Assembly: GCF_000798815.1 (NCBI RefSeq)
Contig: NZ_JTLD01000046.1
Location: 1-64,000, forward strand
DNA: 64,000 nt
Reading direction: 5' to 3'
DNA from: Alistipes sp. ZOR0009
GTDB lineage: Bacteria; Bacteroidota; Bacteroidia; Bacteroidales; ZOR0009
Shown here one piece after another: positions 1 to 64,000 of this stretch. Each line of letters starts with the position of its first letter. Position 1 is the first letter of the stretch. A model generated the notes under the pieces. It had not been told where the DNA came from, did not search any database, and saw nothing but the letters and a program-made list of their open reading frames with translations. The translations under genes and the position numbers were made by a program.

Positions 1-97
1 AAAAAAAATAGATGGAGACATAAAAAAAAATAGCTTCCAAATTAAACCTTTTCAAACTGCTTGTTGTTTTTTCTATAACAAATAAAATCTTACCGTT

Positions 98-1039
98 ATG
101 ACAACAAAGCAGATTCGAAAATTTGTGATGTACATCGGAATGGCCAAATTCTTAAATCGGAATAACGAAATTACCGATCCGCTACCCAATTTTAAGATTT
201 ACTTTCCCAAACTTCTAAATAATAACGGGAAGATACAAAGCATATACGGCGAGCAGCAGCACGAAGTTGCCAAGGGAGGTGTTAGTAGGAAGTCGCTGCG
301 TAATCAGCTGGTAACTGCTGGCTACGACATTGCCAATAAGCTCTATTCCTACGCTACTCTTACCGGCGATAGCGTACTTACTCGCGAAATTCACATGGGA
401 ATCACGACGATAAACCGTCAGAGTGGCCCTAAGCTAATTAACACCTCGCGCTTTATTCACAAAAAGGCTACCGAACATATCGCTAACCTCGATGCTTACA
501 ACATAAGCACAGCCGATCTGGACTCCCTAAAGGAGCTAACCGATCAGTTTATGGAGATCATCCCATCTTATCGCGAAAAGCAAATCACCTCTAAGGCAAT
601 TACCAGCCAGCTTGCCACCTTATTTGCCGAAAACGACAGCATCCTCGAAATGATCGACCGAATGGTCGAAATAGTTAGGCTAACAAAGCCCGAATTCTAC
701 AATTCGTACCACGATAACCGTAAGGTGATATATAGCTACAGCACCTTATCGCTTACTGGTCGCATTACCTGCGCAGCTAGTGGCGAAGCCCTAAAAGGTG
801 CAAAAATTACCTTCGTTCCATGTGGCGAAGATGGTAATCCTCTAGCAAAGGCATCAAAACCGCTGGTAAAAAAGAGCGCAACGAAGGGAATCTTTAAGGT
901 AAAGCACATGCCCGAAGGTACCTACATCGTCATAATCGAAAAACCCGGGTATGTAACCATTAAGCAAACAATTGTAATTACCAACGGCGAAACAACCGTT
1001 TTTGAGGTAGCTCTTACTCAAAGTCAAACTCTTGCCTAG
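98..1039 (+). CDS. Hypothetical protein with C-terminal carboxypeptidase-regulatory-like domain
   Basis: A 313-aa protein without signal peptide or membrane segment. The first ~225 residues are mostly helical and charged and match no family I recognise. Residues ~232-310 read as a carboxypeptidase-regulatory-like (CnaB/Ig-type) beta-sandwich: a SLTGRIT opening strand, an ALKGAKITF strand, a KGIFKVKHMPEGTYIV core and a final TVFEVAL strand. In Bacteroidota this domain usually sits in exported proteins, so its presence at the C-terminus of an apparently cytoplasmic protein is slightly odd. It stands alone, read away from the minus-strand genes that follow, and is closed by its own terminator. 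Function unknown. Confidence 0.75.
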   Translation: MTTKQIRKFVMYIGMAKFLNRNNEITDPLPNFKIYFPKLLNNNGKIQSIYGEQQHEVAKGGVSRKSLRNQLVTAGYDIANKLYSYATLTGDSVLTREIHMGITTINRQSGPKLINTSRFIHKKATEHIANLDAYNISTADLDSLKELTDQFMEIIPSYREKQITSKAITSQLATLFAENDSILEMIDRMVEIVRLTKPEFYNSYHDNRKVIYSYSTLSLTGRITCAASGEALKGAKITFVPCGEDGNPLAKASKPLVKKSATKGIFKVKHMPEGTYIVIIEKPGYVTIKQTIVITNGETTVFEVALTQSQTLA

Positions 1040-1078
1040 AAAATGCTTCTTTAAATACTCGACTTGTTTAAGTTACCT

Positions 1079-1123
1079 GTACGTCTTTACATTGTCAGCA
1101 TGAGGTAAAGACGTACTTTTTTT
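1079..1123 (+). terminator. Intrinsic terminator after the 98-1039 gene
   Basis: A perfect 12-bp stem (GTACGTCTTTAC paired with GTAAAGACGTAC) with a 14-nt loop is followed directly by seven T residues, 40 bp past the stop codon. Confidence 0.85.
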
Positions 1124-1223
1124 GCGCAAACACCGTTGTAAGGAACTCCATCACCACAGGGTAGCTTGGGGACAACCATCGTGCTGTTGCCCCCGAGAAA
1201 GATGTTCTTCAAAAATATTCGCG

Positions 1224-1517
1224 CTATACGATTACTTTTTTCATTTTCTCCACGCTCAGCTGCGTTAACAGCTCGGCAGCGCTTGCTTCAAATGCCTTAA
1301 AATGGAGGCTTTTTGTATGGAGTTCCAGCGTCGATTCATCAGCCCACTCCTCGCTCATCGTAAAGCACTCGCAGTTATCTATACTCTGTAGTAGCTCATA
1401 TTGTAGGCATCCTGCCTCTTGGCGTGTTTCTCGTACAAGCTCTTTAAGTAGCATTATCAGCTCTTCCGATTTTCCCTCTTTGGCGGTAATTTGTGCAATA
1501 ACAGCAATTCTTTTCAT
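1224..1517 (-). CDS. Antibiotic biosynthesis monooxygenase (ABM) fold protein, putative quinol monooxygenase
   Basis: A ~97-aa dimeric alpha/beta-barrel type protein of the ABM family (YgiN-like). Visible features are the opening strand KRIAVIAQITAKEGK, a helix with the ETRQEAGCLQYEL signature around residues 31-43, the EEWADESTLELHTKS segment and a short C-terminal strand. Family members act on quinones or are heme-degrading or uncharacterised; the sequence does not decide between these. Two in-frame ATGs lie further upstream (1541 and 1523); the start at 1517 gives the usual family N-terminus. It lies downstream of the nitroreductase gene on the same strand with a ~137-bp gap, so a shared redox role is possible but not shown. 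Confidence 0.8.
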   Translation of the reverse strand: MKRIAVIAQITAKEGKSEELIMLLKELVRETRQEAGCLQYELLQSIDNCECFTMSEEWADESTLELHTKSLHFKAFEASAAELLTQLSVEKMKKVIV

Positions 1518-1653
1518 TGTCATCTTGTTTTTAGTCTGCATGGGCTCTTCTAGAATCTATGCCCACTGGTTATATTTTTGTGATATATGTTTTCCTTTTT
1601 TGATCCTCATTGTGGGTATCTCTACCACGACGCTGAGAAAATATGGCTTCAAG

Positions 1654-2307
1654 TTAGCTCTCTTTTTTGCTACTTTCCCATTTTTCCCAGTGAAGTTGGG
1701 CCGGATTGTACTTATTCTTTGCTTTTTCTACCCCTGTTGGATATCCAATGGGGATAACGCAAAGCGGCATAACGTGTGCTGGCAAACCAAGTACCTCACG
1801 GGCATGCTGCATTCTATCCTCTCCGGGGTAAAGGGTGCTCCATACGCCACCAAGTCCCATTGCCTCAATGGCTAAAAGTATGTTCTCAGTGGCTGCCGAT
1901 GCATCTGTAATCCAAAATTCCTTGTTAATCGGCTTAACCATCGACATATCACCACAAACCACAATTGCTGCCGTCGATCCATCCAAGCCTCTTGCCCACT
2001 CAAGCTTCGATCGCAGCCTCTTCATGGTCTCCTTATTTTTGATAATGATGAACTGCCACGGGCGCGCATCATGCCCCGATGGTGCGGCCATTCCTGCCTT
2101 TACGAGCGTAACCAGATCGCTGTCAGAAACGGCCTGTGATGTAAACTTACGGACGCTCTTCCGCGAGTGAAGATTCTCCAGCACCGCCGCTCGTTTATCT
2201 ACGGAGGCTGGTTGCTGCTTCGACGTGTGCTGCAGCTTAACCAGCTCGAAGGTGGTTACTGCTAGGGCTGCAGCCAGTAGTAGAATAGCATAAAATGATC
2301 CTTTCAT
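1654..2307 (-). CDS. Nitroreductase family protein with N-terminal membrane anchor
   Basis: A 217-aa FMN-dependent nitroreductase-fold protein. Residues ~5-20 form a hydrophobic segment (signal anchor or signal peptide), which is unusual because most nitroreductases are cytosolic. Family signatures follow: HSRKSVRKF (FMN phosphate contact) near residue 48, MAAPSGHDARPWQF near 73, a DASAATENILLAIEAMGLG helix and GVWSTLYPG near 155, and a C-terminal IPIGYPT strand. Its start is 5 bp downstream of the stop of the FMN-binding/ferredoxin membrane protein, so the two are almost certainly co-transcribed, and the anchor would place this enzyme at the same membrane. Substrate unknown. Confidence 0.85.
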   Translation of the reverse strand: MKGSFYAILLLAAALAVTTFELVKLQHTSKQQPASVDKRAAVLENLHSRKSVRKFTSQAVSDSDLVTLVKAGMAAPSGHDARPWQFIIIKNKETMKRLRSKLEWARGLDGSTAAIVVCGDMSMVKPINKEFWITDASAATENILLAIEAMGLGGVWSTLYPGEDRMQHAREVLGLPAHVMPLCVIPIGYPTGVEKAKNKYNPAQLHWEKWESSKKES

Positions 2308-2312
2308 AACCT

Positions 2313-3494
2313 TTATTTTGATGATGAGGGTTTAACAATAAGCAGCCTTCTAATAAATTCCAAGAGTTGTCCGGTCGGACAAAAGAATCTGCACCAGGCT
2401 CTTGGTATAAATATCGAAAGCATCACAAATAGGATGGCCAGCGTCAGTATCGGCCATCCGGCACTCTTATAGGCAAACGCCGAAAATGGCTCTACGTACG
2501 TAATATCAAGCGATACGCCCAGCAGCAGTAAAAACAGCAGCACCCCAAATAGCCATTCGCGCAGGTGCATCAAGTACTGCATCACGCGTGGCGTTATCCT
2601 GATCTTTCGTTTGCTCAGCTTTCCGGCCAGCTCTTGGGCTGCTCCGTATGGACATAGGTAGGTGCAGTAGAAGGCTTTGTTGGTAAGCAGTGGAATAGCA
2701 ATGGCTGCCAGCACAGCTGCTACCAAGAATAGCTTTTGGGAAAGCGTTACTCCATAAATTAGCCAGCTGTAAAGCAGCTGCATCGAAAGGCTATCGCCAA
2801 TCCAAAAGCCAACAACGGCTATCGTGGCAATCTGCAGCGGAATTCGGAATCGTTTTAGCTTCGCAGGATAAATAAGCTGCGCAATCGAGGCTGCAAGCAG
2901 CGTAAAAGCAGCGGCTAGGCGTAGTAGCTGGGCAAGCGTTAGCCCTTGTTCGGCATCTAATTCCTTGCTGCTTTGCCTCGAAAGGCTAAATCGGATTGTG
3001 CTGATAAGCGCTTGCGAGGTTACTGTTGCTCCGGAAACGCCATCTGTTTTTAGAGCAGCTCCATCATGCACGCTTTTACCTGTCCAACTCTCTAAAAATC
3101 TGCTTCGATAAATTTTGGCAACAAAATCAGCCGACTCGTAGTTCTTCAGTAAACGAACTCCCACTATCTTATTGGACATATTTACCCCAATCAGCACCGG
3201 AACCGACGAGGCATAACCAGCTATCGAGTCGGCCAGCGGGCTGCTGCTAATGATAGTCCCCAGCTCTATCTGCCCATTAAACACCTTTATCTCATCTGTA
3301 TCCGTACGCTTATACGTACTGGCCGATGGGAATAGCGCTTTTACATCGGTAAGGGCGAACTCTGCTGCCTTTTTCGTTGAATCTCCATCATCGAAAATGG
3401 GAATACCACCAACTTGTCCGCTCCTAAGGCCTATCGTTGCCAGCAGAAGTATTACCAGCAGCATACGCGATACCCGTAAAAAGGAATAAGCCAT
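2313..3494 (-). CDS. FMN-binding and 4Fe-4S polyferredoxin membrane protein (NosR/RnfG/NapH-like)
   Basis: A 393-aa electron-transfer protein. An N-terminal signal anchor (residues ~8-22) is followed by an FMN-binding domain ending in DGVSGATVTSQAL (~150), the SGAT motif to which FMN is covalently bonded in RnfG/NqrC/NosR proteins. Residues ~185-375 carry about five transmembrane helices and two CxxxCP motifs (CTYLCPYG and CRFFCPTG), as in NapH/NosR-type ferredoxin domains. No soluble CxxCxxC 4Fe-4S clusters are seen, so it is shorter than NosR. With the anchored nitroreductase 5 bp downstream it may form a small membrane redox module that feeds electrons to the periplasmic side; this is inference. 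Confidence 0.85.
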   Translation of the reverse strand: MAYSFLRVSRMLLVILLLATIGLRSGQVGGIPIFDDGDSTKKAAEFALTDVKALFPSASTYKRTDTDEIKVFNGQIELGTIISSSPLADSIAGYASSVPVLIGVNMSNKIVGVRLLKNYESADFVAKIYRSRFLESWTGKSVHDGAALKTDGVSGATVTSQALISTIRFSLSRQSSKELDAEQGLTLAQLLRLAAAFTLLAASIAQLIYPAKLKRFRIPLQIATIAVVGFWIGDSLSMQLLYSWLIYGVTLSQKLFLVAAVLAAIAIPLLTNKAFYCTYLCPYGAAQELAGKLSKRKIRITPRVMQYLMHLREWLFGVLLFLLLLGVSLDITYVEPFSAFAYKSAGWPILTLAILFVMLSIFIPRAWCRFFCPTGQLLEFIRRLLIVKPSSSK

Positions 3495-3918
3495 AAATTC
3501 TACTATTATTTAAGTTTTGTAATTTTTCCACACGCCAACATTCAAAAAATATAAGCTGATGAGCTGGGCACATAGCCTCGCCCTTTGGGCATAGCATGGC
3601 AAGCCACATCTCTTCAGCACGGGCAAACATTGCCAGCACATGGCCTTTTTGCCGTTTTCAAAGCTACTTTATGATAGGGGGAGAGAAATGTATTTTTTGA
3701 GGATCTTATTGTAAAAAGGCAGCAACTCAAATTTAAGCTGCATGGGTGGTGCTATCCGTTGGCAGCTTACGGCATAAACTTCAGATAAATGCGCGCGACG
3801 ATTTTTAGCATGCGGCAAATTATGCTATACTTGCATGGTATAACGATATAAAAGCTTACCATATATAGCTTTCCCGTTAAAATTAACGTATAACTTAGAG
3901 CAAAGACGCAAGTTAAGC
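3495..3918. other. Divergent intergenic region, no gene seen
   Basis: The 424 bp between the minus-strand FMN/ferredoxin gene and the plus-strand small gene at 3919 hold no convincing coding sequence. A TATACTTG at 3826-3833 is one base from the Bacteroidota -7 box (TAnnTTTG) and could serve the plus-strand gene. Confidence 0.4.
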
Positions 3919-4167
3919 ATGAAGAACGAAGAGTCTAGCATACAATTCGAAGAGGCCCTGCAGCGCTACCAAAAGAGGGTGGAGGAGAAGCGCCTTTCCA
4001 GTTCGCCAGTACAGATGACCTTTAAGTGCTTTGGTCTGATAGACGATCAGCGCATTGAGTTGGGCGTTATACTTGCCAGCAGCAGAAGCGAAGCCATCCA
4101 AAAGTCCGAGCAGCTGCTTATCCAGCAGGGCACAAGGGAGGCTTTTACCTCCATCTCTTGCGACTAA
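3919..4167 (+). CDS. Small hypothetical protein, 82 aa
   Basis: A charged, soluble 82-aa protein. An N-terminal helix (residues ~8-27) rich in Glu, Arg and Lys is followed by two probable beta strands (VQMTFKCFGLID and QRIELGVILASS) and a C-terminal helix. No family recognised. A TATACTTG promoter-like box lies ~90 bp upstream. The alternation of strands and helices looks like a real folded protein, and the opposite-strand reading of the same bases does not. It ends ~230 bp before the SusCD locus terminator. Function unknown. Confidence 0.55.
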   Translation: MKNEESSIQFEEALQRYQKRVEEKRLSSSPVQMTFKCFGLIDDQRIELGVILASSRSEAIQKSEQLLIQQGTREAFTSISCD

Positions 4168-4337
4168 TTCTTTAAGTATCCTGTTTGCAGGTGAGGCTTA
4201 AGGGTATACTTAATCTTCATTTGTTGTTCTAGTTGCACTATTTCAGTTAGCAATTCTGTTGGCCTTTGCTGCGATCTGCTTCGTACAGTATTTCTTTGTA
4301 AAAAGCTTGTCATAATCTGATTAAATAAAATATATAA

Positions 4338-4361
4338 GCCCCCCTGCTCACACAGGGGGGC
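4338..4361 (-). terminator. Terminator of the SusCD/metallopeptidase locus
   Basis: A strong GC stem (GCCCCCCTG paired with CAGGGGGGC, 6-nt loop) lies ~40 bp past the stop of the DUF4302 gene. On the minus strand it is followed by a TTATATATTTTATTT tract. Confidence 0.7.
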
Positions 4362-4398
4362 GTCAAATTCAAACTACTAAACTGACCTAATGAAACGA

Positions 4399-5793
4399 CT
4401 AGTACGAAAAGTACTTTCTCATTTTGACCGAGGGATCTTCAATATTGTAGAAGGAGAGAGCGGCAGAGTTACTGCTATATGATATCATATGTATGCTCCA
4501 TCCTTTTGTCGTAAAGAGCGCATTCAAAAACTTTAGCGCATAAGGATTGGTGGTAAGAATCTCGTTTATATTTGGAATATTGGAAATAACATCTCCATTT
4601 CGAACAAATTTCATTTCACTGATCCCCTGCTTTTCTAATTTTGTAGGTATAAAACAGTAACGGGTAGGAGATCCATCTGAGGGGGAATCACCTATAATTG
4701 CAAACCCACAACCAACGTCTTCACCCTTAATCTTTGTATGCATATTTAGCTGGCAGTACTTTAGATCTTTTACATTATTTCCAAGTTCGTCTAGGTAGCT
4801 ACCTATTTTACCGCTTTCGTCATCTCCCGTGTAAAAAGTCCATCCATACCAACGGCCCTCCATTGCTTTTACAAAGAATTCAAAAGCACCAGGTGATGGG
4901 AATAGAGGAAGATTAGAACCAATAATATATCCATCAATGCCTTGATTTGCCGCTTCCCATCGGTTACGATCTTTGTTATATACAAATCGGTTTAAAGTAT
5001 CAGTTCCAACAACTACAGGGTCAGACAAAAGAATCTCGTTATGTGTAAAAACAAAGGACGACTGTTTACTTTGAAAGCCTTTGCCATTCTTGTCGTAGGA
5101 TAGCCTGTAGAACTGTCCCTTTTTCTCCGGAAGCACGCTCAAGTCTCCAGTGATATAGACCGTTTCAAACTTGGCAAAGAATGGCTTTTCGCTGGTTGCG
5201 CCTAGCCCTTTTGTTACCCATATACCAGAGAAATTCATCTCCATGGTGGCCTTTAGGTTTACAAAGTTATTTTTTATGTCGGCCATGTCCCAATCTTTAG
5301 CGCTAGCCTTTTCCAAAACCATCTCAGAACCATTAACCTTACCTTTAAAGTAAAGTTTTCCGTTCTCCTCCTTCATAAAAATATACTCAACGTTTGCACC
5401 AAACCCAGTGCCGAGCCCTTGAAATTCATATGGTTTTGATAGCCAGTGAAACACTTCGTTGTACGAGGTAAAGTTTAGTACAACTCCTGTTGCATGGTAT
5501 ACGCTAAATTCTGATGTTTTGCTGTTAAATCCATTGGCAATGGTTACATGTCCTGTCGAGGTTCCCTCGGCTGGGGCAAATTTCATCACAAAAAAGTCAC
5601 CAGCACCAGCTACTTGATCATTATATATAAGGGTTGTCTTCCATCCATTCTCCGAGCTTGCCAAAAGTTTGGTCAAATTCGAGATGGCTTCAGATTTTCG
5701 CTCTGTAGGTGTGCTCCCAAAGCTATCTTCAAAGTCGTTCTTACACGAGGTAATGGCAACCATCAGCATAAGAGCATATAGTAATTTTTTCAT
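4399..5793 (-). CDS. DUF4302 domain-containing lipoprotein
   Basis: A 464-aa exported protein. The start chosen gives MKKLLYALMLMVAITSC, a lipoprotein signal peptide with lipidated Cys at residue 17. A further 24 in-frame codons upstream would spoil the signal peptide and are not used. The body matches the DUF4302 family as I know it: an early SENGWKTTLIYN segment, then GDFFVMKF, FSVYHATGVVLNF and a long beta-rich region. DUF4302 lipoproteins are repeatedly found downstream of SusC, SusD and a HExxH metallopeptidase lipoprotein, exactly the order here, so it is probably a surface accessory of that uptake system. Ligand unknown. The 122-bp gap to the metallopeptidase gene contains a large inverted repeat. 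Confidence 0.85.
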   Translation of the reverse strand: MKKLLYALMLMVAITSCKNDFEDSFGSTPTERKSEAISNLTKLLASSENGWKTTLIYNDQVAGAGDFFVMKFAPAEGTSTGHVTIANGFNSKTSEFSVYHATGVVLNFTSYNEVFHWLSKPYEFQGLGTGFGANVEYIFMKEENGKLYFKGKVNGSEMVLEKASAKDWDMADIKNNFVNLKATMEMNFSGIWVTKGLGATSEKPFFAKFETVYITGDLSVLPEKKGQFYRLSYDKNGKGFQSKQSSFVFTHNEILLSDPVVVGTDTLNRFVYNKDRNRWEAANQGIDGYIIGSNLPLFPSPGAFEFFVKAMEGRWYGWTFYTGDDESGKIGSYLDELGNNVKDLKYCQLNMHTKIKGEDVGCGFAIIGDSPSDGSPTRYCFIPTKLEKQGISEMKFVRNGDVISNIPNINEILTTNPYALKFLNALFTTKGWSIHMISYSSNSAALSFYNIEDPSVKMRKYFSY

Positions 5794-5823
5794 CTCTTTT
5801 GTTTTTATTTGATTATCCAATGA

Positions 5824-5904
5824 AATGCCCGTAATGCAAGGTTTATGCATCTTTAGCAATTGCAACCTAGCAGCTGGCTAGGCCTTTACTTTATTACGGG
5901 CATT
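5824..5904. repeat. Nested inverted repeat between metallopeptidase and DUF4302 genes
   Basis: A perfect 12-bp inverted repeat (AATGCCCGTAAT at 5824-5835, ATTACGGGCATT at 5893-5904) encloses a second perfect 6-bp stem (CCTAGC/GCTAGG at 5866-5882). In the operon mRNA it would form a stable structure between two cistrons. It has no T-tract, so a processing or mRNA-stability element is more likely than a terminator. Confidence 0.6.
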
Positions 5905-5915
5905 CCTAAGTCAAC

Positions 5916-6959
5916 TTATTTTACAAAGCTAGTTATTGCTTTGTCTATACGCTTTTGTAAGCTGTATAAATCAACACCCCACTTTTCCTTGTAGTACGAG
6001 GTTACAATGTCAACCTTGTGGAGAAATTTGTGGTAGCCAACTGTAGCCTCTGGAGCTCTGAAGTAAACCATGTTCCATTTTTCATCGAACTTGTAGTCTA
6101 GCATATACGAGTAAAGGAAATGCTCCCATTCTGAGCCAGTGATGTTCCCCATTTTGTTGGTAAACTCTCCTTTAGCATCTTTCAGAGGCCATTCTGTAGT
6201 GTATGGCACATTGCTATATCTCGATCGATCTATCATTCCTGCAACAATCTCCACAAAATCCTCATTTTCGTTCGATAGGGAGTATGGGGTGATACATCCC
6301 TTGGTTTGAGCTTCTGCATCATTTAAATCCATCCAACGTGCAGTGTAGTCTACTTTGCTAATTTCTTTAAACTCGTCGGGGTAAAACTTGGTTTGATGCA
6401 TAATATGGGCAAACTCGTGGTGTAACACATGGAATGCTCTATACAGTACATTCCTCTTTTTTTGTAAAACTTTATCTGGCGTATCGGTAGGTTTAATATC
6501 AGCAAAACCAAAATTGTCAATATCAAAGATGGTTACTTTACGTCCCCCTTCGGCAAGTCCCATGGTCGCAGTTCCATCCTCATTATAGGCTGGTGTTCCT
6601 ACCAAAACAATTAGCTTAGGCATATACTTGTAAAGGAAGTCGGGGTTGCCGCCAGCCTTCGATTCCTCCTCGTAAGGTTTGATCCATAGATTCAGATATG
6701 CCTCCAAAAATTCCTTTGTTTTTTCCATGGAAGGAGGTGTCACCCGAAATTTGTTGGTGATCTCGTTGGCATCCCACTTATACTTAATTTCAACGTTGTA
6801 TGGCTTGGTCAGATTCTCGTAAATCCACTTGTCCAAATCATTTTGGTAGACCTTCTGAATGGTTACTACCGACTCATCGCGTAGCTTATCCTCTTTTTCG
6901 CAAGAGTAAAGGCTGGTAAGTACCGCCGCGATGAGTATTAAAAAATATATTCTTTTCAT
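5916..6959 (-). CDS. Putative zinc-binding metallopeptidase lipoprotein (Peptidase_Mx1-like)
   Basis: A 347-aa surface or periplasmic lipoprotein (LTSLYSC lipobox, Cys20). The zinc site is HEFAH at residues 181-185 within FHVLHHEFAHIMHQTKF; a candidate third ligand region is the acidic ENEDFVEIVAGMID helix ~60 residues later. This is the Bacteroidota family annotated as putative zinc-binding metallopeptidase, normally encoded between SusD and DUF4302 as here. It starts 29 bp after the SusD stop. Its position suggests that it processes a protein or peptide ligand at the cell surface for import through SusC, which is inference; no substrate can be read from the sequence. Confidence 0.88.
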   Translation of the reverse strand: MKRIYFLILIAAVLTSLYSCEKEDKLRDESVVTIQKVYQNDLDKWIYENLTKPYNVEIKYKWDANEITNKFRVTPPSMEKTKEFLEAYLNLWIKPYEEESKAGGNPDFLYKYMPKLIVLVGTPAYNEDGTATMGLAEGGRKVTIFDIDNFGFADIKPTDTPDKVLQKKRNVLYRAFHVLHHEFAHIMHQTKFYPDEFKEISKVDYTARWMDLNDAEAQTKGCITPYSLSNENEDFVEIVAGMIDRSRYSNVPYTTEWPLKDAKGEFTNKMGNITGSEWEHFLYSYMLDYKFDEKWNMVYFRAPEATVGYHKFLHKVDIVTSYYKEKWGVDLYSLQKRIDKAITSFVK

Positions 6960-6988
6960 TTGCTTTTCAATTTATTGGATTGCAAAAA

Positions 6989-8503
6989 TTAGCGTGCATT
7001 TGGCGTTAGCCCATTCTGTTGTGCTGCAACAGGTATTTGCAATGTCTTTCTGGCATCATTCTCCAAAAGGGTAACAGGTGCTCCGTCCTTTACATTATGA
7101 ATAACCTTAAGGTTGAAGCGACGGATGTCAAACCAGCGTAACCCTTCGTAGTAAAACTCACGTCTACGAGTATCGATGATACAGTTTAGGTAGGTGCGCT
7201 TTTTAGCTTCTACATCGTACCAAGGTTTTAGTGGCGAGTCCGATTTAGAGTTGTTTTCGTAGGCTGCAGTGATTTTACTTTCCGAAACCTTATTGGCATC
7301 GGTATAGTTGGTCATTCGTTTGCTGAAGAACATATCTAGGTCAGACTCAACCGCAGGATAGTTACCAAGCATAGCATTTGCTTCCATGCGGTTAAAGAGC
7401 GCCTCTTCGGCTTCAATAACCGGTGTCATTGTGCAGAAGTAGCCGTTATCGGAGTTGGCATCAAACCTCTTAAAGAAGTATCCCCACTTAAAAACGAACT
7501 TGTCGATTTCGCTGAAGCTGGCTGTGTTTTGGCACCAAGTGTTGCCCCCTTGCTTGACAAAAATGTTGTTTAAAATTTTATTCTCAATAACCGGAGTGTA
7601 GGCATACCTAACCTTTGCTTGAAAGTAGTAGAACCAGTAGCTAACATTGCTGGTTAATAAAAAGTTGGCAGGATCAGTTGCTTTGCTATATTCGGCAAGC
7701 TGCTCATTCAATCCTAAGCTTCTGTATCTACCCGAAAGATCACGAAGCTTTACTGCAGGGTTAGTACCTAGTGCCATGGTCGAATAGTCTACTACCTTTT
7801 GCCAATCATTACCCTTGTAGAGGTAGTATCTGGAGGCAAATGTGTAAGCTGCAGCCCTATTAAAGTGGTATTTTGCCACGTCGTATGCTCCATCTTGGAT
7901 GTACTTTAGCCCTTCTACTAAATCTTTTTCGATTTGTTCGTAGTTCTTGGCCACAGTTTCGCGCTTGTACTTTTTAAATACATCCTTTTCAACTTCGGTA
8001 ACGTAGGGTATTCCCAAATCAGCTCCCGATGTTGTTGGGTTGTAGTGCTTGCCCCAAATGTTTACCAGCATAAAATGGCAGTAAGCTCGAATAACCAATG
8101 CTTCGCCATAGTAGGGTTGATATTTCTCAGGAACAACACCTCCAACTTTTTGCTTCTCCATAAACTCAAGCGCAGTGTTGGCGTGCGATATAGCCTTGTA
8201 GCAGGCATCCCAGTAAAATGCAGGAGAGTCTTGCCCCACGTCGGTGAAATCTTTCCAGAAGTAGCCTTGCTCGTTGCTAATAAGGCTGTTTTCACTAAAC
8301 CCTTTGTCATCAGCATCGTCAGACATTGCGTAGGTGAATAGGCCATAAGCACCTTCGGGGTATGCGCTTGTTAGAAGTTCTTTTACTTTAACTTCAGAGT
8401 CTAGTACGGTTCTGTTATCGGGTGTGGTATCTAGATAATCGTCGCACGACACAAATCCGAGTGTGGCAACAATCGATAAGATATATAGTATTTTCTTATT
8501 CAT
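6989..8503 (-). CDS. SusD/RagB family nutrient-binding outer membrane lipoprotein
   Basis: A 504-aa lipoprotein (ATLGFVSC lipobox, Cys20) with the SusD hallmarks: DDYLDTTPDN just after the signal, the TPR-like ALVIRAYCHFMLVNIWGKHY helix near residue 137, and the C-terminal RREFYYEGLRWFDIRRFNL motif near 455 that is nearly universal in SusD proteins. It caps the SusC barrel and delivers ligand. Its start lies 11 bp after the susC stop, so the two are translated from one mRNA. The ligand cannot be deduced; no glycoside hydrolases are nearby, which argues against a polysaccharide and fits a peptide, protein or metal complex. Confidence 0.93.
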   Translation of the reverse strand: MNKKILYILSIVATLGFVSCDDYLDTTPDNRTVLDSEVKVKELLTSAYPEGAYGLFTYAMSDDADDKGFSENSLISNEQGYFWKDFTDVGQDSPAFYWDACYKAISHANTALEFMEKQKVGGVVPEKYQPYYGEALVIRAYCHFMLVNIWGKHYNPTTSGADLGIPYVTEVEKDVFKKYKRETVAKNYEQIEKDLVEGLKYIQDGAYDVAKYHFNRAAAYTFASRYYLYKGNDWQKVVDYSTMALGTNPAVKLRDLSGRYRSLGLNEQLAEYSKATDPANFLLTSNVSYWFYYFQAKVRYAYTPVIENKILNNIFVKQGGNTWCQNTASFSEIDKFVFKWGYFFKRFDANSDNGYFCTMTPVIEAEEALFNRMEANAMLGNYPAVESDLDMFFSKRMTNYTDANKVSESKITAAYENNSKSDSPLKPWYDVEAKKRTYLNCIIDTRRREFYYEGLRWFDIRRFNLKVIHNVKDGAPVTLLENDARKTLQIPVAAQQNGLTPNAR

Positions 8504-8514
8504 CTTAGTCTGTT

Positions 8515-11500
8515 TTAGAAGCCTAGTTTTAGCGAGAACGTGTATTGTTTGGGTACTGGTAAAGCAACTCCTCCTGTTCCGAAGAATTCAGGATCTTGAC
8601 CATTGAGCTTTTTATCGGAGTATAGAAGGAACATATTTGTACCCTGCGCTTTAATCGATGCGTTGGCAATACCTAACTTCGAAAGCAGACTCTTAGGTAG
8701 CTTATATTCAATTGATACCTCCTTTAATCTAATGAAATCACCTTTAGCAACTCGTTGGTCGGAGTAGTTGTAAGCGTTATACACAGATTCTAGCTGATAT
8801 CCGTATTGCTCTCGGGTTGCTTTGCTGGCAATAACAGGGATGTTTGTTTTTTTCTCATCTCCAGGAACCATCCAGCGATTTAGCATATCCTTCGATACGG
8901 CATCCATGTCGCTGTAGGTAGAGTGGAAGGTAGGGTACAGGCGTATTACATTGCCAAACTGGTAGCTGCAGAATATGTTCGCAGTCCAACTTCCGTAGCT
9001 AATTGCATTGGACCATCCTCCTGTTATTTTAGGATCGATAGTTCCTTCATACTTCAAATGGCTTATAGCGTCGTCTTGAAAGTATACATCTTTGGTGATC
9101 TTGCCATTCTTGTCATAGAATTGAGGTAAACCGAGTTCGTCTAACCCAGCAAACGGAATAGAGTATAGCCCGCGAACAGCACCTCCCTCTTTTGCTCCTC
9201 CTTCTGCTTTTACTAAATCGAATATCATTGGGCTATTCTTTAAGTTGGTTAGCTCATTGGTGTTGTACGAGAAGGTAAGGTTGCTATTCCAGTTGAGATC
9301 TTTAGTAGATATAGCCTTAACACCTAAGCTAAACTCGATACCTTTCGATTTCATGTCTGCGTAGTTCGCCAGTTTCCATCCTTCGCCACCAATTCCAGAG
9401 GTTCTTACGTAGGCTATCAGGTCGAAACCTTTTCGACTGTAGGCATCCACGCTTAAGGAAACTCGGTTGTATAGGCCAAGGTCAAAACCAAAGTTGGCTT
9501 CATACTGCTTTTCCCATGTAAGCTTCGAGTTTTCTAATGCCTCAATATACATGGCATTCTGTCTTTCCGATTCGTATGGAGTGGTGGTAAGCGTATTGCG
9601 GAAAATGACAGAGGAGTTTTTTGCTGGTCCCATCGATGCTGTTAATCCGTAGGTTCCTCTAAACGATAGGTTCGAAAGCCAATCGATATTGCTCAAGAAA
9701 TTCTCTTCTTTTGCATTCCATTTACCTGAAAGGTTCCATGTTGGAAGGTAACGTGCGCTACGCGACTGTCCAAGTTGGTTTGATCCATCAACACGAGCTG
9801 TTCCATTGAATGTGTACTTGCTTTTATATGAGTAGGCTCCGTTGATAAAAGCCGCTACGAAACGATCGCGATACTCTTGCATCCCAAAGTAGGCATTACC
9901 CGACTCATTATTTTGCTTAATAATGTTAGGATTGGTAAATGCGACACCTCCTTTGCTATACATGAATCCATATCCGTTAGAGAAATCGGCGGTTCTATCT
10001 ACATATTTCAGTTCTTGTCCGAGCATTACACTAACAGAGTGTATTTCTTTGAATACCTTGTTAAAGTTTAGCATATTTCGGAAGTAGAAGTTTACCATCG
10101 AGTTGGTTTCCTTGTTGTAAAACCCTCCGTTAGGAAGTACCGAAACTTTTCTTGAGTTGGGGTCGGTTACATCTCTCCATAAATACTTGTTTGCCTCAGA
10201 AATCACAGGATCGTCAATACCTGCATTGTAAGCACCCACAACATTCGAGCCTTCCTTTATAAAGTGCGCATTGTCAGACTTAACAGCTCTCATCGATCCT
10301 GTAAAGTTGTACACAAGGCTTTTGCTAAACTTGTACTCCAAGTCACTCTGGATGTTAAGGTCAAGCACCTCTAGGTTGATATAGTTATTCTTATACTCGT
10401 TTAGTATGTTAAAGGGGGCGTAGTTCATACGAACATACTCGAGATTGCCATTCTCGTCGTAGGGCGATATGGTTCTACTAGTATTCAGAGCATACGAGAA
10501 AGGGTTGATATCGAACTCTCGCGAGTAGTTGCCATTTACTACGTCGTTAGAGCGGTTAAAGGTGCCTGGTGTTGTCTGCTGACGGAACGATCCTTTAGTT
10601 TGCAGTCCTATCGAAAGTTTTTTTGTTACATCAAAGTCACCACGCATATTAATGGTATAGCGGTCTACCTTATCGGCAATAGTCCACCCTTGATCGTTCA
10701 ACCACGATGATGATACATAGAATTTGGAGGCTTCAGATCCACCCGAAAAAGATACGGAGTGGTTTTGCTGTAGCGAATTCCTGAACAGTATATCAAACCA
10801 GTTGGTGTTCACCCGTTCGTATCGGCGCAGAAAGTTGGCTCTCGCTTCAGGTGTATTTTCTAACCCAAATTTACCGTTTGCGTACGAGTCTATTAATGAG
10901 TACATTTTGAAGAATACGCCGCCATCTTTAGAGCGCATCATATCTGCATGGTTTAGCCAGCCTTTATCCTGCATTTCCAAGAACATTTCCATCTGCTCCT
11001 GCGAGTTCATGATGTCATAGTTTGCATAGGATGGCTTCCTTTTTACCGTGAATTCGGAGGTTATGTTGATGTAATTTTTACCAACACGTCCTTTTTTAGT
11101 AGTAACTACGATAACACCATTCATCGCTCTTGCTCCATACAATGCTGTGGCCGATGCGTCTTTTAGAATCTGGAAGTTATCGATGTCGTCTGCATTTAAG
11201 CCCGCAACCGACGAGGATATAAGGGTTGCCGCATCTCCCGAAGAAAGTTGGTCTGGGGTAACATCTACAACATCCTCAAGTACTACACCATCAACAACCC
11301 ATAGTGGTTTTGTATCTCCGTAAATTGACGAAGATCCACGGACGCGAATTTTTGGTGCAGCACCAAATGTGCTCGATACGTTTTGAACCGATACACCCGC
11401 AACTTTCCCTTCCAGCATGCGGCTAACATCAGACTCCCCTGCAGTTTTAGCATCCTCGCTTTTTAGTAAAGTTGCCGATCCTGTAAATAGCTTACGGCTT

Positions 11501-12165
11501 ACCTTTTGGTAGCCAGTAACTACTACCTCGTCAATTTGCGCGGCTGCGCTAGTCATGACAACATTCAGGTTTTGCTGGTCAGTAACGACTACCTCTTGGT
11601 TGTTCATCCCTATGAAAGAAAAAACTAAGGTGACTTTCCCGTTTGCCGGAATTCTCATCGAAAACTTTCCATCCATATTGGTTGAAGTTCCATTGGTAGA
11701 CATTCCTTTCTGGATGATGGTTACTCCCGGTAAGGTTTTTTTTCCTTCATCGAACACGGTTCCTGTAATGGTTCGCTTTTCTTGTTGTGTTGAGGTTGGC
11801 TTGTGCGATGCCTTAATAAGGATAGTTTTGTTCTCAATTTCAAATTCTAATCCCGTATTGTCTAAGGCTTTACTCAGAATGTTTTCTACCGTTTCATTTT
11901 TGGCGTTAATTGTAATCGGTTTCACATTCTTCAGTTCAGAAGCGTTAAATAGAAATCCTAAATCGGTTTGCGATTCAATGGCTTTAATTAACTCCTCAAT
12001 ACGTGCGTTTTTTAACGTTACGTTAATTCTACTCTGCAGCAAGGATGCGGCTGAAGCTTGTAATCCAGCCAGTATCAGCATGAGAGTTACAATTCCAACA
12101 GAACACATTTTCCTCATCCACCTAATATAAAAGATGAATGTGTTCTGAAAAAAGATTTTTTTCAT
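8515..12165 (-). CDS. SusC/RagA family TonB-dependent outer membrane transporter with STN signalling domain
   Basis: A 1,216-aa TonB-dependent transporter. In order: signal peptide (to ~40, ending ASAAS); an STN domain (~47-118, NARIEELIKAIESQT and TVENILSKALDNTG); a carboxypeptidase-D-regulatory-like domain (~133-215); the TonB box IDEVVVTGY (~214); a plug (~225-360) with SDVSRMLEGKVAGV, the RVRGSSSI motif and the ILKDASATALYGARAMNGVI motif; and a 22-strand barrel ending in ...YTFSLKLGF with terminal Phe for BAM insertion. The STN domain is the part that signals to an inner-membrane FecR anti-sigma factor, encoded immediately upstream, so import and transcription are expected to be coupled through the ECF sigma factor at 13719-14297. 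Confidence 0.95.
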   Translation of the reverse strand: MKKIFFQNTFIFYIRWMRKMCSVGIVTLMLILAGLQASAASLLQSRINVTLKNARIEELIKAIESQTDLGFLFNASELKNVKPITINAKNETVENILSKALDNTGLEFEIENKTILIKASHKPTSTQQEKRTITGTVFDEGKKTLPGVTIIQKGMSTNGTSTNMDGKFSMRIPANGKVTLVFSFIGMNNQEVVVTDQQNLNVVMTSAAAQIDEVVVTGYQKVSRKLFTGSATLLKSEDAKTAGESDVSRMLEGKVAGVSVQNVSSTFGAAPKIRVRGSSSIYGDTKPLWVVDGVVLEDVVDVTPDQLSSGDAATLISSSVAGLNADDIDNFQILKDASATALYGARAMNGVIVVTTKKGRVGKNYINITSEFTVKRKPSYANYDIMNSQEQMEMFLEMQDKGWLNHADMMRSKDGGVFFKMYSLIDSYANGKFGLENTPEARANFLRRYERVNTNWFDILFRNSLQQNHSVSFSGGSEASKFYVSSSWLNDQGWTIADKVDRYTINMRGDFDVTKKLSIGLQTKGSFRQQTTPGTFNRSNDVVNGNYSREFDINPFSYALNTSRTISPYDENGNLEYVRMNYAPFNILNEYKNNYINLEVLDLNIQSDLEYKFSKSLVYNFTGSMRAVKSDNAHFIKEGSNVVGAYNAGIDDPVISEANKYLWRDVTDPNSRKVSVLPNGGFYNKETNSMVNFYFRNMLNFNKVFKEIHSVSVMLGQELKYVDRTADFSNGYGFMYSKGGVAFTNPNIIKQNNESGNAYFGMQEYRDRFVAAFINGAYSYKSKYTFNGTARVDGSNQLGQSRSARYLPTWNLSGKWNAKEENFLSNIDWLSNLSFRGTYGLTASMGPAKNSSVIFRNTLTTTPYESERQNAMYIEALENSKLTWEKQYEANFGFDLGLYNRVSLSVDAYSRKGFDLIAYVRTSGIGGEGWKLANYADMKSKGIEFSLGVKAISTKDLNWNSNLTFSYNTNELTNLKNSPMIFDLVKAEGGAKEGGAVRGLYSIPFAGLDELGLPQFYDKNGKITKDVYFQDDAISHLKYEGTIDPKITGGWSNAISYGSWTANIFCSYQFGNVIRLYPTFHSTYSDMDAVSKDMLNRWMVPGDEKKTNIPVIASKATREQYGYQLESVYNAYNYSDQRVAKGDFIRLKEVSIEYKLPKSLLSKLGIANASIKAQGTNMFLLYSDKKLNGQDPEFFGTGGVALPVPKQYTFSLKLGF

Positions 12166-12258
12166 ACATTTGTTTTAGTAATTAGACTTCGAATACCAGT
12201 TGGTATTCATTTCAAACTCTAATCGGGAAATGTTGGCGCATTTTCCGATTTTTTTTGA

Positions 12259-13437
12259 TCACCCTTTTTCTTTTATGGTGATGGTATTATTTCTTTTTAC
12301 AATTTCAACCCCTGATATCTTTTCTAGCAAGTTGGTAATTACCGAAAAATTCTCAAAGCGGTAGAGCTTTCCTGTTAGTCGTCGATTTTTTAAATCAGGC
12401 TCTTGGTAGTAAACTTCAACGCCATACCACCGAGATATGGTTCGCATCATGTCTTCCATTCGTTGATCTTCAAATCTAAAATACCCGTTGATCCAGCTTG
12501 TGTACAGCTCTGTGTCAACTTCTTTTTTATCAAGAATTCCGTTACTTTTTGCCAAACTGGCTTGCTGCCCAGGCGATAGTAAAAGTTCCTTTGTGAATGA
12601 ATTTCCATCCTTAACTTTTACCTTAACCTTACCACTTACAAGGGTCGTTTTTATTGCGGATTCATCACCATATGCCATTACGTTAAAGCGAGTTCCCATA
12701 ACTTCTACAGCCATCTTGTCTACGTCAACAATAAATGGTTGTCCATTTTTTCTTACGTCAAAGTAGGCTTCTCCTTTAAGCTGTACTTTTCTGTCTCCAG
12801 CTCCAAATGCAACAGGGTACCTTAACTCAGAGTTACAGTTTAGATACACAATGGTTCCGTCCGCAAGTTCAACTTGAAAGTCTCCGCTCTTAGCCGTTTT
12901 CAACGTATTGTACACTGGTGTTTTATTGTTGGATGTTGGTTGTTTTTCGTACTTTAATCCCGACTTTAGGTATTTTTGTATTTTAACCCCACGTTCTTCT
13001 TCAATTGGGAGTTCTGTTCCCGATTCAAGTTCGTAAGCTTTACCCGATGAGGTTATCAAAACGACCTTATCACCATCTAACTTTTTGTCTGTTTTTTTAG
13101 AAGTTTTCGTAATTGATATATCTGTTTTTGGCTTGAAAATGAATAAACTCCCAATAACTAAAGGAATGAATATGAGGGCTGCGTATTGCAAAGTTTTGTG
13201 TAGTCGAATTGTCTTGTTTCTTCTATCCAACTTTTCCATAAGCTCTACACTTGGATTTACACTCCTCTCAATGGATAGGTCTGCAGCCTCTCTTTTTTTG
13301 TAGTATCTAATTGCTTTGTCATAAAATTCTTTATGGCGCGAAGAAGCATCCAGCCATTGCCGAAAATCCTCTTCTTCTGAAGCAGAAAGGCCTCCATGAA
13401 TTTTTCTATAAATGATTTCCCAGTCGATACTTTTCAT
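12259..13437 (-). CDS. FecR family anti-sigma factor
   Basis: A 392-aa inner-membrane signal transducer. Residues 1-85 are the cytoplasmic sigma-binding part (EEEDFRQWLDASSRHKEFYD), ~92-111 is a single transmembrane helix, ~185-285 is the FecR domain (FQVELADGTIVYLNCNSELRYP, GEAYFDVRKNGQPFIVDV and MGTRFNVMAYGDE), and the last ~75 residues are the DUF4974-type domain expected to contact the transporter's STN domain. It lies between the sigma-factor gene and susC on the same strand, 93 bp before susC. It is expected to hold or activate the sigma factor depending on ligand passage through SusC. Confidence 0.93.
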   Translation of the reverse strand: MKSIDWEIIYRKIHGGLSASEEEDFRQWLDASSRHKEFYDKAIRYYKKREAADLSIERSVNPSVELMEKLDRRNKTIRLHKTLQYAALIFIPLVIGSLFIFKPKTDISITKTSKKTDKKLDGDKVVLITSSGKAYELESGTELPIEEERGVKIQKYLKSGLKYEKQPTSNNKTPVYNTLKTAKSGDFQVELADGTIVYLNCNSELRYPVAFGAGDRKVQLKGEAYFDVRKNGQPFIVDVDKMAVEVMGTRFNVMAYGDESAIKTTLVSGKVKVKVKDGNSFTKELLLSPGQQASLAKSNGILDKKEVDTELYTSWINGYFRFEDQRMEDMMRTISRWYGVEVYYQEPDLKNRRLTGKLYRFENFSVITNLLEKISGVEIVKRNNTITIKEKG

Positions 13438-13718
13438 AAAAATGTTCCTGTGTCGTTCCTTTTGTTGGAATTTTCCTTAAGACGATGAATAATTAAGTTG
13501 GTTAACAGAATTTGTTGGAAATTTTCAAAAAAAAATAATGATTGACGGATGTTTGCCTGTTGTTGGTGTTTGTTTAGAAGCAACTTGTAGTGGTTAGTGT
13601 GTTGGAAGTGGTTGTTAAAATTATTAATAAGTGCAGTTATGGGGGGGACTTATCAATGTTCTGGACGCAAAGAATGGTGTGTTGTTCCGTAGAAAATTGT
13701 TGCTTGATATTTAGTGAG

Positions 13719-14297
13719 CTAGCAAAAAAGTAAAAAGAAGAGAATGATAAGGGAAATGAGATAGCTGCGAAGATGAAAAAGTTCAACCTGCAAGTACTTT
13801 TTGGCTCTAAAGATTTGAACTTTGACAGAACTTTCTGAAATCCCTAACTCTTCTGCTATTTCATGATTTCTTAAGCCTTCAAAAACAGATAGTTTATACA
13901 CTTGGCGACATTGATCTGGCAATTCCTCAATCGCGGTCTTTATTAAAGAAATCGCTTGTTCATCAAGCTCAATATCTACGGAGTCAGAGATCAGCTGAGC
14001 TTCCATCAGCTTCATCCGCTTTTTATCTTCTACTTTTACGGACCTTAGATAGTCGACGCAGCGGTTTTTTACCATGAAAAACAGGTAGGCTCGTAAAGAT
14101 TTGGTAATATTACCAATAGGGTTTTCCCATAATTTTATAAATACTTCTTGAATAATGTCTTCAGCAAGCCCTGGGCAGCATACGTAGGATTCCGCAAAAG
14201 AGAATAAGGAGTCATAGTACTCCTTGTAAAGACTCTCAAACGATTTGCGGTCTTTGTTGACTATTCCTAACAGCAGTATTTCTTCTTGTATTTCCAT
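13719..14297 (-). CDS. ECF RNA polymerase sigma factor, FecI-like
   Basis: A 192-aa ECF sigma-70 factor. Region 2 is at ~20-90 (FESLYKEYYDSLFSFAESYV, EDIIQEVFIKLWENP and RAYLFFMVKNRCVDYLR). Region 4 is at ~115-172 (LPDQCRQVYKLSVFEGL followed by the helix-turn-helix NHEIAEELGISESSVKVQIFRAKKYL). The C-terminal ~15 residues are strongly hydrophobic (LISLIILFFLLF), a common oddity of Bacteroidota members of this family. It precedes fecR by ~280 bp on the same strand and most likely directs transcription of the susC operon. Confidence 0.93.
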   Translation of the reverse strand: MEIQEEILLLGIVNKDRKSFESLYKEYYDSLFSFAESYVCCPGLAEDIIQEVFIKLWENPIGNITKSLRAYLFFMVKNRCVDYLRSVKVEDKKRMKLMEAQLISDSVDIELDEQAISLIKTAIEELPDQCRQVYKLSVFEGLRNHEIAEELGISESSVKVQIFRAKKYLQVELFHLRSYLISLIILFFLLFC

Positions 14298-14660
14298 AGT
14301 AGAAGCGTGATATCTTCCAGACTAGGGGGCGAATATAAAAACAAAATGTAATAATCGAAACGAGAACTGGTTTTTGTTTACATTTTTTCTTGAGATGCAG
14401 CCTAATTGTCAGTGATGTAGTAGTGTCCCTCTTTTCATCCTGACATTGTATCCCATTCAGTGTTATGGTGTGTTTTCGATATGATGGTAAAATAAGCTGC
14501 AATGATAGAATGGTAACCCTTTTGAAATATCGTTTTTTAGATATACTGAGAAACTTTAATATTAAAAGAGGTGTTGTTGAATTGAAATGATCTAACCATA
14601 TAAAAAAGAGGCTGCCTTCTAAGACAGCCTCTTTTCTATAATGAGAACTTTTTCTTTTTA
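14298..14660. other. Intergenic region upstream of the ECF sigma gene
   Basis: About 360 bp with no convincing gene. It contains the bidirectional hairpin at 14608-14631 and, on the minus strand just before the sigma gene, TATATTCG, one base off a -7 box. Confidence 0.4.
14608..14631 (-). terminator. Terminator of the small DNA-binding protein gene
   Basis: GAGGCTG paired with CAGCCTC, 10-nt loop, flanked by A6 on one side and T4 on the other, so it could act in both directions. It lies 30 bp past the stop of the minus-strand gene at 14661-14909. Confidence 0.75.
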
Positions 14661-14909
14661 CTACGATTTTTCGTTAATAATATTCAGCGCCATGTCGAGA
14701 ATTGTTTCATCGTCTAGCTCAACGACACCGCCGCTAGGCCCTTTTTCAAGATGAATACCAACAGTTTGTCCGAAGTTGTAGTTAGCACCGCCAAAGTAAT
14801 TACGAACAGTTTCGTCTGAAACATTCAAAGACTCGGCGATGCGATGTATGCTTCCCTCAGGAAGGCTGTCTTTGATCATTCTGAGTTCGTTAAAAGTCAT
14901 CGTTCTCAT
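14661..14909 (-). CDS. Small putative DNA-binding protein, 82 aa
   Basis: An 82-aa protein whose N-terminal half reads as a helix-turn-helix: MTFNELRMIKDSL, then GSIHRIAESLNVSDETVRNYFGG, where the second helix ends in a typical recognition pattern. The rest (GIHLEKGPSGGVVELDDETILDMALNIINEKS) is short and acidic. Proteins of this size and pattern are common and conserved in Bacteroidota, where they are annotated simply as DNA-binding. Monocistronic with its own terminator. Targets unknown. Confidence 0.75.
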   Translation of the reverse strand: MRTMTFNELRMIKDSLPEGSIHRIAESLNVSDETVRNYFGGANYNFGQTVGIHLEKGPSGGVVELDDETILDMALNIINEKS

Positions 14910-15069
14910 AACCCTTATTGTTTAGTTTGGGAATTGGGGTTCTTAACAGCAGTCAATTTATAAATTTTTTTTCATGAAAAGAAATCTTTAAGAGGATATT
15001 AAATTAATTTTAATAGGAATTAATCATCTAGTTTTTATTCAACTAGTTATAATGGTAGAAACAGTTGAT

Positions 15070-15077
15070 TATATTTG
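15070..15077 (+). promoter_or_regulatory. Bacteroidota-type -7 promoter box before the pyridoxamine kinase gene
   Basis: TATATTTG is an exact match to TAnnTTTG, 19 bp before the ATG at 15097. It lies inside the longer possible reading frame from 15052 and so favours the later start. No clear -33 TTTG was found at the usual distance. Confidence 0.45.
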
Positions 15078-15096
15078 GAGAAAATTTCAAAAAATT

Positions 15097-15981
15097 ATGT
15101 TTTCAAATCCGGTTAAGCGAGTTGCTGCGGTTCACGACATGTCTGGCTTCGGGCGGGTGTCGTTAACAGTTATAATACCAATACTTTCCTCGATGGGGGT
15201 ACAGGTTTGTCCCCTGCCTACAGCCATATTGTCTACCCATAGCCAGTACGAAGGCTTCGAGTTTGTCGATCTCACGGCAAATATGCAGCCAATTATCGAC
15301 CACTGGAAGCGCCTTAAGCTCCGCTTCGATGCCATTTATAGCGGCTTTCTAGGTTCCGCGGCACAAATAGACATTGTGGCAAGGTTTATTGATGATTTTA
15401 GGGACGAGAATATGCTCGTGGTGGTCGATCCGGTGATGGGGGATAATGGGAAGCGCTATACCTCTATTAGCCCCGAAATGGTTTCGGAAATGCAGATGCT
15501 TGTTCGCAAGGCCGACATCATTACTCCAAACCTTACGGAAGTTTTTTTGCTGTTAAATGAGCCCTACCGTACCAACGTATCGGACGAGGAGATTCGCCAA
15601 TACCTGCTTCGTTTGGTCGACATGGGACCTAAAATTGTTGCAATAACCAGTATTCCCACCTCCGATAATCTTAACACCTCTGTAATTGCCTACAATAGCG
15701 AGGATGGACGCTTCTGGAAGGTCTCTTGTAGCTATCTTCCCGCAGCTTTTCCAGGTACGGGAGATACGTTTGCAAGCGTTATTGTGGGTTCAATACTCCA
15801 AGGCGATAGCTTACCTATAGCGTTAGATAGGGCTGTAAACTTTGCTTCGTTGGGAGTCCGAGCAACTTTCGGATATCCTGGAAAACCGCTCGAAGGTATT
15901 ATGCTCGAACGGATACTGCCCTCGCTAAGCCAAGCTGTGCAGCCAACAAGCTACGAGATCTTGAATTGGGAAAATCACTAG
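15097..15981 (+). CDS. Pyridoxamine/pyridoxal kinase family protein
   Basis: A ~294-aa ribokinase-fold enzyme that phosphorylates the 5'-hydroxyl of vitamin B6 vitamers. Signatures are the N-terminal KRVAAVHDMSGFGRVSLT, the substrate region LPTAILSTHSQYEGF, the VVDPVMGDNGKRYT motif and the anion hole/catalytic Asp in PGTGDTFASVIVG near residue 230. An in-frame ATG at 15052 exists, but the ATG at 15097 gives the normal family N-terminus (a few residues before KRVAAVHD) and has a -7 box just ahead. Its stop codon overlaps the stop of the convergent CDF transporter gene. Whether the preferred substrate is pyridoxamine or pyridoxal cannot be read directly. Confidence 0.88.
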   Translation: MFSNPVKRVAAVHDMSGFGRVSLTVIIPILSSMGVQVCPLPTAILSTHSQYEGFEFVDLTANMQPIIDHWKRLKLRFDAIYSGFLGSAAQIDIVARFIDDFRDENMLVVVDPVMGDNGKRYTSISPEMVSEMQMLVRKADIITPNLTEVFLLLNEPYRTNVSDEEIRQYLLRLVDMGPKIVAITSIPTSDNLNTSVIAYNSEDGRFWKVSCSYLPAAFPGTGDTFASVIVGSILQGDSLPIALDRAVNFASLGVRATFGYPGKPLEGIMLERILPSLSQAVQPTSYEILNWENH

Positions 15982-16883
15982 TCACATTTTTCGCAGGTCT
16001 CGTTCTCGAACTCAATCTCGGTAGTCAGGTGGTTAACTTCTAGCGCCTCCGTAATCTCTACGATTTGGCGCTTTAGGATCACCTGCTGTGCCGCTGTAAA
16101 CTGATGCGAAACCACAACATGTATGGTTGCAATGTGGTAGTTTCCATCCATCGACCATACGTGAATGTCATGCACATCCTTCACGTGCTCTAGCTCCATG
16201 ATCCGTGCTTTTATCTCGTCAGCGTCAACGTCATCAGGAGCCGTTTGCATGAATATTTTAAAAATGGAAGATAGATTTCTGAAAACATTGTAAAGGATGT
16301 ATATCGTTATTCCCAGCGACATTATAGGATCGATGATAGTCCAGCCTGTTAGCTTTATCAGTACGCTTCCAACCAGCACGGCAGCCCATCCTAGCAAATC
16401 CTCCATAAGGTGAAGCATGATAGCGCGCTTTGATAGCGTCGACGATTCGGATTTTAGGCGAAATACGGCAACCCCGTTAAAGAGGATTCCAAGAACCGCA
16501 AGCAGAAGCATTCCGTTGGTGTTTAGCGGTTCTGGAGCAAGCAGCCGGGGGATGGCTTGGTAAAGCACCACCGTCGATCCGGTAAGAAGTATTATGGTGT
16601 TGATTAAGGCAGCAAGCGGGGAGTAGCGTTTGTACCCGTACGAATATTTTTTATCGCGCCCCTTTTTGGCAACCTTTTCAAGGTAGATGGAGGCACCAAT
16701 CGCTGCGGCATCCCCCATATCATGTATGGCATCCGAAAGAATAGCCGTTGAGTTGGTGTAAATTCCACCAATAAACTCTATGATGGCAAATCCCCCGTTA
16801 AGAAAAAACGCTGTTTTCATTCCTTTTCCAGAATGACTATGGTCGTGGTGCCCATGGTTGTGGGCATGTGTATGTTCGTGCAT
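15978..16883 (-). CDS. Cation diffusion facilitator (CDF) family metal exporter
   Basis: A 301-aa inner-membrane metal/proton antiporter (Zn, Cd, Co or Fe). A His-rich N-terminus (HEHTHAHNHGHHDHSH) is typical of the CzcD/ZitB branch. Six transmembrane helices span ~25-210, with the metal site residues in ILSDAIHDMGD (HDxxD, TM2) and MLHLMEDLLGW (HxxxD-type, TM5). A cytoplasmic ferredoxin-like domain follows (~215-295, VKDVHDIHVWSMDGNYHIATIHVVV) with the classic HDIHVW motif. The terminal ENETCEKCD adds two Cys that may bind metal. The stop overlaps that of the kinase on the other strand. Confidence 0.92.
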   Translation of the reverse strand: MHEHTHAHNHGHHDHSHSGKGMKTAFFLNGGFAIIEFIGGIYTNSTAILSDAIHDMGDAAAIGASIYLEKVAKKGRDKKYSYGYKRYSPLAALINTIILLTGSTVVLYQAIPRLLAPEPLNTNGMLLLAVLGILFNGVAVFRLKSESSTLSKRAIMLHLMEDLLGWAAVLVGSVLIKLTGWTIIDPIMSLGITIYILYNVFRNLSSIFKIFMQTAPDDVDADEIKARIMELEHVKDVHDIHVWSMDGNYHIATIHVVVSHQFTAAQQVILKRQIVEITEALEVNHLTTEIEFENETCEKCD

Positions 16884-17018
16884 GTGCTTTTTCTTGGGAA
16901 GTTACAAAAATGTGGAATGCTACAGCTACGGATGATCCATTTATAGGCTATTTCCGATCTTACTCCTCAATGGGTTGACTGAAAAAAGGTAAGCCCGAGA
17001 TGGAAGTTTAGAAAACGC

Positions 17019-17984
17019 TTATAATTCGCGACACATTTCGGCTAGCGCTGCCGCCCAGTCGTCGCGATCGTTCAGGCAGGGGGTGTACTTAAAGGTTTCT
17101 CCACCCGATTTCATGAAGATATCACGCGCCTCAACGTCTATATCCTTTATTGTTTCAAGATTGTCGGCAACAAAAGCAGGGCTAATAATAAGCAGCTTCT
17201 TGATTCCTTCCGAAGGAAGCTTCTTAAGGATGTCGTCGGTTGATGGTCCTAACCAACTTTTACCAATAGCCGATTGGTAGGAGACTCCATATTGAGTAGC
17301 CATTCCGATCTTCTCTGCTACTAGTCGTGCGGTTTCCTTTGTTTGAAACTCGTAGTCAACATCCAGCCGCCTTTCATTTGTCACTTTCCCAATTGATTTG
17401 CGAAGATGCCTAAGCGGGATGCTGTGGTACGAGAACTGAACCCAATCGTACTGGCTTAAATCAATTCTCTCGAAAAGGTTGGTAAGCGCGTTGATGTATC
17501 GATCCTCCTTAAAGAAGGGTGGTAGCGTTCTGTATTTTAGCTGTTTTGCTTCAAGTATCTTCTGGGCATGTACCATTGCACTTTCGTACGACGACATCGC
17601 GTAGTGTGGGAAAAGCGGTACAAGCAATATCTCTGAGAGGTTCCCCTGTTTGGTTGTCAGCCTATCAATGGCCGCCTCAACGGTTAGGGAACCATACCGC
17701 ATAGCAACTTCGCAGGGCATATTTAAATGCTGTTCTACCTTGCAGGCTAGCTTATGCGAGTATACGATTAGCGGCGATCCCTCGTTGGTCCAAATTGTTT
17801 GGTAGGCTTTGGACGATTTATACTTTCTGAATGGGATAATTATTCCTTTTACGAGAAGCGTTCGCTGGATTATTGGTAGGTCTATAATCCTTTCGTCCAT
17901 TAGAAACTGGGAAAGGTAGTGCCCCACATCGTTTGGCGAAAACGAATCAGGGCTACCTGTATTAATAAGTATGACTCCTTTCAT
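17019..17984 (-). CDS. hemH: Ferrochelatase
   Basis: A 321-aa enzyme inserting Fe(II) (or Co/coproporphyrin-type substrates in some lineages) into porphyrin, near the normal length of ~320. It has the N-terminal GVILINTGSPDS motif, MRYGSLTVEAAI near residue 105, the LLVPLFPHYAMSSYESA segment, the active-site histidine in VQFSYHSIPLRHL (~192) and SAIGKSWLGPSTDDIL, with SPAFVADNLETIKDI carrying the conserved catalytic Glu. It starts 3 bp downstream of the endonuclease IV stop codon. No other heme genes are in the window, so the organism may depend partly on precursors. Confidence 0.93.
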   Translation of the reverse strand: MKGVILINTGSPDSFSPNDVGHYLSQFLMDERIIDLPIIQRTLLVKGIIIPFRKYKSSKAYQTIWTNEGSPLIVYSHKLACKVEQHLNMPCEVAMRYGSLTVEAAIDRLTTKQGNLSEILLVPLFPHYAMSSYESAMVHAQKILEAKQLKYRTLPPFFKEDRYINALTNLFERIDLSQYDWVQFSYHSIPLRHLRKSIGKVTNERRLDVDYEFQTKETARLVAEKIGMATQYGVSYQSAIGKSWLGPSTDDILKKLPSEGIKKLLIISPAFVADNLETIKDIDVEARDIFMKSGGETFKYTPCLNDRDDWAAALAEMCREL

Positions 17985-17987
17985 TGG

Positions 17988-18827
17988 TTAGATGAAGCTG
18001 TAAAGAAGTTTTATCTCTTCGGCCCAACGCTCTTCGTTAGGTGTTTCGAGAATTAGAGGGATGTTGTCGAAGCGTGCATCCTGCGCAATAAACTTGAAGG
18101 TATTTTTACCAAGAAAACCATCCCCAATGCTTTCGTGCCTATCCACCTTGCTTGCGAGCGGTTTTTTTGTGTCGTTGAGGTGCATTCCTTTTAAGTAGCC
18201 GAAGCCCACAACGGCGTCAAACTCCGCAAATGTTTTAGTAAAAGCCTCCTCTGTTGCTAAGTCGTAGCCAGCACTAAAGGCGTGGCAGGTATCTATGCAT
18301 ACTCCAACTCTCGATTTATCCTCTACCAAATCAATGATATATCGAAGTTGCTCAAACTTAAAGCCTAGGTTGCTTCCTTGACCAGCCGTATTTTCAATAA
18401 CAGCAGTAACTCCAGCTGTCTTTGCTAGTGCTAGGTTTATCGATTCGGCAATGGTGCGGAGGCATGTCTCCTCATCAACTTTGCCCAAATGGCTTCCTGG
18501 GTGAAAGTTGAGGCGATCTAAGCCCAGCTGTTCGCAGCGCATCATCTCGTCCAAAAAAGCTTCACGCGATTTCGCTAGCGCCTCCTCCTCTGGATGCCCT
18601 AGGTTGATGAGGTAGCTATCGTGAGGGAGTATTTGAGCCGCAGTGTAGCCAAACTTGCTGCAATTCTCCTTAAATGCGTCTATCGATTTCTGCGAAAGAG
18701 GTGCCGATTTCCACTGCCTTTGGTTCTTGGTAAATAAGGCGAATGCTTTTGCGCCAATGCTATGCGCGTTAACTGGTGCATTCTCAACACCTCCCGATGC
18801 GCTGACGTGAGCCCCAAAATACTTCAT
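17988..18827 (-). CDS. nfo: Endonuclease IV (apurinic/apyrimidinic endonuclease)
   Basis: A 279-aa TIM-barrel DNA repair enzyme with three metal sites that incises 5' of abasic sites. Metal-binding motifs are present in order: [10 protein letters not shown] (~83), [10 protein letters not shown] (~120), [14 protein letters not shown] (~150), [16 protein letters not shown] (~185), [26 protein letters not shown] (~225) and LILETPN (~262). The length equals the family norm. It is the first gene of a two-gene unit with ferrochelatase (3-bp gap). Confidence 0.95.
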
Positions 18828-18912
18828 GCTGTTTTTATTTCGAAATTACTACTTAAAGCGTTAGAAAACTATAAAATGGGAAAAATAGCGATCTCCCAAT
18901 AGCCCTTTATGC

Positions 18913-18920
18913 TATATTTG
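18913..18920 (+). promoter_or_regulatory. -7 promoter box before the DUF3298 lipoprotein gene
   Basis: TATATTTG, an exact TAnnTTTG match, 18 bp before the ATG at 18939. No convincing -33 element at the expected spacing. Confidence 0.45.
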
Positions 18921-18938
18921 ATTAACTAAAACCCCTAT

Positions 18939-19736
18939 ATGAGACTAATTGTTTTGGCTTCGGCCCTGTATACATCAATTTTAACGCTGTTTTCTTGCAG
19001 TAATGTAAGCGGCGGAGATGGCGAATCAGCGAAGGATACGTTAAGTTACTCCTACAAAACAGCCTCTTTTGTGCAGGCTGATAGTAAGATTACGGACTCC
19101 TCGTTGCTTTTCCGTTCAAAAATTATTTACCCCGAGTTTGACTTTAAGTCGAATGTGGCGCTTAAAGATAGCGTTGGTCACTTTATCTCCTTTTCGGTGT
19201 TTAGAGGATTTGCTTCGGCGTCCGAGGCTACCAAGGCTTTTGTTGACGAGAGCATCGAGCAAACGAAGGGTATGGAAGGTATGTCTATGATGGGGTGGGA
19301 GAGCAACGATAGCGTTTCGGTGGTTACTAATTCCTCCAAGCTGCTTTGCTTAAAGGTTTCTCACTACTCTTTTACGGGAGGTGCACATGGAAATCCGTCA
19401 GAAACGTATGCCAACTTTAGCACAAGCACCGGTAAGCGGCTGACCTTTCAGAGTATTGTGGAAGATGGGAAAATCTCCGCGCTCAAGGATGTTAATGTTG
19501 CATATCTTAAGAAGTTAAGAAACGTAAGTGCCGATAGCACTCTCGAGGATGCCGGGCTATTTGTGAAGGGAGACGACCTGACAATTCCTTCATCCTTTGC
19601 GCTTACCCAAAAGGGACTTCTGATATCGTATAACTACTACGAGATAGCACCATATGTGGATGGGGTAATTGCCTATACCATCCCTTTCGATTTATTAAAG
19701 GGGATTCTGAAGGCCGACTATATTCTAGAAAAGTAG
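18939..19736 (+). CDS. DUF3298/DUF4163 (RsiV-like) lipoprotein
   Basis: A 265-aa exported lipoprotein (TLFSC lipobox, Cys20). After a variable part, residues ~45-150 resemble DUF4163 and the C-terminal half carries the DUF3298 signature: SHYSFTGGAHGNPSETYANFSTSTGKRLTF-type strand pattern with the GGAHG core near residue 147, then LTQKGLLISYNYYEIAPYVDG near 228. In Gram-positives this domain pair forms the lysozyme-sensing part of the anti-sigma factor RsiV; here it stands alone without sigma-binding domain or sigma-factor neighbour. Ligand unknown. It ends at a strong terminator shared with a convergent gene. Confidence 0.82.
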   Translation: MRLIVLASALYTSILTLFSCSNVSGGDGESAKDTLSYSYKTASFVQADSKITDSSLLFRSKIIYPEFDFKSNVALKDSVGHFISFSVFRGFASASEATKAFVDESIEQTKGMEGMSMMGWESNDSVSVVTNSSKLLCLKVSHYSFTGGAHGNPSETYANFSTSTGKRLTFQSIVEDGKISALKDVNVAYLKKLRNVSADSTLEDAGLFVKGDDLTIPSSFALTQKGLLISYNYYEIAPYVDGVIAYTIPFDLLKGILKADYILEK

Positions 19737-19754
19737 ATAAGCTATTGTCATAAC

Positions 19755-19794
19755 GAAAGGGCTGTTCAAATTTTTGGACAGCCCTTTCTTATTT
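19755..19794. terminator. Bidirectional terminator between convergent genes
   Basis: GAAAGGGCTGT paired with ACAGCCCTTTC, with a 12-nt loop, followed by a TTATTTTTT tract on the plus strand. It closes the lipoprotein gene at 18939-19736 and could also protect the convergent gene ending at 19850. Confidence 0.8.
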
Positions 19795-19849
19795 TTTAGC
19801 CATTGTTTAAGACGGCTTTATTCTAATTATTCAGGGTAGACTTTGTTGG

Positions 19850-20629
19850 CTACTCGAATTTTCTCATGATCTTCTGGGAAATAGAGGCGTACAGATCCTT
19901 TAAGTCGGGACGGTTTTTAAGATACTGCTCATGAAGGAATATGGTGCGATTATCGCTTCGGCGAGCAGGTCCTGTTTGTACGCTTATGGGGTTGTCCGAC
20001 TCTATGGCTTTGGTTACGGTTTCCTCTATTAGCGGCTTTAGCTCGGCAATGTTTAGCCCCTCGTGCTCGAGAATCTCGTTGGCGCAGGCTAGCATAAAGT
20101 TGGTAAAGTTGCAGGCAAACACGGCTGCAACGTGTATTGCCTTTCTCTTTTCAGAGTCGAGCCAGTCCCAGTTGGCTTCCAACTCTTCCACCAGCTTAAT
20201 AAGCGTGCGTTTTAGGTGCTCATCTTCGGCTTCGAGGTAGAATGGAATTTCGCGGAGATCGATTATGCGGTTACGCGAAAAGGTTTGTAGTGGATACAGA
20301 ACACCCACCATGCGCGCATTTTCGCCAAAAACATCCACCGAAGTGGAGCCCGATGTGTGTACGATAGGAGCTTCGGGCGAGATTCTCTTTAAAAGCTCCT
20401 TGTAAACCTCCTCGATTGCCTTATCGGTTACGGCAATAATATATAGGTCTGCATTTTTATCGCACTTATTGATGGCGACAACCTTCACCTTTAGCTCTAA
20501 TCCATCCGCAATATCTTTTGCCTTTTGAGGATTACGAGCTGCAATTTCCACCTGGTACCTTGTGGTGGTAGTTATTCCGTAAGCAAGATTGGTGGCTACA
20601 GCTCCAGAGCCAACTATGACGATTTTCAT
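19850..20629 (-). CDS. Rossmann-fold DUF2520 domain oxidoreductase-like protein
   Basis: A 259-aa protein with an N-terminal NAD(P)-binding Rossmann domain (KIVIVGSGAVATNLAYGI, residues 2-20) like that of F420-dependent NADP reductases and ProC-type dehydrogenases. A DUF2520 helical domain (~120-255) follows, with RKAIHVAAVFACNFTNFMLACANEIL and SVQTGPARRSDNRTIFLHE. This is a conserved single-copy family in Bacteroidota of unconfirmed reaction. In many relatives it lies next to a HAD phosphatase or Maf-like genes; here it stands alone. A good -7 box lies 29-36 bp upstream. Confidence 0.87.
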   Translation of the reverse strand: MKIVIVGSGAVATNLAYGITTTTRYQVEIAARNPQKAKDIADGLELKVKVVAINKCDKNADLYIIAVTDKAIEEVYKELLKRISPEAPIVHTSGSTSVDVFGENARMVGVLYPLQTFSRNRIIDLREIPFYLEAEDEHLKRTLIKLVEELEANWDWLDSEKRKAIHVAAVFACNFTNFMLACANEILEHEGLNIAELKPLIEETVTKAIESDNPISVQTGPARRSDNRTIFLHEQYLKNRPDLKDLYASISQKIMRKFE

Positions 20630-20657
20630 AACGGTTTTAAATGATTATCAGAAAAAG

Positions 20658-20665
20658 CAAAGATA
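20658..20665 (-). promoter_or_regulatory. -7 promoter box before the DUF2520 gene
   Basis: On the minus strand TATCTTTG is an exact match to TAnnTTTG, 28 bp before the start codon of the gene at 19850-20629. Confidence 0.45.
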
Positions 20666-20742
20666 GAAAAGTATGCGAGAACTCACCTTTTATGGTTGAT
20701 GTTTTGACCTCGATCGACCACAATTGATCGCTTTTAGTTTTG

Positions 20743-20772
20743 AAAAAAAAAGGCTGCCCTCTCGGACAGCCA
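20743..20772 (-). terminator. Intrinsic terminator of the DUF4914 gene
   Basis: Read on the minus strand, GGCTGTCC pairs with GGCAGCC (one bulged base) and is followed by nine T residues, ~20 bp past the stop codon at 20792. Confidence 0.85.
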
Positions 20773-20791
20773 TCACCTATTAGAAGTTGCT

Positions 20792-22711
20792 CTACTTCTG
20801 TGGCACCGGGCTGTGATTTGCCATCGGTAGGATTGAATTGTACTCTTCAACTGTTGCATCGTTTAGGCATGCCTCAATAATCTTACGTCCTAGCGGTGAT
20901 AGTCCCGGACGTAGGTACTTCTTAACCTCCTTCTTAAAGAATTCGTTAAGGATGGCATGACCTTTATCGTAACCTTCAAAGCCAATTTCAGGTTGCTTGT
21001 ACACCTTCAAGAAGCGAGAAGGAATCTTTGAACCTTCGATGGTTAGGTAGTTTAGCTCGTAGCCAAGCAGCGACGAGCGTGCGGGTTGATACTGGTCGCT
21101 ACGTAAGCTTACATTTCCGCGGCGGGTTAGGTATTCGCGCATGAATAGCTGTGGCTTAAAGCCAACCTTCCACGCCCCAATATGCTGGTTAGGCGCTAGC
21201 GTATACTCTACCTTTGGTGTGCTAACAATTTGATCTAGGAGCATGTTGGCATGCTGAACCATTTCGCCTGTTGCGAAAGGCCAGTACGAGCCAACACCTT
21301 CAGACTCCATGGCCGCATTCGACGAGCTCGAAATGCTCGGGTTGGCATATCCTCTTGGTGCCACCAAGCGCCATAGCCACGCTAATGCTGGTGGAAGGAT
21401 ATGGAATATTCCGATAATTCCGTACGAAGGATCTTCGGCAGTACATGGAGGAGTGCGCACGCCAAAGCTACGTACGTCGATGCTTACTGCTTGGTCTATG
21501 GTATTTGGAACGATAGTACGTGGAACAACAACGCGAGGGTTTGGACATCGCTTGCCGGGCTCATCTTCGATGTGATCCCAAACTAGCGCAGTGCATCCTG
21601 GCTTCGATTCCACATTCAGGAATAGCAGCGGTGTCGATGGCTTGATGGTTAGCTTCTCGAGGAATGGATCGTCGCCATACTCCTTAATGCTATCCACACG
21701 AATAAACCAAGAGTTCTCTGCGTCAACCAGCGTTAGCTTGCCGTTACCTTTATTTAATGAGGGGTGGCAAAGCGCCATATCGTCGGTTACTGGGCGGAAC
21801 TGGCAGAACATAGGAATCGTAATCATACGTTTTTCCTTGGTTAGCAGGTTCTCTCCAATTAGGATTTGTCCGTCTGGCTCGCGTAGTATGTGCTGGTGCA
21901 TTTCGCTCTTACCTCCACCGCTTGCACCTTCGTGCATAAAGGTGGTTACGTTGTCGTAGGGGCTAATGGCCAGTACGGTGGAGCAGTGGGTGGTAATCCA
22001 GTTTTCCTTTTCACCTTTATCTAGCAGAACACTGTAAAGCCCCTTCTTGGCGCTTGGCCCTGGGTAAAGGTTGAATGAGAATATTTCGTGAAGGTTATCG
22101 ACCCTATTGTGAACCACCACCTGCTTGCCCTCGAAGTGGGTGTGGCGGAAGGGTGGTGCAACGTAGATTACCGAATCGAGGCTAAATGAGGCGTCAACCT
22201 TATCGACTGGAACAATTTGCTGAAGCATGGCCAACCCCATTGCAAAGAAGGCTGCGTTGGTTGGGCATATGGCAATGCCGCCTGCTCCAATGTTTTCGTA
22301 GCCTGCAAAGTAAAAGAATACGGCTAGCTCTTGGTCTTTCAGCCACTCCTCGGTTTCCGCTCTAAGTACAGAGAAATCGTATCCGTACTTATCCTTAAAT
22401 CTAACTTTATCGGTAGGCTTGTCGTCAGCAATTGCCATGGTGTTAGGGTCGCGGCGGCGCATGTACGCCTCGGTGTAGTTGGCCGAAATACCGTTGGTAA
22501 CCCGGTTTACTACCGCTTCTGTATATAAACCCTTTCCCGGAACCTCATACTTTACTTCAAAAGTATCGTTTTCGATTCCTCCTGTTGATGCCGCAGCTAA
22601 CTCCTCTACAGTATTAAAAACTTTAATACCCTTGCAGTTGCTTATGACATCGATTAGGCTCGCTGAGAGTCGTACGCCTTTACTCTCCAAAGTTTCTAAC
22701 AGATTTGTCAT
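20792..22711 (-). CDS. DUF4914 protein, PEP-carboxykinase-like P-loop enzyme
   Basis: A ~639-aa protein of the DUF4914 family. The centre contains FMHEGASGGGKSEMHQH, a phosphate-binding loop (GASGGGKSE, about residues 262-270) in the style of the kinase-1 loop of ATP-dependent PEP carboxykinases. Nearby histidines and acidic residues (THFEGK, HNRVDNLHE) resemble the metal-binding surroundings of that fold. It is longer than typical PEPCK (~530) and the usual PEPCK substrate motifs are not recognised, so the reaction is unknown. The start at 22711 (MTNLLETLESKGVRL) is preferred over an ATG 12 codons upstream because AATAGG lies just before it. Monocistronic, with a strong terminator. Confidence 0.85.
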   Translation of the reverse strand: MTNLLETLESKGVRLSASLIDVISNCKGIKVFNTVEELAAASTGGIENDTFEVKYEVPGKGLYTEAVVNRVTNGISANYTEAYMRRRDPNTMAIADDKPTDKVRFKDKYGYDFSVLRAETEEWLKDQELAVFFYFAGYENIGAGGIAICPTNAAFFAMGLAMLQQIVPVDKVDASFSLDSVIYVAPPFRHTHFEGKQVVVHNRVDNLHEIFSFNLYPGPSAKKGLYSVLLDKGEKENWITTHCSTVLAISPYDNVTTFMHEGASGGGKSEMHQHILREPDGQILIGENLLTKEKRMITIPMFCQFRPVTDDMALCHPSLNKGNGKLTLVDAENSWFIRVDSIKEYGDDPFLEKLTIKPSTPLLFLNVESKPGCTALVWDHIEDEPGKRCPNPRVVVPRTIVPNTIDQAVSIDVRSFGVRTPPCTAEDPSYGIIGIFHILPPALAWLWRLVAPRGYANPSISSSSNAAMESEGVGSYWPFATGEMVQHANMLLDQIVSTPKVEYTLAPNQHIGAWKVGFKPQLFMREYLTRRGNVSLRSDQYQPARSSLLGYELNYLTIEGSKIPSRFLKVYKQPEIGFEGYDKGHAILNEFFKKEVKKYLRPGLSPLGRKIIEACLNDATVEEYNSILPMANHSPVPQK

Positions 22712-23341
22712 CCTATTTTGATTTAATTCAACCAAGCTAACGAGCAATGTGGCTTACAATATATCCTTTTACATCCTTGTCGAATACATAAATTTCTCTA
22801 AAACGTCTTAAACAAAATTGCCAATTGCCTCTTCAAAAAATATCGAGTAGTACAAACTACCCCAAGTTAGTTTCGACGAAAGTATCAAAAAAAGGTATTC
22901 ACAACAAGTTAATAAGCTTCCATTATGCATACTATTGTTAAAAGATTAACAAGGCGCTATGCCATATACCTTTAGGATGCATAAAATCTGTAGTTGCCGA
23001 TAAATCTCTGATATTCTTGCCGTATGTTAATACAAACGGCCTACCTGTAGGCTCCAAAAGGAAGGTTTGGTGGTCGACTTGTTGTGTTGGGCGAGGGGAG
23101 TTGCGGCCCGATATGGCTATGAATGAAAAGGAAGCAGGTGCGATGCCTTTTTATGCAAATCCGCCTGGCCGTATTGGTGGAGTAGGGGGCTTTTTTCAAA
23201 GCTAAGTAAATATTACCACCTCTTAATGCACAATACACAAAACTCGGTTGTTGTTTAATGTAAACTTAATTGGCATGTTAGAGCAAGTTAACACGCTACC
23301 CCGAAATTTGCCAATGAAGATAACTCGCAATAACTCATATT
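22712..23341. other. Divergent intergenic region, no gene seen
   Basis: About 630 bp between the DUF4914 gene and the phosphate porin. Short open frames at 23017-23238 on both strands have no recognisable protein features. No riboswitch or tRNA was seen; the right part presumably holds the porin/pstS promoter. Confidence 0.4.
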
Positions 23342-24625
23342 ATGAAGACATTGAAACCTGCTATAGCTGTAGCTTTAGGTTTACTGGGTAACGCCGCTTT
23401 AGCGCAGGATCATCAGATCTCCCAAAAGCTTGATTCCCTCTCGAAGGAGGTCTCCCTGCTAAAGAAGCAGACCTCCATCCTCTCCAACCTAAAGGTGAGC
23501 GGATACATCCAAGCCCAATACCAAAAGGCCGATACCTTAGGCGCTCAATCCTTCAACGGCGGGAATTTTGGCAAAACGTTAGACAACCGCTTTGCTGTTC
23601 GTAGGGCACGAATCAAATTTGCTTACGATCTAGGGTTTGGCTCGGCCACCCTGCAGCTCGATGCCACAGAAAAGGGTGTTGGGGTTAAGAATGCCTACAT
23701 CACGCTTGTGGCTCCATTCGATAAGGCGCTATCGCTAACAGGTGGTATCTTCGATAGGCCCTTTGGCTATGCCATCGAGTACTCTTCGAGCGCCATGGAG
23801 GTGGTGGAACGTCCCATTGTTTACCAAATGCTATTTCCTGGCGAGCAAGATTTAGGCGCCATGCTCGCATACGCCCCCTCTTCCGACTCGCCCCTTAAAG
23901 GGCTGGTGCTAAAGGCGGGTCTTTTTAATGGTAACGGTATAAATACCGATGTCGACAAGTATAAGGATCTTATTGCCAAGATATCGTACAGCGGCTTTAA
24001 CCTCGGCAAGTCCGTAAACCTGAATGTGGGTGCTTCGGCCTACCTGGGGAACGTCTACAACCCCACCGCATCGTTCTACGAAATGGTAGAGGAAAGCGGT
24101 GTGAAAGGGTTTAAGAAGGAAACAAAGGAGGTAGGGGCAAAGAATACCCGTAGGTACCTAGGCTTTGATGCCCAGCTATCGGTAAAAACGCCAATAGGAA
24201 AGACCCAGCTTGTATCGGAATACCTCTTTGGCAAGCAGCCCGGGAGCGCAACCTCCTCAAAAAGCCCCGACTACTCGGTGCTACCTGCTGCCGACGGCTA
24301 CCTCCGCGAGTTCTCCGGATTCTACGCCACCCTTATCCAGCAGATATATAAGGTATCGGTATTTGGCCGATACGAGGTGTACGACCCCAACACAAAAATA
24401 GAGGGCAACCAAATTGGGATGTCTGGCTCTGGACTAAAGGAGGCCAATGCGGCCGACCTTAAGCTGCATACCACCAGCTTGGGCTCCTTCTACGAGCCTA
24501 CCCGAAACATCCGCATAACCGCCCAGTACGACTTTAACAGGGCCGAGAAGACCGATAACGGCAAGTTCTCGGTGGCTGGGTTGAGGTGCAACGTTTTTAC
24601 GCTGCGACTTCAGTATAAATTTTAA
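23342..24625 (+). CDS. Phosphate-selective porin O/P family protein
   Basis: A 427-aa outer-membrane porin. The signal peptide (KPAIAVALGLLGNAALA, cleavage near 22) is followed by a short coiled-coil-like segment (QKLDSLSKEVSLLKKQ), as in OprP-like trimeric porins. The beta-barrel begins with LKVSGYIQAQYQ (~50), then NRFAVRRARIKFAYD and TGGIFDRPFGYAIEYSSS, and ends with FTLRLQYKF, a C-terminal Phe for outer-membrane assembly. It lies 29 bp upstream of pstS on the same strand, a common Bacteroidota pairing, so its substrate is very likely phosphate or polyphosphate under phosphate starvation. Confidence 0.9.
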   Translation: MKTLKPAIAVALGLLGNAALAQDHQISQKLDSLSKEVSLLKKQTSILSNLKVSGYIQAQYQKADTLGAQSFNGGNFGKTLDNRFAVRRARIKFAYDLGFGSATLQLDATEKGVGVKNAYITLVAPFDKALSLTGGIFDRPFGYAIEYSSSAMEVVERPIVYQMLFPGEQDLGAMLAYAPSSDSPLKGLVLKAGLFNGNGINTDVDKYKDLIAKISYSGFNLGKSVNLNVGASAYLGNVYNPTASFYEMVEESGVKGFKKETKEVGAKNTRRYLGFDAQLSVKTPIGKTQLVSEYLFGKQPGSATSSKSPDYSVLPAADGYLREFSGFYATLIQQIYKVSVFGRYEVYDPNTKIEGNQIGMSGSGLKEANAADLKLHTTSLGSFYEPTRNIRITAQYDFNRAEKTDNGKFSVAGLRCNVFTLRLQYKF

Positions 24626-24654
24626 GAGACTAAAAACTTTATAAAAACACAACA

Positions 24655-25476
24655 ATGAAAAAATCACTTTTTGTACTTGCAGGAGTTTTGTTGATTTCTC
24701 AGGTAAGCTTCGGACAAAAGATTTCGGCAAAGGGTAGCGATACGGTTCTTCCGTTAGCACAGAAGGAGGCCGAGCTGTACATGAACACTACAAAAGGAAC
24801 AAACGTATCGGTAACCGGTGGCGGTTCTGGTGTTGGAATTGCCGCGCTAATGGACGGATCAACCGACATCGCCATGTCTTCTCGTGCGCTTAAGATGGAC
24901 GAAAAGATGAAGTTTAAATCGGCTGGAAAGGATTACACCGAAACGCTGATTGGTTGGGATGCGCTGGCCGTAATCGTTAACCCCTCGAATAAGGTTGCAA
25001 AGCTAACCCGCCAGCAGCTCGAAGATATCTTTACCGGAAAAATCACCAACTGGAAAGATGTGGGCGGTGCCAACCTTAAGATTGTGGTTTACTCGCGCGA
25101 GTCGAGTTCTGGAACCTACGAGTTTTTTAAGGAGCATGTTATGAGCAAGAAGAACTTTGCCAACAACGTGCTTAGCATGCCTGCAACTGGCGCAATCATC
25201 CAGTCGGTTAGCCAAACAAAGGGAGCCATTGGCTACGTTGGGTTGGCCTACCTAGAGCGTAAGGTAAAGGCCGTTGCGGTGGCTTTCGACGACAACAAGT
25301 TTGTAACCCCCAGCTTTGCCAATGCCCACAACGGAACCTACCCCATTGTACGCCCGCTGTACTTCTTTAACCTAAAGCAGGCCGATGCCAAGGTGGCCCC
25401 ATTTATTAAGTTCATTAAATCGGGCAAGGGCCAAGCCGTAGTAAAGGAGGTTGGCTATATTCCAATTAAAAAGTAG
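24655..25476 (+). CDS. pstS: Phosphate ABC transporter substrate-binding protein PstS
   Basis: A 273-aa periplasmic phosphate-binding protein. Signal peptide FVLAGVLLISQVSFGQ (~1-20). The phosphate-contact motifs are present: ISAKGSDTVLPLA (KGSDT, ~25), VTGGGSGVGIAALMDGSTDIAMSSR (~55-78), and YSRESSSGTYEFFKEHV (~150), with GAIGYVGLAYL near 197. It is co-transcribed with the porin. No pstC, pstA, pstB or phoU follows; instead the accessory region begins, and the last ~56 codons plus the terminator recur twice more at 27033 and 27504. Confidence 0.95.
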   Translation: MKKSLFVLAGVLLISQVSFGQKISAKGSDTVLPLAQKEAELYMNTTKGTNVSVTGGGSGVGIAALMDGSTDIAMSSRALKMDEKMKFKSAGKDYTETLIGWDALAVIVNPSNKVAKLTRQQLEDIFTGKITNWKDVGGANLKIVVYSRESSSGTYEFFKEHVMSKKNFANNVLSMPATGAIIQSVSQTKGAIGYVGLAYLERKVKAVAVAFDDNKFVTPSFANAHNGTYPIVRPLYFFNLKQADAKVAPFIKFIKSGKGQAVVKEVGYIPIKK

Positions 25477-25536
25477 CACCTACCATAGCAAAGGCCATCG
25501 CAGGGTGGCCTTTTTATTTTGTTGGCTATTGGTTGC
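25307..25536 (+). repeat. pstS 3'-end repeat, copy 1 (within and after intact pstS)
   Basis: The last ~170 bp of pstS, its terminator and ~20 bp beyond form a 230-bp segment that is repeated nearly base for base at 27033-27262 and 27504-27733. The sequence beyond copies 1 and 3 remains related (both continue with TAAACGG then ATCT), whereas copy 2 diverges right after GGTTGC. Confidence 0.9.
25490..25520 (+). terminator. Intrinsic terminator of pstS
   Basis: AAAGGCCA paired with TGGCCTTT, 8-nt loop, followed by a TTATTTTGTT tract, 14 bp after the stop. Identical hairpins recur at ~27216-27239 and ~27687-27710 inside the repeat copies. Confidence 0.85.
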
Positions 25537-25566
25537 TAAGCCTAAACGGTATCTTCTAAGTTGGGC

Positions 25567-25620
25567 GTTCTCCCCGTCAGTGCGTACTGGCTGGGCTACC
25601 TACTCGATTGGAGGTATATT
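25567..25620 (-). repeat. Cassette-boundary element A, copy 1
   Basis: A ~54-bp segment just past the 3' end of the minus-strand gene at 25628-26104. It shares CCCGTCAG, GGCTGGG and CCTACTCGATTGG with copies at 26141-26195 and 27764-27820, each in the same place relative to a minus-strand gene. Confidence 0.6.
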
Positions 25621-25627
25621 GCTTTTA

Positions 25628-26104
25628 TTAATCACTAATTTCAAATATTCTATAAAAGTCTTTTAGTAGCTTGTTTCTCTTTCTAATCGTAAATAAAATT
25701 GGAGTAAACATAAACAATAAGAATGTATTGACGAGAAAATAGACTTCTGGCTCAATATTTTTGCCATTATCAATCAGTATTAGATTGATAAAAATCAATC
25801 CAAGAGCAGGCATAATTCTGATCCATAAGTATCCAAACCAAATAGGTTTAATATTTAATGAAACCTCAGTAGTTGTTTTTTCTTTCGATTTCAGGGTTCC
25901 TTCAAATATGTATGGAATAGGAAGTAGAATTGCATTTTTAGTCAATCGAAAAGCGGAGTTGGTATACTCTCCGTAAAACTTCTTTCTTGTCTTTCCGAAC
26001 ATTGTAAATACGGCAATAGGAGTTCCTTTTATTTTAGGGTCACCAACTTTAGTGTTTTGTTCTAATCGTTTTATGAAATCTGATTTGTTTAGTTTTGAAA
26101 TCAT
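25628..26104 (-). CDS. Hypothetical two-helix membrane protein, cassette-like gene
   Basis: A 158-aa protein of unknown family. A soluble N-terminal part (~1-95), with the strands IAVFTMFGKTRKKFYGEYT and AFRLTKNAILLPIPYIFEG, is followed by two transmembrane helices (~98-116 and ~122-142) and a basic tail (RKRNKLLKDFY). It is clearly more AT-rich than pstS to its left. It is flanked by element A copies on both sides (25567-25620 and 26141-26195), so it looks like an independent unit inserted next to pstS. I do not recognise a function. Confidence 0.65.
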   Translation of the reverse strand: MISKLNKSDFIKRLEQNTKVGDPKIKGTPIAVFTMFGKTRKKFYGEYTNSAFRLTKNAILLPIPYIFEGTLKSKEKTTTEVSLNIKPIWFGYLWIRIMPALGLIFINLILIDNGKNIEPEVYFLVNTFLLFMFTPILFTIRKRNKLLKDFYRIFEISD

Positions 26105-26140
26105 TTCTGTTGTTTACTATTTATTTTTTAAGTTGGTTAT

Positions 26141-26195
26141 GCTGTCCGTTAGGGGTTGCTGGCGGGGCAGCCTACTCGATTGGTGGCAGTAATTT
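26141..26195 (-). repeat. Cassette-boundary element A, copy 2
   Basis: A 55-bp element between the two small membrane-protein genes, 8 bp beyond the stop of the gene at 26203-26709. Key words are TGTCCGTTAGGGG, GGCGGGGCAGCCTACTCGATTGG and GCAGTAATTT. The last two are nearly shared with copies 1 and 3 respectively. Confidence 0.65.
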
Positions 26196-26202
26196 CTCGT
26201 CG

Positions 26203-26709
26203 TCATTTCGTCAAAATTTCTTTTGTTATTAAAATAGAAAAAACAACCGACAAGAGTATCCAAAATATTATGGCATATTTACTAAACAGTCTCATCACAT
26301 ACCTAGCAGATTTTTTGTTTACTTTTTTTGCGTACTCATCAGAGTCAGCTCGAAGAAATGAACAAAGTTCAAAGTCAAATTTCAATTGCTTTTCTATCTT
26401 TTTAATTGCATTTTCATAATATTGAATTCTCAACAAAGTACTATTTTGGATGTGATTCCAAACCCAAGAAATTGAAATTCCAATTATAGAAATAAGGAGT
26501 CCAACATAAATTGTTCGTTCCTTGTCTGCCGAAATAATACTAACAAACAAAACTGAATTTGTAGTCCAAAATGCACCAGTTATACTCCATAGAACTTGAT
26601 CTTGTCCTGTCCGTAAATTTGAAAAGTTCTGCAATAGTGTTATTAATTCCGTCCTGTCAAATTTTGATTCTTTAACTTTGTTAGTTGCTAGATTAGAATT
26701 ATCTGTCAT
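26203..26709 (-). CDS. Hypothetical three-helix membrane protein, cassette-like gene
   Basis: A 168-aa protein of unknown family. A short soluble N-terminus is followed by two adjacent hydrophobic helices (~46-62 and ~69-86), a ~55-residue charged cytoplasmic helix region (QYYENAIKKIEKQLKFDF) and a third helix at the very C-terminus (~147-164). The layout, small helical membrane domain plus cytoplasmic coiled segment, resembles SLATT/RipA-type proteins found as membrane effectors near nucleotide-signalling or defence genes, but I see no decisive motif. AT-rich, with boundary elements on both sides (26141-26195 and 26776-26968). Confidence 0.65.
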   Translation of the reverse strand: MTDNSNLATNKVKESKFDRTELITLLQNFSNLRTGQDQVLWSITGAFWTTNSVLFVSIISADKERTIYVGLLISIIGISISWVWNHIQNSTLLRIQYYENAIKKIEKQLKFDFELCSFLRADSDEYAKKVNKKSARYVMRLFSKYAIIFWILLSVVFSILITKEILTK

Positions 26710-26775
26710 ATAGCTTTTGTTTATGTAAAAGTCAAATTTGTAATTCTCGATTAGTTATTTTGCTGTCCCGATATT

Positions 26776-26968
26776 ATTGCCGCCAACATCTCAGTAATCG
26801 CACCTACCTGCAATTATCCCGCATACCTGCAACTCCTACTAAGTAGGATGCCGCTCCCAATGTAGCCAAAATCTCGCAACGTTATGCCGTACCGTTCCCT
26901 TTTTGCGTAGGAATTGCGCGCTTATTGGTTGGTTTACTACTGTGCTGCGCTAAGCTACCTAAGCGTTG
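26776..26968. repeat. Cassette-boundary element B, copy 1
   Basis: A ~190-bp non-coding stretch upstream (right) of the gene at 26203-26709. Shared words with 29985-30215: ATTATTGC, CTGCAACTCC then CTAAGTA, a CAAAATCT/TAAAATCT then AACGTTA, and CCTAAGCGTTG versus CCTACTAAAACGTTG. Its right half (from 26884) is also repeated at 27354-27438 with very few differences. Confidence 0.6.
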
Positions 26969-27032
26969 GGGGTGTGTAGCCTCCGCTCGCTGTAACCCGC
27001 CCAACGAAGCAGGGTAGGGGTAAGCCTATACC

Positions 27033-27262
27033 CCCCCAGCTTTGCCAATGCCCACAACGGAACCTACCCCATTGTACGCCCGCTGTACTTCTTTAACCTA
27101 AAGCAGGCCGATGCCAAGGTAGCCCCATTTATTAAGTTCATTAAATCGGGCAAGGGCCAAGCCGTTGTAAAGGAGGTTGGCTATATTCCAATTAAAAAGT
27201 AGCACCTACCATAGCAAAGGCCACCGCAGGGTGGCCTTTTTATTTTGTTGGCTATTGGTTGC
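27033..27262 (+). pseudogene. pstS 3'-end fragment, copy 2
   Basis: A 230-bp copy of the end of pstS and its terminator. It encodes the same 55 C-terminal residues as the intact gene (SFANAHNGTYPIVRP to YIPIKK) with only silent changes visible, but has no start region. It is joined on its left to the element-B-derived sequence ending in TAAGCCTATAC. Not translated as far as can be seen. Confidence 0.9.
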
Positions 27263-27353
27263 ATCTGAACGTGCTAGCATCATATCCGTAATCGCTCTTA
27301 TTCTACGCAAAATATGCGTAGAATACGGTTGGTAATCACCGCACGACTCTCTT

Positions 27354-27438
27354 TAAATGCCGTACCGCTCCCTTTTTGCGTAGGAATTGCGCGCTTATTG
27401 GTTGGTTTACCACTGTGGTGCGCTAAGCTACCTAAGCG
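27354..27438. repeat. Second copy of the element-B right half
   Basis: An ~85-bp near-identical copy of 26884-26968 (CCCTTTTTGCGTAGGAATTG, CTTATTGGTTGGTTTAC and AAGCTACCTAAGCGTTGGGG). Together with the following pstS fragment it makes a ~380-bp direct repeat, 26884-27262 versus 27354-27733, separated by 91 bp. Confidence 0.85.
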
Positions 27439-27503
27439 TTGGGGTGTGCAACCACCGCTCGCCGCAACCATCCCAGCTAAGCAGGGTAGGGCTTAGCCTA
27501 TAA

Positions 27504-27733
27504 CCCCCAGCTTTGCCAATGCCCACAACGGAACCTAGCCCATTATACGCCTGCTGTACTTCTTTAACCTAAAGCAGGCGGATGCCAAGGTGGCCCCATT
27601 TATTAGGCTCATTAAATCGGGCAAGGGCCAAGCCGTTGTAAAGGAGGTTGGCTATATTCCAATTAAAAAGTAACACCTACCATAGCAAAGGCCACCGTAG
27701 GGTGGCCTTTTTATTTTGTTGGCTATAGGTTGC
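27504..27733 (+). pseudogene. pstS 3'-end fragment, copy 3 (decaying)
   Basis: A third copy of the pstS end. A TAC codon has become TAG at about position 27536, and several substitutions change residues (for example Lys-Phe to Arg-Leu in the FIKFIK segment), so it is under weaker or no selection compared with copies 1 and 2. The terminator hairpin is retained with one loop change. Confidence 0.9.
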
Positions 27734-27763
27734 TATGGCTAAACGGCATCTGGTAAGCAGGGT

Positions 27764-27820
27764 GCGCTGCCCGTTAGTGCTTACAAGTGGGATGGCTTGC
27801 TGGATTAGTCGCAGTAATTT
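27764..27820 (-). repeat. Cassette-boundary element A, copy 3
   Basis: A 57-bp element immediately past the stop of the NTPase gene at 27823, with CTGCCCGTTAGTGCTTAC, then GTGGGATGGCTTGCTGGATT and GCAGTAATTT. It is the third gene in a row whose 3' end abuts this element. Confidence 0.6.
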
Positions 27821-27822
27821 GT

Positions 27823-29931
27823 TTAATTCTCAATAGTTTTTAAGAATTCAATAGTTTTTTCATTTATTACTCGTAATCTGATTTCATTATATGAGACGCC
27901 AAGTTGCTCATGTATCTTAGTAGGATCAATAAAATATTGAGTGCCTTCCAAATACAATACTTTACTTTTTATTAGTGCAGCCAGCACTTTTTTACCAACA
28001 GAGTATCCAGTCACTCTTTCATCCTCTATTTTCTCTTTAAAACGCCCCATTCGTCCTTTACTATGGGATCTAAATAATACAATTATTTTTCTAAGTTTTA
28101 AATATTTTTCCTTCAACATAGGATCTAACTTTGTTAAAGTATCACTATTCAAAAAATTATCGGAGAAAGGAAATTCAGGACGTTCTAACGAAATGATTTG
28201 AAATTTTTGATTTTCGTTAAGATGATTTAATACAGTTGGATTTTGCCCTTTAGAATAATCAATTTTACATTCGTCACATTCGAAAATTACACCAACAGAA
28301 TCTTTAATACCTTTTTCTATAATAAATTCGCTTGAATTAATTATTATTCTATGACAATTGATAGTTACAGGTGATATTAATTCACAGCGGTTACCATCAA
28401 GTAATATGTTTATTGGTGAGTTTATGGAGGCATTTGATATAGAATTACCGAGATACAAATCAGTGTTTTTATCTACAAACATTTCGAAATTGTATTGATC
28501 TTCTCTATCACTTAACTCAAACTCAACATCGCAAATTACGTGTTCATCTGAACAACTTTTTTCTTCAATATTAATTGATGAATATGCAAATTTATCATCT
28601 AGTGATTTTAATGAACTATACAGATAAGGGAAAAAACTACTTTCAATATTTTTTGCACTATCAAGTTTATGGTAAATAAAGAATAACATAAATGCGTCTT
28701 TGTACTTTAGTTTCAAATACTCGTAAACTGATTCTTTGTAAATTGGATTTAATATTAATCTTGCAATGATGTAACTTTCAAAAACTGCATTTTGAATTTT
28801 AGAACCTTCTAAAAATGGATGTTCTTTTATCCAATCTGCAATTTTTTCTTCATATTGGCCGTTAAATTGAGCATCTTCTGTTAAGCTAATAGAGAAAGAT
28901 TTGGTTAATTGCAAATGAAGAAGTCTTGCACATTGTTCGTCAATAGAATATGCTTTATCATTTACCAATTCGCAAAACATTTCATCTCTATGTTTTAATA
29001 AATTTGGCAAAAGTTGCTGCTTTATTTTTTCTTCTTTATCCCTTTGCAAAATGTATTCAACAATCGAAATTATTAAATCAATACCCTTATCTTCCTTTTG
29101 AGATAATTCTTCAAAAAGTCCTTTGTAATTAGATTCTTTTTGCAATAATTTTGTGATTGACAACAGAACTGGGGCATAACCAATAAAGGATTTATATTGC
29201 TTTTTATTTACCTCTGATTGACTTTGAAAAAAACCTTCAACTGATTGAATGATAAAATCTCTTAAATCTTTATATTGCTGAATATACCTTTGTTCATTTA
29301 TTTGCTTATCAATAAATTCTTTTGCTTGATCAACTGTAAATGGTTCAATACTTAAAAGTTTGGCGTCAATATTTTTATCGTCAAAATAAAACATGCAATG
29401 TTCCATTACCTGAGTTCTACCAAGCAAAATAAAAGGAGTTCCTTTTGAATCTGAACTTATCTCAACTATTCCGTCCAAAAAAGAATTAAAACCTTGAACA
29501 GTTGTTTTAATATATCCCTCGTCTAATGCATCTATTATCAGTGTAGATTGGCCTGTTTTTAATTTCTCAACAAATTTTCCAAGTTCTATATGACCTAAAC
29601 AATCGAAAAACAAGCCAGTCAAAGAATTACTTGCAACTGGATTGTGATTGCTTAAATTAAAAATTGGCATTTTTAAACTTGCTGATAAGTAATTTGTCAA
29701 TTCACTTTTTCCTGTTGCTCCAGCCGCGGATATGAGTATTACTTTTGGCTGATTTCCTTGTGGTACATTGCTAATTAATTCACTAAATAATGGTTGTACA
29801 TATTTAGTATTTAATGTTTCATTTATGGAAAATGAAGGGATATTTTTCTTTATTGTTTTTGCATCAAAGGGAACAAATTCACTTTTTATAGAATTTTCCA
29901 ATCTAAAAAGGCTAAGAGATTCATTACTCAT
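27823..29931 (-). CDS. P-loop (STAND/NACHT-like) NTPase, possible defence protein
   Basis: A 702-aa protein. Residues 1-60 form a soluble N-terminal region, the Walker A loop is GATGKSE at 71-77, Walker B is LIIDALDE at 131-138, and FILLGRTQ at 167-174 looks like the sensor-1 strand with Arg. This order fits STAND/NACHT-type switch ATPases. Residues ~190-400 are helical; ~400-620 contain beta-rich repeats (NISNSPINILLDGNR-like turns); the last ~80 residues (VLAALIKSKVLYLEGTQYFI) look like a winged-helix module. It is markedly AT-rich, alone, and bracketed by boundary elements A and B. Such NTPases are frequent in phage-defence islands, so a defence role is plausible but unproven; no effector domain is recognised. 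Confidence 0.75.
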   Translation of the reverse strand: MSNESLSLFRLENSIKSEFVPFDAKTIKKNIPSFSINETLNTKYVQPLFSELISNVPQGNQPKVILISAAGATGKSELTNYLSASLKMPIFNLSNHNPVASNSLTGLFFDCLGHIELGKFVEKLKTGQSTLIIDALDEGYIKTTVQGFNSFLDGIVEISSDSKGTPFILLGRTQVMEHCMFYFDDKNIDAKLLSIEPFTVDQAKEFIDKQINEQRYIQQYKDLRDFIIQSVEGFFQSQSEVNKKQYKSFIGYAPVLLSITKLLQKESNYKGLFEELSQKEDKGIDLIISIVEYILQRDKEEKIKQQLLPNLLKHRDEMFCELVNDKAYSIDEQCARLLHLQLTKSFSISLTEDAQFNGQYEEKIADWIKEHPFLEGSKIQNAVFESYIIARLILNPIYKESVYEYLKLKYKDAFMLFFIYHKLDSAKNIESSFFPYLYSSLKSLDDKFAYSSINIEEKSCSDEHVICDVEFELSDREDQYNFEMFVDKNTDLYLGNSISNASINSPINILLDGNRCELISPVTINCHRIIINSSEFIIEKGIKDSVGVIFECDECKIDYSKGQNPTVLNHLNENQKFQIISLERPEFPFSDNFLNSDTLTKLDPMLKEKYLKLRKIIVLFRSHSKGRMGRFKEKIEDERVTGYSVGKKVLAALIKSKVLYLEGTQYFIDPTKIHEQLGVSYNEIRLRVINEKTIEFLKTIEN

Positions 29932-29984
29932 TTCAATCTGTATTTTGTTTGTTTTATGTTAATATTAATCACAGTGGGCGTTTT

Positions 29985-30215
29985 TTATTATTGCAACTAA
30001 CATATGTATCTGCACTTAACCACGATTACCTACACACTACCTGCAGCTCCCGCTAAGTACAATTAGGCTTCGAAAGTAGCTAAAATCTGGTAACGTTAAA
30101 CAGTGTTACGGTTTTTTTGTCTAGTCATTAGGTATCCTTCAGCTGCAGTGGTCTATCGGTATGCTTCGTTATGTAGTTTTACCCCTGTGGTGCGTCAACC
30201 TACTAAAACGTTGTG
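29985..30215. repeat. Cassette-boundary element B, copy 2
   Basis: The diverged counterpart of 26776-26968, upstream (right) of the NTPase gene. It contains ATTATTGCAACTAACAT, ACCTGCAGCTCCCGCTAAGTA, GTAGCTAAAATCTGGTAACG and CCTGTGGTGCG. Its end, CCTACTAAAACGTTGTGGTTGTATAACC, merges into the first units of the tandem array, as if the array grew out of this element. Confidence 0.55.
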
Positions 30216-31735
30216 GTTGTATAACCCAAACGTCGGCATATTTTGACGAAACGACGCCTTAAGTTGACGAACGGATGGGGTTATGTAACCCCTCGGTTGT
30301 GGTTGTTTGACGGAACGATGGGGTAGATTGACGGAACGATGGCTATCGGAACCCCAACAATGCGTCAATTAACCACATCGTTTGGGTTAGGTAACCGCAT
30401 CGTTGTGGTTGTATAACCCCGTCGTTGTGGTTGTATAACCCCGTCGTTGGGGTTGGGTAACCGCATCGTTTGGGTTGGGTAACCGCATCGTTGGGGTTGG
30501 GTAACCCCGTCGTTGGGGTTGGTGAACCCCAACGTTGCGTCGAATTATATAAAACGTTCGGTTAGGTAACCCCAACGTTGTGGTTGTATAACCCCAACGT
30601 CGGCATGTTTTGACGAAACGTTGCCTTAATTTGACGAACCGATGGGGTTGTATAACCCCTCGGTTGTGGTTGTTTGACGGAACGATGGGGTAGATTGACG
30701 GAACGATGGCTATCGGAACCCCAACGATGCGTCAATTAACCACATCGTTTGGGTTAGGTAACCGTATCGTTTGGGTTGAGTAACCGCATCGTTGGGGTTG
30801 GGTAACCGCATCGTTGGGGTTGGTGAACCCCGTCGTTGGGGTTGGTGAACCCCAACGTTGCGTCGAATTATATAAAACGTTCGGTTAGGTAACCCCAACG
30901 TTGTGGTTGTATAGCCCCAACGTCGGCATATTTTGACGAAACGTTGCCTTAATTTGACGAACCGATGGGGTTATGTAACCCCTCGGTTGTGGTTGTTTGA
31001 CGGAACGATGGGGTAGATTGACGGAACAATGGCTATCGGAACCCCAACGATGCGTCAATTAACCACATCGTTTGGGTTAGGTAACCACATCGTTGGGGTT
31101 GAGTAACCACATCGTTGGGGTTGGGTAACCACATCGTTGGGGTTGAGTAACCACATCGTTTGGGTTGGGTAACCACATCGTTTGGGTTGGGTAACCACAT
31201 CGTTGGGGTTGAGTAACCACATCGTTTGGGTTAGGTAACCACATCGTTTGGGTTGGGTAACCACATCGTTTGGGTTGGGTAACCGCATCGTTGGGGTTGG
31301 GTAACCGCATCGTTGGGGTTGTATAACCCCGTCGTTGGGGTTGGTGAACCCCAACGTTGCGTCGAATTATATAAAACGTTCGGTTAGGTAACCCCAACGT
31401 TGTGGTTGTATAGCCCCAACGTCGGCATGTTTTGATGAAACGTTGCCTTAATTTGACGAACCGATGGGGTTAGGTAACCACATCGTTGGGGTTGAGTAAC
31501 CACATCGTTGGGGTTGGGTAACCACATCGTTGGGGTTGGGTAACCACATCGTTTGGGTTGGGTAACCACATCGCTTGGGTTAGGTAACCACATCGTTTGG
31601 GTTGAGTAACCACATCGTTTGGGTTGGGTAACCACAACGTTTGGGTTGGGTAACCGCATCGTTTGGGTTGGGTAACCGCATCGTTGTGGTTGAGTAACCG
31701 CATCGTTGGGGTTGTATAACCCCAACTTTGGGGCC
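30216..31735. repeat. Hierarchical tandem repeat array of ~22-bp units
   Basis: About 1.5 kb built from 21-22-bp units, consensus GGGTAACCACATCGTTTGGGTT with variants (CGCATCG, CCCCGTCG, GGGG for TGGG, GAGT or TAGGT). Four higher-order modules share a common non-array segment (AACGTCGGCAT, TTTTGACGAAACG, GACGAACCGATGGGGTTA, TTGACGGAACGATGG, GATGCGTCAATTAACCACATCG) starting near 30226, 30595, 30912 and 31413. Pure unit runs have roughly 7, 5, 13 and 12 units; the fourth module lacks the middle part. Because 22 is not a multiple of 3 and the unit has no stop codon on the minus strand in any frame, long open frames appear there, but they are by-products. Confidence 0.92.
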
Positions 31736-32021
31736 CAGAACGTGTCCCGAGGAGGCGCTTACCGTTTTGGAGGGGTGATGGTGGGTGTTGGCGCGGTGCG
31801 GTGGCGTTGGGATGCCCCGCATTTTCCCTAAAATACCAACACTAGCTAACATACGCCATTTAATGGCATCTGGCCGTGCTTTGCGAATATCATCGTATAA
31901 CTACTATAGGACTAGACGTATAATGAGCCTATCGGTAAATAAAAAGATGTAAAAATATTTTGTATGTATGTGAATAATTGCTAATATTGAAATTATTTGT
32001 GTCAACTAATATTTTACTGCA
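31736..32021. other. Intergenic stretch right of the array
   Basis: About 285 bp without gene. It marks the return to ordinary sequence and presumably holds the promoter for the gene at 32022; no exact TAnnTTTG box was found. Confidence 0.35.
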
Positions 32022-32498
32022 ATGGAACAAAATGTAATTACAGATCTTTTGACCGAAGAGGAAAAGAAGACCATTCAAAAAGCCTTAAACGATATTATAG
32101 GTATTGTAGACAGTAAGCTACCCGATTTAAAGGGGAGTGATCGTCGCTACTATGGGTCGATTAACGAGCAGAATAAGCTGTTAGTTAACAAGGCTAGAGA
32201 GGTGGTAAAGCTTAATCCGCAGCTGGCTCCGGCCGAGGTAGATTGGGTGGAGTTCGAAAAGGATTACCTGGCACGTCACTTTTACGAGGATGTGCTGCTG
32301 CTGCTGACCAACATCACCAGTAGAGTAGAGAGCGCTAAAATGATGCACGACTACGATAACTACAACGATTCGTTGGTTCTGTACAACTATATTGATTTTA
32401 AGCGTCGTTCGGCAACGCCCGGCGCAGAGTCTAGCTACAATGCTCTTCGCGAGTTTTTTTCACGTTCACGTAAAACCGATAAACCAGATAACAACTAA
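32022..32498 (+). CDS. Hypothetical protein, 158 aa
   Basis: A soluble, almost wholly helical and acidic protein. It begins MEQNVITDLLTEEEKKTIQKAL and contains DSKLPDLKGSDRRYYGSINEQNKLLVNKAREVV (~30-65), FEKDYLARHFYEDVLLLLTNITSR (~80-105) and a basic Ser/Arg/Lys tail. The central pattern of paired amphipathic helices suggests a small helical bundle. I do not recognise the family. It is the first ordinary gene after the repeat array and is closed by a perfect terminator. Codon use resembles that of the housekeeping genes, so it is probably native rather than part of the inserted region. Confidence 0.7.
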   Translation: MEQNVITDLLTEEEKKTIQKALNDIIGIVDSKLPDLKGSDRRYYGSINEQNKLLVNKAREVVKLNPQLAPAEVDWVEFEKDYLARHFYEDVLLLLTNITSRVESAKMMHDYDNYNDSLVLYNYIDFKRRSATPGAESSYNALREFFSRSRKTDKPDNN

Positions 32499-32527
32499 TG
32501 TATATTTAACCCAAGACACAAATATAG

Positions 32528-32557
32528 ATCCCCTAGCCGCAACGCTAGGGGATTTTT
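32528..32557 (+). terminator. Intrinsic terminator after the 158-aa gene
   Basis: ATCCCCTAGC pairs perfectly with GCTAGGGGAT around a 6-nt loop and runs straight into five T residues, 30 bp after the stop. Confidence 0.88.
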
Positions 32558-32633
32558 CGTGCGGTAAACCTAGGTTTATGGACATCGTTCCGATAATCAC
32601 CAATCGCGGGTAGAGGCGCATTGCATCGTTCGG

Positions 32634-32717
32634 CGAAGGCTCCTGCCTTCGTCGATTCTATCCTTGCAGGCTGTAGCCTGCAGTAATATATTCTGTAGAG
32701 GCACAGCCTCTACAGAA
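32634..32717. repeat. Cluster of three perfect palindromic hairpins (REP-like)
   Basis: Three palindromes in 84 bp: CGAAGGC/GCCTTCG with 4-nt loop (32634-32651), TGCAGGCT/AGCCTGCA with 2-nt loop (32665-32682) and TTCTGTAGAGGC/GCCTCTACAGAA with 3-nt loop (32691-32717). All three share an AGGC...GCCT core but differ outside it. They lie in a 440-bp gap between two plus-strand genes, after the upstream terminator, and have no T-tracts. Confidence 0.75.
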
Positions 32718-32926
32718 CGGTGCGTCTCCCTTAACCGCCGTCTCCCTTAACGGCATCTCAGGTCTATCCTTGCATGCCTCAGCCTTCCCTTTTGCACCAT
32801 CCATATAGTTCCATCCATCTTTAGTAATGCCATATTGACATGGTGGCGTTTGTTGTTTTGACAAAATGGCGTAAAAATAGCGATGGCATCCGATTTGAAA
32901 CGATAGGGGTATAAAACAAATATAAA

Positions 32927-32934
32927 AAGGAGGT
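32927..32934 (+). promoter_or_regulatory. Strong Shine-Dalgarno sequence of the small heat-shock gene
   Basis: AAGGAGGT lies 4 bp before the ATG at 32939. It is an unusually full anti-SD match in a window where most genes show none. Confidence 0.7.
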
Positions 32935-32938
32935 AATT

Positions 32939-33382
32939 ATGTTACTTAGAAGAATAGATGGAGCGGATGCTTTTCCACGATTCATTAAGGAGGTGCTAGA
33001 TGGCGGTGCTGCCCGCTGCAACGAGGCTTCGTGCCAACCAGCCGGTGCTGTAAGGCCTGCGGCCAACATCGTAGAGGGCGCCAGCGCCTTTAGGGTAGAG
33101 CTGGCTGTTCCGGGCTTTGCGAAGGAGGACTTTAAGATCGACTTGAACGAGGAGGTGCTGGTTGTTACCGCCAGCAGGGAGGCCAAGGAGGAGGCTAAGG
33201 ACGAGAAGCTGGTGCGCCGCGAGTTTAGCGTTGGCGCCATAGAGCGCAGGTTTATGCTTCCGAAGGATTTGGTTGATAAGGATGCCATCTCGGCCAAGTA
33301 CGACAACGGGATACTAACCATCGCCATCCCTAAAAAGGAGGAGGTAAAGAGCGCCGAACCTCGGTTAATTGCGGTGGAGTAG
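32939..33382 (+). CDS. Hsp20/alpha-crystallin family small heat-shock protein
   Basis: A 147-aa ATP-independent holdase chaperone. A short variable N-terminus (~1-40) precedes the alpha-crystallin domain (~41-138). Strands visible are ANIVEGASAFRVELAVPGF, KEDFKIDLNEEVLVVTASRE, RREFSVGAIERRFMLP and DKDAISAKYDNGILTIAIPKKE, the last carrying the family A-x-x-x-n-G-v-L motif. The C-terminal EPRLIAVE contains an I-x-V-like oligomerisation motif (LIAV). Monocistronic, between its own strong SD and a bidirectional terminator. Heat-shock control is expected from the family, but no CIRCE or similar operator was seen. Confidence 0.95.
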   Translation: MLLRRIDGADAFPRFIKEVLDGGAARCNEASCQPAGAVRPAANIVEGASAFRVELAVPGFAKEDFKIDLNEEVLVVTASREAKEEAKDEKLVRREFSVGAIERRFMLPKDLVDKDAISAKYDNGILTIAIPKKEEVKSAEPRLIAVE

Positions 33383-33424
33383 GGTACGCTGCTGATGGCT
33401 GGGGCTGCCAGCCGTAAAGCATAA

Positions 33425-33456
33425 GGGGCTGTCTCGGATTCGAGACAGCCCCTTTC
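33425..33456. terminator. Bidirectional terminator between hsp20 and the GNA1162-family gene
   Basis: A perfect 12-bp stem (GGGGCTGTCTCG with CGAGACAGCCCC, 4-nt loop) followed by TTT on the plus strand; it lies between two convergent genes. Confidence 0.8.
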
Positions 33457-33468
33457 TGTTCTATGCTG

Positions 33469-34140
33469 CTAGTAGCTGTTTTGTAGGTTGATGGTAAACT
33501 CCTTTTGTAGGGCCGGCGTATCGGCATCCTTGTCGAAGTTGGGGCTGTACTTGCCTGTGGGCATATCGCCAAAGGTATAGTAGTTGCAGCTTCGTCCCAC
33601 CGAAATCTCCTTGGTTAGCGCGGTGGCAATCATGCTTCCCACAATATTACCTAGGGCGTTGCCGGTGTTAACGTTGTTCGATAGGGTGATGTTGCCCTTA
33701 CGGTTAAAGAGGATCTCGTCGGTTTTGGCGCTCTTTAGGATGTACTCGATGCTTACGGTAACCTGTCCGGCAATGGTGGTCTTTCGCCAGTCGTGGATGA
33801 TGGTAAAGAGCACGGCATCGACCCCAAAGGCGTCGCCAACGCGCTTCATGGAGTTGTTAAGCAGCAGCTCCGAGTCGTACACGCTCTCCTCCTTCATGAT
33901 TTCCATGGAGAGGAGCGGAGGCATAACGTAGTATCCCTTTTCGGCAATAGGTACGGTAAGCGAGCTGTAAAAAAGCTCCTTGGCCTCCACCTTGGTGCTC
34001 TTGTTGATGGGCGGAAGGGCTAGTATGGTTATCGGTCTCTCGCGGTACAGCTGGCTGTAGGTCTCCCTTTTGGGGGTTAGCGTAGACGAGCAGCTCGCAA
34101 GCAGTAGGCCCATTAGGGCCGCTATAAGTATCTTTCTCAT
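33469..34140 (-). CDS. GNA1162 (DUF799) family lipoprotein
   Basis: A 223-aa outer-membrane lipoprotein (LLLASC lipobox, Cys17). It matches the DUF799/GNA1162 family, with PITILALPPINKSTKVEAKELFYSSL (~34-60), EKGYYVMPPLLSMEIMKEE (~70-88), GVDAVLFTIIHDW (~110) and a following strand-rich half. Homologues pair with CsgG-like and DUF4810 lipoproteins, as here. Last gene of a four-gene minus-strand operon; its start overlaps the preceding stop by 4 bp (ATGA). It may be part of an envelope assembly or secretion complex. Function in detail unknown. Confidence 0.88.
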   Translation of the reverse strand: MRKILIAALMGLLLASCSSTLTPKRETYSQLYRERPITILALPPINKSTKVEAKELFYSSLTVPIAEKGYYVMPPLLSMEIMKEESVYDSELLLNNSMKRVGDAFGVDAVLFTIIHDWRKTTIAGQVTVSIEYILKSAKTDEILFNRKGNITLSNNVNTGNALGNIVGSMIATALTKEISVGRSCNYYTFGDMPTGKYSPNFDKDADTPALQKEFTINLQNSY

Positions 34141-34475
34141 TGTTCTGCTCGTTTTATGATTCTACCAACAAATACGGCCGACTCGGGGTAGTAGGCAATC
34201 TCCTGCTTTAGCAGGGCAATTCCCTTTTCCTTTTCGCCCTTTTTGAGGAGCAGGTAGCCGTAGTCGGCGCAGATGCCCGGCGCGGGGCGGTTGCTGGTGC
34301 CGGGGTGCTTAATTATTTTTTCGTACACCTTAATGAGTTCGGCTAGGCTTTTTTCGTCGCTGGTTTTGGTGTAGCTGTACACGGCGTCGTCGTACCCGCT
34401 CCAGTTGTAGAGCTGCGACGATGTGCACGAGCCGAGCAGTAGGGCTAGGAAGCCAAGTAGTAGGGTAGGTTTCAT
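34137..34475 (-). CDS. DUF4810 domain-containing lipoprotein
   Basis: A 112-aa lipoprotein (LLLGSC lipobox, Cys16). DUF4810 signature: LYNWSGYDDAVYSYTKTSDEKSL right after the lipobox, then a TPR-like region (LIKVYEKIIKHPG, PAPGICADYGYLLLKKGEKEKGIALLKQEIAYYPES). It overlaps the downstream GNA1162 gene by 4 bp and shares one base with the upstream gene, so translation is coupled. Known companion of CsgG/HfaB and GNA1162 proteins; likely a small scaffold at the outer membrane. Confidence 0.88.
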   Translation of the reverse strand: MKPTLLLGFLALLLGSCTSSQLYNWSGYDDAVYSYTKTSDEKSLAELIKVYEKIIKHPGTSNRPAPGICADYGYLLLKKGEKEKGIALLKQEIAYYPESAVFVGRIIKRAEQ

Positions 34476-34807
34476 TATAGCACTATCTTTTTAGTCTCCT
34501 GTAATCCTAAGAATACGGCCTGCTCGTAAATGGTTTGGCCATTCTTTAGCACCTTAATGGTGTGCTTTCCGGGGGTGATGGTAATTGGCTTTGCCTGCAG
34601 CTGCTTCTTTGTTTTGAATACCTTCTCCACCAAGATGGGCGTGCCGTTGTCTACCACCACCGCAATGTTTTCGCGGTACTCGTCCTTATCGGTGGTAATG
34701 AGTATGAACGATTCGTTTTCCTTACCTGCCGATAGCGTTTGGTAGGTGTTGCGGCAGCCTACCATGGTGGCTGCTGCCAGTACAAGCAGAATGATATATT
34801 TTTTCAT
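34475..34807 (-). CDS. Small hypothetical lipoprotein of the CsgG operon
   Basis: A 110-aa lipoprotein (AATMVGC lipobox, Cys18). After NTYQTLSAGKENESFILI, residues ~45-105 look like a PEGA-type small beta domain: DNGTPILVEKVFK, ITPGKHTIKVLKNGQTIYEQAVFLG, ETKKIVL. The GKHTIKVLKNG turn is typical of PEGA surface domains. It starts 5 bp after the CsgG-like gene stops and abuts the DUF4810 gene, so it belongs to the same unit. This position is filled by variable small lipoproteins in related operons. Confidence 0.75.
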   Translation of the reverse strand: MKKYIILLVLAAATMVGCRNTYQTLSAGKENESFILITTDKDEYRENIAVVVDNGTPILVEKVFKTKKQLQAKPITITPGKHTIKVLKNGQTIYEQAVFLGLQETKKIVL

Positions 34808-34812
34808 GGTTC

Positions 34813-35697
34813 CTATTTTTTCTGGGTTACATAGTAGCTGTCGAGCTTGGCGGCGTCTACGCTACCTTCGGTAAGCGTGGCGATGGATATTTGCTCTTCG
34901 GGTAGGTTGCCGGTAGTTTGGATAACCTTTAGCTTACCGATGGCCTTTCCGGGCAGCTCTATCAGCAGCCCTGTTTGTGGGTTTTTCACCTTTTTACCCT
35001 TCTCCATAACCACAAATTCGTCGCCCGCTGCAATGCCTTGGGCTTCTCCGCCCGATACGATGTACGAGCCATCCTCTACGCTAAGGATGTAGGCCTTCCA
35101 GGGGTTGTTGGTACATTTGGTGATGATGTTTTCTACGAGCTTGGTTATGGCTGCCGAGATGGCCTTATCGGAAAGGGTGGCGTCAAAGTCGGCGCTCTTG
35201 CCAAAGCCCATCACCTGCTTGTCGGTGGTTTCGGCCTCGCCTTTAGCCTCGCCGCTGTATATTACTAGCCCGGTCGATACGTCAACCAAGCGGATGCTTA
35301 CGCCGGCCTCTACAACCTGCTTCTTGCTGCTCGAGAATAGCTTCTGCTCTCCGATGTTCTTGCGTCCATACTCGGTTATCGATCCGATAATAAGGAAGTC
35401 GGCTCCGATCTTTTGGCTAACGCCGCCGCCGGTGTTTAGCTCGTTCACAATCTTATCGTAGTCCTGGCGCTCTATTAGCAGAAACTTATCGGTGCTGGCC
35501 AACCTTGTCGAGAGGATGTCGGAGGCCTGCTTGCCCATTGGGTCGTTGGTTTTGTCGTAGAATACGCTTTTGGAGTACTGCGTTTCGTTGGAAAAACGTC
35601 CGATGGCAACCTTTCTTTTCAGGCTTTTTTCTTGAGAGAATACCTGAAAACTTACGGCAACCATTAGGAGCATTAGGGTGATAGATCTGATTTTCAT
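34813..35697 (-). CDS. CsgG/HfaB family secretion-pore-like protein
   Basis: A ~294-aa exported protein; start at 35697 (MKIRSITLMLLMVAVSFQVFSQ) gives a clean signal peptide, whereas 13 extra codons upstream do not. CsgG motifs: KRKVAIGRFSNET (~24), DPMGKQASDILSTRLASTDKFLLIERQDYDKIVNEL (~50-85), GADFLIIGSITEYGRK (~100) and RLVDVSTGLVIYSGEAKG (~135). No lipobox Cys is seen, unlike E. coli CsgG. The C-terminal ~90 residues form an extra beta domain (GSYIVSGGEAQGIAAGDEFVVMEKGKKV). First gene of the operon. No curli subunit is nearby, so the exported substrate, if any, is unknown. Confidence 0.88.
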   Translation of the reverse strand: MKIRSITLMLLMVAVSFQVFSQEKSLKRKVAIGRFSNETQYSKSVFYDKTNDPMGKQASDILSTRLASTDKFLLIERQDYDKIVNELNTGGGVSQKIGADFLIIGSITEYGRKNIGEQKLFSSSKKQVVEAGVSIRLVDVSTGLVIYSGEAKGEAETTDKQVMGFGKSADFDATLSDKAISAAITKLVENIITKCTNNPWKAYILSVEDGSYIVSGGEAQGIAAGDEFVVMEKGKKVKNPQTGLLIELPGKAIGKLKVIQTTGNLPEEQISIATLTEGSVDAAKLDSYYVTQKK

Positions 35698-35885
35698 GGT
35701 ACTATTTTTGTGTTTTAACATTATTACTGGCTTCAATGTTCTACGGATTTAGCTTTCGAAACTCACTTTATAAGTTATGAATAAATCTCGTTTAATATGT
35801 AGAGGCCGAATATCTTTTTTGTACTTGTTTTTTTAGCCTAAAAGATGGCGGTTACATGCAATAAGTTGCATGCAAAAATAGAAAA

Positions 35886-35914
35886 AGAGGATAAGACGCT
35901 TGGTCTTATCCTCT
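35886..35914 (-). terminator. Intrinsic terminator of the aminopeptidase gene
   Basis: AGAGGATAAGAC paired with GTCTTATCCTCT, 5-nt loop, followed on the minus strand by TTTTCTATTTTT, ~40 bp past the stop at 35953. Confidence 0.85.
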
Positions 35915-35952
35915 TGCAATATGGGTGGTTTACCCTATTTTTTCTACACTTC

Positions 35953-37740
35953 TTAAATCTTTTGTGTTTTAGCTTCGAGCCAAGCTAGCTCCTTGCCAGC
36001 TAGATGCGGCGATAGCGCGTCGAATACCATCTCGTGGTAGCTGTTTAGCCACTCTATTTCGGAAGGGGTTAGCAGTTCCTTCTCGATAGGGGTGGTATCG
36101 ATGGGGCATATCGTAAGCGTTTCGAATCGCTCGAAGGTGCCAAACTCGTTGCTGTGGAATGGAACGCAAAGGATGAGGTTCTCCGTTCTGATGCCGTACT
36201 GCCCGGTGCGGTACATGGCTGGCTCGTTGGATGTCACCATACCAACCTTTAGCGTTACGGGGTTTTCCTGCATTCTGATGCTTTGAGGGCCCTCGTGTAC
36301 GTTAAGGAAGTGGCCTACGCCGTGCCCTGTTCCGTGCCCGTAGTTGATGCAGTGCTGAAGCAGCGGTCCACGGGCAAGAATGTCGAGCTGCGAACCGCGT
36401 GTGCCTGCTGGGTAAACGGCCATCGATAGGTCTATGGTACCCTTAAGCACTAGGGTGTAGTCTACCTTCTCCTGCTGGGTAGGCTTGCTTAGGTGGATGG
36501 TGCGGGTGATGTCGGTGGTGCCAGTTCTGTACTGTCCGCCCGAGTCGATAAGCAGGAAGCCCTCTCTGCGAATCTCCACATCCGTTTCGGGGGTGGGGAA
36601 GTAGTGCACAATGGCGCCGTGCTCCTTGTAGCCCACAATGCTTCCAAAGCTTTCGCCCATAAAGTCGGCCGATTGAGCTCTGAATTCGCACAGCTTCTTG
36701 GCTATAACGCATTCGGTAACCTTTCCGCTATCCAGATTCTCGTCTAACCAGCTAAAGAACTTCGCTAGGGCAACGCCATCTGCCACCATTGCCTTTCTAA
36801 ACCCTTCTATCTCCACCTCGTTCTTAACCCCCTTTAGCGAGGTTACCACGCCGTTGACATCGGCATCGTCTATTATGTTGATGCTGTTTGCCTGCAGCTT
36901 TTTGCGGATAAGGATGTTGGTTTTGCGGGGATTGAGGATAATGTTATGGGTAATTTCTACCTGGTCGATAAACTTCTCGAAGTTGTCGTAGGCGCTTATC
37001 CGCACTCCGTTTGCCTCAAGCGTTTGAAGATCCTCGTTGCTCAGCTTTTCCTTGTCGACAAAAAGGGAGGTGCTGTTCTTGTTTACGGCAGCATAGGCCA
37101 ACGCTAGCGGGTTGTACTCTATGTCGGCACCTCGGAGGTTGAAGAGCCAGGCCACCTCGTCGAGGGCGGTTACCAGAAAGATATCCTCCTTCTTTAGCTT
37201 GGCGGTTCGAACCACCTGCTCTATCTTCTCGGAGATGGTGAATCCGGCTACGCTTTGAGGTAGTATAAAGGCCTTCTTTTGTGGGAAGGCTGGGCGGTCG
37301 GCCCATACGTGGTCGAAAATATCCTCTACTATTTTAAGGCCTATTGGCTTTATGCTTTGGCTTATGCGGTGGTATTCTGTAACCGAAAATAGCCGTCCAT
37401 CTAGCCCCACGCAGCCATCGGGTGCCACCATTTCGATAAGGTACTCCTCGATGGAGGGCACGTTGGGTAGCCCCATTCGCATCAGCTCGATGCCTGTGCC
37501 GCTAAGCTGCTGCTCGCCTTGAAGGAAGTAGCGGGAGTCGGTCCACAGGGCAGCCGATGTTTTGGTTACCACCAAGGTGCCTGCCGAGCCGGTAAATCCG
37601 CTAAGCCATTCGCGGCACTTCCATCTGTCGGCCACATACTCGCTGAAGTGGGGGTCGTTGCTAGGAACGATAAGCGCCTCTATCTTATGGTCGGAAAACC
37701 TGCGGCGAACTTCGGCTAGACGTTCTACTATTTGTTTCAT
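35953..37740 (-). CDS. Xaa-Pro aminopeptidase P (M24B family)
   Basis: A 595-aa cytoplasmic metallopeptidase that removes N-terminal residues preceding proline. The two N-terminal creatinase-like domains (~1-300) begin with RLAEVRRRFSDHKIEALIVPSNDPHFSEY and contain EWLSGFTGSAGTLVVT. The pita-bread catalytic domain (~310-535) contains the dimetal ligands: LIDSGGQYRTGTTDITRTIHL (two Asp), GHGTGHGVGHFLNVHEGP (His) and TSNEPAMYRTGQYGIRTENL (two Glu). A C-terminal M24_C extension (~535-595) follows. Length matches the eukaryote-like aminopeptidase P class common in Bacteroidota. Monocistronic. Confidence 0.95.
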   Translation of the reverse strand: MKQIVERLAEVRRRFSDHKIEALIVPSNDPHFSEYVADRWKCREWLSGFTGSAGTLVVTKTSAALWTDSRYFLQGEQQLSGTGIELMRMGLPNVPSIEEYLIEMVAPDGCVGLDGRLFSVTEYHRISQSIKPIGLKIVEDIFDHVWADRPAFPQKKAFILPQSVAGFTISEKIEQVVRTAKLKKEDIFLVTALDEVAWLFNLRGADIEYNPLALAYAAVNKNSTSLFVDKEKLSNEDLQTLEANGVRISAYDNFEKFIDQVEITHNIILNPRKTNILIRKKLQANSINIIDDADVNGVVTSLKGVKNEVEIEGFRKAMVADGVALAKFFSWLDENLDSGKVTECVIAKKLCEFRAQSADFMGESFGSIVGYKEHGAIVHYFPTPETDVEIRREGFLLIDSGGQYRTGTTDITRTIHLSKPTQQEKVDYTLVLKGTIDLSMAVYPAGTRGSQLDILARGPLLQHCINYGHGTGHGVGHFLNVHEGPQSIRMQENPVTLKVGMVTSNEPAMYRTGQYGIRTENLILCVPFHSNEFGTFERFETLTICPIDTTPIEKELLTPSEIEWLNSYHEMVFDALSPHLAGKELAWLEAKTQKI

Positions 37741-38029
37741 ACGGATACATTTTTTACGTGGATGTATATGCTTCGAGGTTTACTTATTAACGTTTAAACC
37801 TCTGTATCATGCCATTTTATTGGGTCGAAGATGGTGCTTCAACAGCTACTAAATGTAGTAATTATTGCGAATTTAAGGTGCATTTATTCCGATTTATCCC
37901 TTTTAAAAAGTTAACTTAAAAGGAGGGGGCAAGTGCCAAAACCTGATAAAACCTTATTTTTCGCAAAATGCACATTAAATAAGTTGCCGAATTGATATCT
38001 TAGCCTACCATAAATAACAATTGCAAGCA

Positions 38030-39181
38030 ATGAACAACTTCGAATTTTATAATCCTGTAAAGATTGAATTTGGGAAGGGTGCTGTCGAAAAACTTCGCGA
38101 GCTAATTCCTGCAGGTAGCAAGGTGATGATAACCTACGGAGGAGGAAGCATCAAAAGCAATGGCGTGTATAGCGATGTATGTAAGGCTTTAGAGGGCTTC
38201 TCGTATACCGAATTTGGCGGCATAGAGCCTAATCCAACCTACGAAACGTTGATGCAAGCTGTAGAAAAAGCACGTGCTTTTGGGGTGACTTTTTTGCTTG
38301 CAGTTGGTGGTGGATCTGTACTCGATGGCACCAAGTTTATTGCCGCAGCTATTCCTTTCGAGGGCGATCCTTGGACCATTCTTAAGCGTGCAGCCGTTAA
38401 AACGGCTATTCCAATGGGAACGGTGCTTACGCTTCCTGCTACCGGGTCTGAAATGAATTCGGGTGCGGTAATCTCGCGTAAGGAAACCAAGGAGAAGTTT
38501 GCGTTTAGCACACCGCTTACCTTCCCCGTATTCTCAATTCTCGATCCAGAGTATACCTACTCGTTGCCAACCAATCAAATTGTAAATGGTACGGTAGATG
38601 CCTTCATTCACGTAATGGAGCAGTACTTAACCTATCCCAGCGCTGCGCTTGTGCAGGACTACTGGGCCGAGGGGCTGCTTAAGGCGCTTGTCGATTTAGG
38701 TCCAAAGGCGTTGGCAAACCCTACCGATTACGATGTTCGGTCTAACTTGATGTGGGCTGCCACCATGGCCTTAAACGGTATAATTGCGGTTGGCGTTCCT
38801 CAAGATTGGGCAACCCACATGATTGGCCACGAGCTTACCGCATTGCACGGCCTTGCGCACGGAGAAACTCTTGCTATTGTATATCCCGCCATGATGGAGG
38901 TGATGTTCGAGCAGAAGAAGGAGAAGATGGCGCAGTATGCCGAGCGCGTTTGGGGAATCACTGAAGGCGGTGCCGACGAAAGAGCGCGTAAGTCGATTGC
39001 CAAGACCGAGGAGTTCTTTAAATCTCTTGGGATTAAAACTCACCTAAAGGAGTATGGCATTGGAAATGAAAGTTTCGAAACGATTTGCACCCGTTTTACG
39101 GAGCGCCGTTGGGTTAAGATGGGAGAGCGAGGCGAGCTAACTCCAGAGCTAGTTCTAGAAGTGTTGAAAAAAAGTTTATAA
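38030..39181 (+). CDS. Iron-containing alcohol dehydrogenase (YqhD/BDH-like)
   Basis: A 383-aa group III NAD(P)-dependent dehydrogenase. Signatures: NFEFYNPVKIEFGKGAVEKL at the N-terminus, the nucleotide loop TYGGGSIKSNGVY (~36) and AVGGGSVLDGTKFIAA (~93), TVLTLPATGSEMN (~143), and the metal ligands in DAFIHVMEQYL (Asp and His, ~194) and GHELTALHGLAHGETLAIV (two His, ~267-281). TGSEMNSGAVIS and the GGGSxxD pattern put it near the butanol dehydrogenase/YqhD branch, so broad aldehyde reduction is likely. The ATG at 38030 is the only good start. Monocistronic. Confidence 0.92.
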   Translation: MNNFEFYNPVKIEFGKGAVEKLRELIPAGSKVMITYGGGSIKSNGVYSDVCKALEGFSYTEFGGIEPNPTYETLMQAVEKARAFGVTFLLAVGGGSVLDGTKFIAAAIPFEGDPWTILKRAAVKTAIPMGTVLTLPATGSEMNSGAVISRKETKEKFAFSTPLTFPVFSILDPEYTYSLPTNQIVNGTVDAFIHVMEQYLTYPSAALVQDYWAEGLLKALVDLGPKALANPTDYDVRSNLMWAATMALNGIIAVGVPQDWATHMIGHELTALHGLAHGETLAIVYPAMMEVMFEQKKEKMAQYAERVWGITEGGADERARKSIAKTEEFFKSLGIKTHLKEYGIGNESFETICTRFTERRWVKMGERGELTPELVLEVLKKSL

Positions 39182-39188
39182 GCATAAA

Positions 39189-39208
39189 GGGGAGCATAGC
39201 CGCTCCCC
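39189..39208 (+). terminator. Hairpin after the alcohol dehydrogenase gene
   Basis: GGGGAGC pairs with GCTCCCC around a 6-nt loop, followed by AATCTTAATT, a weak U-tract. It sits between the stop and the first hemerythrin gene. Confidence 0.5.
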
Positions 39209-39236
39209 AATCTTAATTCGGTTTAACGAGGGAATT

Positions 39237-39662
39237 ATGGCTAATTTAGATACCTATATCTTCATAAAATGGTCCGATAGCGACTATTCGACTGGTATTA
39301 AAACAATAGATGACCAGCACAAGCAGCTGCTTTCGCTGATCAACGAAATCTACCAATCCTTCTTGGATTATAAGCATTTGGAGGTTACCTCAAATGTTCT
39401 TGAGCGGTTGGAGGAGTATGCAACCTACCACTTCGCATTTGAGGAGAAGATCTTTAAGCAGCTCGACTACGAGGATATGGATAGCCATATCGAGTCTCAC
39501 CGGGCATTCTTTGAGAAGATACAGGAGTTTAAGAGGCAGATGGCTGCGGGGAATGACGTTACGTTTGGAATTACCAACTACCTACGCGAGTGGCTCCGTA
39601 CGCATATCCAAAAGGAGGATAGAGCCTACGCTCCTTTATTTCTAAAGTCAGGTATAAACTAA
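39237..39662 (+). CDS. Bacteriohemerythrin, paralog 1
   Basis: A 141-aa single-domain hemerythrin that binds O2 at a di-iron site. The ligands are all visible: His in IDDQHKQLL (~28), His and Glu in YATYHFAFEEKIF (~65 and 69), two His in HIESHRAFF (~84 and 88), and His plus Asp in RTHIQKEDRAY (~123-128). The N-terminal IKWSDSDYSTGIKTID matches the family start. Probably used for oxygen storage, delivery or scavenging in a microaerophile or anaerobe. A second, about half-identical copy follows 105 bp downstream. Confidence 0.95.
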   Translation: MANLDTYIFIKWSDSDYSTGIKTIDDQHKQLLSLINEIYQSFLDYKHLEVTSNVLERLEEYATYHFAFEEKIFKQLDYEDMDSHIESHRAFFEKIQEFKRQMAAGNDVTFGITNYLREWLRTHIQKEDRAYAPLFLKSGIN

Positions 39663-39767
39663 AACCAATTTGGGTTTAGGTATGGATCGGTTTGATTTTT
39701 TGAACCGATAGTTAGTGTATTGCCCTAAGGCAGCCGATTAACCTTATCAAAAATCTTTTATAACAAT

Positions 39768-40193
39768 ATGGAAAAAGCAAACCGCTATGTTTTTATCAAA
39801 TGGGATGATGCCAGCTACTCCGTTGACATAAAAACCATTGATGATCACCACAAGGTGCTGTTGGATTTAATAAATGATATTTATGGCTCCTTTATGGAGA
39901 AGAAGCATGCCTCTGCCACATCCGAGATCTTGGCAAAGCTGGAGGATTATGCTCGTTACCATTTTGCCTTCGAGGAGCGTATTTTTGCCCAAATAGGCTA
40001 TGCCCTTCGTGCCGATCATATAAAGGAGCACCGGGCATTTACCGATCAGATTAAGCTTTTCAAGGAGCAGATGGCCTCTGGTTTTGATGCCACCTTTGGC
40101 ATTAGCAACTACCTGCGCGACTGGCTTCGCAACCACATTCACAAGGAGGATAGGAAGTACGCGCCGCTATTTAAGCAGGCGGGTATCGTATAG
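39768..40193 (+). CDS. Bacteriohemerythrin, paralog 2
   Basis: A 141-aa paralog of the preceding gene with the same length and the same iron ligands: IDDHHKVLL (~28), YARYHFAFEERIF (~65 and 69), HIKEHRAFT (~84 and 88) and RNHIHKEDRKY (~123-128). It has an extra His next to the first ligand (DDHHK versus DDQHK). A tandem duplication followed by divergence is the simplest origin. The unit ends with a bidirectional terminator against the convergent deoxyhypusine-synthase-like gene. Confidence 0.95.
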   Translation: MEKANRYVFIKWDDASYSVDIKTIDDHHKVLLDLINDIYGSFMEKKHASATSEILAKLEDYARYHFAFEERIFAQIGYALRADHIKEHRAFTDQIKLFKEQMASGFDATFGISNYLRDWLRNHIHKEDRKYAPLFKQAGIV

Positions 40194-40206
40194 CGATAAA
40201 AAAAGA

Positions 40207-40240
40207 AAAGAGCTAACCTCACGGTTGGCTCTTTCTCTAT
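40207..40240. terminator. Bidirectional terminator
   Basis: AAAGAGCTAACC pairs with GGTTGGCTCTTT (one G-T), 4-nt loop, with A-rich and T-rich flanks; it lies between the second hemerythrin gene and the convergent gene ending at 40260. Confidence 0.8.
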
Positions 40241-40259
40241 TATTATTGTGCGATGATGA

Positions 40260-41288
40260 TTACTTTTTGAAGATGTTCGCCCAATTCTTAGGCTCACGAT
40301 TCTTCCAATCACCTTTATGAAATACGTAGCTGGCAATAAGAGGTAGCACGGTAGTTGCTTCGGCGTATACCATTTGTTCGTAAACGGTATCAACCTTACC
40401 CCACGACGATGCTTCCTTAAGGGTTGATGAAGAGCAAGCTCCATCGCGAACGTCGGCAACGGTAATTTGTACGGCATACTTATGCATAGGAGCATCGATG
40501 CCAAGGCACTCGGCGCAAACAACGGTGTCCTGAGTGAAGTTCTTAGGAACACCACCACCAATCATGAATAGTCCAGTTGTATGTGCTGCGATTTTAACGT
40601 CTGTCAGCTCGCGGAAGTCAGCAACTGAATCGATGGTCATGTATGGCTTACCTTCCTTCATGCGCTCAACCTGGTGCATTACTAGTCCAAAACCAGCAGA
40701 GCAGTCAGAGAAGGCAGGAACGAAAATAGGCACGTTGTGCTCGTAGCAGGTTTGGATAAGCGAATCCTTCTTTACTGAGTTCTCAGAAAGGTATTTTCCC
40801 ATTTCCCAAATGAATTCGCGAGAAGAGTAGGGGCGAGCCTCTAGGCTATCAGCAATAGCTTTGATGGTAGAGTCGCAAGCTTGTAGCTCTTCCTCGTCGA
40901 TATAGGTATCGTAGATACGGTCTACGTAGTTGTCGCGAAGGAACTTGTCGTCGATGAATTGGGTTCCGCGGTAGTGCTTGTATCCCAACGCCTCGAAAAA
41001 GTCCATGTCTACGATTGAAGCACCAGTCGAAACTACTACGTCAACCATGTTGTTCTTTACCAAATCAACGTACACCTGCATGCAACCTGCTGCTGAGGTT
41101 GACCCTGCAAGGGTAAGAATGTTGGTACATTCCTTTTCCGCAATCATCATGTTGTAGATGTCGGCTGCATTGGCAGTTTCTCTCGAAGAGAATGACATTT
41201 CTCTCATGGAGTTGATGATTGGGCTAGCATCAAAAGATTTTATATCGATGTGCTTAACTACTTGCTTAAGAAGATCTTTCTTTTCCAT
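40260..41288 (-). CDS. Deoxyhypusine synthase-like protein
   Basis: A 342-aa homologue of deoxyhypusine synthase. Visible motifs: ILTLAGSTSAAGCMQVYVDLV (~57-78), MVDVVVSTGASIVDMDFFEALG (~81-102), VPIFVPAFSDCSAGFGL (~186-202) and AAHTTGLFMIGGGVPKNF (~234-251), where Lys249 corresponds to the catalytic lysine that carries the aminobutyl group in eukaryal enzymes. Bacteria lack eIF5A, so a free amine such as putrescine or agmatine is the likely acceptor, giving homospermidine or a related polyamine; this is inference. The gene lies 100 bp downstream of pyruvoyl arginine decarboxylase on the same strand, which supports a polyamine role. Confidence 0.88.
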   Translation of the reverse strand: MEKKDLLKQVVKHIDIKSFDASPIINSMREMSFSSRETANAADIYNMMIAEKECTNILTLAGSTSAAGCMQVYVDLVKNNMVDVVVSTGASIVDMDFFEALGYKHYRGTQFIDDKFLRDNYVDRIYDTYIDEEELQACDSTIKAIADSLEARPYSSREFIWEMGKYLSENSVKKDSLIQTCYEHNVPIFVPAFSDCSAGFGLVMHQVERMKEGKPYMTIDSVADFRELTDVKIAAHTTGLFMIGGGVPKNFTQDTVVCAECLGIDAPMHKYAVQITVADVRDGACSSSTLKEASSWGKVDTVYEQMVYAEATTVLPLIASYVFHKGDWKNREPKNWANIFKK

Positions 41289-41330
41289 TTTACCTTATCC
41301 GAAAAAAAGTGAATTTTAAAAAGTGTAGGG

Positions 41331-41360
41331 AAAAGCAACCATCCGAAGATGGCTGCTTTT
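41331..41360 (-). terminator. Hairpin between arginine decarboxylase and DHS-like genes
   Basis: AAAAGCA-CCATC pairs with GATGG-TGCTTTT (one mismatch) with a CGAA loop. On the minus strand it ends in TTTTCCC and may be a partial terminator or attenuator between the two cistrons. Confidence 0.6.
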
Positions 41361-41388
41361 ATTTCAGACTTTTAGTGTCGTCAGTGGA

Positions 41389-41952
41389 TTAACCCTTAAT
41401 AATAGGGTAGTAGTAGGAGGTAAAGCAAATTGCAACTAGTGCAGTTCCGTACTTTTTTTCAGGAACAAAGCTTTCCATGTGAATGGTAATGTCTTCTAAA
41501 CGGAAATCCTCAGAAAACCCGTTGAAGTAAAGTTCGTCTAGGCTAAGTCTAAGTAGCTTTTCTATTTCTTCTTCTTCATAGTTGCCGTTGTGTTCACACA
41601 CTAAGCCACCAAATCGTTCGTTTGTTTTGCGGTCGTATAACCAACCGTAGATGATACCGGCAGACGCACGTTCGCCCTTACCTGTAGTGGCAACAGCCAT
41701 GATTGACTCAACTACCGAACCATGAACAATCTCTGCTGGTTGAGGTATTTGGTTGGCTATAGATGGCATAATAGAAGAGTAGGTCATGATGTTGAACTTC
41801 TCTATGTTTGCCTGTTTTAACGCTAAGTGGTAAGAACCAGCGTGAACGGTGATGTCACTCTCTCCGTGACCTTTTGTTACAAAGTAGTCTTTTGGAATCC
41901 GGTTTCCAACTACGATTCCTTGCATGTCTTGATTAAAGCTAAGGTTTGTCAT
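41389..41952 (-). CDS. Pyruvoyl-dependent arginine decarboxylase
   Basis: A 187-aa enzyme converting arginine to agmatine, first step of the agmatine route to putrescine. Self-cleavage site: MTYSSIMP, with the Ser59-Ser60 bond expected to break and Ser60 becoming the pyruvoyl group, close to its place in the archaeal family. Other family segments: GNRIPKDYFVTKGHGESDITVHAGSYHLAL at the N-terminus, IVHGSVVESIMAVATTGKGERASAGI (~75-100) and the C-terminal EKKYGTALVAICFTSYYYP. It is longer than small archaeal forms by an N-terminal ~7 residues only. Upstream partner of the DHS-like gene. Confidence 0.93.
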   Translation of the reverse strand: MTNLSFNQDMQGIVVGNRIPKDYFVTKGHGESDITVHAGSYHLALKQANIEKFNIMTYSSIMPSIANQIPQPAEIVHGSVVESIMAVATTGKGERASAGIIYGWLYDRKTNERFGGLVCEHNGNYEEEEIEKLLRLSLDELYFNGFSEDFRLEDITIHMESFVPEKKYGTALVAICFTSYYYPIIKG

Positions 41953-42987
41953 CGTCGCACATAAAAAGATAATTGGTTAATACTAAAAGTTCTCTGACTC
42001 GTTATAGAGTGGGAATTCCCAAAGTATTTACAAACGAATGTAATTCTCACTGTCAAATAAGGGAATTACCTAAATTATGCGGGGGTGTTTGTCAGATGTC
42101 CGCCGTGGAATCAAATTTGGCGGACGCAAAGACTTCGAAGAAGATCACTAAGGATTACATACCTAAAAACCACCGCTTGGGTGCTCGAAAATAAGTTTTT
42201 AGTTTGTAGGGTACTCTTCATTTCCTTTTTAAAAGTTTACAGTTGACCTGTCTTCGATTAATGTTATGTTTTAAACTGTAAGCTGTGTTTCTCAAGCCTT
42301 AATCGGCTATCTGAAAAACAGTGCAATATTAGGAAAAAAATGAATTAAAAAGGGACTTTTAGGTTCTAAAACGTAATTTTTTTATGAAATTCTTCTAACT
42401 GTTTTGTTTTCAGTGGTGTTTTTTTGTAGTTCTGATGTGTTTTGGCGGTTCTTAGGTGCTGATTTTTGCGAATATATTCTGGCTGCTGTTATATATAGGT
42501 ATGCTCGCTATTTTTCATTATAAGCAATTGGCTGGGTAATTCCTTCAATTATTAACCTTAGAGCGCAAAAACTGTGAGGTAAAGCTCGTGCTGCTTGTTA
42601 CAATAAGGTTTCTTGTTTTTGGCTTTTGTTACTCTTAATAAAAGAGTGCAAAATGGACAACGGCTACATATACTTGACATGGTGCTGCCGATTTTATGCA
42701 TTTACGGTGCCGTTTTTAGGAGAAAACAGATGAGTAAAGCGAGGAAATATTCACGAAAAGCCCACAATAGGGTATGTATAGTAACTTTTGGATGTAAAAT
42801 AAATGTTAAACAATGGTGGGTGTTTGGTGTGTTTATTTGCTGATAGCTAGTGTTTTGTTGGTGTTTGGGGTGTGGGTGTTGAAAAAAAAATGATTTTTTT
42901 TTGAAAAGAAGAGACAACATTAAGTAAGAGCCACTATATTTGCATTGCAATTGAATTTAATCGTTTCACAAAACAAAAAACTGTACA
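41953..42987. other. 1-kb AT-rich intergenic region
   Basis: About 1,035 bp with no convincing gene. Short open frames at 41973-42194 and 42613-42843 have no protein-like features. The stretch is strongly AT-rich, with long T and A runs near 42880-42900, and ends with a perfect -7 box at 42935. A long leader or non-coding RNA could lie here, but I see no definite structure. Confidence 0.4.
42935..42942 (+). promoter_or_regulatory. -7 promoter box before the 55-aa lipoprotein gene
   Basis: TATATTTG, exact TAnnTTTG match, 45 bp before the ATG at 42988. Upstream is an A/T-tract region that could act as an UP-like element; no clear TTTG at -33. Confidence 0.5.
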
Positions 42988-43155
42988 ATGAAGAAGTTAT
43001 TCGCTATCGTTGCTGTTGCTGCTATGTTCGCAGCTTGCGGTGGAAACAAGCCAGCTGAAACTACTGACACTCCAGTTGTTGATTCTCCAGCTGTAGTTGA
43101 TTCTCCTGTTGCTGTTGATTCTCCAGCTGCTGATTCTGCTGCTGTTGTAAAGTAA
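42988..43155 (+). CDS. Small VDSP-repeat lipoprotein, 55 aa
   Basis: A short gene easily missed by length cut-offs. The protein starts MKKLFAIVAVAAMFAACGG, a clear lipoprotein signal peptide with Cys17, leaving a mature part of only 39 residues. That part is low-complexity: repeated Val-Asp-Ser-Pro (VVDSP, VVDSP, VAVDSP, then AADS) and ends AAVVK. Codons are strikingly uniform (GCT for Ala, GTT for Val, TCT for Ser, CCA for Pro), as in highly expressed genes. It has a -7 box upstream and terminators right after. Function unknown; possibly an abundant surface or periplasmic spacer, comparable in style to Lpp-like small lipoproteins but not homologous in sequence. Confidence 0.85.
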   Translation: MKKLFAIVAVAAMFAACGGNKPAETTDTPVVDSPAVVDSPVAVDSPAADSAAVVK

Positions 43156-43181
43156 TCTTGCAACGAAAGTAAGAAATGATG

Positions 43182-43216
43182 GAGCTGCCCTAGTAGGGTG
43201 GCTCTTTTCTTTTATG
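43182..43216 (+). terminator. Intrinsic terminator of the 55-aa lipoprotein gene
   Basis: GAGCTGCCCT pairs with AGGGTGGCTC (two wobble pairs) around a 3-nt loop, followed by TTTTCTTTT, 26 bp past the stop. Confidence 0.8.
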
Positions 43217-43224
43217 GCAAAAAT

Positions 43225-43257
43225 AAAAAAGGACGATCAATCGATCATCCTTTTTTT
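43225..43257. terminator. Bidirectional terminator before the CpxP-like gene
   Basis: AAAAAGGA-GATC pairs with GATC-TCCTTTTT (one mismatch, 4-nt loop), with A- and T-runs on both sides; it would stop the minus-strand operon ending at 43263. Confidence 0.8.
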
Positions 43258-43262
43258 ATGCT

Positions 43263-43712
43263 TTATCGGCCCATTTTCGAGCGTAGGTGCTCTAGGGTTA
43301 CAATGTCGTACTTTTTTTGCTGTTCTGGGGTAAGGCATTTGCGAACCTCGATGGAGTACTTTATCCAGTTTTTGCGTATCTGAGCGTTTAGCCGTCCAAG
43401 GCTATCGGCGTAGTGATTGATTGTTGCCGTGTCTATGGGAGTTTTGGACACTTGGCTCTGAAGCTTTATCATCAGGGTGTCGTACCTGTTGTATAGCGGA
43501 AAGTTTTTGTTTTGAAAGCGCTCTCGCGTTGTAACAAAGGTTTTTCTTTGGTTATCGGTTAGACCTAACTTTTTAAATATCTTTTCGCGCTGCTCTTCCT
43601 TACTCTCTTTGTGGTCGTGGGCAAAGAAGACGCCTAAAAATGTTCCAATATTTACCAAGATGAGTATAACGATAACCCAAAGAAGAAATTTAGGTTTTAG
43701 TAAAAAGTTCAT
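43263..43712 (-). CDS. Spy/CpxP-like periplasmic protein
   Basis: A 149-aa membrane-anchored helical protein. A single N-terminal transmembrane helix (~9-30) is followed by ~115 periplasmic residues: KIFKKLGLTDNQRKTFVTTRERFQ (~43-67), two long helices, and RKCLTPEQQKKYDIV (~123-138). The L-T-x-x-Q repeats at both ends are the hallmark of Spy/CpxP/CnrX-type metal or misfolded-protein sensors. Last gene of a three-gene unit with an ECF sigma factor and a zinc-finger anti-sigma factor (5-bp gap), so it probably feeds envelope-stress or metal signals into that system. Confidence 0.82.
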   Translation of the reverse strand: MNFLLKPKFLLWVIVILILVNIGTFLGVFFAHDHKESKEEQREKIFKKLGLTDNQRKTFVTTRERFQNKNFPLYNRYDTLMIKLQSQVSKTPIDTATINHYADSLGRLNAQIRKNWIKYSIEVRKCLTPEQQKKYDIVTLEHLRSKMGR

Positions 43713-43717
43713 AGGTT

Positions 43718-44107
43718 TTATTCTTTGTCAAGTACAATTGGCGACTGCGGAAAATCGTTGAGACTAAGCAGGTCGTATTGTTGTGCCTGATGGTGGTTAC
43801 TTTCAAATGCAATGTATACGGTTAGGCCTCCTATTATAATGGCCAGCATTACTGTAAACGATAGGGCATAGCGAAGCCTTGTATTTTCGGGGCGAGCCTG
43901 CTTACGGCTAATGGCCGCCATTACTTTTTCGGGAAAGTAGGGGTTAAAAGATGGAATTTCGATACTATCCAACTTTTTTAGTGCGCCGACGGCTAAGGAT
44001 ACTACTTTGGCACATTTAGAGCACGAGTGGAGATGCGACAACTCCTCTTCCGAGAGCTGCTCGAGCCCCCGTTCGTTGAATCCTGCTTTGAAATCCTTAC
44101 ATCTCAT
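43718..44107 (-). CDS. Zinc-finger anti-sigma factor (ZAS-like)
   Basis: A 129-aa protein. The N-terminal anti-sigma domain contains a HxxxCxxC-type zinc site, HLHSCSKCAKVV (~26-37), preceded by a helix (FNERGLEQLSEEELS). One transmembrane helix lies at ~82-102, and ~27 residues face the periplasm. It is 51 bp downstream of the ECF sigma gene and is expected to sequester that sigma factor. Confidence 0.82.
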   Translation of the reverse strand: MRCKDFKAGFNERGLEQLSEEELSHLHSCSKCAKVVSLAVGALKKLDSIEIPSFNPYFPEKVMAAISRKQARPENTRLRYALSFTVMLAIIIGGLTVYIAFESNHHQAQQYDLLSLNDFPQSPIVLDKE

Positions 44108-44158
44108 GATCTGTATCTTTTTATACTATTGACAATTTTAGTGTGTAAAACTTGCGGC

Positions 44159-44734
44159 TTACTCTACGCTTTTGACGTTATCTACCATAATTTTACGTAA
44201 GTTTTTCTTTGCTCTGAAAATTAGAGATTCCACAGATGCGAGAGAAATACTCATGACCTCGGCGATTTGTTTGTAGCTAAGGTTTTGGTAGGTGTATAGC
44301 GTAAGTGCCGTCTTTTGCGTATCGGGAAGCTGCTTCAAGGCTTCCTTAAGGCGCTTTACATCCTCGTCGGGATCGGTAAAGTCGTCGGGTTGGCGCGAAC
44401 TGTCGGCGTAATCCTTACCTTGAGCCGACTTCCCTGTAAAGAGCTCCTCTATGCTGCTAAAAATCGAACTTCGTTTCTTTTTTCGAAGAAAGTTTAGCGA
44501 TTTATTGACCGCAATCCGGTAAATCCATGTGCTAAATTTGGCCTCGTGCCTAAATGAGTAAAGCGATTCGTAGATCTCAATAAATACCTCTTGGGCAACA
44601 TCTTCAGCATCCGATTGCGACTGGGTAAACCCATAGCAGGTACGTAAAACCTGATCCTGATACTTGTTTATCAAGTGCCGGAGCTGGGTTTCGTTGCCAT
44701 TCAGTATTTCTGCTATTATTTCGCTATCGGTCAT
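44159..44734 (-). CDS. ECF RNA polymerase sigma factor (RpoE-like)
   Basis: A 191-aa ECF sigma factor. Region 2: LRHLINKYQDQVLRTCYGFTQSQSDAEDVAQEVFIEIYESLYSFRHEAKFSTWIYRIAVNKSLNFLRKKKR-type pattern over residues ~17-87. Region 4: LPDTQKTALTLYTYQNLSYKQIAEVMSISLASVESLIFRAKKNLRK over ~130-180. The linker between them (~90-125) is long and charged. First gene of the operon with the zinc-finger anti-sigma factor and the CpxP-like protein; unlike the sigma factor at 13719 it has no TonB-transporter partner, so it should answer to envelope or metal stress. Confidence 0.93.
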   Translation of the reverse strand: MTDSEIIAEILNGNETQLRHLINKYQDQVLRTCYGFTQSQSDAEDVAQEVFIEIYESLYSFRHEAKFSTWIYRIAVNKSLNFLRKKKRSSIFSSIEELFTGKSAQGKDYADSSRQPDDFTDPDEDVKRLKEALKQLPDTQKTALTLYTYQNLSYKQIAEVMSISLASVESLIFRAKKNLRKIMVDNVKSVE

Positions 44735-44867
44735 GTGTTTTAAAGAGAGCCGCTAAGATATTAAAAAATGGAAGGATTTAATTTAGGCTGTTCGGAATAT
44801 ATTAGGCGTTTTTTTCCCTTTTCTTGACTATTTTCGTTTATTAATTTAGTTGTAAATTAAAGAAGCT

Positions 44868-45629
44868 ATGGGGATTAAAACCAAGATATTTGCCGGCTTT
44901 ATAGTTGTTGGTACGTTGCTATTCCTTTCGGGGATTATTGCAATATACGAGCTGACTAGTATCGAGAACTCGATGCAGGGACTTCTTAAGGATAACTTAA
45001 AGTCGATAGAGGTGTCGAAGCAGATGCTTAAAGCCTCGCACCAGATAAACCAGGGGGTACTTAAGGCGATAAATGGGCAAGGTGAGGATGCTTCTAGGCT
45101 TATTGTAAGCGGCGAGCGCTACTTTAAAAGCTCGTACACTGTTGCGCTTAATAACATTACCGTAAAGGGTGAAGATCGCCTCGTACGGTCTATTGATAGC
45201 TGCTACCGTAGCTTTAGGGTGCTGGCTGATAGCGCCACATTGAGTACTGCACCTAGAACTCCTGAGTGGTATTTTGGCCAGTTTGTGGTGGTACATGATA
45301 GCCTGAATGAGGCTATTGACGAACTGATATCCATCAACCAAAAATCGCTTTACGAAAATGCGAAGATGATGGAGGTGGGGGCCAACCGGGCAATAATGCC
45401 AGGGCTGATTGCCATTGGTGTCGGTATCATTTTTATTGTGCTGTTTAACTATTTTGTGAACCTTTACTTTATTCAGCCAATTGTAAAGATAACACAAGGG
45501 GTAGAGAATTACGTGAAGCACTCCATTCCCTTTAAGGTAAAGGTGGATACTCAAGACGAGGTAGGGCTGCTTAGATCGTCAATTGAGAAACTGATTGCCC
45601 AAAATAAAACTAATAAGATAGAAGAGTAA
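44868..45629 (+). CDS. Membrane sensor-like protein with four-helix bundle and HAMP domain, no output domain
   Basis: A 253-aa protein. Transmembrane helix 1 at ~8-28, a periplasmic four-helix bundle of MCP type (~30-175, ISIENSMQGLLKDNLKSIEVSKQMLKASHQINQGVLKAI-like heptads), transmembrane helix 2 at ~177-197, then a HAMP domain (~198-248, YFIQPIVKITQGVENYVKHSIPFKVKVDTQDEVGLLRSSIEKLI). The protein ends right after HAMP: no kinase, methyl-accepting or cyclase domain. Its stop overlaps the trkH start by one base (TAATG). It may act through a partner, or modulate TrkH directly. Confidence 0.85.
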   Translation: MGIKTKIFAGFIVVGTLLFLSGIIAIYELTSIENSMQGLLKDNLKSIEVSKQMLKASHQINQGVLKAINGQGEDASRLIVSGERYFKSSYTVALNNITVKGEDRLVRSIDSCYRSFRVLADSATLSTAPRTPEWYFGQFVVVHDSLNEAIDELISINQKSLYENAKMMEVGANRAIMPGLIAIGVGIIFIVLFNYFVNLYFIQPIVKITQGVENYVKHSIPFKVKVDTQDEVGLLRSSIEKLIAQNKTNKIEE

Positions 45630-47071
45630 TGCGACCCTACGTTATTGTTCGGTATATATCGATGGCGCTACTGCTGAATGCCGTTTTTATGCTTATTGCA
45701 ACAACGGTTTCAATTCTGAACGACTTTGATGCTGGCTTTTTCCCGTTGCTGCTTAGCTTTTTGGTGACATCGCTAATGGGGGCGTTTCCTTTCATTTTTG
45801 TGCCGTCGTATAAGGATATTTCGTTAAAGGAAAGCTACATGATTGTGGCCTTGTCGTGGCTTGTAAGTTGTGGGGTGGGCATGCTACCTTACGTTTTTTG
45901 GGGTGGAGAATTTTCGTTAACCAAGGCGTGGTTCGAGAGCGTGTCGGGCTTTACCACCACAGGGGCAACTACCTTAGCCAACGTGGAAAGTCTCCCTATG
46001 AGCATCCTATTTTGGAGGGCATCGACCCAATGGATTGGCGGTGGCGGCGTGGTTCTTTTTGCGTTGGTAGTGTTACCTTCATTGGGTAAGGCTCGTGCCA
46101 ACCTTTCTAAAATAGAGATGTCGTCGCTTTCGAAGCACAATTTTTCGCAGGGGGTAAATAACTCGTTGCGCATGATATTGGTGGTGTACGTGGCTCTAAC
46201 GCTTATTCAGAGCTTTATCCTGTACTTCTCGGGGATGACGGTGGTGGATGCCATTGCCTACTCCTTTAGCACCATATCTACTGGCGGTTTTGCCATGACC
46301 AACAGCAACGTGGCTGGATTGGGTAATCCGTTTGCTGAACTTATCATTATGATATTTATGGTGGTATCAGGACTTAACTTTAGCCTTATTTACGCTTCGG
46401 TGATGCATCGGCAGGTGTCGGTGTTTAAATCGGGGGTCGCAAGATACTACCTGCTTACGGTGCTTATTGGTGCGCTGGTACTTTCGTTGGGATTAAGGCT
46501 TAGCGTAAGCTCATCATGGCTCGATTCTTTTAGGCACGGTTTCTTTCAGGTGGCATCTATGGCATCGTCTACCGGATTCTTTAATGCAGATACTTCCATG
46601 TGGCCATCGTTTGCCATCATGATCCTTACCCTATTCATGCTGCAGGCAGCCTGTGCTGGCTCTACAACTGGCGGCATTAAGGTAGATCGGATCGTCCTTT
46701 TTGGAAACACTATCAGAACCCAGATAAAGCGTCTACAGCATCCAAATGCCGTTATCCCTGTACGAATTGGGAAAACGGTTATTGCTGATGAGGTAGTTAG
46801 CGCATCGTTGTTGTATATTGTATTTTACGTTTGCATTGTATTTATCTCTACGGTGGTAATGGGGGTATTTGGGCTCGATATTCTGAGCGCGTTCTCCTCT
46901 TCGGCTGCATGTTTAGGTAACGTAGGCCCCGGCTTTGGTCTTGTAGGAACCTTAGGTAACTATGGTAACCTACCCAATGCGGCGATGTGGTGGCTCACGT
47001 TGCTGATGCTACTAGGGCGCCTAGAAATTTATGGTTTGCTGATGGTGCTATTTATTCGTTCGTGGAAGTAA
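45629..47071 (+). CDS. trkH: TrkH-family potassium uptake protein
   Basis: A 480-aa K+ channel-like transporter subunit with four pore loops. Selectivity segments: GFTTTGATTL (~105), ISTGGFAMT (~222), ASSTGFFNADT (~311) and CLGNVGPGFG (~430), each holding the filter Gly. About ten hydrophobic helices are visible, plus a charged cytoplasmic stretch KTVIADEVVSASLL. The regulatory TrkA protein is not in the window. Translationally coupled (one-base overlap) to the HAMP protein upstream. Confidence 0.93.
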   Translation: MRPYVIVRYISMALLLNAVFMLIATTVSILNDFDAGFFPLLLSFLVTSLMGAFPFIFVPSYKDISLKESYMIVALSWLVSCGVGMLPYVFWGGEFSLTKAWFESVSGFTTTGATTLANVESLPMSILFWRASTQWIGGGGVVLFALVVLPSLGKARANLSKIEMSSLSKHNFSQGVNNSLRMILVVYVALTLIQSFILYFSGMTVVDAIAYSFSTISTGGFAMTNSNVAGLGNPFAELIIMIFMVVSGLNFSLIYASVMHRQVSVFKSGVARYYLLTVLIGALVLSLGLRLSVSSSWLDSFRHGFFQVASMASSTGFFNADTSMWPSFAIMILTLFMLQAACAGSTTGGIKVDRIVLFGNTIRTQIKRLQHPNAVIPVRIGKTVIADEVVSASLLYIVFYVCIVFISTVVMGVFGLDILSAFSSSAACLGNVGPGFGLVGTLGNYGNLPNAAMWWLTLLMLLGRLEIYGLLMVLFIRSWK

Positions 47072-47083
47072 TAAAATTTTGAA

Positions 47084-47689
47084 ATGATGATAAAAGAATT
47101 TCAGGTGGTGGAGTGTCCAAACTGCGGTGCACATCACAAAATGAGAAAGCCAAAGACCAAGCTAAAGAGCTACGAAATCTATTCTGATGGAAAGACATTT
47201 TCGCCAGAGTTGGACGAGGCTCTAGAGGTGGCCGCTTGTGCTGCCTGTGGCGAATGTTTTTGGATAGAGGATGCCAGCTTGCCAAAGGTGGAGGTAACAG
47301 AGGAGATGCCTTCGCTGAAGCCGCTAACCATTGCTCAGTATGCAGGAATGCTTGATGCCGAGGTGATAACCACCGACGAGGAGGAAATTTTACGCATGGA
47401 GCTGTTATGGGCCTTTAACGACCGCGTAAGGGCCGATAAACCGATGTTTGAAAACGAGGGCGATGAGGAACTTTGGGCGCAGAATATGACAATTCTGTAC
47501 AACCTTCTCGATAGCGCTGACGTGTACTCGCGCCTTTTAAAAGCCGAGATTGACCGTGAACGTGGCGAGTTTGATCGTGCCGAGGAAATTTTGTCAAAAA
47601 TTAAGGAGGGACAGCTGGCTGGAATTAAAAATCAGCTGATGAACGCAATCAAATACAAGGAGCGCGAGGTTGTTAAGTTTAACGAATAG
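47084..47689 (+). CDS. Hypothetical zinc-ribbon protein, 201 aa
   Basis: A soluble acidic protein. Two CxxC pairs, CPNCG at ~10-14 and CAACGEC at ~53-59, would form a zinc ribbon; between them is a KSYEIYSDGKTFSPEL segment. Residues ~75-195 are helical with TPR-like spacing (RVRADKPMFENEGDEELWAQNMTILYNLLD, AEIDRERGEFDRAEEILSKI). No known family named. It starts 12 bp after trkH and ends the operon at a perfect terminator. It could be a scaffold; the function is unknown. Confidence 0.75.
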   Translation: MMIKEFQVVECPNCGAHHKMRKPKTKLKSYEIYSDGKTFSPELDEALEVAACAACGECFWIEDASLPKVEVTEEMPSLKPLTIAQYAGMLDAEVITTDEEEILRMELLWAFNDRVRADKPMFENEGDEELWAQNMTILYNLLDSADVYSRLLKAEIDRERGEFDRAEEILSKIKEGQLAGIKNQLMNAIKYKEREVVKFNE

Positions 47690-47691
47690 AA

Positions 47692-47728
47692 AATAGGGTG
47701 GTTTTATAACCACCCTATTCTTTTTTTT
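47692..47728 (+). terminator. Intrinsic terminator of the HAMP-trkH-zinc-ribbon operon
   Basis: A perfect 12-bp stem (AATAGGGTGGTT with AACCACCCTATT, 4-nt loop) followed by a long T-run. Confidence 0.88.
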
Positions 47729-47811
47729 AAGGTAACTCGAGCTTCATTGAGCACCACTTTTATGAAGCGGCTTAGGATACCCTAGATCTTTATTATTGCT
47801 AATGGCTTACG

Positions 47812-48408
47812 CTATAGATGCAGGAGTATATTTAGGTTCGAGAAAAAGAGCTTGACGGACATCGAAAGTAGTATAATCCCGAAGATCTTGCGGAGGATGT
47901 AGATTCCTGATTCGCCTAAGAATTTCTCGACTAAATGAATGTTTTTAAGCACGAGGTAAACAATTCCCATGTTTACCAATATTGCGGCAATGATGTTGCT
48001 TTCGTGGTATTGCGAGCGGAGAGACAGGGTGGTGGTTAGGGTTCCAGCACCTGCTATCAGCGGAAATACAACAGGTACGATGGTGGCAAAGCCTTTTGGT
48101 CCATCGTTACGGAAAATCTCGATATTGAGAATCATTTCTAGCGCAAGTGCAAAAAGGACAAGCGAGCCGGCTACGGCAAACGAGGCAATGTCGGTGTTGA
48201 AAAGCTTAAGCATGGCGTTCCCTGCAAAAAGGAATACAATAAGAATCCCTAGGGAGATAAGGGCTGCTTTTCCTGCATGAACATGCTTCCCCTGGTTGTT
48301 GAGGGTTGCAATAATGGGTATTGAGCCGGTGATATCTATCACGGCAAAAAGCACCATAAAAGCGGTGATGAACTCTTTCAGGTTCAGCTGTAATTCTAAT
48401 CCAAGCAT
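47812..48408 (-). CDS. MarC family integral membrane protein
   Basis: A ~198-aa inner-membrane protein with six transmembrane helices. Family motifs: KEFITAFMVLFAVIDITGSIPIIATLNN (~10-37), a strand of small residues in LFAGNAMLKLFNTDIASFAVAGSLVLFALALEMIL (~62-98), and FPLIAGAGTLTTTLSLRSQY (~118). The start at 48408 is chosen because 52 further in-frame codons upstream encode no membrane-protein N-terminus. Despite the name, MarC proteins have no confirmed role in drug resistance; the transported substrate is unknown. Confidence 0.88.
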   Translation of the reverse strand: MLGLELQLNLKEFITAFMVLFAVIDITGSIPIIATLNNQGKHVHAGKAALISLGILIVFLFAGNAMLKLFNTDIASFAVAGSLVLFALALEMILNIEIFRNDGPKGFATIVPVVFPLIAGAGTLTTTLSLRSQYHESNIIAAILVNMGIVYLVLKNIHLVEKFLGESGIYILRKIFGIILLSMSVKLFFSNLNILLHL

Positions 48409-48556
48409 GTTATAATGTATTACGATTACTTTACTAGTGCGATTGCGAGGCAGCAGAGCTGCTTTAAAGAGGAATCGAGTTGCTACAGGTACAAAGGTAG
48501 CTAAATTTTTTATATTGCTGGTTTGTGGTAATATAGCCTTGTTAGGGCTGCTTAAA

Positions 48557-48584
48557 AGCCGCATACCTGCGAATGTATGCGGCT
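48557..48584 (-). terminator. Possible terminator of the T9SS-protein operon
   Basis: A perfect 10-bp stem (AGCCGCATAC with GTATGCGGCT, 8-nt loop) followed on the minus strand by TTTTAAG. It lies ~165 bp past the stop of the barrel-protein gene at 48750. Confidence 0.5.
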
Positions 48585-48749
48585 GGCGATGGGTAGCGAA
48601 AACAAACAGCGTAGAACTATATCAAGCGATGCTACCCACCGCATGTTGATAGAAAGGTAAGTTTTTTCTTATAGGCATTTGGTTTTACTATTCGATAAAG
48701 TACGGTTGCTGCAAATAGTATCTCGAAGATATTTCATAAAACAGACAGG

Positions 48750-49577
48750 CTATTTTTTAACGCAGAATTGGCTCCATGTCACTCCAATCTTAAGTCCTAC
48801 AGAAAGGATGTTAATCTTAGACGCCCTGTCGGATTTTAGCATGCTTTGGTATTCGCCATTTTTGTTGAGAATGGTTTGGCTATCGGTTTTAAGCAAATTG
48901 TTAAAGCCGTAGGTTCCGTAGGCTCCAACGTATAAACTTAGCTTTTCGGAAAGCGAATAGTTAGTCCCAAAATCGGCAAATAGACCTAACGAAGGGCGGA
49001 GCGAGAAGTTACCCGAAGGCCGCTCGTTGTAGGTTCTAAAGCCCTGTTCTGGGATATTAAACAACTCAACATTCCATTTGCTGTAGTAGCCCGAGGTAAT
49101 AATACCACCATCGTTAACCTTATAGTAAGTTTTGATAGGCAGTTGCAAAATACCTCCAAAAGTGTAGCTCATCCTGATTTTTGGAGAGAGCGTACTTCTG
49201 TAGGTTATTCCTAGCGGAATATCGAATGTAACAACCGAATGTTTCTCTTCCCATTGGTTGTAGCTAGTTCTGAGTTCATAGCTGTCGCCTTCGGAGTCAA
49301 CGCTAGGTGTTGCACTCTTAACGTTTAGGGTAACCGACGATTTATAGGAGCTAACTCCCAGTCCTGCGCTAGCTCCCCATTGTGAATTGAAGAAAATAGA
49401 GTATCGGGTGTTGATGTTGTAGCCTAACCCTCCCTTCTTATCTCCATCGTTAAATTTATAAAAAAGCTGATGCTGACCTCCTCCAACTGCAACCAAAAGA
49501 TTACGTTCGGTGGTTTGGCAAGCTGCCGATGCCGCTATAGTGAGCGCAGAAAGCGCGACAAAAAAACGTTTCATCAT
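48750..49577 (-). CDS. Outer-membrane beta-barrel protein
   Basis: A 275-aa exported protein. Signal peptide FFVALSALTIAASAACQ (~4-20). The rest is alternating amphipathic strands separated by turns: YSIFFNSQWGASAGLGVSSY, HSVVTFDIPLGITYRS, KIRMSYTFGGILQLPI, FSLRPSLGLFADFGTNYSL, LSLYVGAYGTYGFNNLL and KINILSVGLKIGVTW, consistent with an 8-10-stranded porin-like barrel. The last residues (SQFCVKK) lack the usual terminal aromatic. It starts 64 bp after the giant T9SS protein and is probably expressed with it under the same riboswitch. Specific function unknown. Confidence 0.75.
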   Translation of the reverse strand: MMKRFFVALSALTIAASAACQTTERNLLVAVGGGQHQLFYKFNDGDKKGGLGYNINTRYSIFFNSQWGASAGLGVSSYKSSVTLNVKSATPSVDSEGDSYELRTSYNQWEEKHSVVTFDIPLGITYRSTLSPKIRMSYTFGGILQLPIKTYYKVNDGGIITSGYYSKWNVELFNIPEQGFRTYNERPSGNFSLRPSLGLFADFGTNYSLSEKLSLYVGAYGTYGFNNLLKTDSQTILNKNGEYQSMLKSDRASKINILSVGLKIGVTWSQFCVKK

Positions 49578-49641
49578 TAATTTTTAGTTGGTGAAGAGGT
49601 TGCCTGTTAGAGTGCACTCTATAACGGGCAACCTCTTTAAT

Positions 49642-52600
49642 TTAATTTGCTAGGATAATCTTAAATGTTAGCTTTTCTCCATTCGATAAAACTACACGGC
49701 CTAGGTAAATGCCATTACTCCCTGAAAGTAGTATTTTGTTATTCTCTTCTACCTTGTGTAGAGAGCATACCGTAATGCCTTGAGCGTTGGTAATATCCAA
49801 CACAGCCCCATGTAGTAAAGAAATGTCTATTCCTTTTAACATAACTGTAAAAGGAACTCCGGTTTGTACCGGATTTGGATACACGCTTATGCTGCTGCTT
49901 TCAGTCTTTTTTATTGCTAACGATTTGGAGCAGGTGTTTACAATATGTCCTGTGGTGGTGGTTAAACGGACGTGGTATGTTCCGTTAAGTCCATTCGGAT
50001 CTTTGTAGTATTGTTGTGTGGCACCTGTAATTGCGCTTCCATCCTTAAACCACTGGTATCCGTTGTAGCGGTTACTGCTGTTGTCTACCAGAACAACGTT
50101 ACCAAACTTGGTAACAATCGCATCTGCCGATACGTTGATGGTAAACTCGAACGGAATAGAGTTGCTTTCAAATCCATTTATATCACGAAACTGTAAAAAT
50201 GCATGAAAAGTACCATCGGTGGCTTTTTCTGGAATTGGAAGATAAACATGATTTGCTTCTACTAACTGATACTCTAAATCTTTAAAACCAGCTATATGAG
50301 CATCCTCTGCGTATCGTATTTTGTATTCGTAAGGAGTTCCGCTGGTAAGCGAGTAGTGGATGGCAATCTGATTTCCTTCACAACCAGCCATATTTACTTC
50401 AGTTCCTTTACTTATCACAATTGGATTTGAAATGGATGCTCCTGTAATTATGTCATTGAGCGGTGCAATGTAGTTTGCAGAAGCACTACCTGCAATGGTG
50501 TAACTTATGGTAATGGTTTTATTGGAACCTATATTCGCATCATCAAAAAATGCATTAGCCGTAACAGTTACATTTTCGTTATCCATGGAAATAACCCCAT
50601 TCAATTTCCCTAAACTATTGATAATGGCTTTATTGTTTCCATCAATAAGTTTGGCTGTAACTATGTTGGGCTTACTAATGGTAAGTTGAACTTTTTCTAC
50701 AGTAATGAGTATTTCTTGGGTTGCAAATTCCACACTTTCTGGATCTTTTGGTGTAAATATGGCTTTAATAACATGCTTTCCTACAGGAAGAAGTGAGCCT
50801 ATGGTAGGAAGATAGGTGATTGATCCTGCTACATTCGTAGATGCATTGAGGTGTTCGTTATTTAAAGTTGTTCCATAAGTAATGGAAGAAGGCGCTACCC
50901 ATTTGATTTCTGGGATTATCTTAGATGTGATTGCTTTTTCCACATCAAAAGTATGCAAAACACCACACTCCTCGCTCGTGGCTTTTATCGTTATGGTGCC
51001 AGTTCCTTCTTCTAGATCCTTAAAAGAAATGCTTAGCCTTCCGTCTTGTATTTGAGAAGAACATAGTGCTTCATTACTGTTTTTCACAAGTTCGTACGAT
51101 ATGATGTTATCTTCAGGGGCATCATCATCTGCAAATACAGTTTTTAAATCAAAGTATAGAACTTGGTTCTTTTTAAATACTTTTTGATTAGGAATAGGAT
51201 TTGTAACGTAAGGAGCCTCATCCAATCTTTCGATGACAAAGGTGTGCTCTACCGATTTCCCTTCGCTAGTTGCCTTGAGCGTGATGGTGGCCGCTCCTTT
51301 TTTCTTTGAAGTAAGATTTACCGTTAGCATCTTCTCTGCAATAGAAGCTTGCGCTAGCTCTACATTACTGTTCGAGATCACTTCAAGGGTAATGGTACTA
51401 CCTGCAGGGGCATCATCGTCGGCAAAAACGTTGCTAAGATCTAATGTCAGGACTTTATCTTTAGCCTTTGGTTGCTGCTTAACAATAGGATTGGCCACGT
51501 AGGGTGCCTTGTCTGGGCCGTTAAAGTTATCGATGCAGAAGTAGGCTGGAATGGTAAGTCCGTAGCTGTTGCTGCGCGATCCTTCAACCTTAAAACCAAT
51601 AGTTTTAACTTTACCCAATGCTGATAAATCCCACCAAGTCCAGTCGGTAAATAGCTTGTGATCTTTGGCGTCTGGCGAGCGGTAGTCTGCAAGATAAAAT
51701 TCAGAAGTCGAAGTTTGAGCACCTGTAGCATCATAGCCGGTGGCAACCACTTTAAACCAATCGCCTGCTTTAAACGGTTCGCCAGTCATACTATCGCCGT
51801 TGCGGATAACGCTAGCCACCCAAGCGGTGTTGGTAACGTAAGTTCCGGATATGATGTCGCCATCAGGTTTGTTGGTGGCTTCGATACGGGTAGAAAAACC
51901 AAAAGGATAAACCACTCCGTAGGTTTTAGAGTTCTTGGCTCCGTGACCTGCCGCAGAGCGGAACTGCTCTAGCATAAAATTACCGGTGAATTCGGTAGAG
52001 GTAAAGTTAGAATAGCCAAAACCAGACCACGTAGACCACTCCTTTTTAAGGAAATTATTAAACTTGTACGAGCCGCTGTAGAAGTAGTCCGATATTTCGC
52101 TGGCATTATCGTAGCCCCACCACCTCGATTCTGGCGCTAGGTTGAGGTCTTCGAAGGTGGCCACGTCTGCTATTCCCTCAACTGTAAGGATTATCTCGGC
52201 CGAAGAGGTTTGTCCAAAGGCGTCAGTTGCTGATACAGTAAATTTACCAGTTGCTTGGGGGATGATGTCAAGAACATCTCCAGTGTACTTTTTCTGGTTC
52301 TTAGTATCGAACCAAGTTACTGCGATAGGATTTGCTCCTCCTGCGAAATCGGCTTTTAGCGTAAACCTTTCGTTTTGTAGAGCCGAATATTCGTACTTCC
52401 CATTGTAGTAAAGCGCTTCGGGCTTATCGCTGAAGTTATCTATGTCAAATGCAGCTGCTGCATCAAACTCAACGCTTGATATTTCGCCAAGATCGAAAAG
52501 ACAGGCGTAGGTCCACTTTTCGGAGCTGATGGTTTTGCTGGGTGTTTTAGACCCATCGGCTTTTATGCCCCAGTATGTAATGGGCAAAGCGCTACGGATA

Positions 52601-55600
52601 AAGAAACCATTTACGGCAATACCCTTATCTGTATTCAAAATGGTAATTGAAGCAGATGCTTTGCTGTCGTAACGAGCAAATGTGCTTGAGCCTTTGGCTC
52701 CATCACCCTTTACTACCTTAAATCCAACAAACCTAGAGGTTCCGTCTGTAACATCAGCTGCATTTTCCTCTTGCTTTTCGAATGTAGATATTTCGGTAGG
52801 GCGGAATAGGGTCTTGAAGGGAAGTTTTTGAACGTCCGAAATATTTCCAAATACATCCTCTAGTACGAATGCTAGAAGGTATTCCTTATTCTCGTCTAGT
52901 TCGTCTAGCTTGATATCTAATTCCTGCTTTGCCGTTAATGTAGCCGCAGATCCTTTTTCTTTTAGAACGAGCTGTGCAGGTATTTCTGCTTTCCCATCTG
53001 TAAGTAGGTAAAAGCACTTTCCGCTTTCGTTGGATTTTATCAGCGCATTTGCTTTGATGTGGGTAAGATTTTTAATCTTGGGGTAGCCCTCCAGTAGTGC
53101 GGGTGCCATTTGATCTGGGGCATTATATTCGTCGGCTCCAACAAATGGCTTGTCGTTACTTCTGGTATCTCCGTCAAAATCGGTCTTAACAACATCTATT
53201 GGGATGGCTATACTGAATCCATCGGCTGATTTTAGGTGAAGATCCTCCTCGGAGTAAAACTCAGCCTTCTTTTCTATAGATTTTGTATCTGCCGCTTTGC
53301 TACTCCAGTCATTGTAGGATGTAACAGCTACACTTCCAACTTTTGCAAGGGTAGAGGCGGAGGAGTAGTAGGCGTTGTTTTCGAATACGATCCCATTTTG
53401 ATATCCGTCTTTAAGAATATAGATAGAGGAGCCTCCTGCGCTATTTTGGAAAAGGTTGTTGGCTATGCGGACGTTGTTGATTAGCGATTGGCTGCGTCCT
53501 TCCACCGAGAATGATCTGGAATCTGCTGCTTTTCCTGATATAGAGATGGTATTGTATAGAAGTCCAACTCCGTAGCAATCCGAATTTAGAAGAATTCCTG
53601 TTTCGTTGCTGTTGTTGCCAACAATGGAAATTAGGTTGTTACAAATTAGCGCCTGCCCTCTGTCGTTTTGAATAGGACGGCATTCTATCCCTTTTGCCCC
53701 AGGTGCTTTGGCTATATTGATGGCATTTTTAGAGATAAGGCTGCTCCCCACCAACCTGTAGAAGTCCATTCCTTGGAATCCGCTTTTGGTTGTACTGTAG
53801 TTCTTGATGATGTTTCCTTCGATAGTTGCTCCCTCTTCGTCGGTTATATATATCGATTTGGAGCCTTGGTCTGTAAGCCTGTTGTTTCGAATGGTCGCTC
53901 CTTTTTCTTTTGTTAGACCGACGTATCCCGTCCCTCCAACATAAAAACCAATGTATCCTCCTGTGAGATTATTATTCTCAAGGGTTAGGTTGTCGTTATT
54001 TTGTCCTTCGAGGTTGTTTGCCTTTGTTTTTACAAGGGCAATGTCTTCGGAAAAGGAAGTCGTCATTTTTGCAGATATGCTACAGCCCTTGATGGTGACA
54101 TTCTTGCTGATGTTGGAAATGTAGGCGACCGCTTCAAACTTAGGATCTTCAGTTGAGATACTAATATTTTCGATGCTGATAAAATCGGCACCTGCAATGT
54201 TGAATACCCCGTATGGATCTTTCCCATACTCTGGTTCTTTGTAGCTGTCGAACTTAACCTTTACATCGCTGGCATTATCTGTTTGACTTTTAAACGTAAT
54301 CCGTGCATTTTCTGTAGCACCATTGATGTGGGGTACTGTTACAATCTCATTGTACTCTCCTGGTTCTACCGTAAAAGTAACGTCGCCTTCAACTCCATCT
54401 TTAATGGAGTTAACCGCATCTGTAAATGTTTTAAAGTTGGCATTGCTGCTAGAACCAATGGTAAAGGAGCCTTTGGCGCCTCCAACTATTTTACGATCGC
54501 CTTCTGGGTTGCCATCTTTAACCGTAAGATTCCCTTCGCTTCCTGTTGCTGCCGTTAATGAGGCATCTATAGCGCTATTCGGAGCTGCAGTAACTTTTGT
54601 ATCGGCAACAATCCAGTAGTAGTAGCTTTCTGCTTTCCCAATTTTTTGTCCAATATGGATATCTACCTTATCTCCATTTACAGGGACAGCGCTACTAAGT
54701 TGATTTGTAGTTGCAAAAAAGTCGTTGTTATTGGTGTAGTAGACTTTTATGCTCTCTATCGCTGCGCTATTGGTAAGGTTTAACGAAAGCTGATCTAAGG
54801 AAATTACTCCTTTATCTCCATCGGCAGTGGCAACAACTTTTAGGAGAAGTTCATCTTTACTTCCTCTTACAATTGTATTGGTATTGGGTTGGCTTGCGCT
54901 AACTTGTGTTATTTTTAGGGGTTGTGGAATGGTCGTTGATACGGAGGCTTCCCAACCTGGTTTGTTTACGCTTTTATCCGATTTGAAGTGAATGGTTAGC
55001 GCTCCGTCGTCCGAGGTGGATACGATGGCACGGGGAGGTTTGTCGCCAAATAGTACAGATATTAGCTTTTCCGAGTTTACCTCTTTACCGGCAAATACTT
55101 CAAACTTATCTCCCTTCTCCAAATTAAAGGAGGTGAAGTCGATCTTTATGCTTTTCGTAGGATCGGCAGGTACAAAGGTTACGGTTCCATCAAACGAGTT
55201 GCTATGATTCTTATCCTTTCCGCCATCGTCGTAGAATAGAAGAAAATCATCAATCGTTTTAGTTGGATTTACGCCAGCTGCAAGAAGGTATTCGTTAACA
55301 ACTCGGCGGCTGCCATCTGGATCGCCAGCCGTGGCCTCTATTTTTTTACCACCATACGCAAGGCTTATGATGGATGCGTCTATCTCTGTTCCATTTTTTG
55401 CATTTTCGGCAACATCTATGGCTACCCAAAAGTAGTTTTTCCCTTCGGCTAACTCCGAATTGGCGCTTAAGGTCAGGGCATCTTCTATTTTATCCGCGTT
55501 AGCCCAAAGGTTTGTCGTGCTGAATTCGGGGGATGGGCCAGTGCTGTAAACCTTCAACTTGGAGACTGCGTTAGCGCTTCCTTTTAGGTTGATGTTTAGC

Positions 55601-57162
55601 GACTCTAGCTTAATAGGAGATAGGTTGCCTACCGTTTCTGCGCAGATTCGTAGTAGCGGCATGTCTGTAGCGCCAGGCTTTACGGCTTCGGTCGTTGGTT
55701 GATCTGCCGTAAGGCTGTTTATCTTCATTTCTACGGGGAGATACTCCTTTACGCGAGCTTCCCAACCTGCCGCTGTATAGTAGGAAGCCGACTCTTTTGC
55801 ATTAAAAAGAATGGTGATGGCTCCGTTTGCATCGTTAGAACGTAATGTTTTGCCAGGACCAACCTTTGCTTTGCTGGCGTTATCAAGCTTCCAAAGAAGA
55901 GCGGAGGTTTTTACTTCGGTTCCGCTATATACTTCGAATTGGGCTTTAGCTCCGTAGCTCGAGGAGGAGTAGTAGAGGTCAAACTTGTCAAAATCGAGCT
56001 GAATTACGTGTCCAGCAGCGGTAGGAGTAAAGGTAACCACCTGGTTTTTGGTGCTACCGTTATACTTTCCTCCCGAACCTTTGTTGTCGTCGGAAAAGCC
56101 CCATTCTCCGCTAATTTTTTGAGTAAAAGTGCCCTCTTTCATTCTATAAATGTTGCTTACGGTATGATTTCCGAAGGGATCGGATGAGGTTGTAGCAACT
56201 GCTTGGCCGCTTAGGAGAACTTGGTCGCAGGTGGCGTCAATTTTGTGACCGTTGGTGGCTTTTTCCGATAGGTTGTAGGTAAGCCAAAAGTAGTTGTCGC
56301 CTTCCTTTAGCGTCTGAGCTGAGGTAAGCGTAAATTCGCCGCTGGGGTTAACAGCGCTGTTTCCAACCTTTGTTGCCTTGCTAAAATCGTTGGCTAAACC
56401 CGAGTACCACAAGTCGGCCATTGCAATATCTTCGGTGGCATTATCGCTTCCCTTTGTGGTAAAGCGGGCCGATTGGAGTACTAGCGGATCTTTAGTGTTT
56501 TTGGTGGTAATACGCAGCTTTAGAATGTTGATGTTTTGCGTCCCGGCAGGAGCTTCGTATTTTACCTCCTGCGAGCAATCCGCCGCATCAACGGTCATTG
56601 GTTCGGGTGTAAACTCTTTGACAACGATGTGCCAACCATCTCTGGGAATTCCTGTTTTAACTTCGAATGTGATGGTTAGGGAGCCGTCCGCCGCCCACGA
56701 TTTAAGTATGTAGGGGTTGGTTAGGTATTCACCCTGTAGTTCGCTCTCCGAAGCCACCTTCCCGTTGTATACCCTAAAAATATCGTTGTAGCCAACCGAG
56801 GAGGTGTTGAAGATATCAAATGTTTTGAACTCCATCATCACCTTTTTACCTGGTGTAGATGGGCTAAAGGTGATAGACCCTTTAAATCCTGCGCTGCATT
56901 TTGCAGAAGGGCCTCCATCATCGTAAAAGTTTATTTCCTTGTCTACAACAATGGTTTGATGGGTTTGAGAGATTTTGATATCCTGCCCATCTTCGGGTGG
57001 TACTTGGCTAAATGCTTCGATTGTGCCATGCCGATAGCCGAAGCGGTTAGAGATGCCAAACTCTTTATTGGCCAGCGGTGGCCCATAGAGTGTCCGTGCT
57101 GAAATATCTATGCTGCCTAAAAGGGTAAGCACAAATAGGTAAAGAACTCTTTTCTGGTACAT
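49642..57162 (-). CDS. Giant T9SS-secreted multidomain protein with DUF4465 domain, B12-riboswitch controlled
   Basis: A ~2,506-aa surface protein. Start at 57162 gives the signal peptide YLFVLTLLGSIDISA; an earlier in-frame ATG at 57240 does not. In order (approximate): three tandem pairs of a CUB-like domain (FYDDGG opening, ~65-185, ~345-455 and ~620-730) and a BNR-associated N-terminal-like beta domain (LKEGDNYFWL motif in the first); a right-handed beta-helix (~900-1340); a degenerate DUF4465-like region (~1400-1570); a full DUF4465 domain (~1665-1880, VATFEDLNL to FCIDNF); two cadherin-like repeats (FADDDAP); Ig-like YDG/MBG repeats (~2080-2240); and a C-terminal type A sorting domain (~2425-2506, ISVYPNPVQTG). 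The cobalamin riboswitch ahead of it and the DUF4465 domain link it to corrinoid capture. Confidence 0.85.
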   Translation of the reverse strand: MYQKRVLYLFVLTLLGSIDISARTLYGPPLANKEFGISNRFGYRHGTIEAFSQVPPEDGQDIKISQTHQTIVVDKEINFYDDGGPSAKCSAGFKGSITFSPSTPGKKVMMEFKTFDIFNTSSVGYNDIFRVYNGKVASESELQGEYLTNPYILKSWAADGSLTITFEVKTGIPRDGWHIVVKEFTPEPMTVDAADCSQEVKYEAPAGTQNINILKLRITTKNTKDPLVLQSARFTTKGSDNATEDIAMADLWYSGLANDFSKATKVGNSAVNPSGEFTLTSAQTLKEGDNYFWLTYNLSEKATNGHKIDATCDQVLLSGQAVATTSSDPFGNHTVSNIYRMKEGTFTQKISGEWGFSDDNKGSGGKYNGSTKNQVVTFTPTAAGHVIQLDFDKFDLYYSSSSYGAKAQFEVYSGTEVKTSALLWKLDNASKAKVGPGKTLRSNDANGAITILFNAKESASYYTAAGWEARVKEYLPVEMKINSLTADQPTTEAVKPGATDMPLLRICAETVGNLSPIKLESLNINLKGSANAVSKLKVYSTGPSPEFSTTNLWANADKIEDALTLSANSELAEGKNYFWVAIDVAENAKNGTEIDASIISLAYGGKKIEATAGDPDGSRRVVNEYLLAAGVNPTKTIDDFLLFYDDGGKDKNHSNSFDGTVTFVPADPTKSIKIDFTSFNLEKGDKFEVFAGKEVNSEKLISVLFGDKPPRAIVSTSDDGALTIHFKSDKSVNKPGWEASVSTTIPQPLKITQVSASQPNTNTIVRGSKDELLLKVVATADGDKGVISLDQLSLNLTNSAAIESIKVYYTNNNDFFATTNQLSSAVPVNGDKVDIHIGQKIGKAESYYYWIVADTKVTAAPNSAIDASLTAATGSEGNLTVKDGNPEGDRKIVGGAKGSFTIGSSSNANFKTFTDAVNSIKDGVEGDVTFTVEPGEYNEIVTVPHINGATENARITFKSQTDNASDVKVKFDSYKEPEYGKDPYGVFNIAGADFISIENISISTEDPKFEAVAYISNISKNVTIKGCSISAKMTTSFSEDIALVKTKANNLEGQNNDNLTLENNNLTGGYIGFYVGGTGYVGLTKEKGATIRNNRLTDQGSKSIYITDEEGATIEGNIIKNYSTTKSGFQGMDFYRLVGSSLISKNAINIAKAPGAKGIECRPIQNDRGQALICNNLISIVGNNSNETGILLNSDCYGVGLLYNTISISGKAADSRSFSVEGRSQSLINNVRIANNLFQNSAGGSSIYILKDGYQNGIVFENNAYYSSASTLAKVGSVAVTSYNDWSSKAADTKSIEKKAEFYSEEDLHLKSADGFSIAIPIDVVKTDFDGDTRSNDKPFVGADEYNAPDQMAPALLEGYPKIKNLTHIKANALIKSNESGKCFYLLTDGKAEIPAQLVLKEKGSAATLTAKQELDIKLDELDENKEYLLAFVLEDVFGNISDVQKLPFKTLFRPTEISTFEKQEENAADVTDGTSRFVGFKVVKGDGAKGSSTFARYDSKASASITILNTDKGIAVNGFFIRSALPITYWGIKADGSKTPSKTISSEKWTYACLFDLGEISSVEFDAAAAFDIDNFSDKPEALYYNGKYEYSALQNERFTLKADFAGGANPIAVTWFDTKNQKKYTGDVLDIIPQATGKFTVSATDAFGQTSSAEIILTVEGIADVATFEDLNLAPESRWWGYDNASEISDYFYSGSYKFNNFLKKEWSTWSGFGYSNFTSTEFTGNFMLEQFRSAAGHGAKNSKTYGVVYPFGFSTRIEATNKPDGDIISGTYVTNTAWVASVIRNGDSMTGEPFKAGDWFKVVATGYDATGAQTSTSEFYLADYRSPDAKDHKLFTDWTWWDLSALGKVKTIGFKVEGSRSNSYGLTIPAYFCIDNFNGPDKAPYVANPIVKQQPKAKDKVLTLDLSNVFADDDAPAGSTITLEVISNSNVELAQASIAEKMLTVNLTSKKKGAATITLKATSEGKSVEHTFVIERLDEAPYVTNPIPNQKVFKKNQVLYFDLKTVFADDDAPEDNIISYELVKNSNEALCSSQIQDGRLSISFKDLEEGTGTITIKATSEECGVLHTFDVEKAITSKIIPEIKWVAPSSITYGTTLNNEHLNASTNVAGSITYLPTIGSLLPVGKHVIKAIFTPKDPESVEFATQEILITVEKVQLTISKPNIVTAKLIDGNNKAIINSLGKLNGVISMDNENVTVTANAFFDDANIGSNKTITISYTIAGSASANYIAPLNDIITGASISNPIVISKGTEVNMAGCEGNQIAIHYSLTSGTPYEYKIRYAEDAHIAGFKDLEYQLVEANHVYLPIPEKATDGTFHAFLQFRDINGFESNSIPFEFTINVSADAIVTKFGNVVLVDNSSNRYNGYQWFKDGSAITGATQQYYKDPNGLNGTYHVRLTTTTGHIVNTCSKSLAIKKTESSSISVYPNPVQTGVPFTVMLKGIDISLLHGAVLDITNAQGITVCSLHKVEENNKILLSGSNGIYLGRVVLSNGEKLTFKIILAN

Positions 57163-57293
57163 ATTAAAAGATATAGTTAATATCAATACAGCCAGAAATA
57201 TATGCGCGAAGGGAGCAATAGAAAGGAGTAAATACAGCAAGACCTTTCTACTTTGCCCTAACTCCCGAAGGCAAAATATTTCGAAATATGCAT

Positions 57294-57475
57294 TGGCAGG
57301 TCTTCTGACTTATCTCAACCTTAGGCGCCTTCCCATCCGACAGGCGTTAACCTTTTTCGGACAGTGGCATGGATGCCTTGGTTTGCGAGAATTACAGCAG
57401 CGGGTACTGTTCAGGATTTACACCTGATTCCCTTTTCATCGCTCTTTACTTGTAGGTAAAGAGGACACCAATAGG
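57294..57475 (-). ncRNA. Cobalamin (AdoCbl-type) riboswitch
   Basis: Read on the minus strand, the ~180-nt leader holds the B12-box landmarks in order: a P3-P6 core with AAAAGGGAATCAGGTG then AAATCCTGAACAGTACCCGC and TGCTGTAA, a GCCACTG element, a P7-P10 region (GGATGGGAAGGCGCC), and the closing AAGTCAGAAGACCTGCC that is almost diagnostic. It ends 132 nt before the ATG of the giant T9SS protein. In Bacteroidota such elements shut off corrinoid-uptake genes when B12 is plentiful. No strong terminator stem lies between it and the start codon, so translational control is more likely than attenuation. Confidence 0.95.
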
Positions 57476-57479
57476 GCGG

Positions 57480-57487
57480 CAAATCTA
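57480..57487 (-). promoter_or_regulatory. -7 promoter box at the 5' end of the riboswitch
   Basis: On the minus strand TAGATTTG is an exact TAnnTTTG match lying about 5-7 nt before the first conserved riboswitch bases, where a transcription start would be expected. Confidence 0.6.
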
Positions 57488-57585
57488 GCAATTCAAATTT
57501 TAAAAGACGGGCTTTTTTGTATGTTATTAAGCAAAATTGCCTTCTGCAAGCTGCTGCTTGCCGGTATTAGGCTAGTTCTTTGCTC

Positions 57586-57622
57586 AATAAAAGTGCGCTG
57601 CCACTTCGCAATGGCAACGCAC
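57586..57622 (-). terminator. Terminator between the DUF4465 lipoprotein gene and the riboswitch
   Basis: On the minus strand GTGCGTTGCCA pairs with TGGCAGCGCAC (one mismatch, 8-nt loop) followed by TTTTATT. It separates the upstream lipoprotein operon from the riboswitch transcript. Confidence 0.8.
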
Positions 57623-57693
57623 TCGTCACATTATATAAGGGCATAAACAACCTGAAAACAGATGCTCTACTATGAGGTTTGTTTTGAATTTAG

Positions 57694-58755
57694 TTAGATT
57701 TTATCTACAACTAGCTTATCTAAGCAAAAGTATACGGCTGTATTAGGGCCGTACTGGCCGCTATTGTCGGTAGATTCCATTTTAAAAAGGAGATACTTAA
57801 CCTCTCCAAGTGCAGATAGGTTAACATTAATCCATCCTTGTCTAGGTGCCTTTACCGATGTTCTACAGTCGCACAGGTAGCATTCTACAGGAGTGCTTTT
57901 TATGTTATTATTGGCATCAACACCGTAAATAAGCAGTTTAAAGTAGTCTCCTACTCCAAAGGCTCGAGCAAATCCATCTCCATAGAGAATGCCAAAGTGT
58001 GGCCAGGGGTGGTTTGCAATGTTAACGCTAACTGCTTCATAACGGTTGGATCCATTTTCAATCTTTATCCAGTTGGAATACTGAGATTCGTTAAATGTAC
58101 TCCCTGTAGCCTGATAGTCTTTCATGTAGTACCCCCAGTATCCAATAAGAAAGTTTTGAGGAGTATCTCCAGACGCCATACAGCCCCACTGGTGGGCAAT
58201 CCATCCGTCCGAACTGCCTGGTCTTCCGTAGTTAGACCTATCGGTAGAGTTTGATATGGTAAAACCGTCCCAGTATGCGTAGCCAGAAACGTTTCCGCCG
58301 GTATGGGAAAAGGTAAATATCTGAGATTGAAATTTAGTATCCGCGTAGGTCTGATTCCAGTAGTAACCTCCAGTTGTTGCAATCCCATTTTGAGAGAGAT
58401 TGTAGCCGCTTACATCCAATGTTACGTAATTGATGTTGTAAGGAAGCACGGTTACGGAGTAGCCTGATGTTGTCGTTTTTCCGAGATAGGTGGTTTTTAA
58501 AGTGATGGTCTTTACGCCGACTTTTTCACCTGTAACGGTCAACTTGTTGGCTGTCGATGTTAGTTTTCCATCAACAAACCAAGCGTATTGAGCAGATTTA
58601 TCTTTGATCTCAGGTTCTATTACAATACTTTTCTTCTCTTTTACCTGAAATGATGTAGGCTGTAAGCTGGTTGATGCCAGCTCGTCCTCTTTGTTACAAG
58701 AGGAAATTCCTGCAAGAATAAATGCTGCAAGCAGGAGGTATAAACGATTTTTCAT
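57694..58755 (-). CDS. DUF4465 domain lipoprotein, putative corrinoid-binding surface protein
   Basis: A 353-aa lipoprotein (LAGISSC lipobox, Cys20). Residues ~30-115 are a PKD-like beta domain (AQYAWFVDGKLTSTANKLTVTGEKVGVKTITL pattern). Residues ~120-353 are a DUF4465 domain: NQTYADTKFQSQIFTFSH, WDGFTISNSTD, GYWGYYMKDYQ, FKLLIYGVDANN, VECYLCDCRTS and the closing AVYFCLDKLVVD. DUF4465 proteins occur in Bacteroidota B12-transport loci and a B12-binding lipoprotein class (BtuH) has been described from such loci; whether this protein is orthologous I cannot tell from sequence alone. It is the last gene before the terminator and the riboswitch. Confidence 0.85.
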   Translation of the reverse strand: MKNRLYLLLAAFILAGISSCNKEDELASTSLQPTSFQVKEKKSIVIEPEIKDKSAQYAWFVDGKLTSTANKLTVTGEKVGVKTITLKTTYLGKTTTSGYSVTVLPYNINYVTLDVSGYNLSQNGIATTGGYYWNQTYADTKFQSQIFTFSHTGGNVSGYAYWDGFTISNSTDRSNYGRPGSSDGWIAHQWGCMASGDTPQNFLIGYWGYYMKDYQATGSTFNESQYSNWIKIENGSNRYEAVSVNIANHPWPHFGILYGDGFARAFGVGDYFKLLIYGVDANNNIKSTPVECYLCDCRTSVKAPRQGWINVNLSALGEVKYLLFKMESTDNSGQYGPNTAVYFCLDKLVVDKI

Positions 58756-58806
58756 AGTAGTTTGGTTTTATCCTCATAGTAAAGAATAGCTCTTTCGGGA
58801 AACTTT

Positions 58807-59943
58807 TTAGATGCTTAAATCGGTTATCTTGGCGATGCGCAAGTGGTCATTGTCGTCTTCCTGTTCGGGATAGAATGTTGCGGTAACAATTTTTACAAAA
58901 TCAACACCAAGTAGCTTTACCTTCTTTCCGTTTTTATCAATCGCCCAGTCAATATCGATATCGTTTATGATATTTTCGTTAACTATCTTTCCTGCTCCTG
59001 CGTATCCCCATGTTTTCTCTAGCGTTTTGAGGTCAAATCCAGGGCTGGTTATACGAGTTCCTTTCAGAACCAGCTTTTGGTCTGCCAGCCATTGAGGATA
59101 TCTTGAGTTTTCGGGCATAACAACGAAATACTTCAGATCGCCAGTGCCGCCTTTGCTATCGCTCCACGAAATGGTTTCGGTTCTCTTTATTGCGTACGAA
59201 GGGGTATTAAATGTCATTTGGAAATCGCGAATGGTGGTCGATTTTGCATGTTCACTTCCTGCAATTTCGTACCATTCATCGTCGTCAGCCTTCCCATTCT
59301 TATTCTTATCGTAGGCTACCCAAACCGTTCCCAAAACGGTGGTATAGCTCGAGGATACGCTAAAATCTTTTTTATTGGTAAGGTTGACAATGGTGTGGTC
59401 GAACTTAAAGGTGGCGTTGCCACCAAATGTGCCCAAGTAAACATTCATCCCAGCATCTTTATTCTGCTTGATCTGGTTGTTGAGGACATTAAGGTGTTCT
59501 GCTGTTGTTTTGGCATCTTTGCTAAAGAAAAGATCGTTTACCATATACCCAACCGATGGCGAATAGCCTACCACTTCGCTAACTCCTGCTAGGTATTGGG
59601 TGTCGGCAACCTTTACTTGAACTTTTCGTGTTTCAACCTTGCCTGGCTTGGTTACGGTAAAGCTAAGGTCGTAGGTTCCTGCTTTTGCTGCAATAAACTG
59701 CAGCTCCTTGGTGGTTGATAGGGTAGAATCTTTTCTGTTGTTAACAGGATCGTTGACCATCCACAGGTAGGTTGCATTTTCGTCGCCAGTAATGGTTGGT
59801 GTAACCTCCAAAACCTTACAGCGATCTATGCTGTAGGTGTCTTTTATCGTAATCTTGATGGGTTCTACTTCTTCGTCTTTGCTGCACGATGCTATCAGTA
59901 GGGCAGCTGTAAGGAGGAGTAAGCCTTTTGCAATTTTTCTCAT
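58807..59943 (-). CDS. PKD-like surface lipoprotein, paralog 1
   Basis: A 378-aa lipoprotein (LLIASC lipobox, Cys20). Residues ~30-115 form a PKD-like domain (ENATYLWMVNDPVN, AGTYDLSFTVTKPG). The rest is a shared unknown domain containing a helical LNNQIKQNKDAGM stretch, GGNATFKFDHTIVNL (~175), a calcium-loop-like DKNKNGKADDDEWYE (~212-226), then YFVVMPENSRYPQW, and the ending DIDWAIDKNGKKVKLLGVDFVKIVTA. The same segments recur in the next gene upstream, so the two are tandem paralogs. Such proteins are repeatedly found in corrinoid-uptake loci. Ligand unknown. Confidence 0.8.
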   Translation of the reverse strand: MRKIAKGLLLLTAALLIASCSKDEEVEPIKITIKDTYSIDRCKVLEVTPTITGDENATYLWMVNDPVNNRKDSTLSTTKELQFIAAKAGTYDLSFTVTKPGKVETRKVQVKVADTQYLAGVSEVVGYSPSVGYMVNDLFFSKDAKTTAEHLNVLNNQIKQNKDAGMNVYLGTFGGNATFKFDHTIVNLTNKKDFSVSSSYTTVLGTVWVAYDKNKNGKADDDEWYEIAGSEHAKSTTIRDFQMTFNTPSYAIKRTETISWSDSKGGTGDLKYFVVMPENSRYPQWLADQKLVLKGTRITSPGFDLKTLEKTWGYAGAGKIVNENIINDIDIDWAIDKNGKKVKLLGVDFVKIVTATFYPEQEDDNDHLRIAKITDLSI

Positions 59944-59968
59944 GGTCGTTAATGGTTAATGTTTTATT

Positions 59969-61246
59969 TTATTTTCGAGTAGTAATTTTTTCGTTTAGTA
60001 GGTGTAGGTCGTATGCCCCCATTATCTCTGTCGATGATTCGCCCAACCAGCCGCACTCTTGGTTTAAGCCGGTGTAAACTTTTATAAAATCGACACCTGG
60101 GAGGTGTACTTTTTTGCCGTTAGCATCTACAGCCCAGTCGATATCTATGGCCGAATCGTCTTCCTCGTTGCGGATGTTATCCACGTAGCCAAAATCGAAT
60201 GCGTAGAGTACCCAGTACTTCCCTTGGCCACTTTCTTCCTTCGAATTATTGGGTAGTAAGGTTCCCTTGAAGGTTATTTTATCTTCCTTAACCCAGTTAG
60301 GAAAGTAGCTTTGGGTATGGAAGGTGTTTTTCGACTTGTAACCCGAGTTCCCTTGGTTGTCAGTCCATCGGATGTATTCGGTGTCCGACATAAATCCGCC
60401 ATCGGGCTTTGCAGGCTTGCTTGGATCGGGTTTGTAGTAGGTAATTTCGTAGTTATGTATCGTTTTGGGGTTGTTGTACTCGCTGCCTGCTATTTCGTAC
60501 CACTCATCGTCGTCGGGCTTACCGTTTTTATTTTTATCGTAGGCAACCATAATAACACCCGGCTCGCAGCTTCCGCCTTTTTGGGGTGCATTAGGATTTG
60601 GGTTGGCGTTTGCGTAAAAGGCGTTACCAAGGATACGAAAATCTCGTAGTCCAGATAGATTTACAATGGTATGATCGAAGCCAAAGGTGACGTAGCCACC
60701 AAAACCGCCAAGGCTTATCATGTACTTTTTCTTGTTTTCGCCCCCAATGTAGTCGTATACCTTTTTAAGGATGGATTCCTTTGTGTCTCCCTCCTTATAG
60801 TCGGGTAGCACGTTGGTAAACTGGCCAACAGTAGGCAAAAAGTCGAATATTTTGGCAATGTACGGGGAAGCCGTTTTTGCTTTTACGGTAATCGATGCTT
60901 CATAAATAGGGGTGGTGCTGTTTTCTTTAAGCAACGTCAACTTATAAGAGCCATCGGTAATGGCTACAAACTCAACCTTATTGGTGGCAACCTGTACAAG
61001 GTTGTATGCTTGAGTATTGGTAGCGTCAACTTTCCATTGGTAGGTTGTTCCGCTTTTTATCTCTACGGGTGCTTCTATGGTTAGCACCTCATACTGCGAT
61101 GTCTGCAGCGTGGTCGTTACTACTCCCGGTATTTCTTCTCCCTTCCCGGGTGTATCTCCATCATCTTTCGAGCAGCTTACGGCTGCTAGGTAGCAAGCTG
61201 CAACGAGGAGCACCTTTCTACATACTGTAAGCGTAATTTTTTTCAT
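59969..61246 (-). CDS. PKD-like surface lipoprotein, paralog 2
   Basis: A ~425-aa lipoprotein; start at 61246 (MKKITLTVCRK) with lipobox LAAVSC. The longer frame from 61336 adds 30 Arg-rich residues and is not used. It is co-linear with its neighbour: PKD-like domain (TYQWKVDATN, GSYKLTLLKEN), GGYVTFGFDHTIVNL, DKNKNGKPDDDEWYE, a Pro/Asp/Lys-rich insertion (YYKPDPSKPAKPDGG) absent from paralog 1, and AIDIDWAVDANGKKVHLPGVDFIKVYT. It lies 25 bp upstream of paralog 1. Probably a secreted ligand-binding subunit of the B12-linked locus. Confidence 0.8.
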   Translation of the reverse strand: MKKITLTVCRKVLLVAACYLAAVSCSKDDGDTPGKGEEIPGVVTTTLQTSQYEVLTIEAPVEIKSGTTYQWKVDATNTQAYNLVQVATNKVEFVAITDGSYKLTLLKENSTTPIYEASITVKAKTASPYIAKIFDFLPTVGQFTNVLPDYKEGDTKESILKKVYDYIGGENKKKYMISLGGFGGYVTFGFDHTIVNLSGLRDFRILGNAFYANANPNPNAPQKGGSCEPGVIMVAYDKNKNGKPDDDEWYEIAGSEYNNPKTIHNYEITYYKPDPSKPAKPDGGFMSDTEYIRWTDNQGNSGYKSKNTFHTQSYFPNWVKEDKITFKGTLLPNNSKEESGQGKYWVLYAFDFGYVDNIRNEEDDSAIDIDWAVDANGKKVHLPGVDFIKVYTGLNQECGWLGESSTEIMGAYDLHLLNEKITTRK

Positions 61247-61340
61247 TCGAATATGTTTTTTTATTGTGCTGGATACAATCCGCACAGTAAGCATGAGCCT
61301 ATACTTTCGGCGGCTGCTTGCTGTGCGGATTTCCATGTTT

Positions 61341-62687
61341 TTACTTGAAGCTGTCTGTAAAGAATATCCCGGCTGGGAAATGGGTATGGTTCTTATAGTC
61401 GGCTTTTAGAACGGGAGCGGTATCTCCAAACTTCCATACCGAAATGTCGTTGATAAGGAAGTCCCAACCGTAGCCCTTTATGGTATTAAAGAACACCTGT
61501 CCGGTTTTAGGATGAACGGCTAGGTTGTTGTACACTATTCCTGCGTTTTCTATCTTATCCTTTACATCTACCATAAAATCGGTTTTGCCAGTCGTAAAAA
61601 TGTGGCGGTATATTTTGGTAGAGGCGTTGCTAAAATAGAGCGTATCGCCAATGGCGCTGATCCCTGGAGTTGCTCCCCAGCCTGCGCCCACTTTTGCTTC
61701 TGCTATCTCGTTACTTTTGATAATGGCATAGCTCGATGGGTTAACTTTCGCGATTTGGGCTGGTTTGGTGGTACACGAAATCCAAAGGTTGCCATCCGAT
61801 GCCTTTAGCACGCCCGATACGTTGCCTGCCATTTTGATAACATCAACCTTCTCGCCTTGTATTGCAAAAACCTTATCTCCGGCAGGTACAAACACCTTGT
61901 TGCCCACTACGGCCATCCTGTTTTTATCGGCGCCCTCGGTTCCTTCTACAAATTTCAGCGCCTTTGTGTCGGTGTTGAATAGGTATACGCCCTTGTTGTC
62001 GCGGATGTAAACGTTGTTGGTGCCAACAACTGCAATATGGGTTGGCCACGACAGGGTTTTGTCTAGCTCTTCGTTAAAGGCTGCCTCTTTTACCAAGGTT
62101 TCGGCATTGGCCACTACCAGCATATCGCCACCCATGCGGTTTCCATTTTGGGCAATGATGTATATCTTGTTGTTGGCAATAAAAAGGTCTTGGGTTACAT
62201 TCCCCAGCGGTGTTTTGTTCACCTTAAAGAAGGCGCTGTCGGTAACCACACCTTTTGGAGATATAAAGATTAGCGATCCATTTTCGGAGGTCATATTTCC
62301 CTCGTTTAGGATGAAAGTTCCGTTTTTATACTTCCCATACACCGACACCTTCACGCTAGAGGTGGCCACACCGCCGTCGGGATTGGTTACGGTGAGCGAG
62401 ATAAGGTGTTCGCCCATGCTGGTGGCTACAAAGTTGTATTTTGCTGTGCGGGCAACCTCTTTTCCGTCTACCTGCCAAGCTACCGCAAAGTTTGTCGAGT
62501 TTTTTACCGCAGCGCTAAGATGTAAAGTATCCTCCTGCGCTAAGTTAAGGTCGCTGGTTGAGGTAGCACCTGCAACCTCAATTGTAAGCTGTGGTGGAAT
62601 GATATTCTCATCATCCTTGCTACACGAGCTAAAGAGTAGGGCGCTAAGCGCTACAAAAAGCACCGCATAAAATTTGTTCTTTGTCAT
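61341..62687 (-). CDS. YncE/DUF5074-like beta-propeller lipoprotein with PKD-like domain
   Basis: A ~448-aa lipoprotein; start at 62687 (MTKNKFYAVLFVALSALLFSSC), lipidated Cys at 22. An earlier in-frame ATG at 62804 overlaps the upstream gene and lacks a signal peptide. Residues ~30-115 are a PKD-like domain (TNFAVAWQVDGKEVARTAKYNF). Residues ~118-448 form a beta-propeller: GTFILNEGNMTSENGSLIFISPKG opens it, followed by blade repeats (DLFIANNKIYIIAQNGN, LSWPTHIAVVGTNNVYIRDNKGVYLF, IAVHPKTGQVFFNTIKGYG). The NEGNM start and blade pattern are shared with the next gene. Propeller lipoproteins of this type (BtuG) cap BtuB and bind B12 in Bacteroides; a similar role here is plausible. Confidence 0.82.
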   Translation of the reverse strand: MTKNKFYAVLFVALSALLFSSCSKDDENIIPPQLTIEVAGATSTSDLNLAQEDTLHLSAAVKNSTNFAVAWQVDGKEVARTAKYNFVATSMGEHLISLTVTNPDGGVATSSVKVSVYGKYKNGTFILNEGNMTSENGSLIFISPKGVVTDSAFFKVNKTPLGNVTQDLFIANNKIYIIAQNGNRMGGDMLVVANAETLVKEAAFNEELDKTLSWPTHIAVVGTNNVYIRDNKGVYLFNTDTKALKFVEGTEGADKNRMAVVGNKVFVPAGDKVFAIQGEKVDVIKMAGNVSGVLKASDGNLWISCTTKPAQIAKVNPSSYAIIKSNEIAEAKVGAGWGATPGISAIGDTLYFSNASTKIYRHIFTTGKTDFMVDVKDKIENAGIVYNNLAVHPKTGQVFFNTIKGYGWDFLINDISVWKFGDTAPVLKADYKNHTHFPAGIFFTDSFK

Positions 62688-62752
62688 GATAATGAAATTT
62701 TGAACGTATAGTTGATTGTTAATGTCGTACATCTTCAATAATCGAGTGGACG

Positions 62753-63949
62753 CTACTTTACAAAGGCAAAATGGCCCGGGATATTCCCTGCGGTGGTTTT
62801 CCACTTAAACTTTCCCTTTGGCGAAAAGCAGTATATGTAGCCCGTAACCACGTAGTTTTGGGCGTCGGTTATGAATACCTCCTTTGTTTCCGGATTTACC
62901 GTAATACCGTAGGGTATTAGAATCTGCTTGTCGGTTCCGTCTGTTATTACCTTGTCGGATATCACCGTTTTGCTTCGGGTATCGAGAATCCCGTAGGTTA
63001 CCGTATTGGATTTGGTGACGTAGCTCCACGCCACGCTGTAGTAGTAGAGCGAGTCGCCGCTGAGGCACATTTCGCTTACGGGGATGTTGAGCGCCTGCTT
63101 TACCAAGTCGGTTTGGCTGTCGATAACGTACAGGTTGGGCTCGGTACTGTAGTAGTCGCCGCGCGAGCTTACGTAAATGTCGCCGCGCTTGTCAATCTGC
63201 ATGCGATGAAGGTTGATGGCCACGTCAATTTTCTTTATCTCCTTAAAGGTGTTGAGGTCGATTACCGAAACGGTGCGATCGTAGTTGGGTACGCGGTAAC
63301 CGCCCGAGTTGGCAACGTACAGCTTGTTGTTGTGCACCACCATCTCCTCGGGTTGGTAGCCAACGTCTACCATTCGGGTAAACTCGAGGGTTGCGGTATC
63401 TATTTCTGCCACAAAGCCTGTTCGTGCGTTAGGATCTATTTGAACGGGGCCTGCGTAGGAGCTCACGTATGCCTTGCCATTATGAAAGGCCATGTAGCGG
63501 CAGTTTGGAATCTTTAGCGCCTTGATATGCTTGGCGGTTTTTGCATCCATAACCTCTATGTAGTTCGAGCAGTTGATAACAACGTACACCTTCGATCCGT
63601 ATATCTTGATGTCGTTGCCCACATCGCCCAATTCCTTTACAACATGAGGGTTTATCTCAGAAAAGATGTCCCTTTTGTAGGTTCCGGTTTCGTACTCAAA
63701 GAAATCGATGGAAGCCCGGTTCATTCCCATGTTCCCTTCGTTTAGCAGGTAGAACCCTTTTATGTTGGTGCCCAAAAGCGGTGTGGTAACCTGATCTTTC
63801 TCCGTCAGAAAGATAACTTGCTCCTTGCGGCACGAAATAAGGCTTAGAGAGGCAACGAGTAAAAGGGCAAAACCTTTGCCGTAAAGGGCTGCTGCGTTAT
63901 TTCTGCTGCGCTTTTTGATAAACTGGGTATATGCTTTTATGGTATCCAT
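62753..63949 (-). CDS. YncE-like beta-propeller lipoprotein, BtuG-like
   Basis: A 398-aa lipoprotein. A basic N-terminus (KKRSRNN) and hydrophobic helix lead to LISC (Cys40). The propeller begins GFYLLNEGNMGMNRASIDFFEYETG (~66-90), with blades at VVINCSNYIEVMDAKTAKHIKALKI, AYVSSYAGPVQID, LYVANSGGYRVPNYDRTVSVIDLNTFKEIKKIDV and FITDAQNYVVTGYIYCFSPKG. Seven blades are likely. Its neighbours (a second propeller, PKD-like pair, DUF4465 proteins and a B12 riboswitch) make it the best BtuG-like candidate in the window. The gene is complete; a BtuB-type transporter would be expected just beyond the right edge and cannot be seen. Confidence 0.85.
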   Translation of the reverse strand: MDTIKAYTQFIKKRSRNNAAALYGKGFALLLVASLSLISCRKEQVIFLTEKDQVTTPLLGTNIKGFYLLNEGNMGMNRASIDFFEYETGTYKRDIFSEINPHVVKELGDVGNDIKIYGSKVYVVINCSNYIEVMDAKTAKHIKALKIPNCRYMAFHNGKAYVSSYAGPVQIDPNARTGFVAEIDTATLEFTRMVDVGYQPEEMVVHNNKLYVANSGGYRVPNYDRTVSVIDLNTFKEIKKIDVAINLHRMQIDKRGDIYVSSRGDYYSTEPNLYVIDSQTDLVKQALNIPVSEMCLSGDSLYYYSVAWSYVTKSNTVTYGILDTRSKTVISDKVITDGTDKQILIPYGITVNPETKEVFITDAQNYVVTGYIYCFSPKGKFKWKTTAGNIPGHFAFVK

Positions 63950-64000
63950 GTTTAAAGGCTTAAATATTAATGCTAACTACAAGCCTGACATTACGGCCTG

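Follow-up and report, generated by a model that had tools for sequence, protein, structure and literature searches.

Why does a cobalamin riboswitch stand directly before the gene for a 2,506-aa, many-domain protein that is probably exported by type IX secretion (T9SS)? Gut bacteria compete for B12, which shapes their communities, and most of the capture parts known so far are small lipoproteins. The locus lies on a 64,000-nt stretch of DNA from Alistipes sp. ZOR0009, which was analysed as a whole and is called the window here (Table 1). The answer that we favour, at a probability of about 75%, is that the giant belongs to the cell's own B12 regulon and captures corrinoids at the surface or after release, being de-repressed at low B12 and feeding BtuB, BtuG and BtuH. 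First of all, low intracellular cobalamin would let the riboswitch permit expression of the giant, B12 repression being reportedly established for related Bacteroides riboswitches. Second, the protein would be exported via Sec and T9SS and then displayed on the surface or released. Third, its BtuJ-type DUF4465 domain, set in a long series of beta domains, would bind corrinoids. Finally, bound corrinoid would be handed over to the BtuB/BtuG/BtuH machinery of the neighbouring operon. The computed basis of this scheme is the riboswitch, a terminator-bounded unit, the DUF4465 fold with its HI-loop tyrosine, the sorting domain, SprA and the recurrence of such proteins with riboswitches and btu genes.

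Table 1. Features of the giant gene, its leader and the neighbouring operon (window positions)
Feature	Position	Strand	Evidence or remark
Type IX secretion C-terminal sorting domain	49645..49899	-	TIGR04183 26.5 bits on isolated C-terminus; model pLDDT 96
Giant protein, 2,506 aa, ATG start	49642..57162	-	Apparent Sec signal peptide
DUF4465 (BtuJ-type, predicted B12-binding) domain	51523..52041	-	PF14717 8.9e-55; 9hmu 6e-24
Beta-helix-like region (about aa 897-1330)	53173..54474	-	Homology to PF13229-matching regions of other giants
Repeated CUB + BNR_assoc_N modules (about aa 60-890)	54493..56985	-	Pfam; extra copies by eye and from internal BLAST overlaps
11-bp hairpin, loop CGGGAGTT, putative expression platform	57249..57278	-	-11.4 kcal/mol, z -3.4; directly behind aptamer
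Cobalamin riboswitch aptamer, complete	57278..57487	-	RF00174 97.5 bits, E 4.3e-23, model 1-189 of 189
-7 box TAGATTTG (TAnnTTTG; Bacteroidota promoter element)	57480..57487	-	5' end of aptamer
Intrinsic terminator between upstream operon and riboswitch	57583..57627	-	15-bp stem then TTTTATT; -25.5 kcal/mol, z -6.5
Small DUF4465 lipoprotein (BtuJ-like)	57694..58755	-	Pfam 4.5e-34; 4jqr 4.2e-16
BtuH-like lipoprotein	58807..59943	-	7biz 1.6e-19, 8blw 1.7e-25
Second BtuH-like lipoprotein	59969..61336	-	No Pfam match; motif D.N.NG..DDDEWYEIAGSEY common to 58807..59943 gene (by eye)
DUF5074 (BtuG-like propeller) lipoprotein	61341..62804	-	Pfam 3e-63
DUF5074 (BtuG-like propeller) lipoprotein	62753..63949	-	Pfam 1.7e-21

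The riboswitch is the sole Rfam match at the gathering score (31.5 bits for RF00174) in a scan of the whole window, and its alignment contains the B12 box AGTCAGAAGACCTGCC. The covariance model bears out an earlier, sequence-only reading of this DNA, which had recognised a complete minus-strand B12 riboswitch with a -7 box at its 5' end; the span given there, 57162-57487, covers the leader together with the riboswitch, the aptamer itself being shorter. The TAnnTTTG motif on its own occurs at chance frequency (66 in the window against 63 expected), and the TAGATTTG box is informative by its position, because such a motif falls no more than 2 nt from the aptamer start in 17 of the 24 riboswitches compared. 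It is very likely the promoter of the giant gene. A sigma-70 scan returned chance-level sites only, as expected in a phylum, the Bacteroidota, that uses other promoters. A CGGG-loop hairpin lies 3' of 15 of 22 riboswitches, compared with 8% in shuffled sequence, and the CGGGAGTT loop found here could base-pair with the conserved CCCG of the aptamer, a pairing that we take to be the kissing contact known for this riboswitch class. The ATG of the giant follows 115 nt downstream of the aptamer. For the direction of control, homologous operons in B. thetaiotaomicron show B12-dependent repression (PMC12751083, PMC8941943).

The strong terminator, the promoter box and the riboswitch together make the giant gene appear as a separate transcription unit, and the same terminator weakens the idea of read-through into it from the operon upstream. 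That operon runs past the window to a BtuB-like receptor gene and a second cobalamin riboswitch (contig C46:66154-66359), so that its order is riboswitch, then btuB-btuG-btuG-btuH-btuH-btuJ-like genes. On the other side, 65 bp 3' of the giant and on the same strand, is an ORF for an outer-membrane beta-barrel-like protein (48750-49577, minus strand), possibly co-transcribed with it. The small BtuJ-like lipoprotein and the giant are the only DUF4465 genes of the genome, which has ten cobalamin riboswitches; the other targets, named by eye, include NrdD-like ribonucleotide reductase, btuFCD-like, cobalamin biosynthesis, and CbiK-like or receptor genes. One full riboswitch with a -7 box and a CGGG-loop hairpin (L018:5406-5599; G000:C2:23405-23598, plus strand) is not followed by any clear gene on its own strand: past a terminator-like inverted repeat (about L018:5661-5702) comes an AsmA-like gene on the opposite strand. 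This riboswitch possibly controls a short RNA or is a remnant. Another leads a cobalamin biosynthesis operon (L016:10152-18761, genes named by eye). With such an operon present the strain may not depend on scavenging, which counts against a role of the giant in capture; the likely scavenger is possibly a producer as well.

The giant has an apparent Sec signal peptide and lacks a lipobox (both judged by eye). Pfam finds DUF4465 (8.9e-55), CUB (2.1e-13), BNR_assoc_N (2e-29, in two stretches) and YDG, and Ig-like modules are present too. A protein of about 2,500 aa with CUB-like, beta-helix and DUF4465 domains and a type IX tail had been proposed from the sequence; length, CUB, DUF4465 and tail hold, and the beta-helix is seen by way of homologous giants, PF13229 giving no direct match in the window protein itself. 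BLAST alignments of it with other giants span roughly residues 60 to 2,000, the DUF4465 domain being the most conserved part. The succession of beta domains points to an elongated shape; a filament-like form, as suggested in the sequence-only reading, would be an extrapolation from it.

Its C-terminus scores above the TIGR04183 cut-off of 23 bits, if marginally (26.5 when isolated, 18 in the whole protein, and 25.9 in the genome scan, which finds ten tails of this kind including this one). The nearest structural matches to the sorting-domain model are Ig-like folds, among them PorZ and the T9SS substrate domains 8glk and 8gl6; none of these matches passes E 0.001, so that they are supportive only. 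The genome encodes the SprA/Sov translocon (TIGR04189, 2,626.9 bits). Each of the 26 other genomes checked has SprA too, and 23 of these encode a large DUF4465 protein; as two congeners that lack DUF4465 also have SprA, its presence does not discriminate. The PorU sortase models NF033707 and PF01364 have no match in the genome, PF01364 being silent in control genomes too. Among giants of other genomes and the window protein, 14 of the 15 C-termini scanned have a T9SS tail score (L056 is the exception). Large Prevotella-like DUF4465 proteins (e.g. L074, L100 and L110) have a short tail, YTLDGK...GVNIVKMSDGTTRKV, in place of the usual sorting domain, and many Prevotella proteins of the second set described below carry it. 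From signal peptide and tail, the giant is probably exported, as a surface-attached or released protein.

How general is the arrangement? DUF4465 occurs in 168 of 393 Bacteroidales genomes; its absence from two congeneric genomes counts against a role in capture. A first set comprised 17 loci with open frames of more than 1,000 aa, picked regardless of riboswitches, 15 of them with upstream DNA, and all 15 of these giants have a same-strand cobalamin riboswitch upstream, 12 directly before the gene and 3 before the preceding gene. The second set, from named genomes, held 54 testable large genes (at least 850 aa) and was searched with a model derived from 25 riboswitches, whose results Rfam bears out at the eight loci that were scanned again. 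A same-strand riboswitch lies upstream of 41 of the 54 (30 within 700 nt, 11 at 1.1-4.9 kb); since these genes were chosen by closeness to domains of giants, and the sets overlap (e.g. L064 and L080), the two counts are not independent. Ten of the 13 genes without a riboswitch in the upstream DNA covered adjoin btuB/G/H or btuF/C/D genes, and for three (L077, L108 and L120) neither riboswitch nor btu neighbours were found. A rule that a riboswitch stands directly before every giant was rejected, as 24 of the 54 have none directly adjacent. The association itself, for which the sequence-only reading had suggested such a survey, is supported by both sets. Bacteroides salyersiae (L093) is one of the cultured relatives whose giant follows a riboswitch. 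The remaining possibility that the riboswitch stands beside an unrelated giant by chance or inheritance, or is left over from a split operon, could draw on the ten riboswitches of this genome and the one without a clear same-strand gene, but is close to refuted by the recurrence of the arrangement in unrelated genera, among giants picked regardless of riboswitches, and by the giant's own promoter box and terminator boundary.

In a tree of 46 DUF4465 domains, the window domain falls in a 12-row clade (support 97/94) whose proteins, drawn from several families, are mostly large. Those of the roughly 1,060-aa type group in a clade of their own (100/100), as do those of the 3,027-aa type (100/100). 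Because these large types fall in separate supported clades, the large architecture probably has three or more independent origins. The 3,027-aa giants (L052:3969-13052 and L053:4900-13983) lie behind a cobalamin riboswitch and include a clostripain (Peptidase_C11) domain, whose presence suggests that proteolysis may be coupled to B12 capture there.

What, then, does the giant hold on to? The best-surviving alternative, which we regard as unlikely, is that it is mainly an adhesin, whose CUB, beta-helix and Ig modules bind polymers, cells or vesicles that carry B12, with DUF4465 as one of several ligand modules; B12 starvation would then change attachment, not direct capture. Adhesin-like modules make up most of the 2,506 aa, and we know of no link between CUB, beta-helix or Ig modules and B12, which weighs against direct capture. 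There is also a precedent in Paraprevotella clara, where, in the excerpted text of PMC9477747, 00502 and 00509 are T9SS-exported surface proteins, as we propose for the giant, and 00502, with Ig-like domains, draws a gut ligand onto the surface; the ligand is trypsin, the other domains differ, and no B12 regulation is reported in that text. The conservation of the giants, however, is greatest in DUF4465, and the riboswitch also leads smaller DUF4465 proteins that carry few modules besides. Furthermore, in some relatives the giant lies inside btuB-G-H-giant-btuF-C-D-like operons (L079:3595-13784, L083, L084, L086 and L101), a gene context that speaks directly for a role in B12 uptake.

We think it more unlikely still that the giant's DUF4465 domain no longer binds B12, or has a different ligand such as carbohydrate, as similar beta-jellyrolls do, the link to the riboswitch being inherited. 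Against B12-bound structures the domain matches D5EK51 (9hmu) at 6e-24 and BtuJ1 (9fct) at 1.9e-14. Its model (pLDDT 93) has the augmented beta-jellyroll fold of the DUF4465/IPR027828 family and superposes on 9hmu with Z 27.4 and 2.0 Å over 204 residues, and on 9fct with Z 26.3; the next structural matches are carbohydrate-binding modules, a point for another ligand, although far weaker at Z of about 7. At the DE loop, where the three solved DUF4465-B12 complexes are said to share a tyrosine (Tyr146 of BtuJ1), the giant has Trp, which counts against capture. Among the 46 unique aligned domains that cover the HI-loop site, the DE-loop residue is not universal (Tyr in 26, Trp in 16, Phe in 4), and Trp is commoner in the domains of long proteins (12 of 19 where the protein has 1,000 aa or more, 4 of 27 in the rest), a bias that would suit a change of ligand in large forms. 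On the other hand, the HI-loop tyrosine (Tyr245 of BtuJ1) is invariant in all 46, kept in the giant as PAYF, and the solved homologue 4jqr likewise has Trp at the DE loop. The Trp of TNTAW had been considered as a lost HI-loop tyrosine; alignment to the solved structures places it at the DE loop, with the HI tyrosine intact. Riboswitch or btu context, moreover, persists in Trp-bearing proteins, B12 binding is shown for eight divergent DUF4465 proteins, and the pocket is lined by Tyr, Phe and Trp (PMC13398666). From fold and residues we infer that the giant's DUF4465 domain binds B12.

A corrinoid-capture role of this kind has clear relatives among known systems. BtuJ1 and BtuJ2 (BT_1491 and BT_1957), of the same DUF4465/IPR027828 family, share with the giant the domain and its fold, the HI-loop tyrosine, riboswitch-regulated B12 loci and, as predicted for the giant, an extracellular location. 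They are, however, small vesicle-linked lipoproteins inside operons, whereas the giant is a 2,506-aa many-domain protein of T9SS type with its own riboswitch and a DE-loop Trp. The Bacteroides BtuB-BtuG-BtuH cobamide uptake loci resemble the neighbouring operon in having a riboswitch and BtuB-, BtuG- and BtuH-like genes, and giants of relatives can be members of such loci; the giant here, in contrast, is no lipoprotein and forms a separate unit. The signature IPR026444 we take to be that of type IX sorting. It is present on 229 of 824 DUF4465 family members in the excerpted text of PMC12751083, which also reports tight B12 binding by BtuJ1 and BtuJ2, their riboswitch-regulated operons and the supply of B12 from vesicles. 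The type IX-sorted members are like the giant in combining DUF4465 with a sorting domain and are proposed there as extracellular cobalamin binders; that text gives counts, and says nothing of how large the giants are, how their modules are ordered or whether a riboswitch controls them directly. Extracellular DUF4465 B12 binders in general are thus already published. In open-licence papers, searches that combined T9SS with cobalamin or riboswitch brought up no account of the giant riboswitch-led forms, which appear to be undescribed in that literature. The earlier proposal of a corrinoid-scavenging T9SS giant under direct riboswitch control draws good support from homology, context and recurrence, while its claim to novelty narrows, the ingredients having been described (PMC13398666 and the excerpts of PMC12751083).

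More broadly, and tentatively, Bacteroidales may have repeatedly built giant T9SS-exported, riboswitch-controlled corrinoid harvesters, on at least three DUF4465 branches, which would form a surface layer beyond the lipoprotein zone, or be released, and hand B12 to BtuBG. With recurrent giants of this kind, the B12 regulon would reach into the type IX secretome, and many unannotated proteins of 1,000-3,000 aa would gain a testable role. The combination of riboswitch, DUF4465 and sorting domain would serve as a genome-wide marker. Found across gut and environmental Bacteroidales, the arrangement looks like a widespread, larger version of the known B12-scavenging kit.
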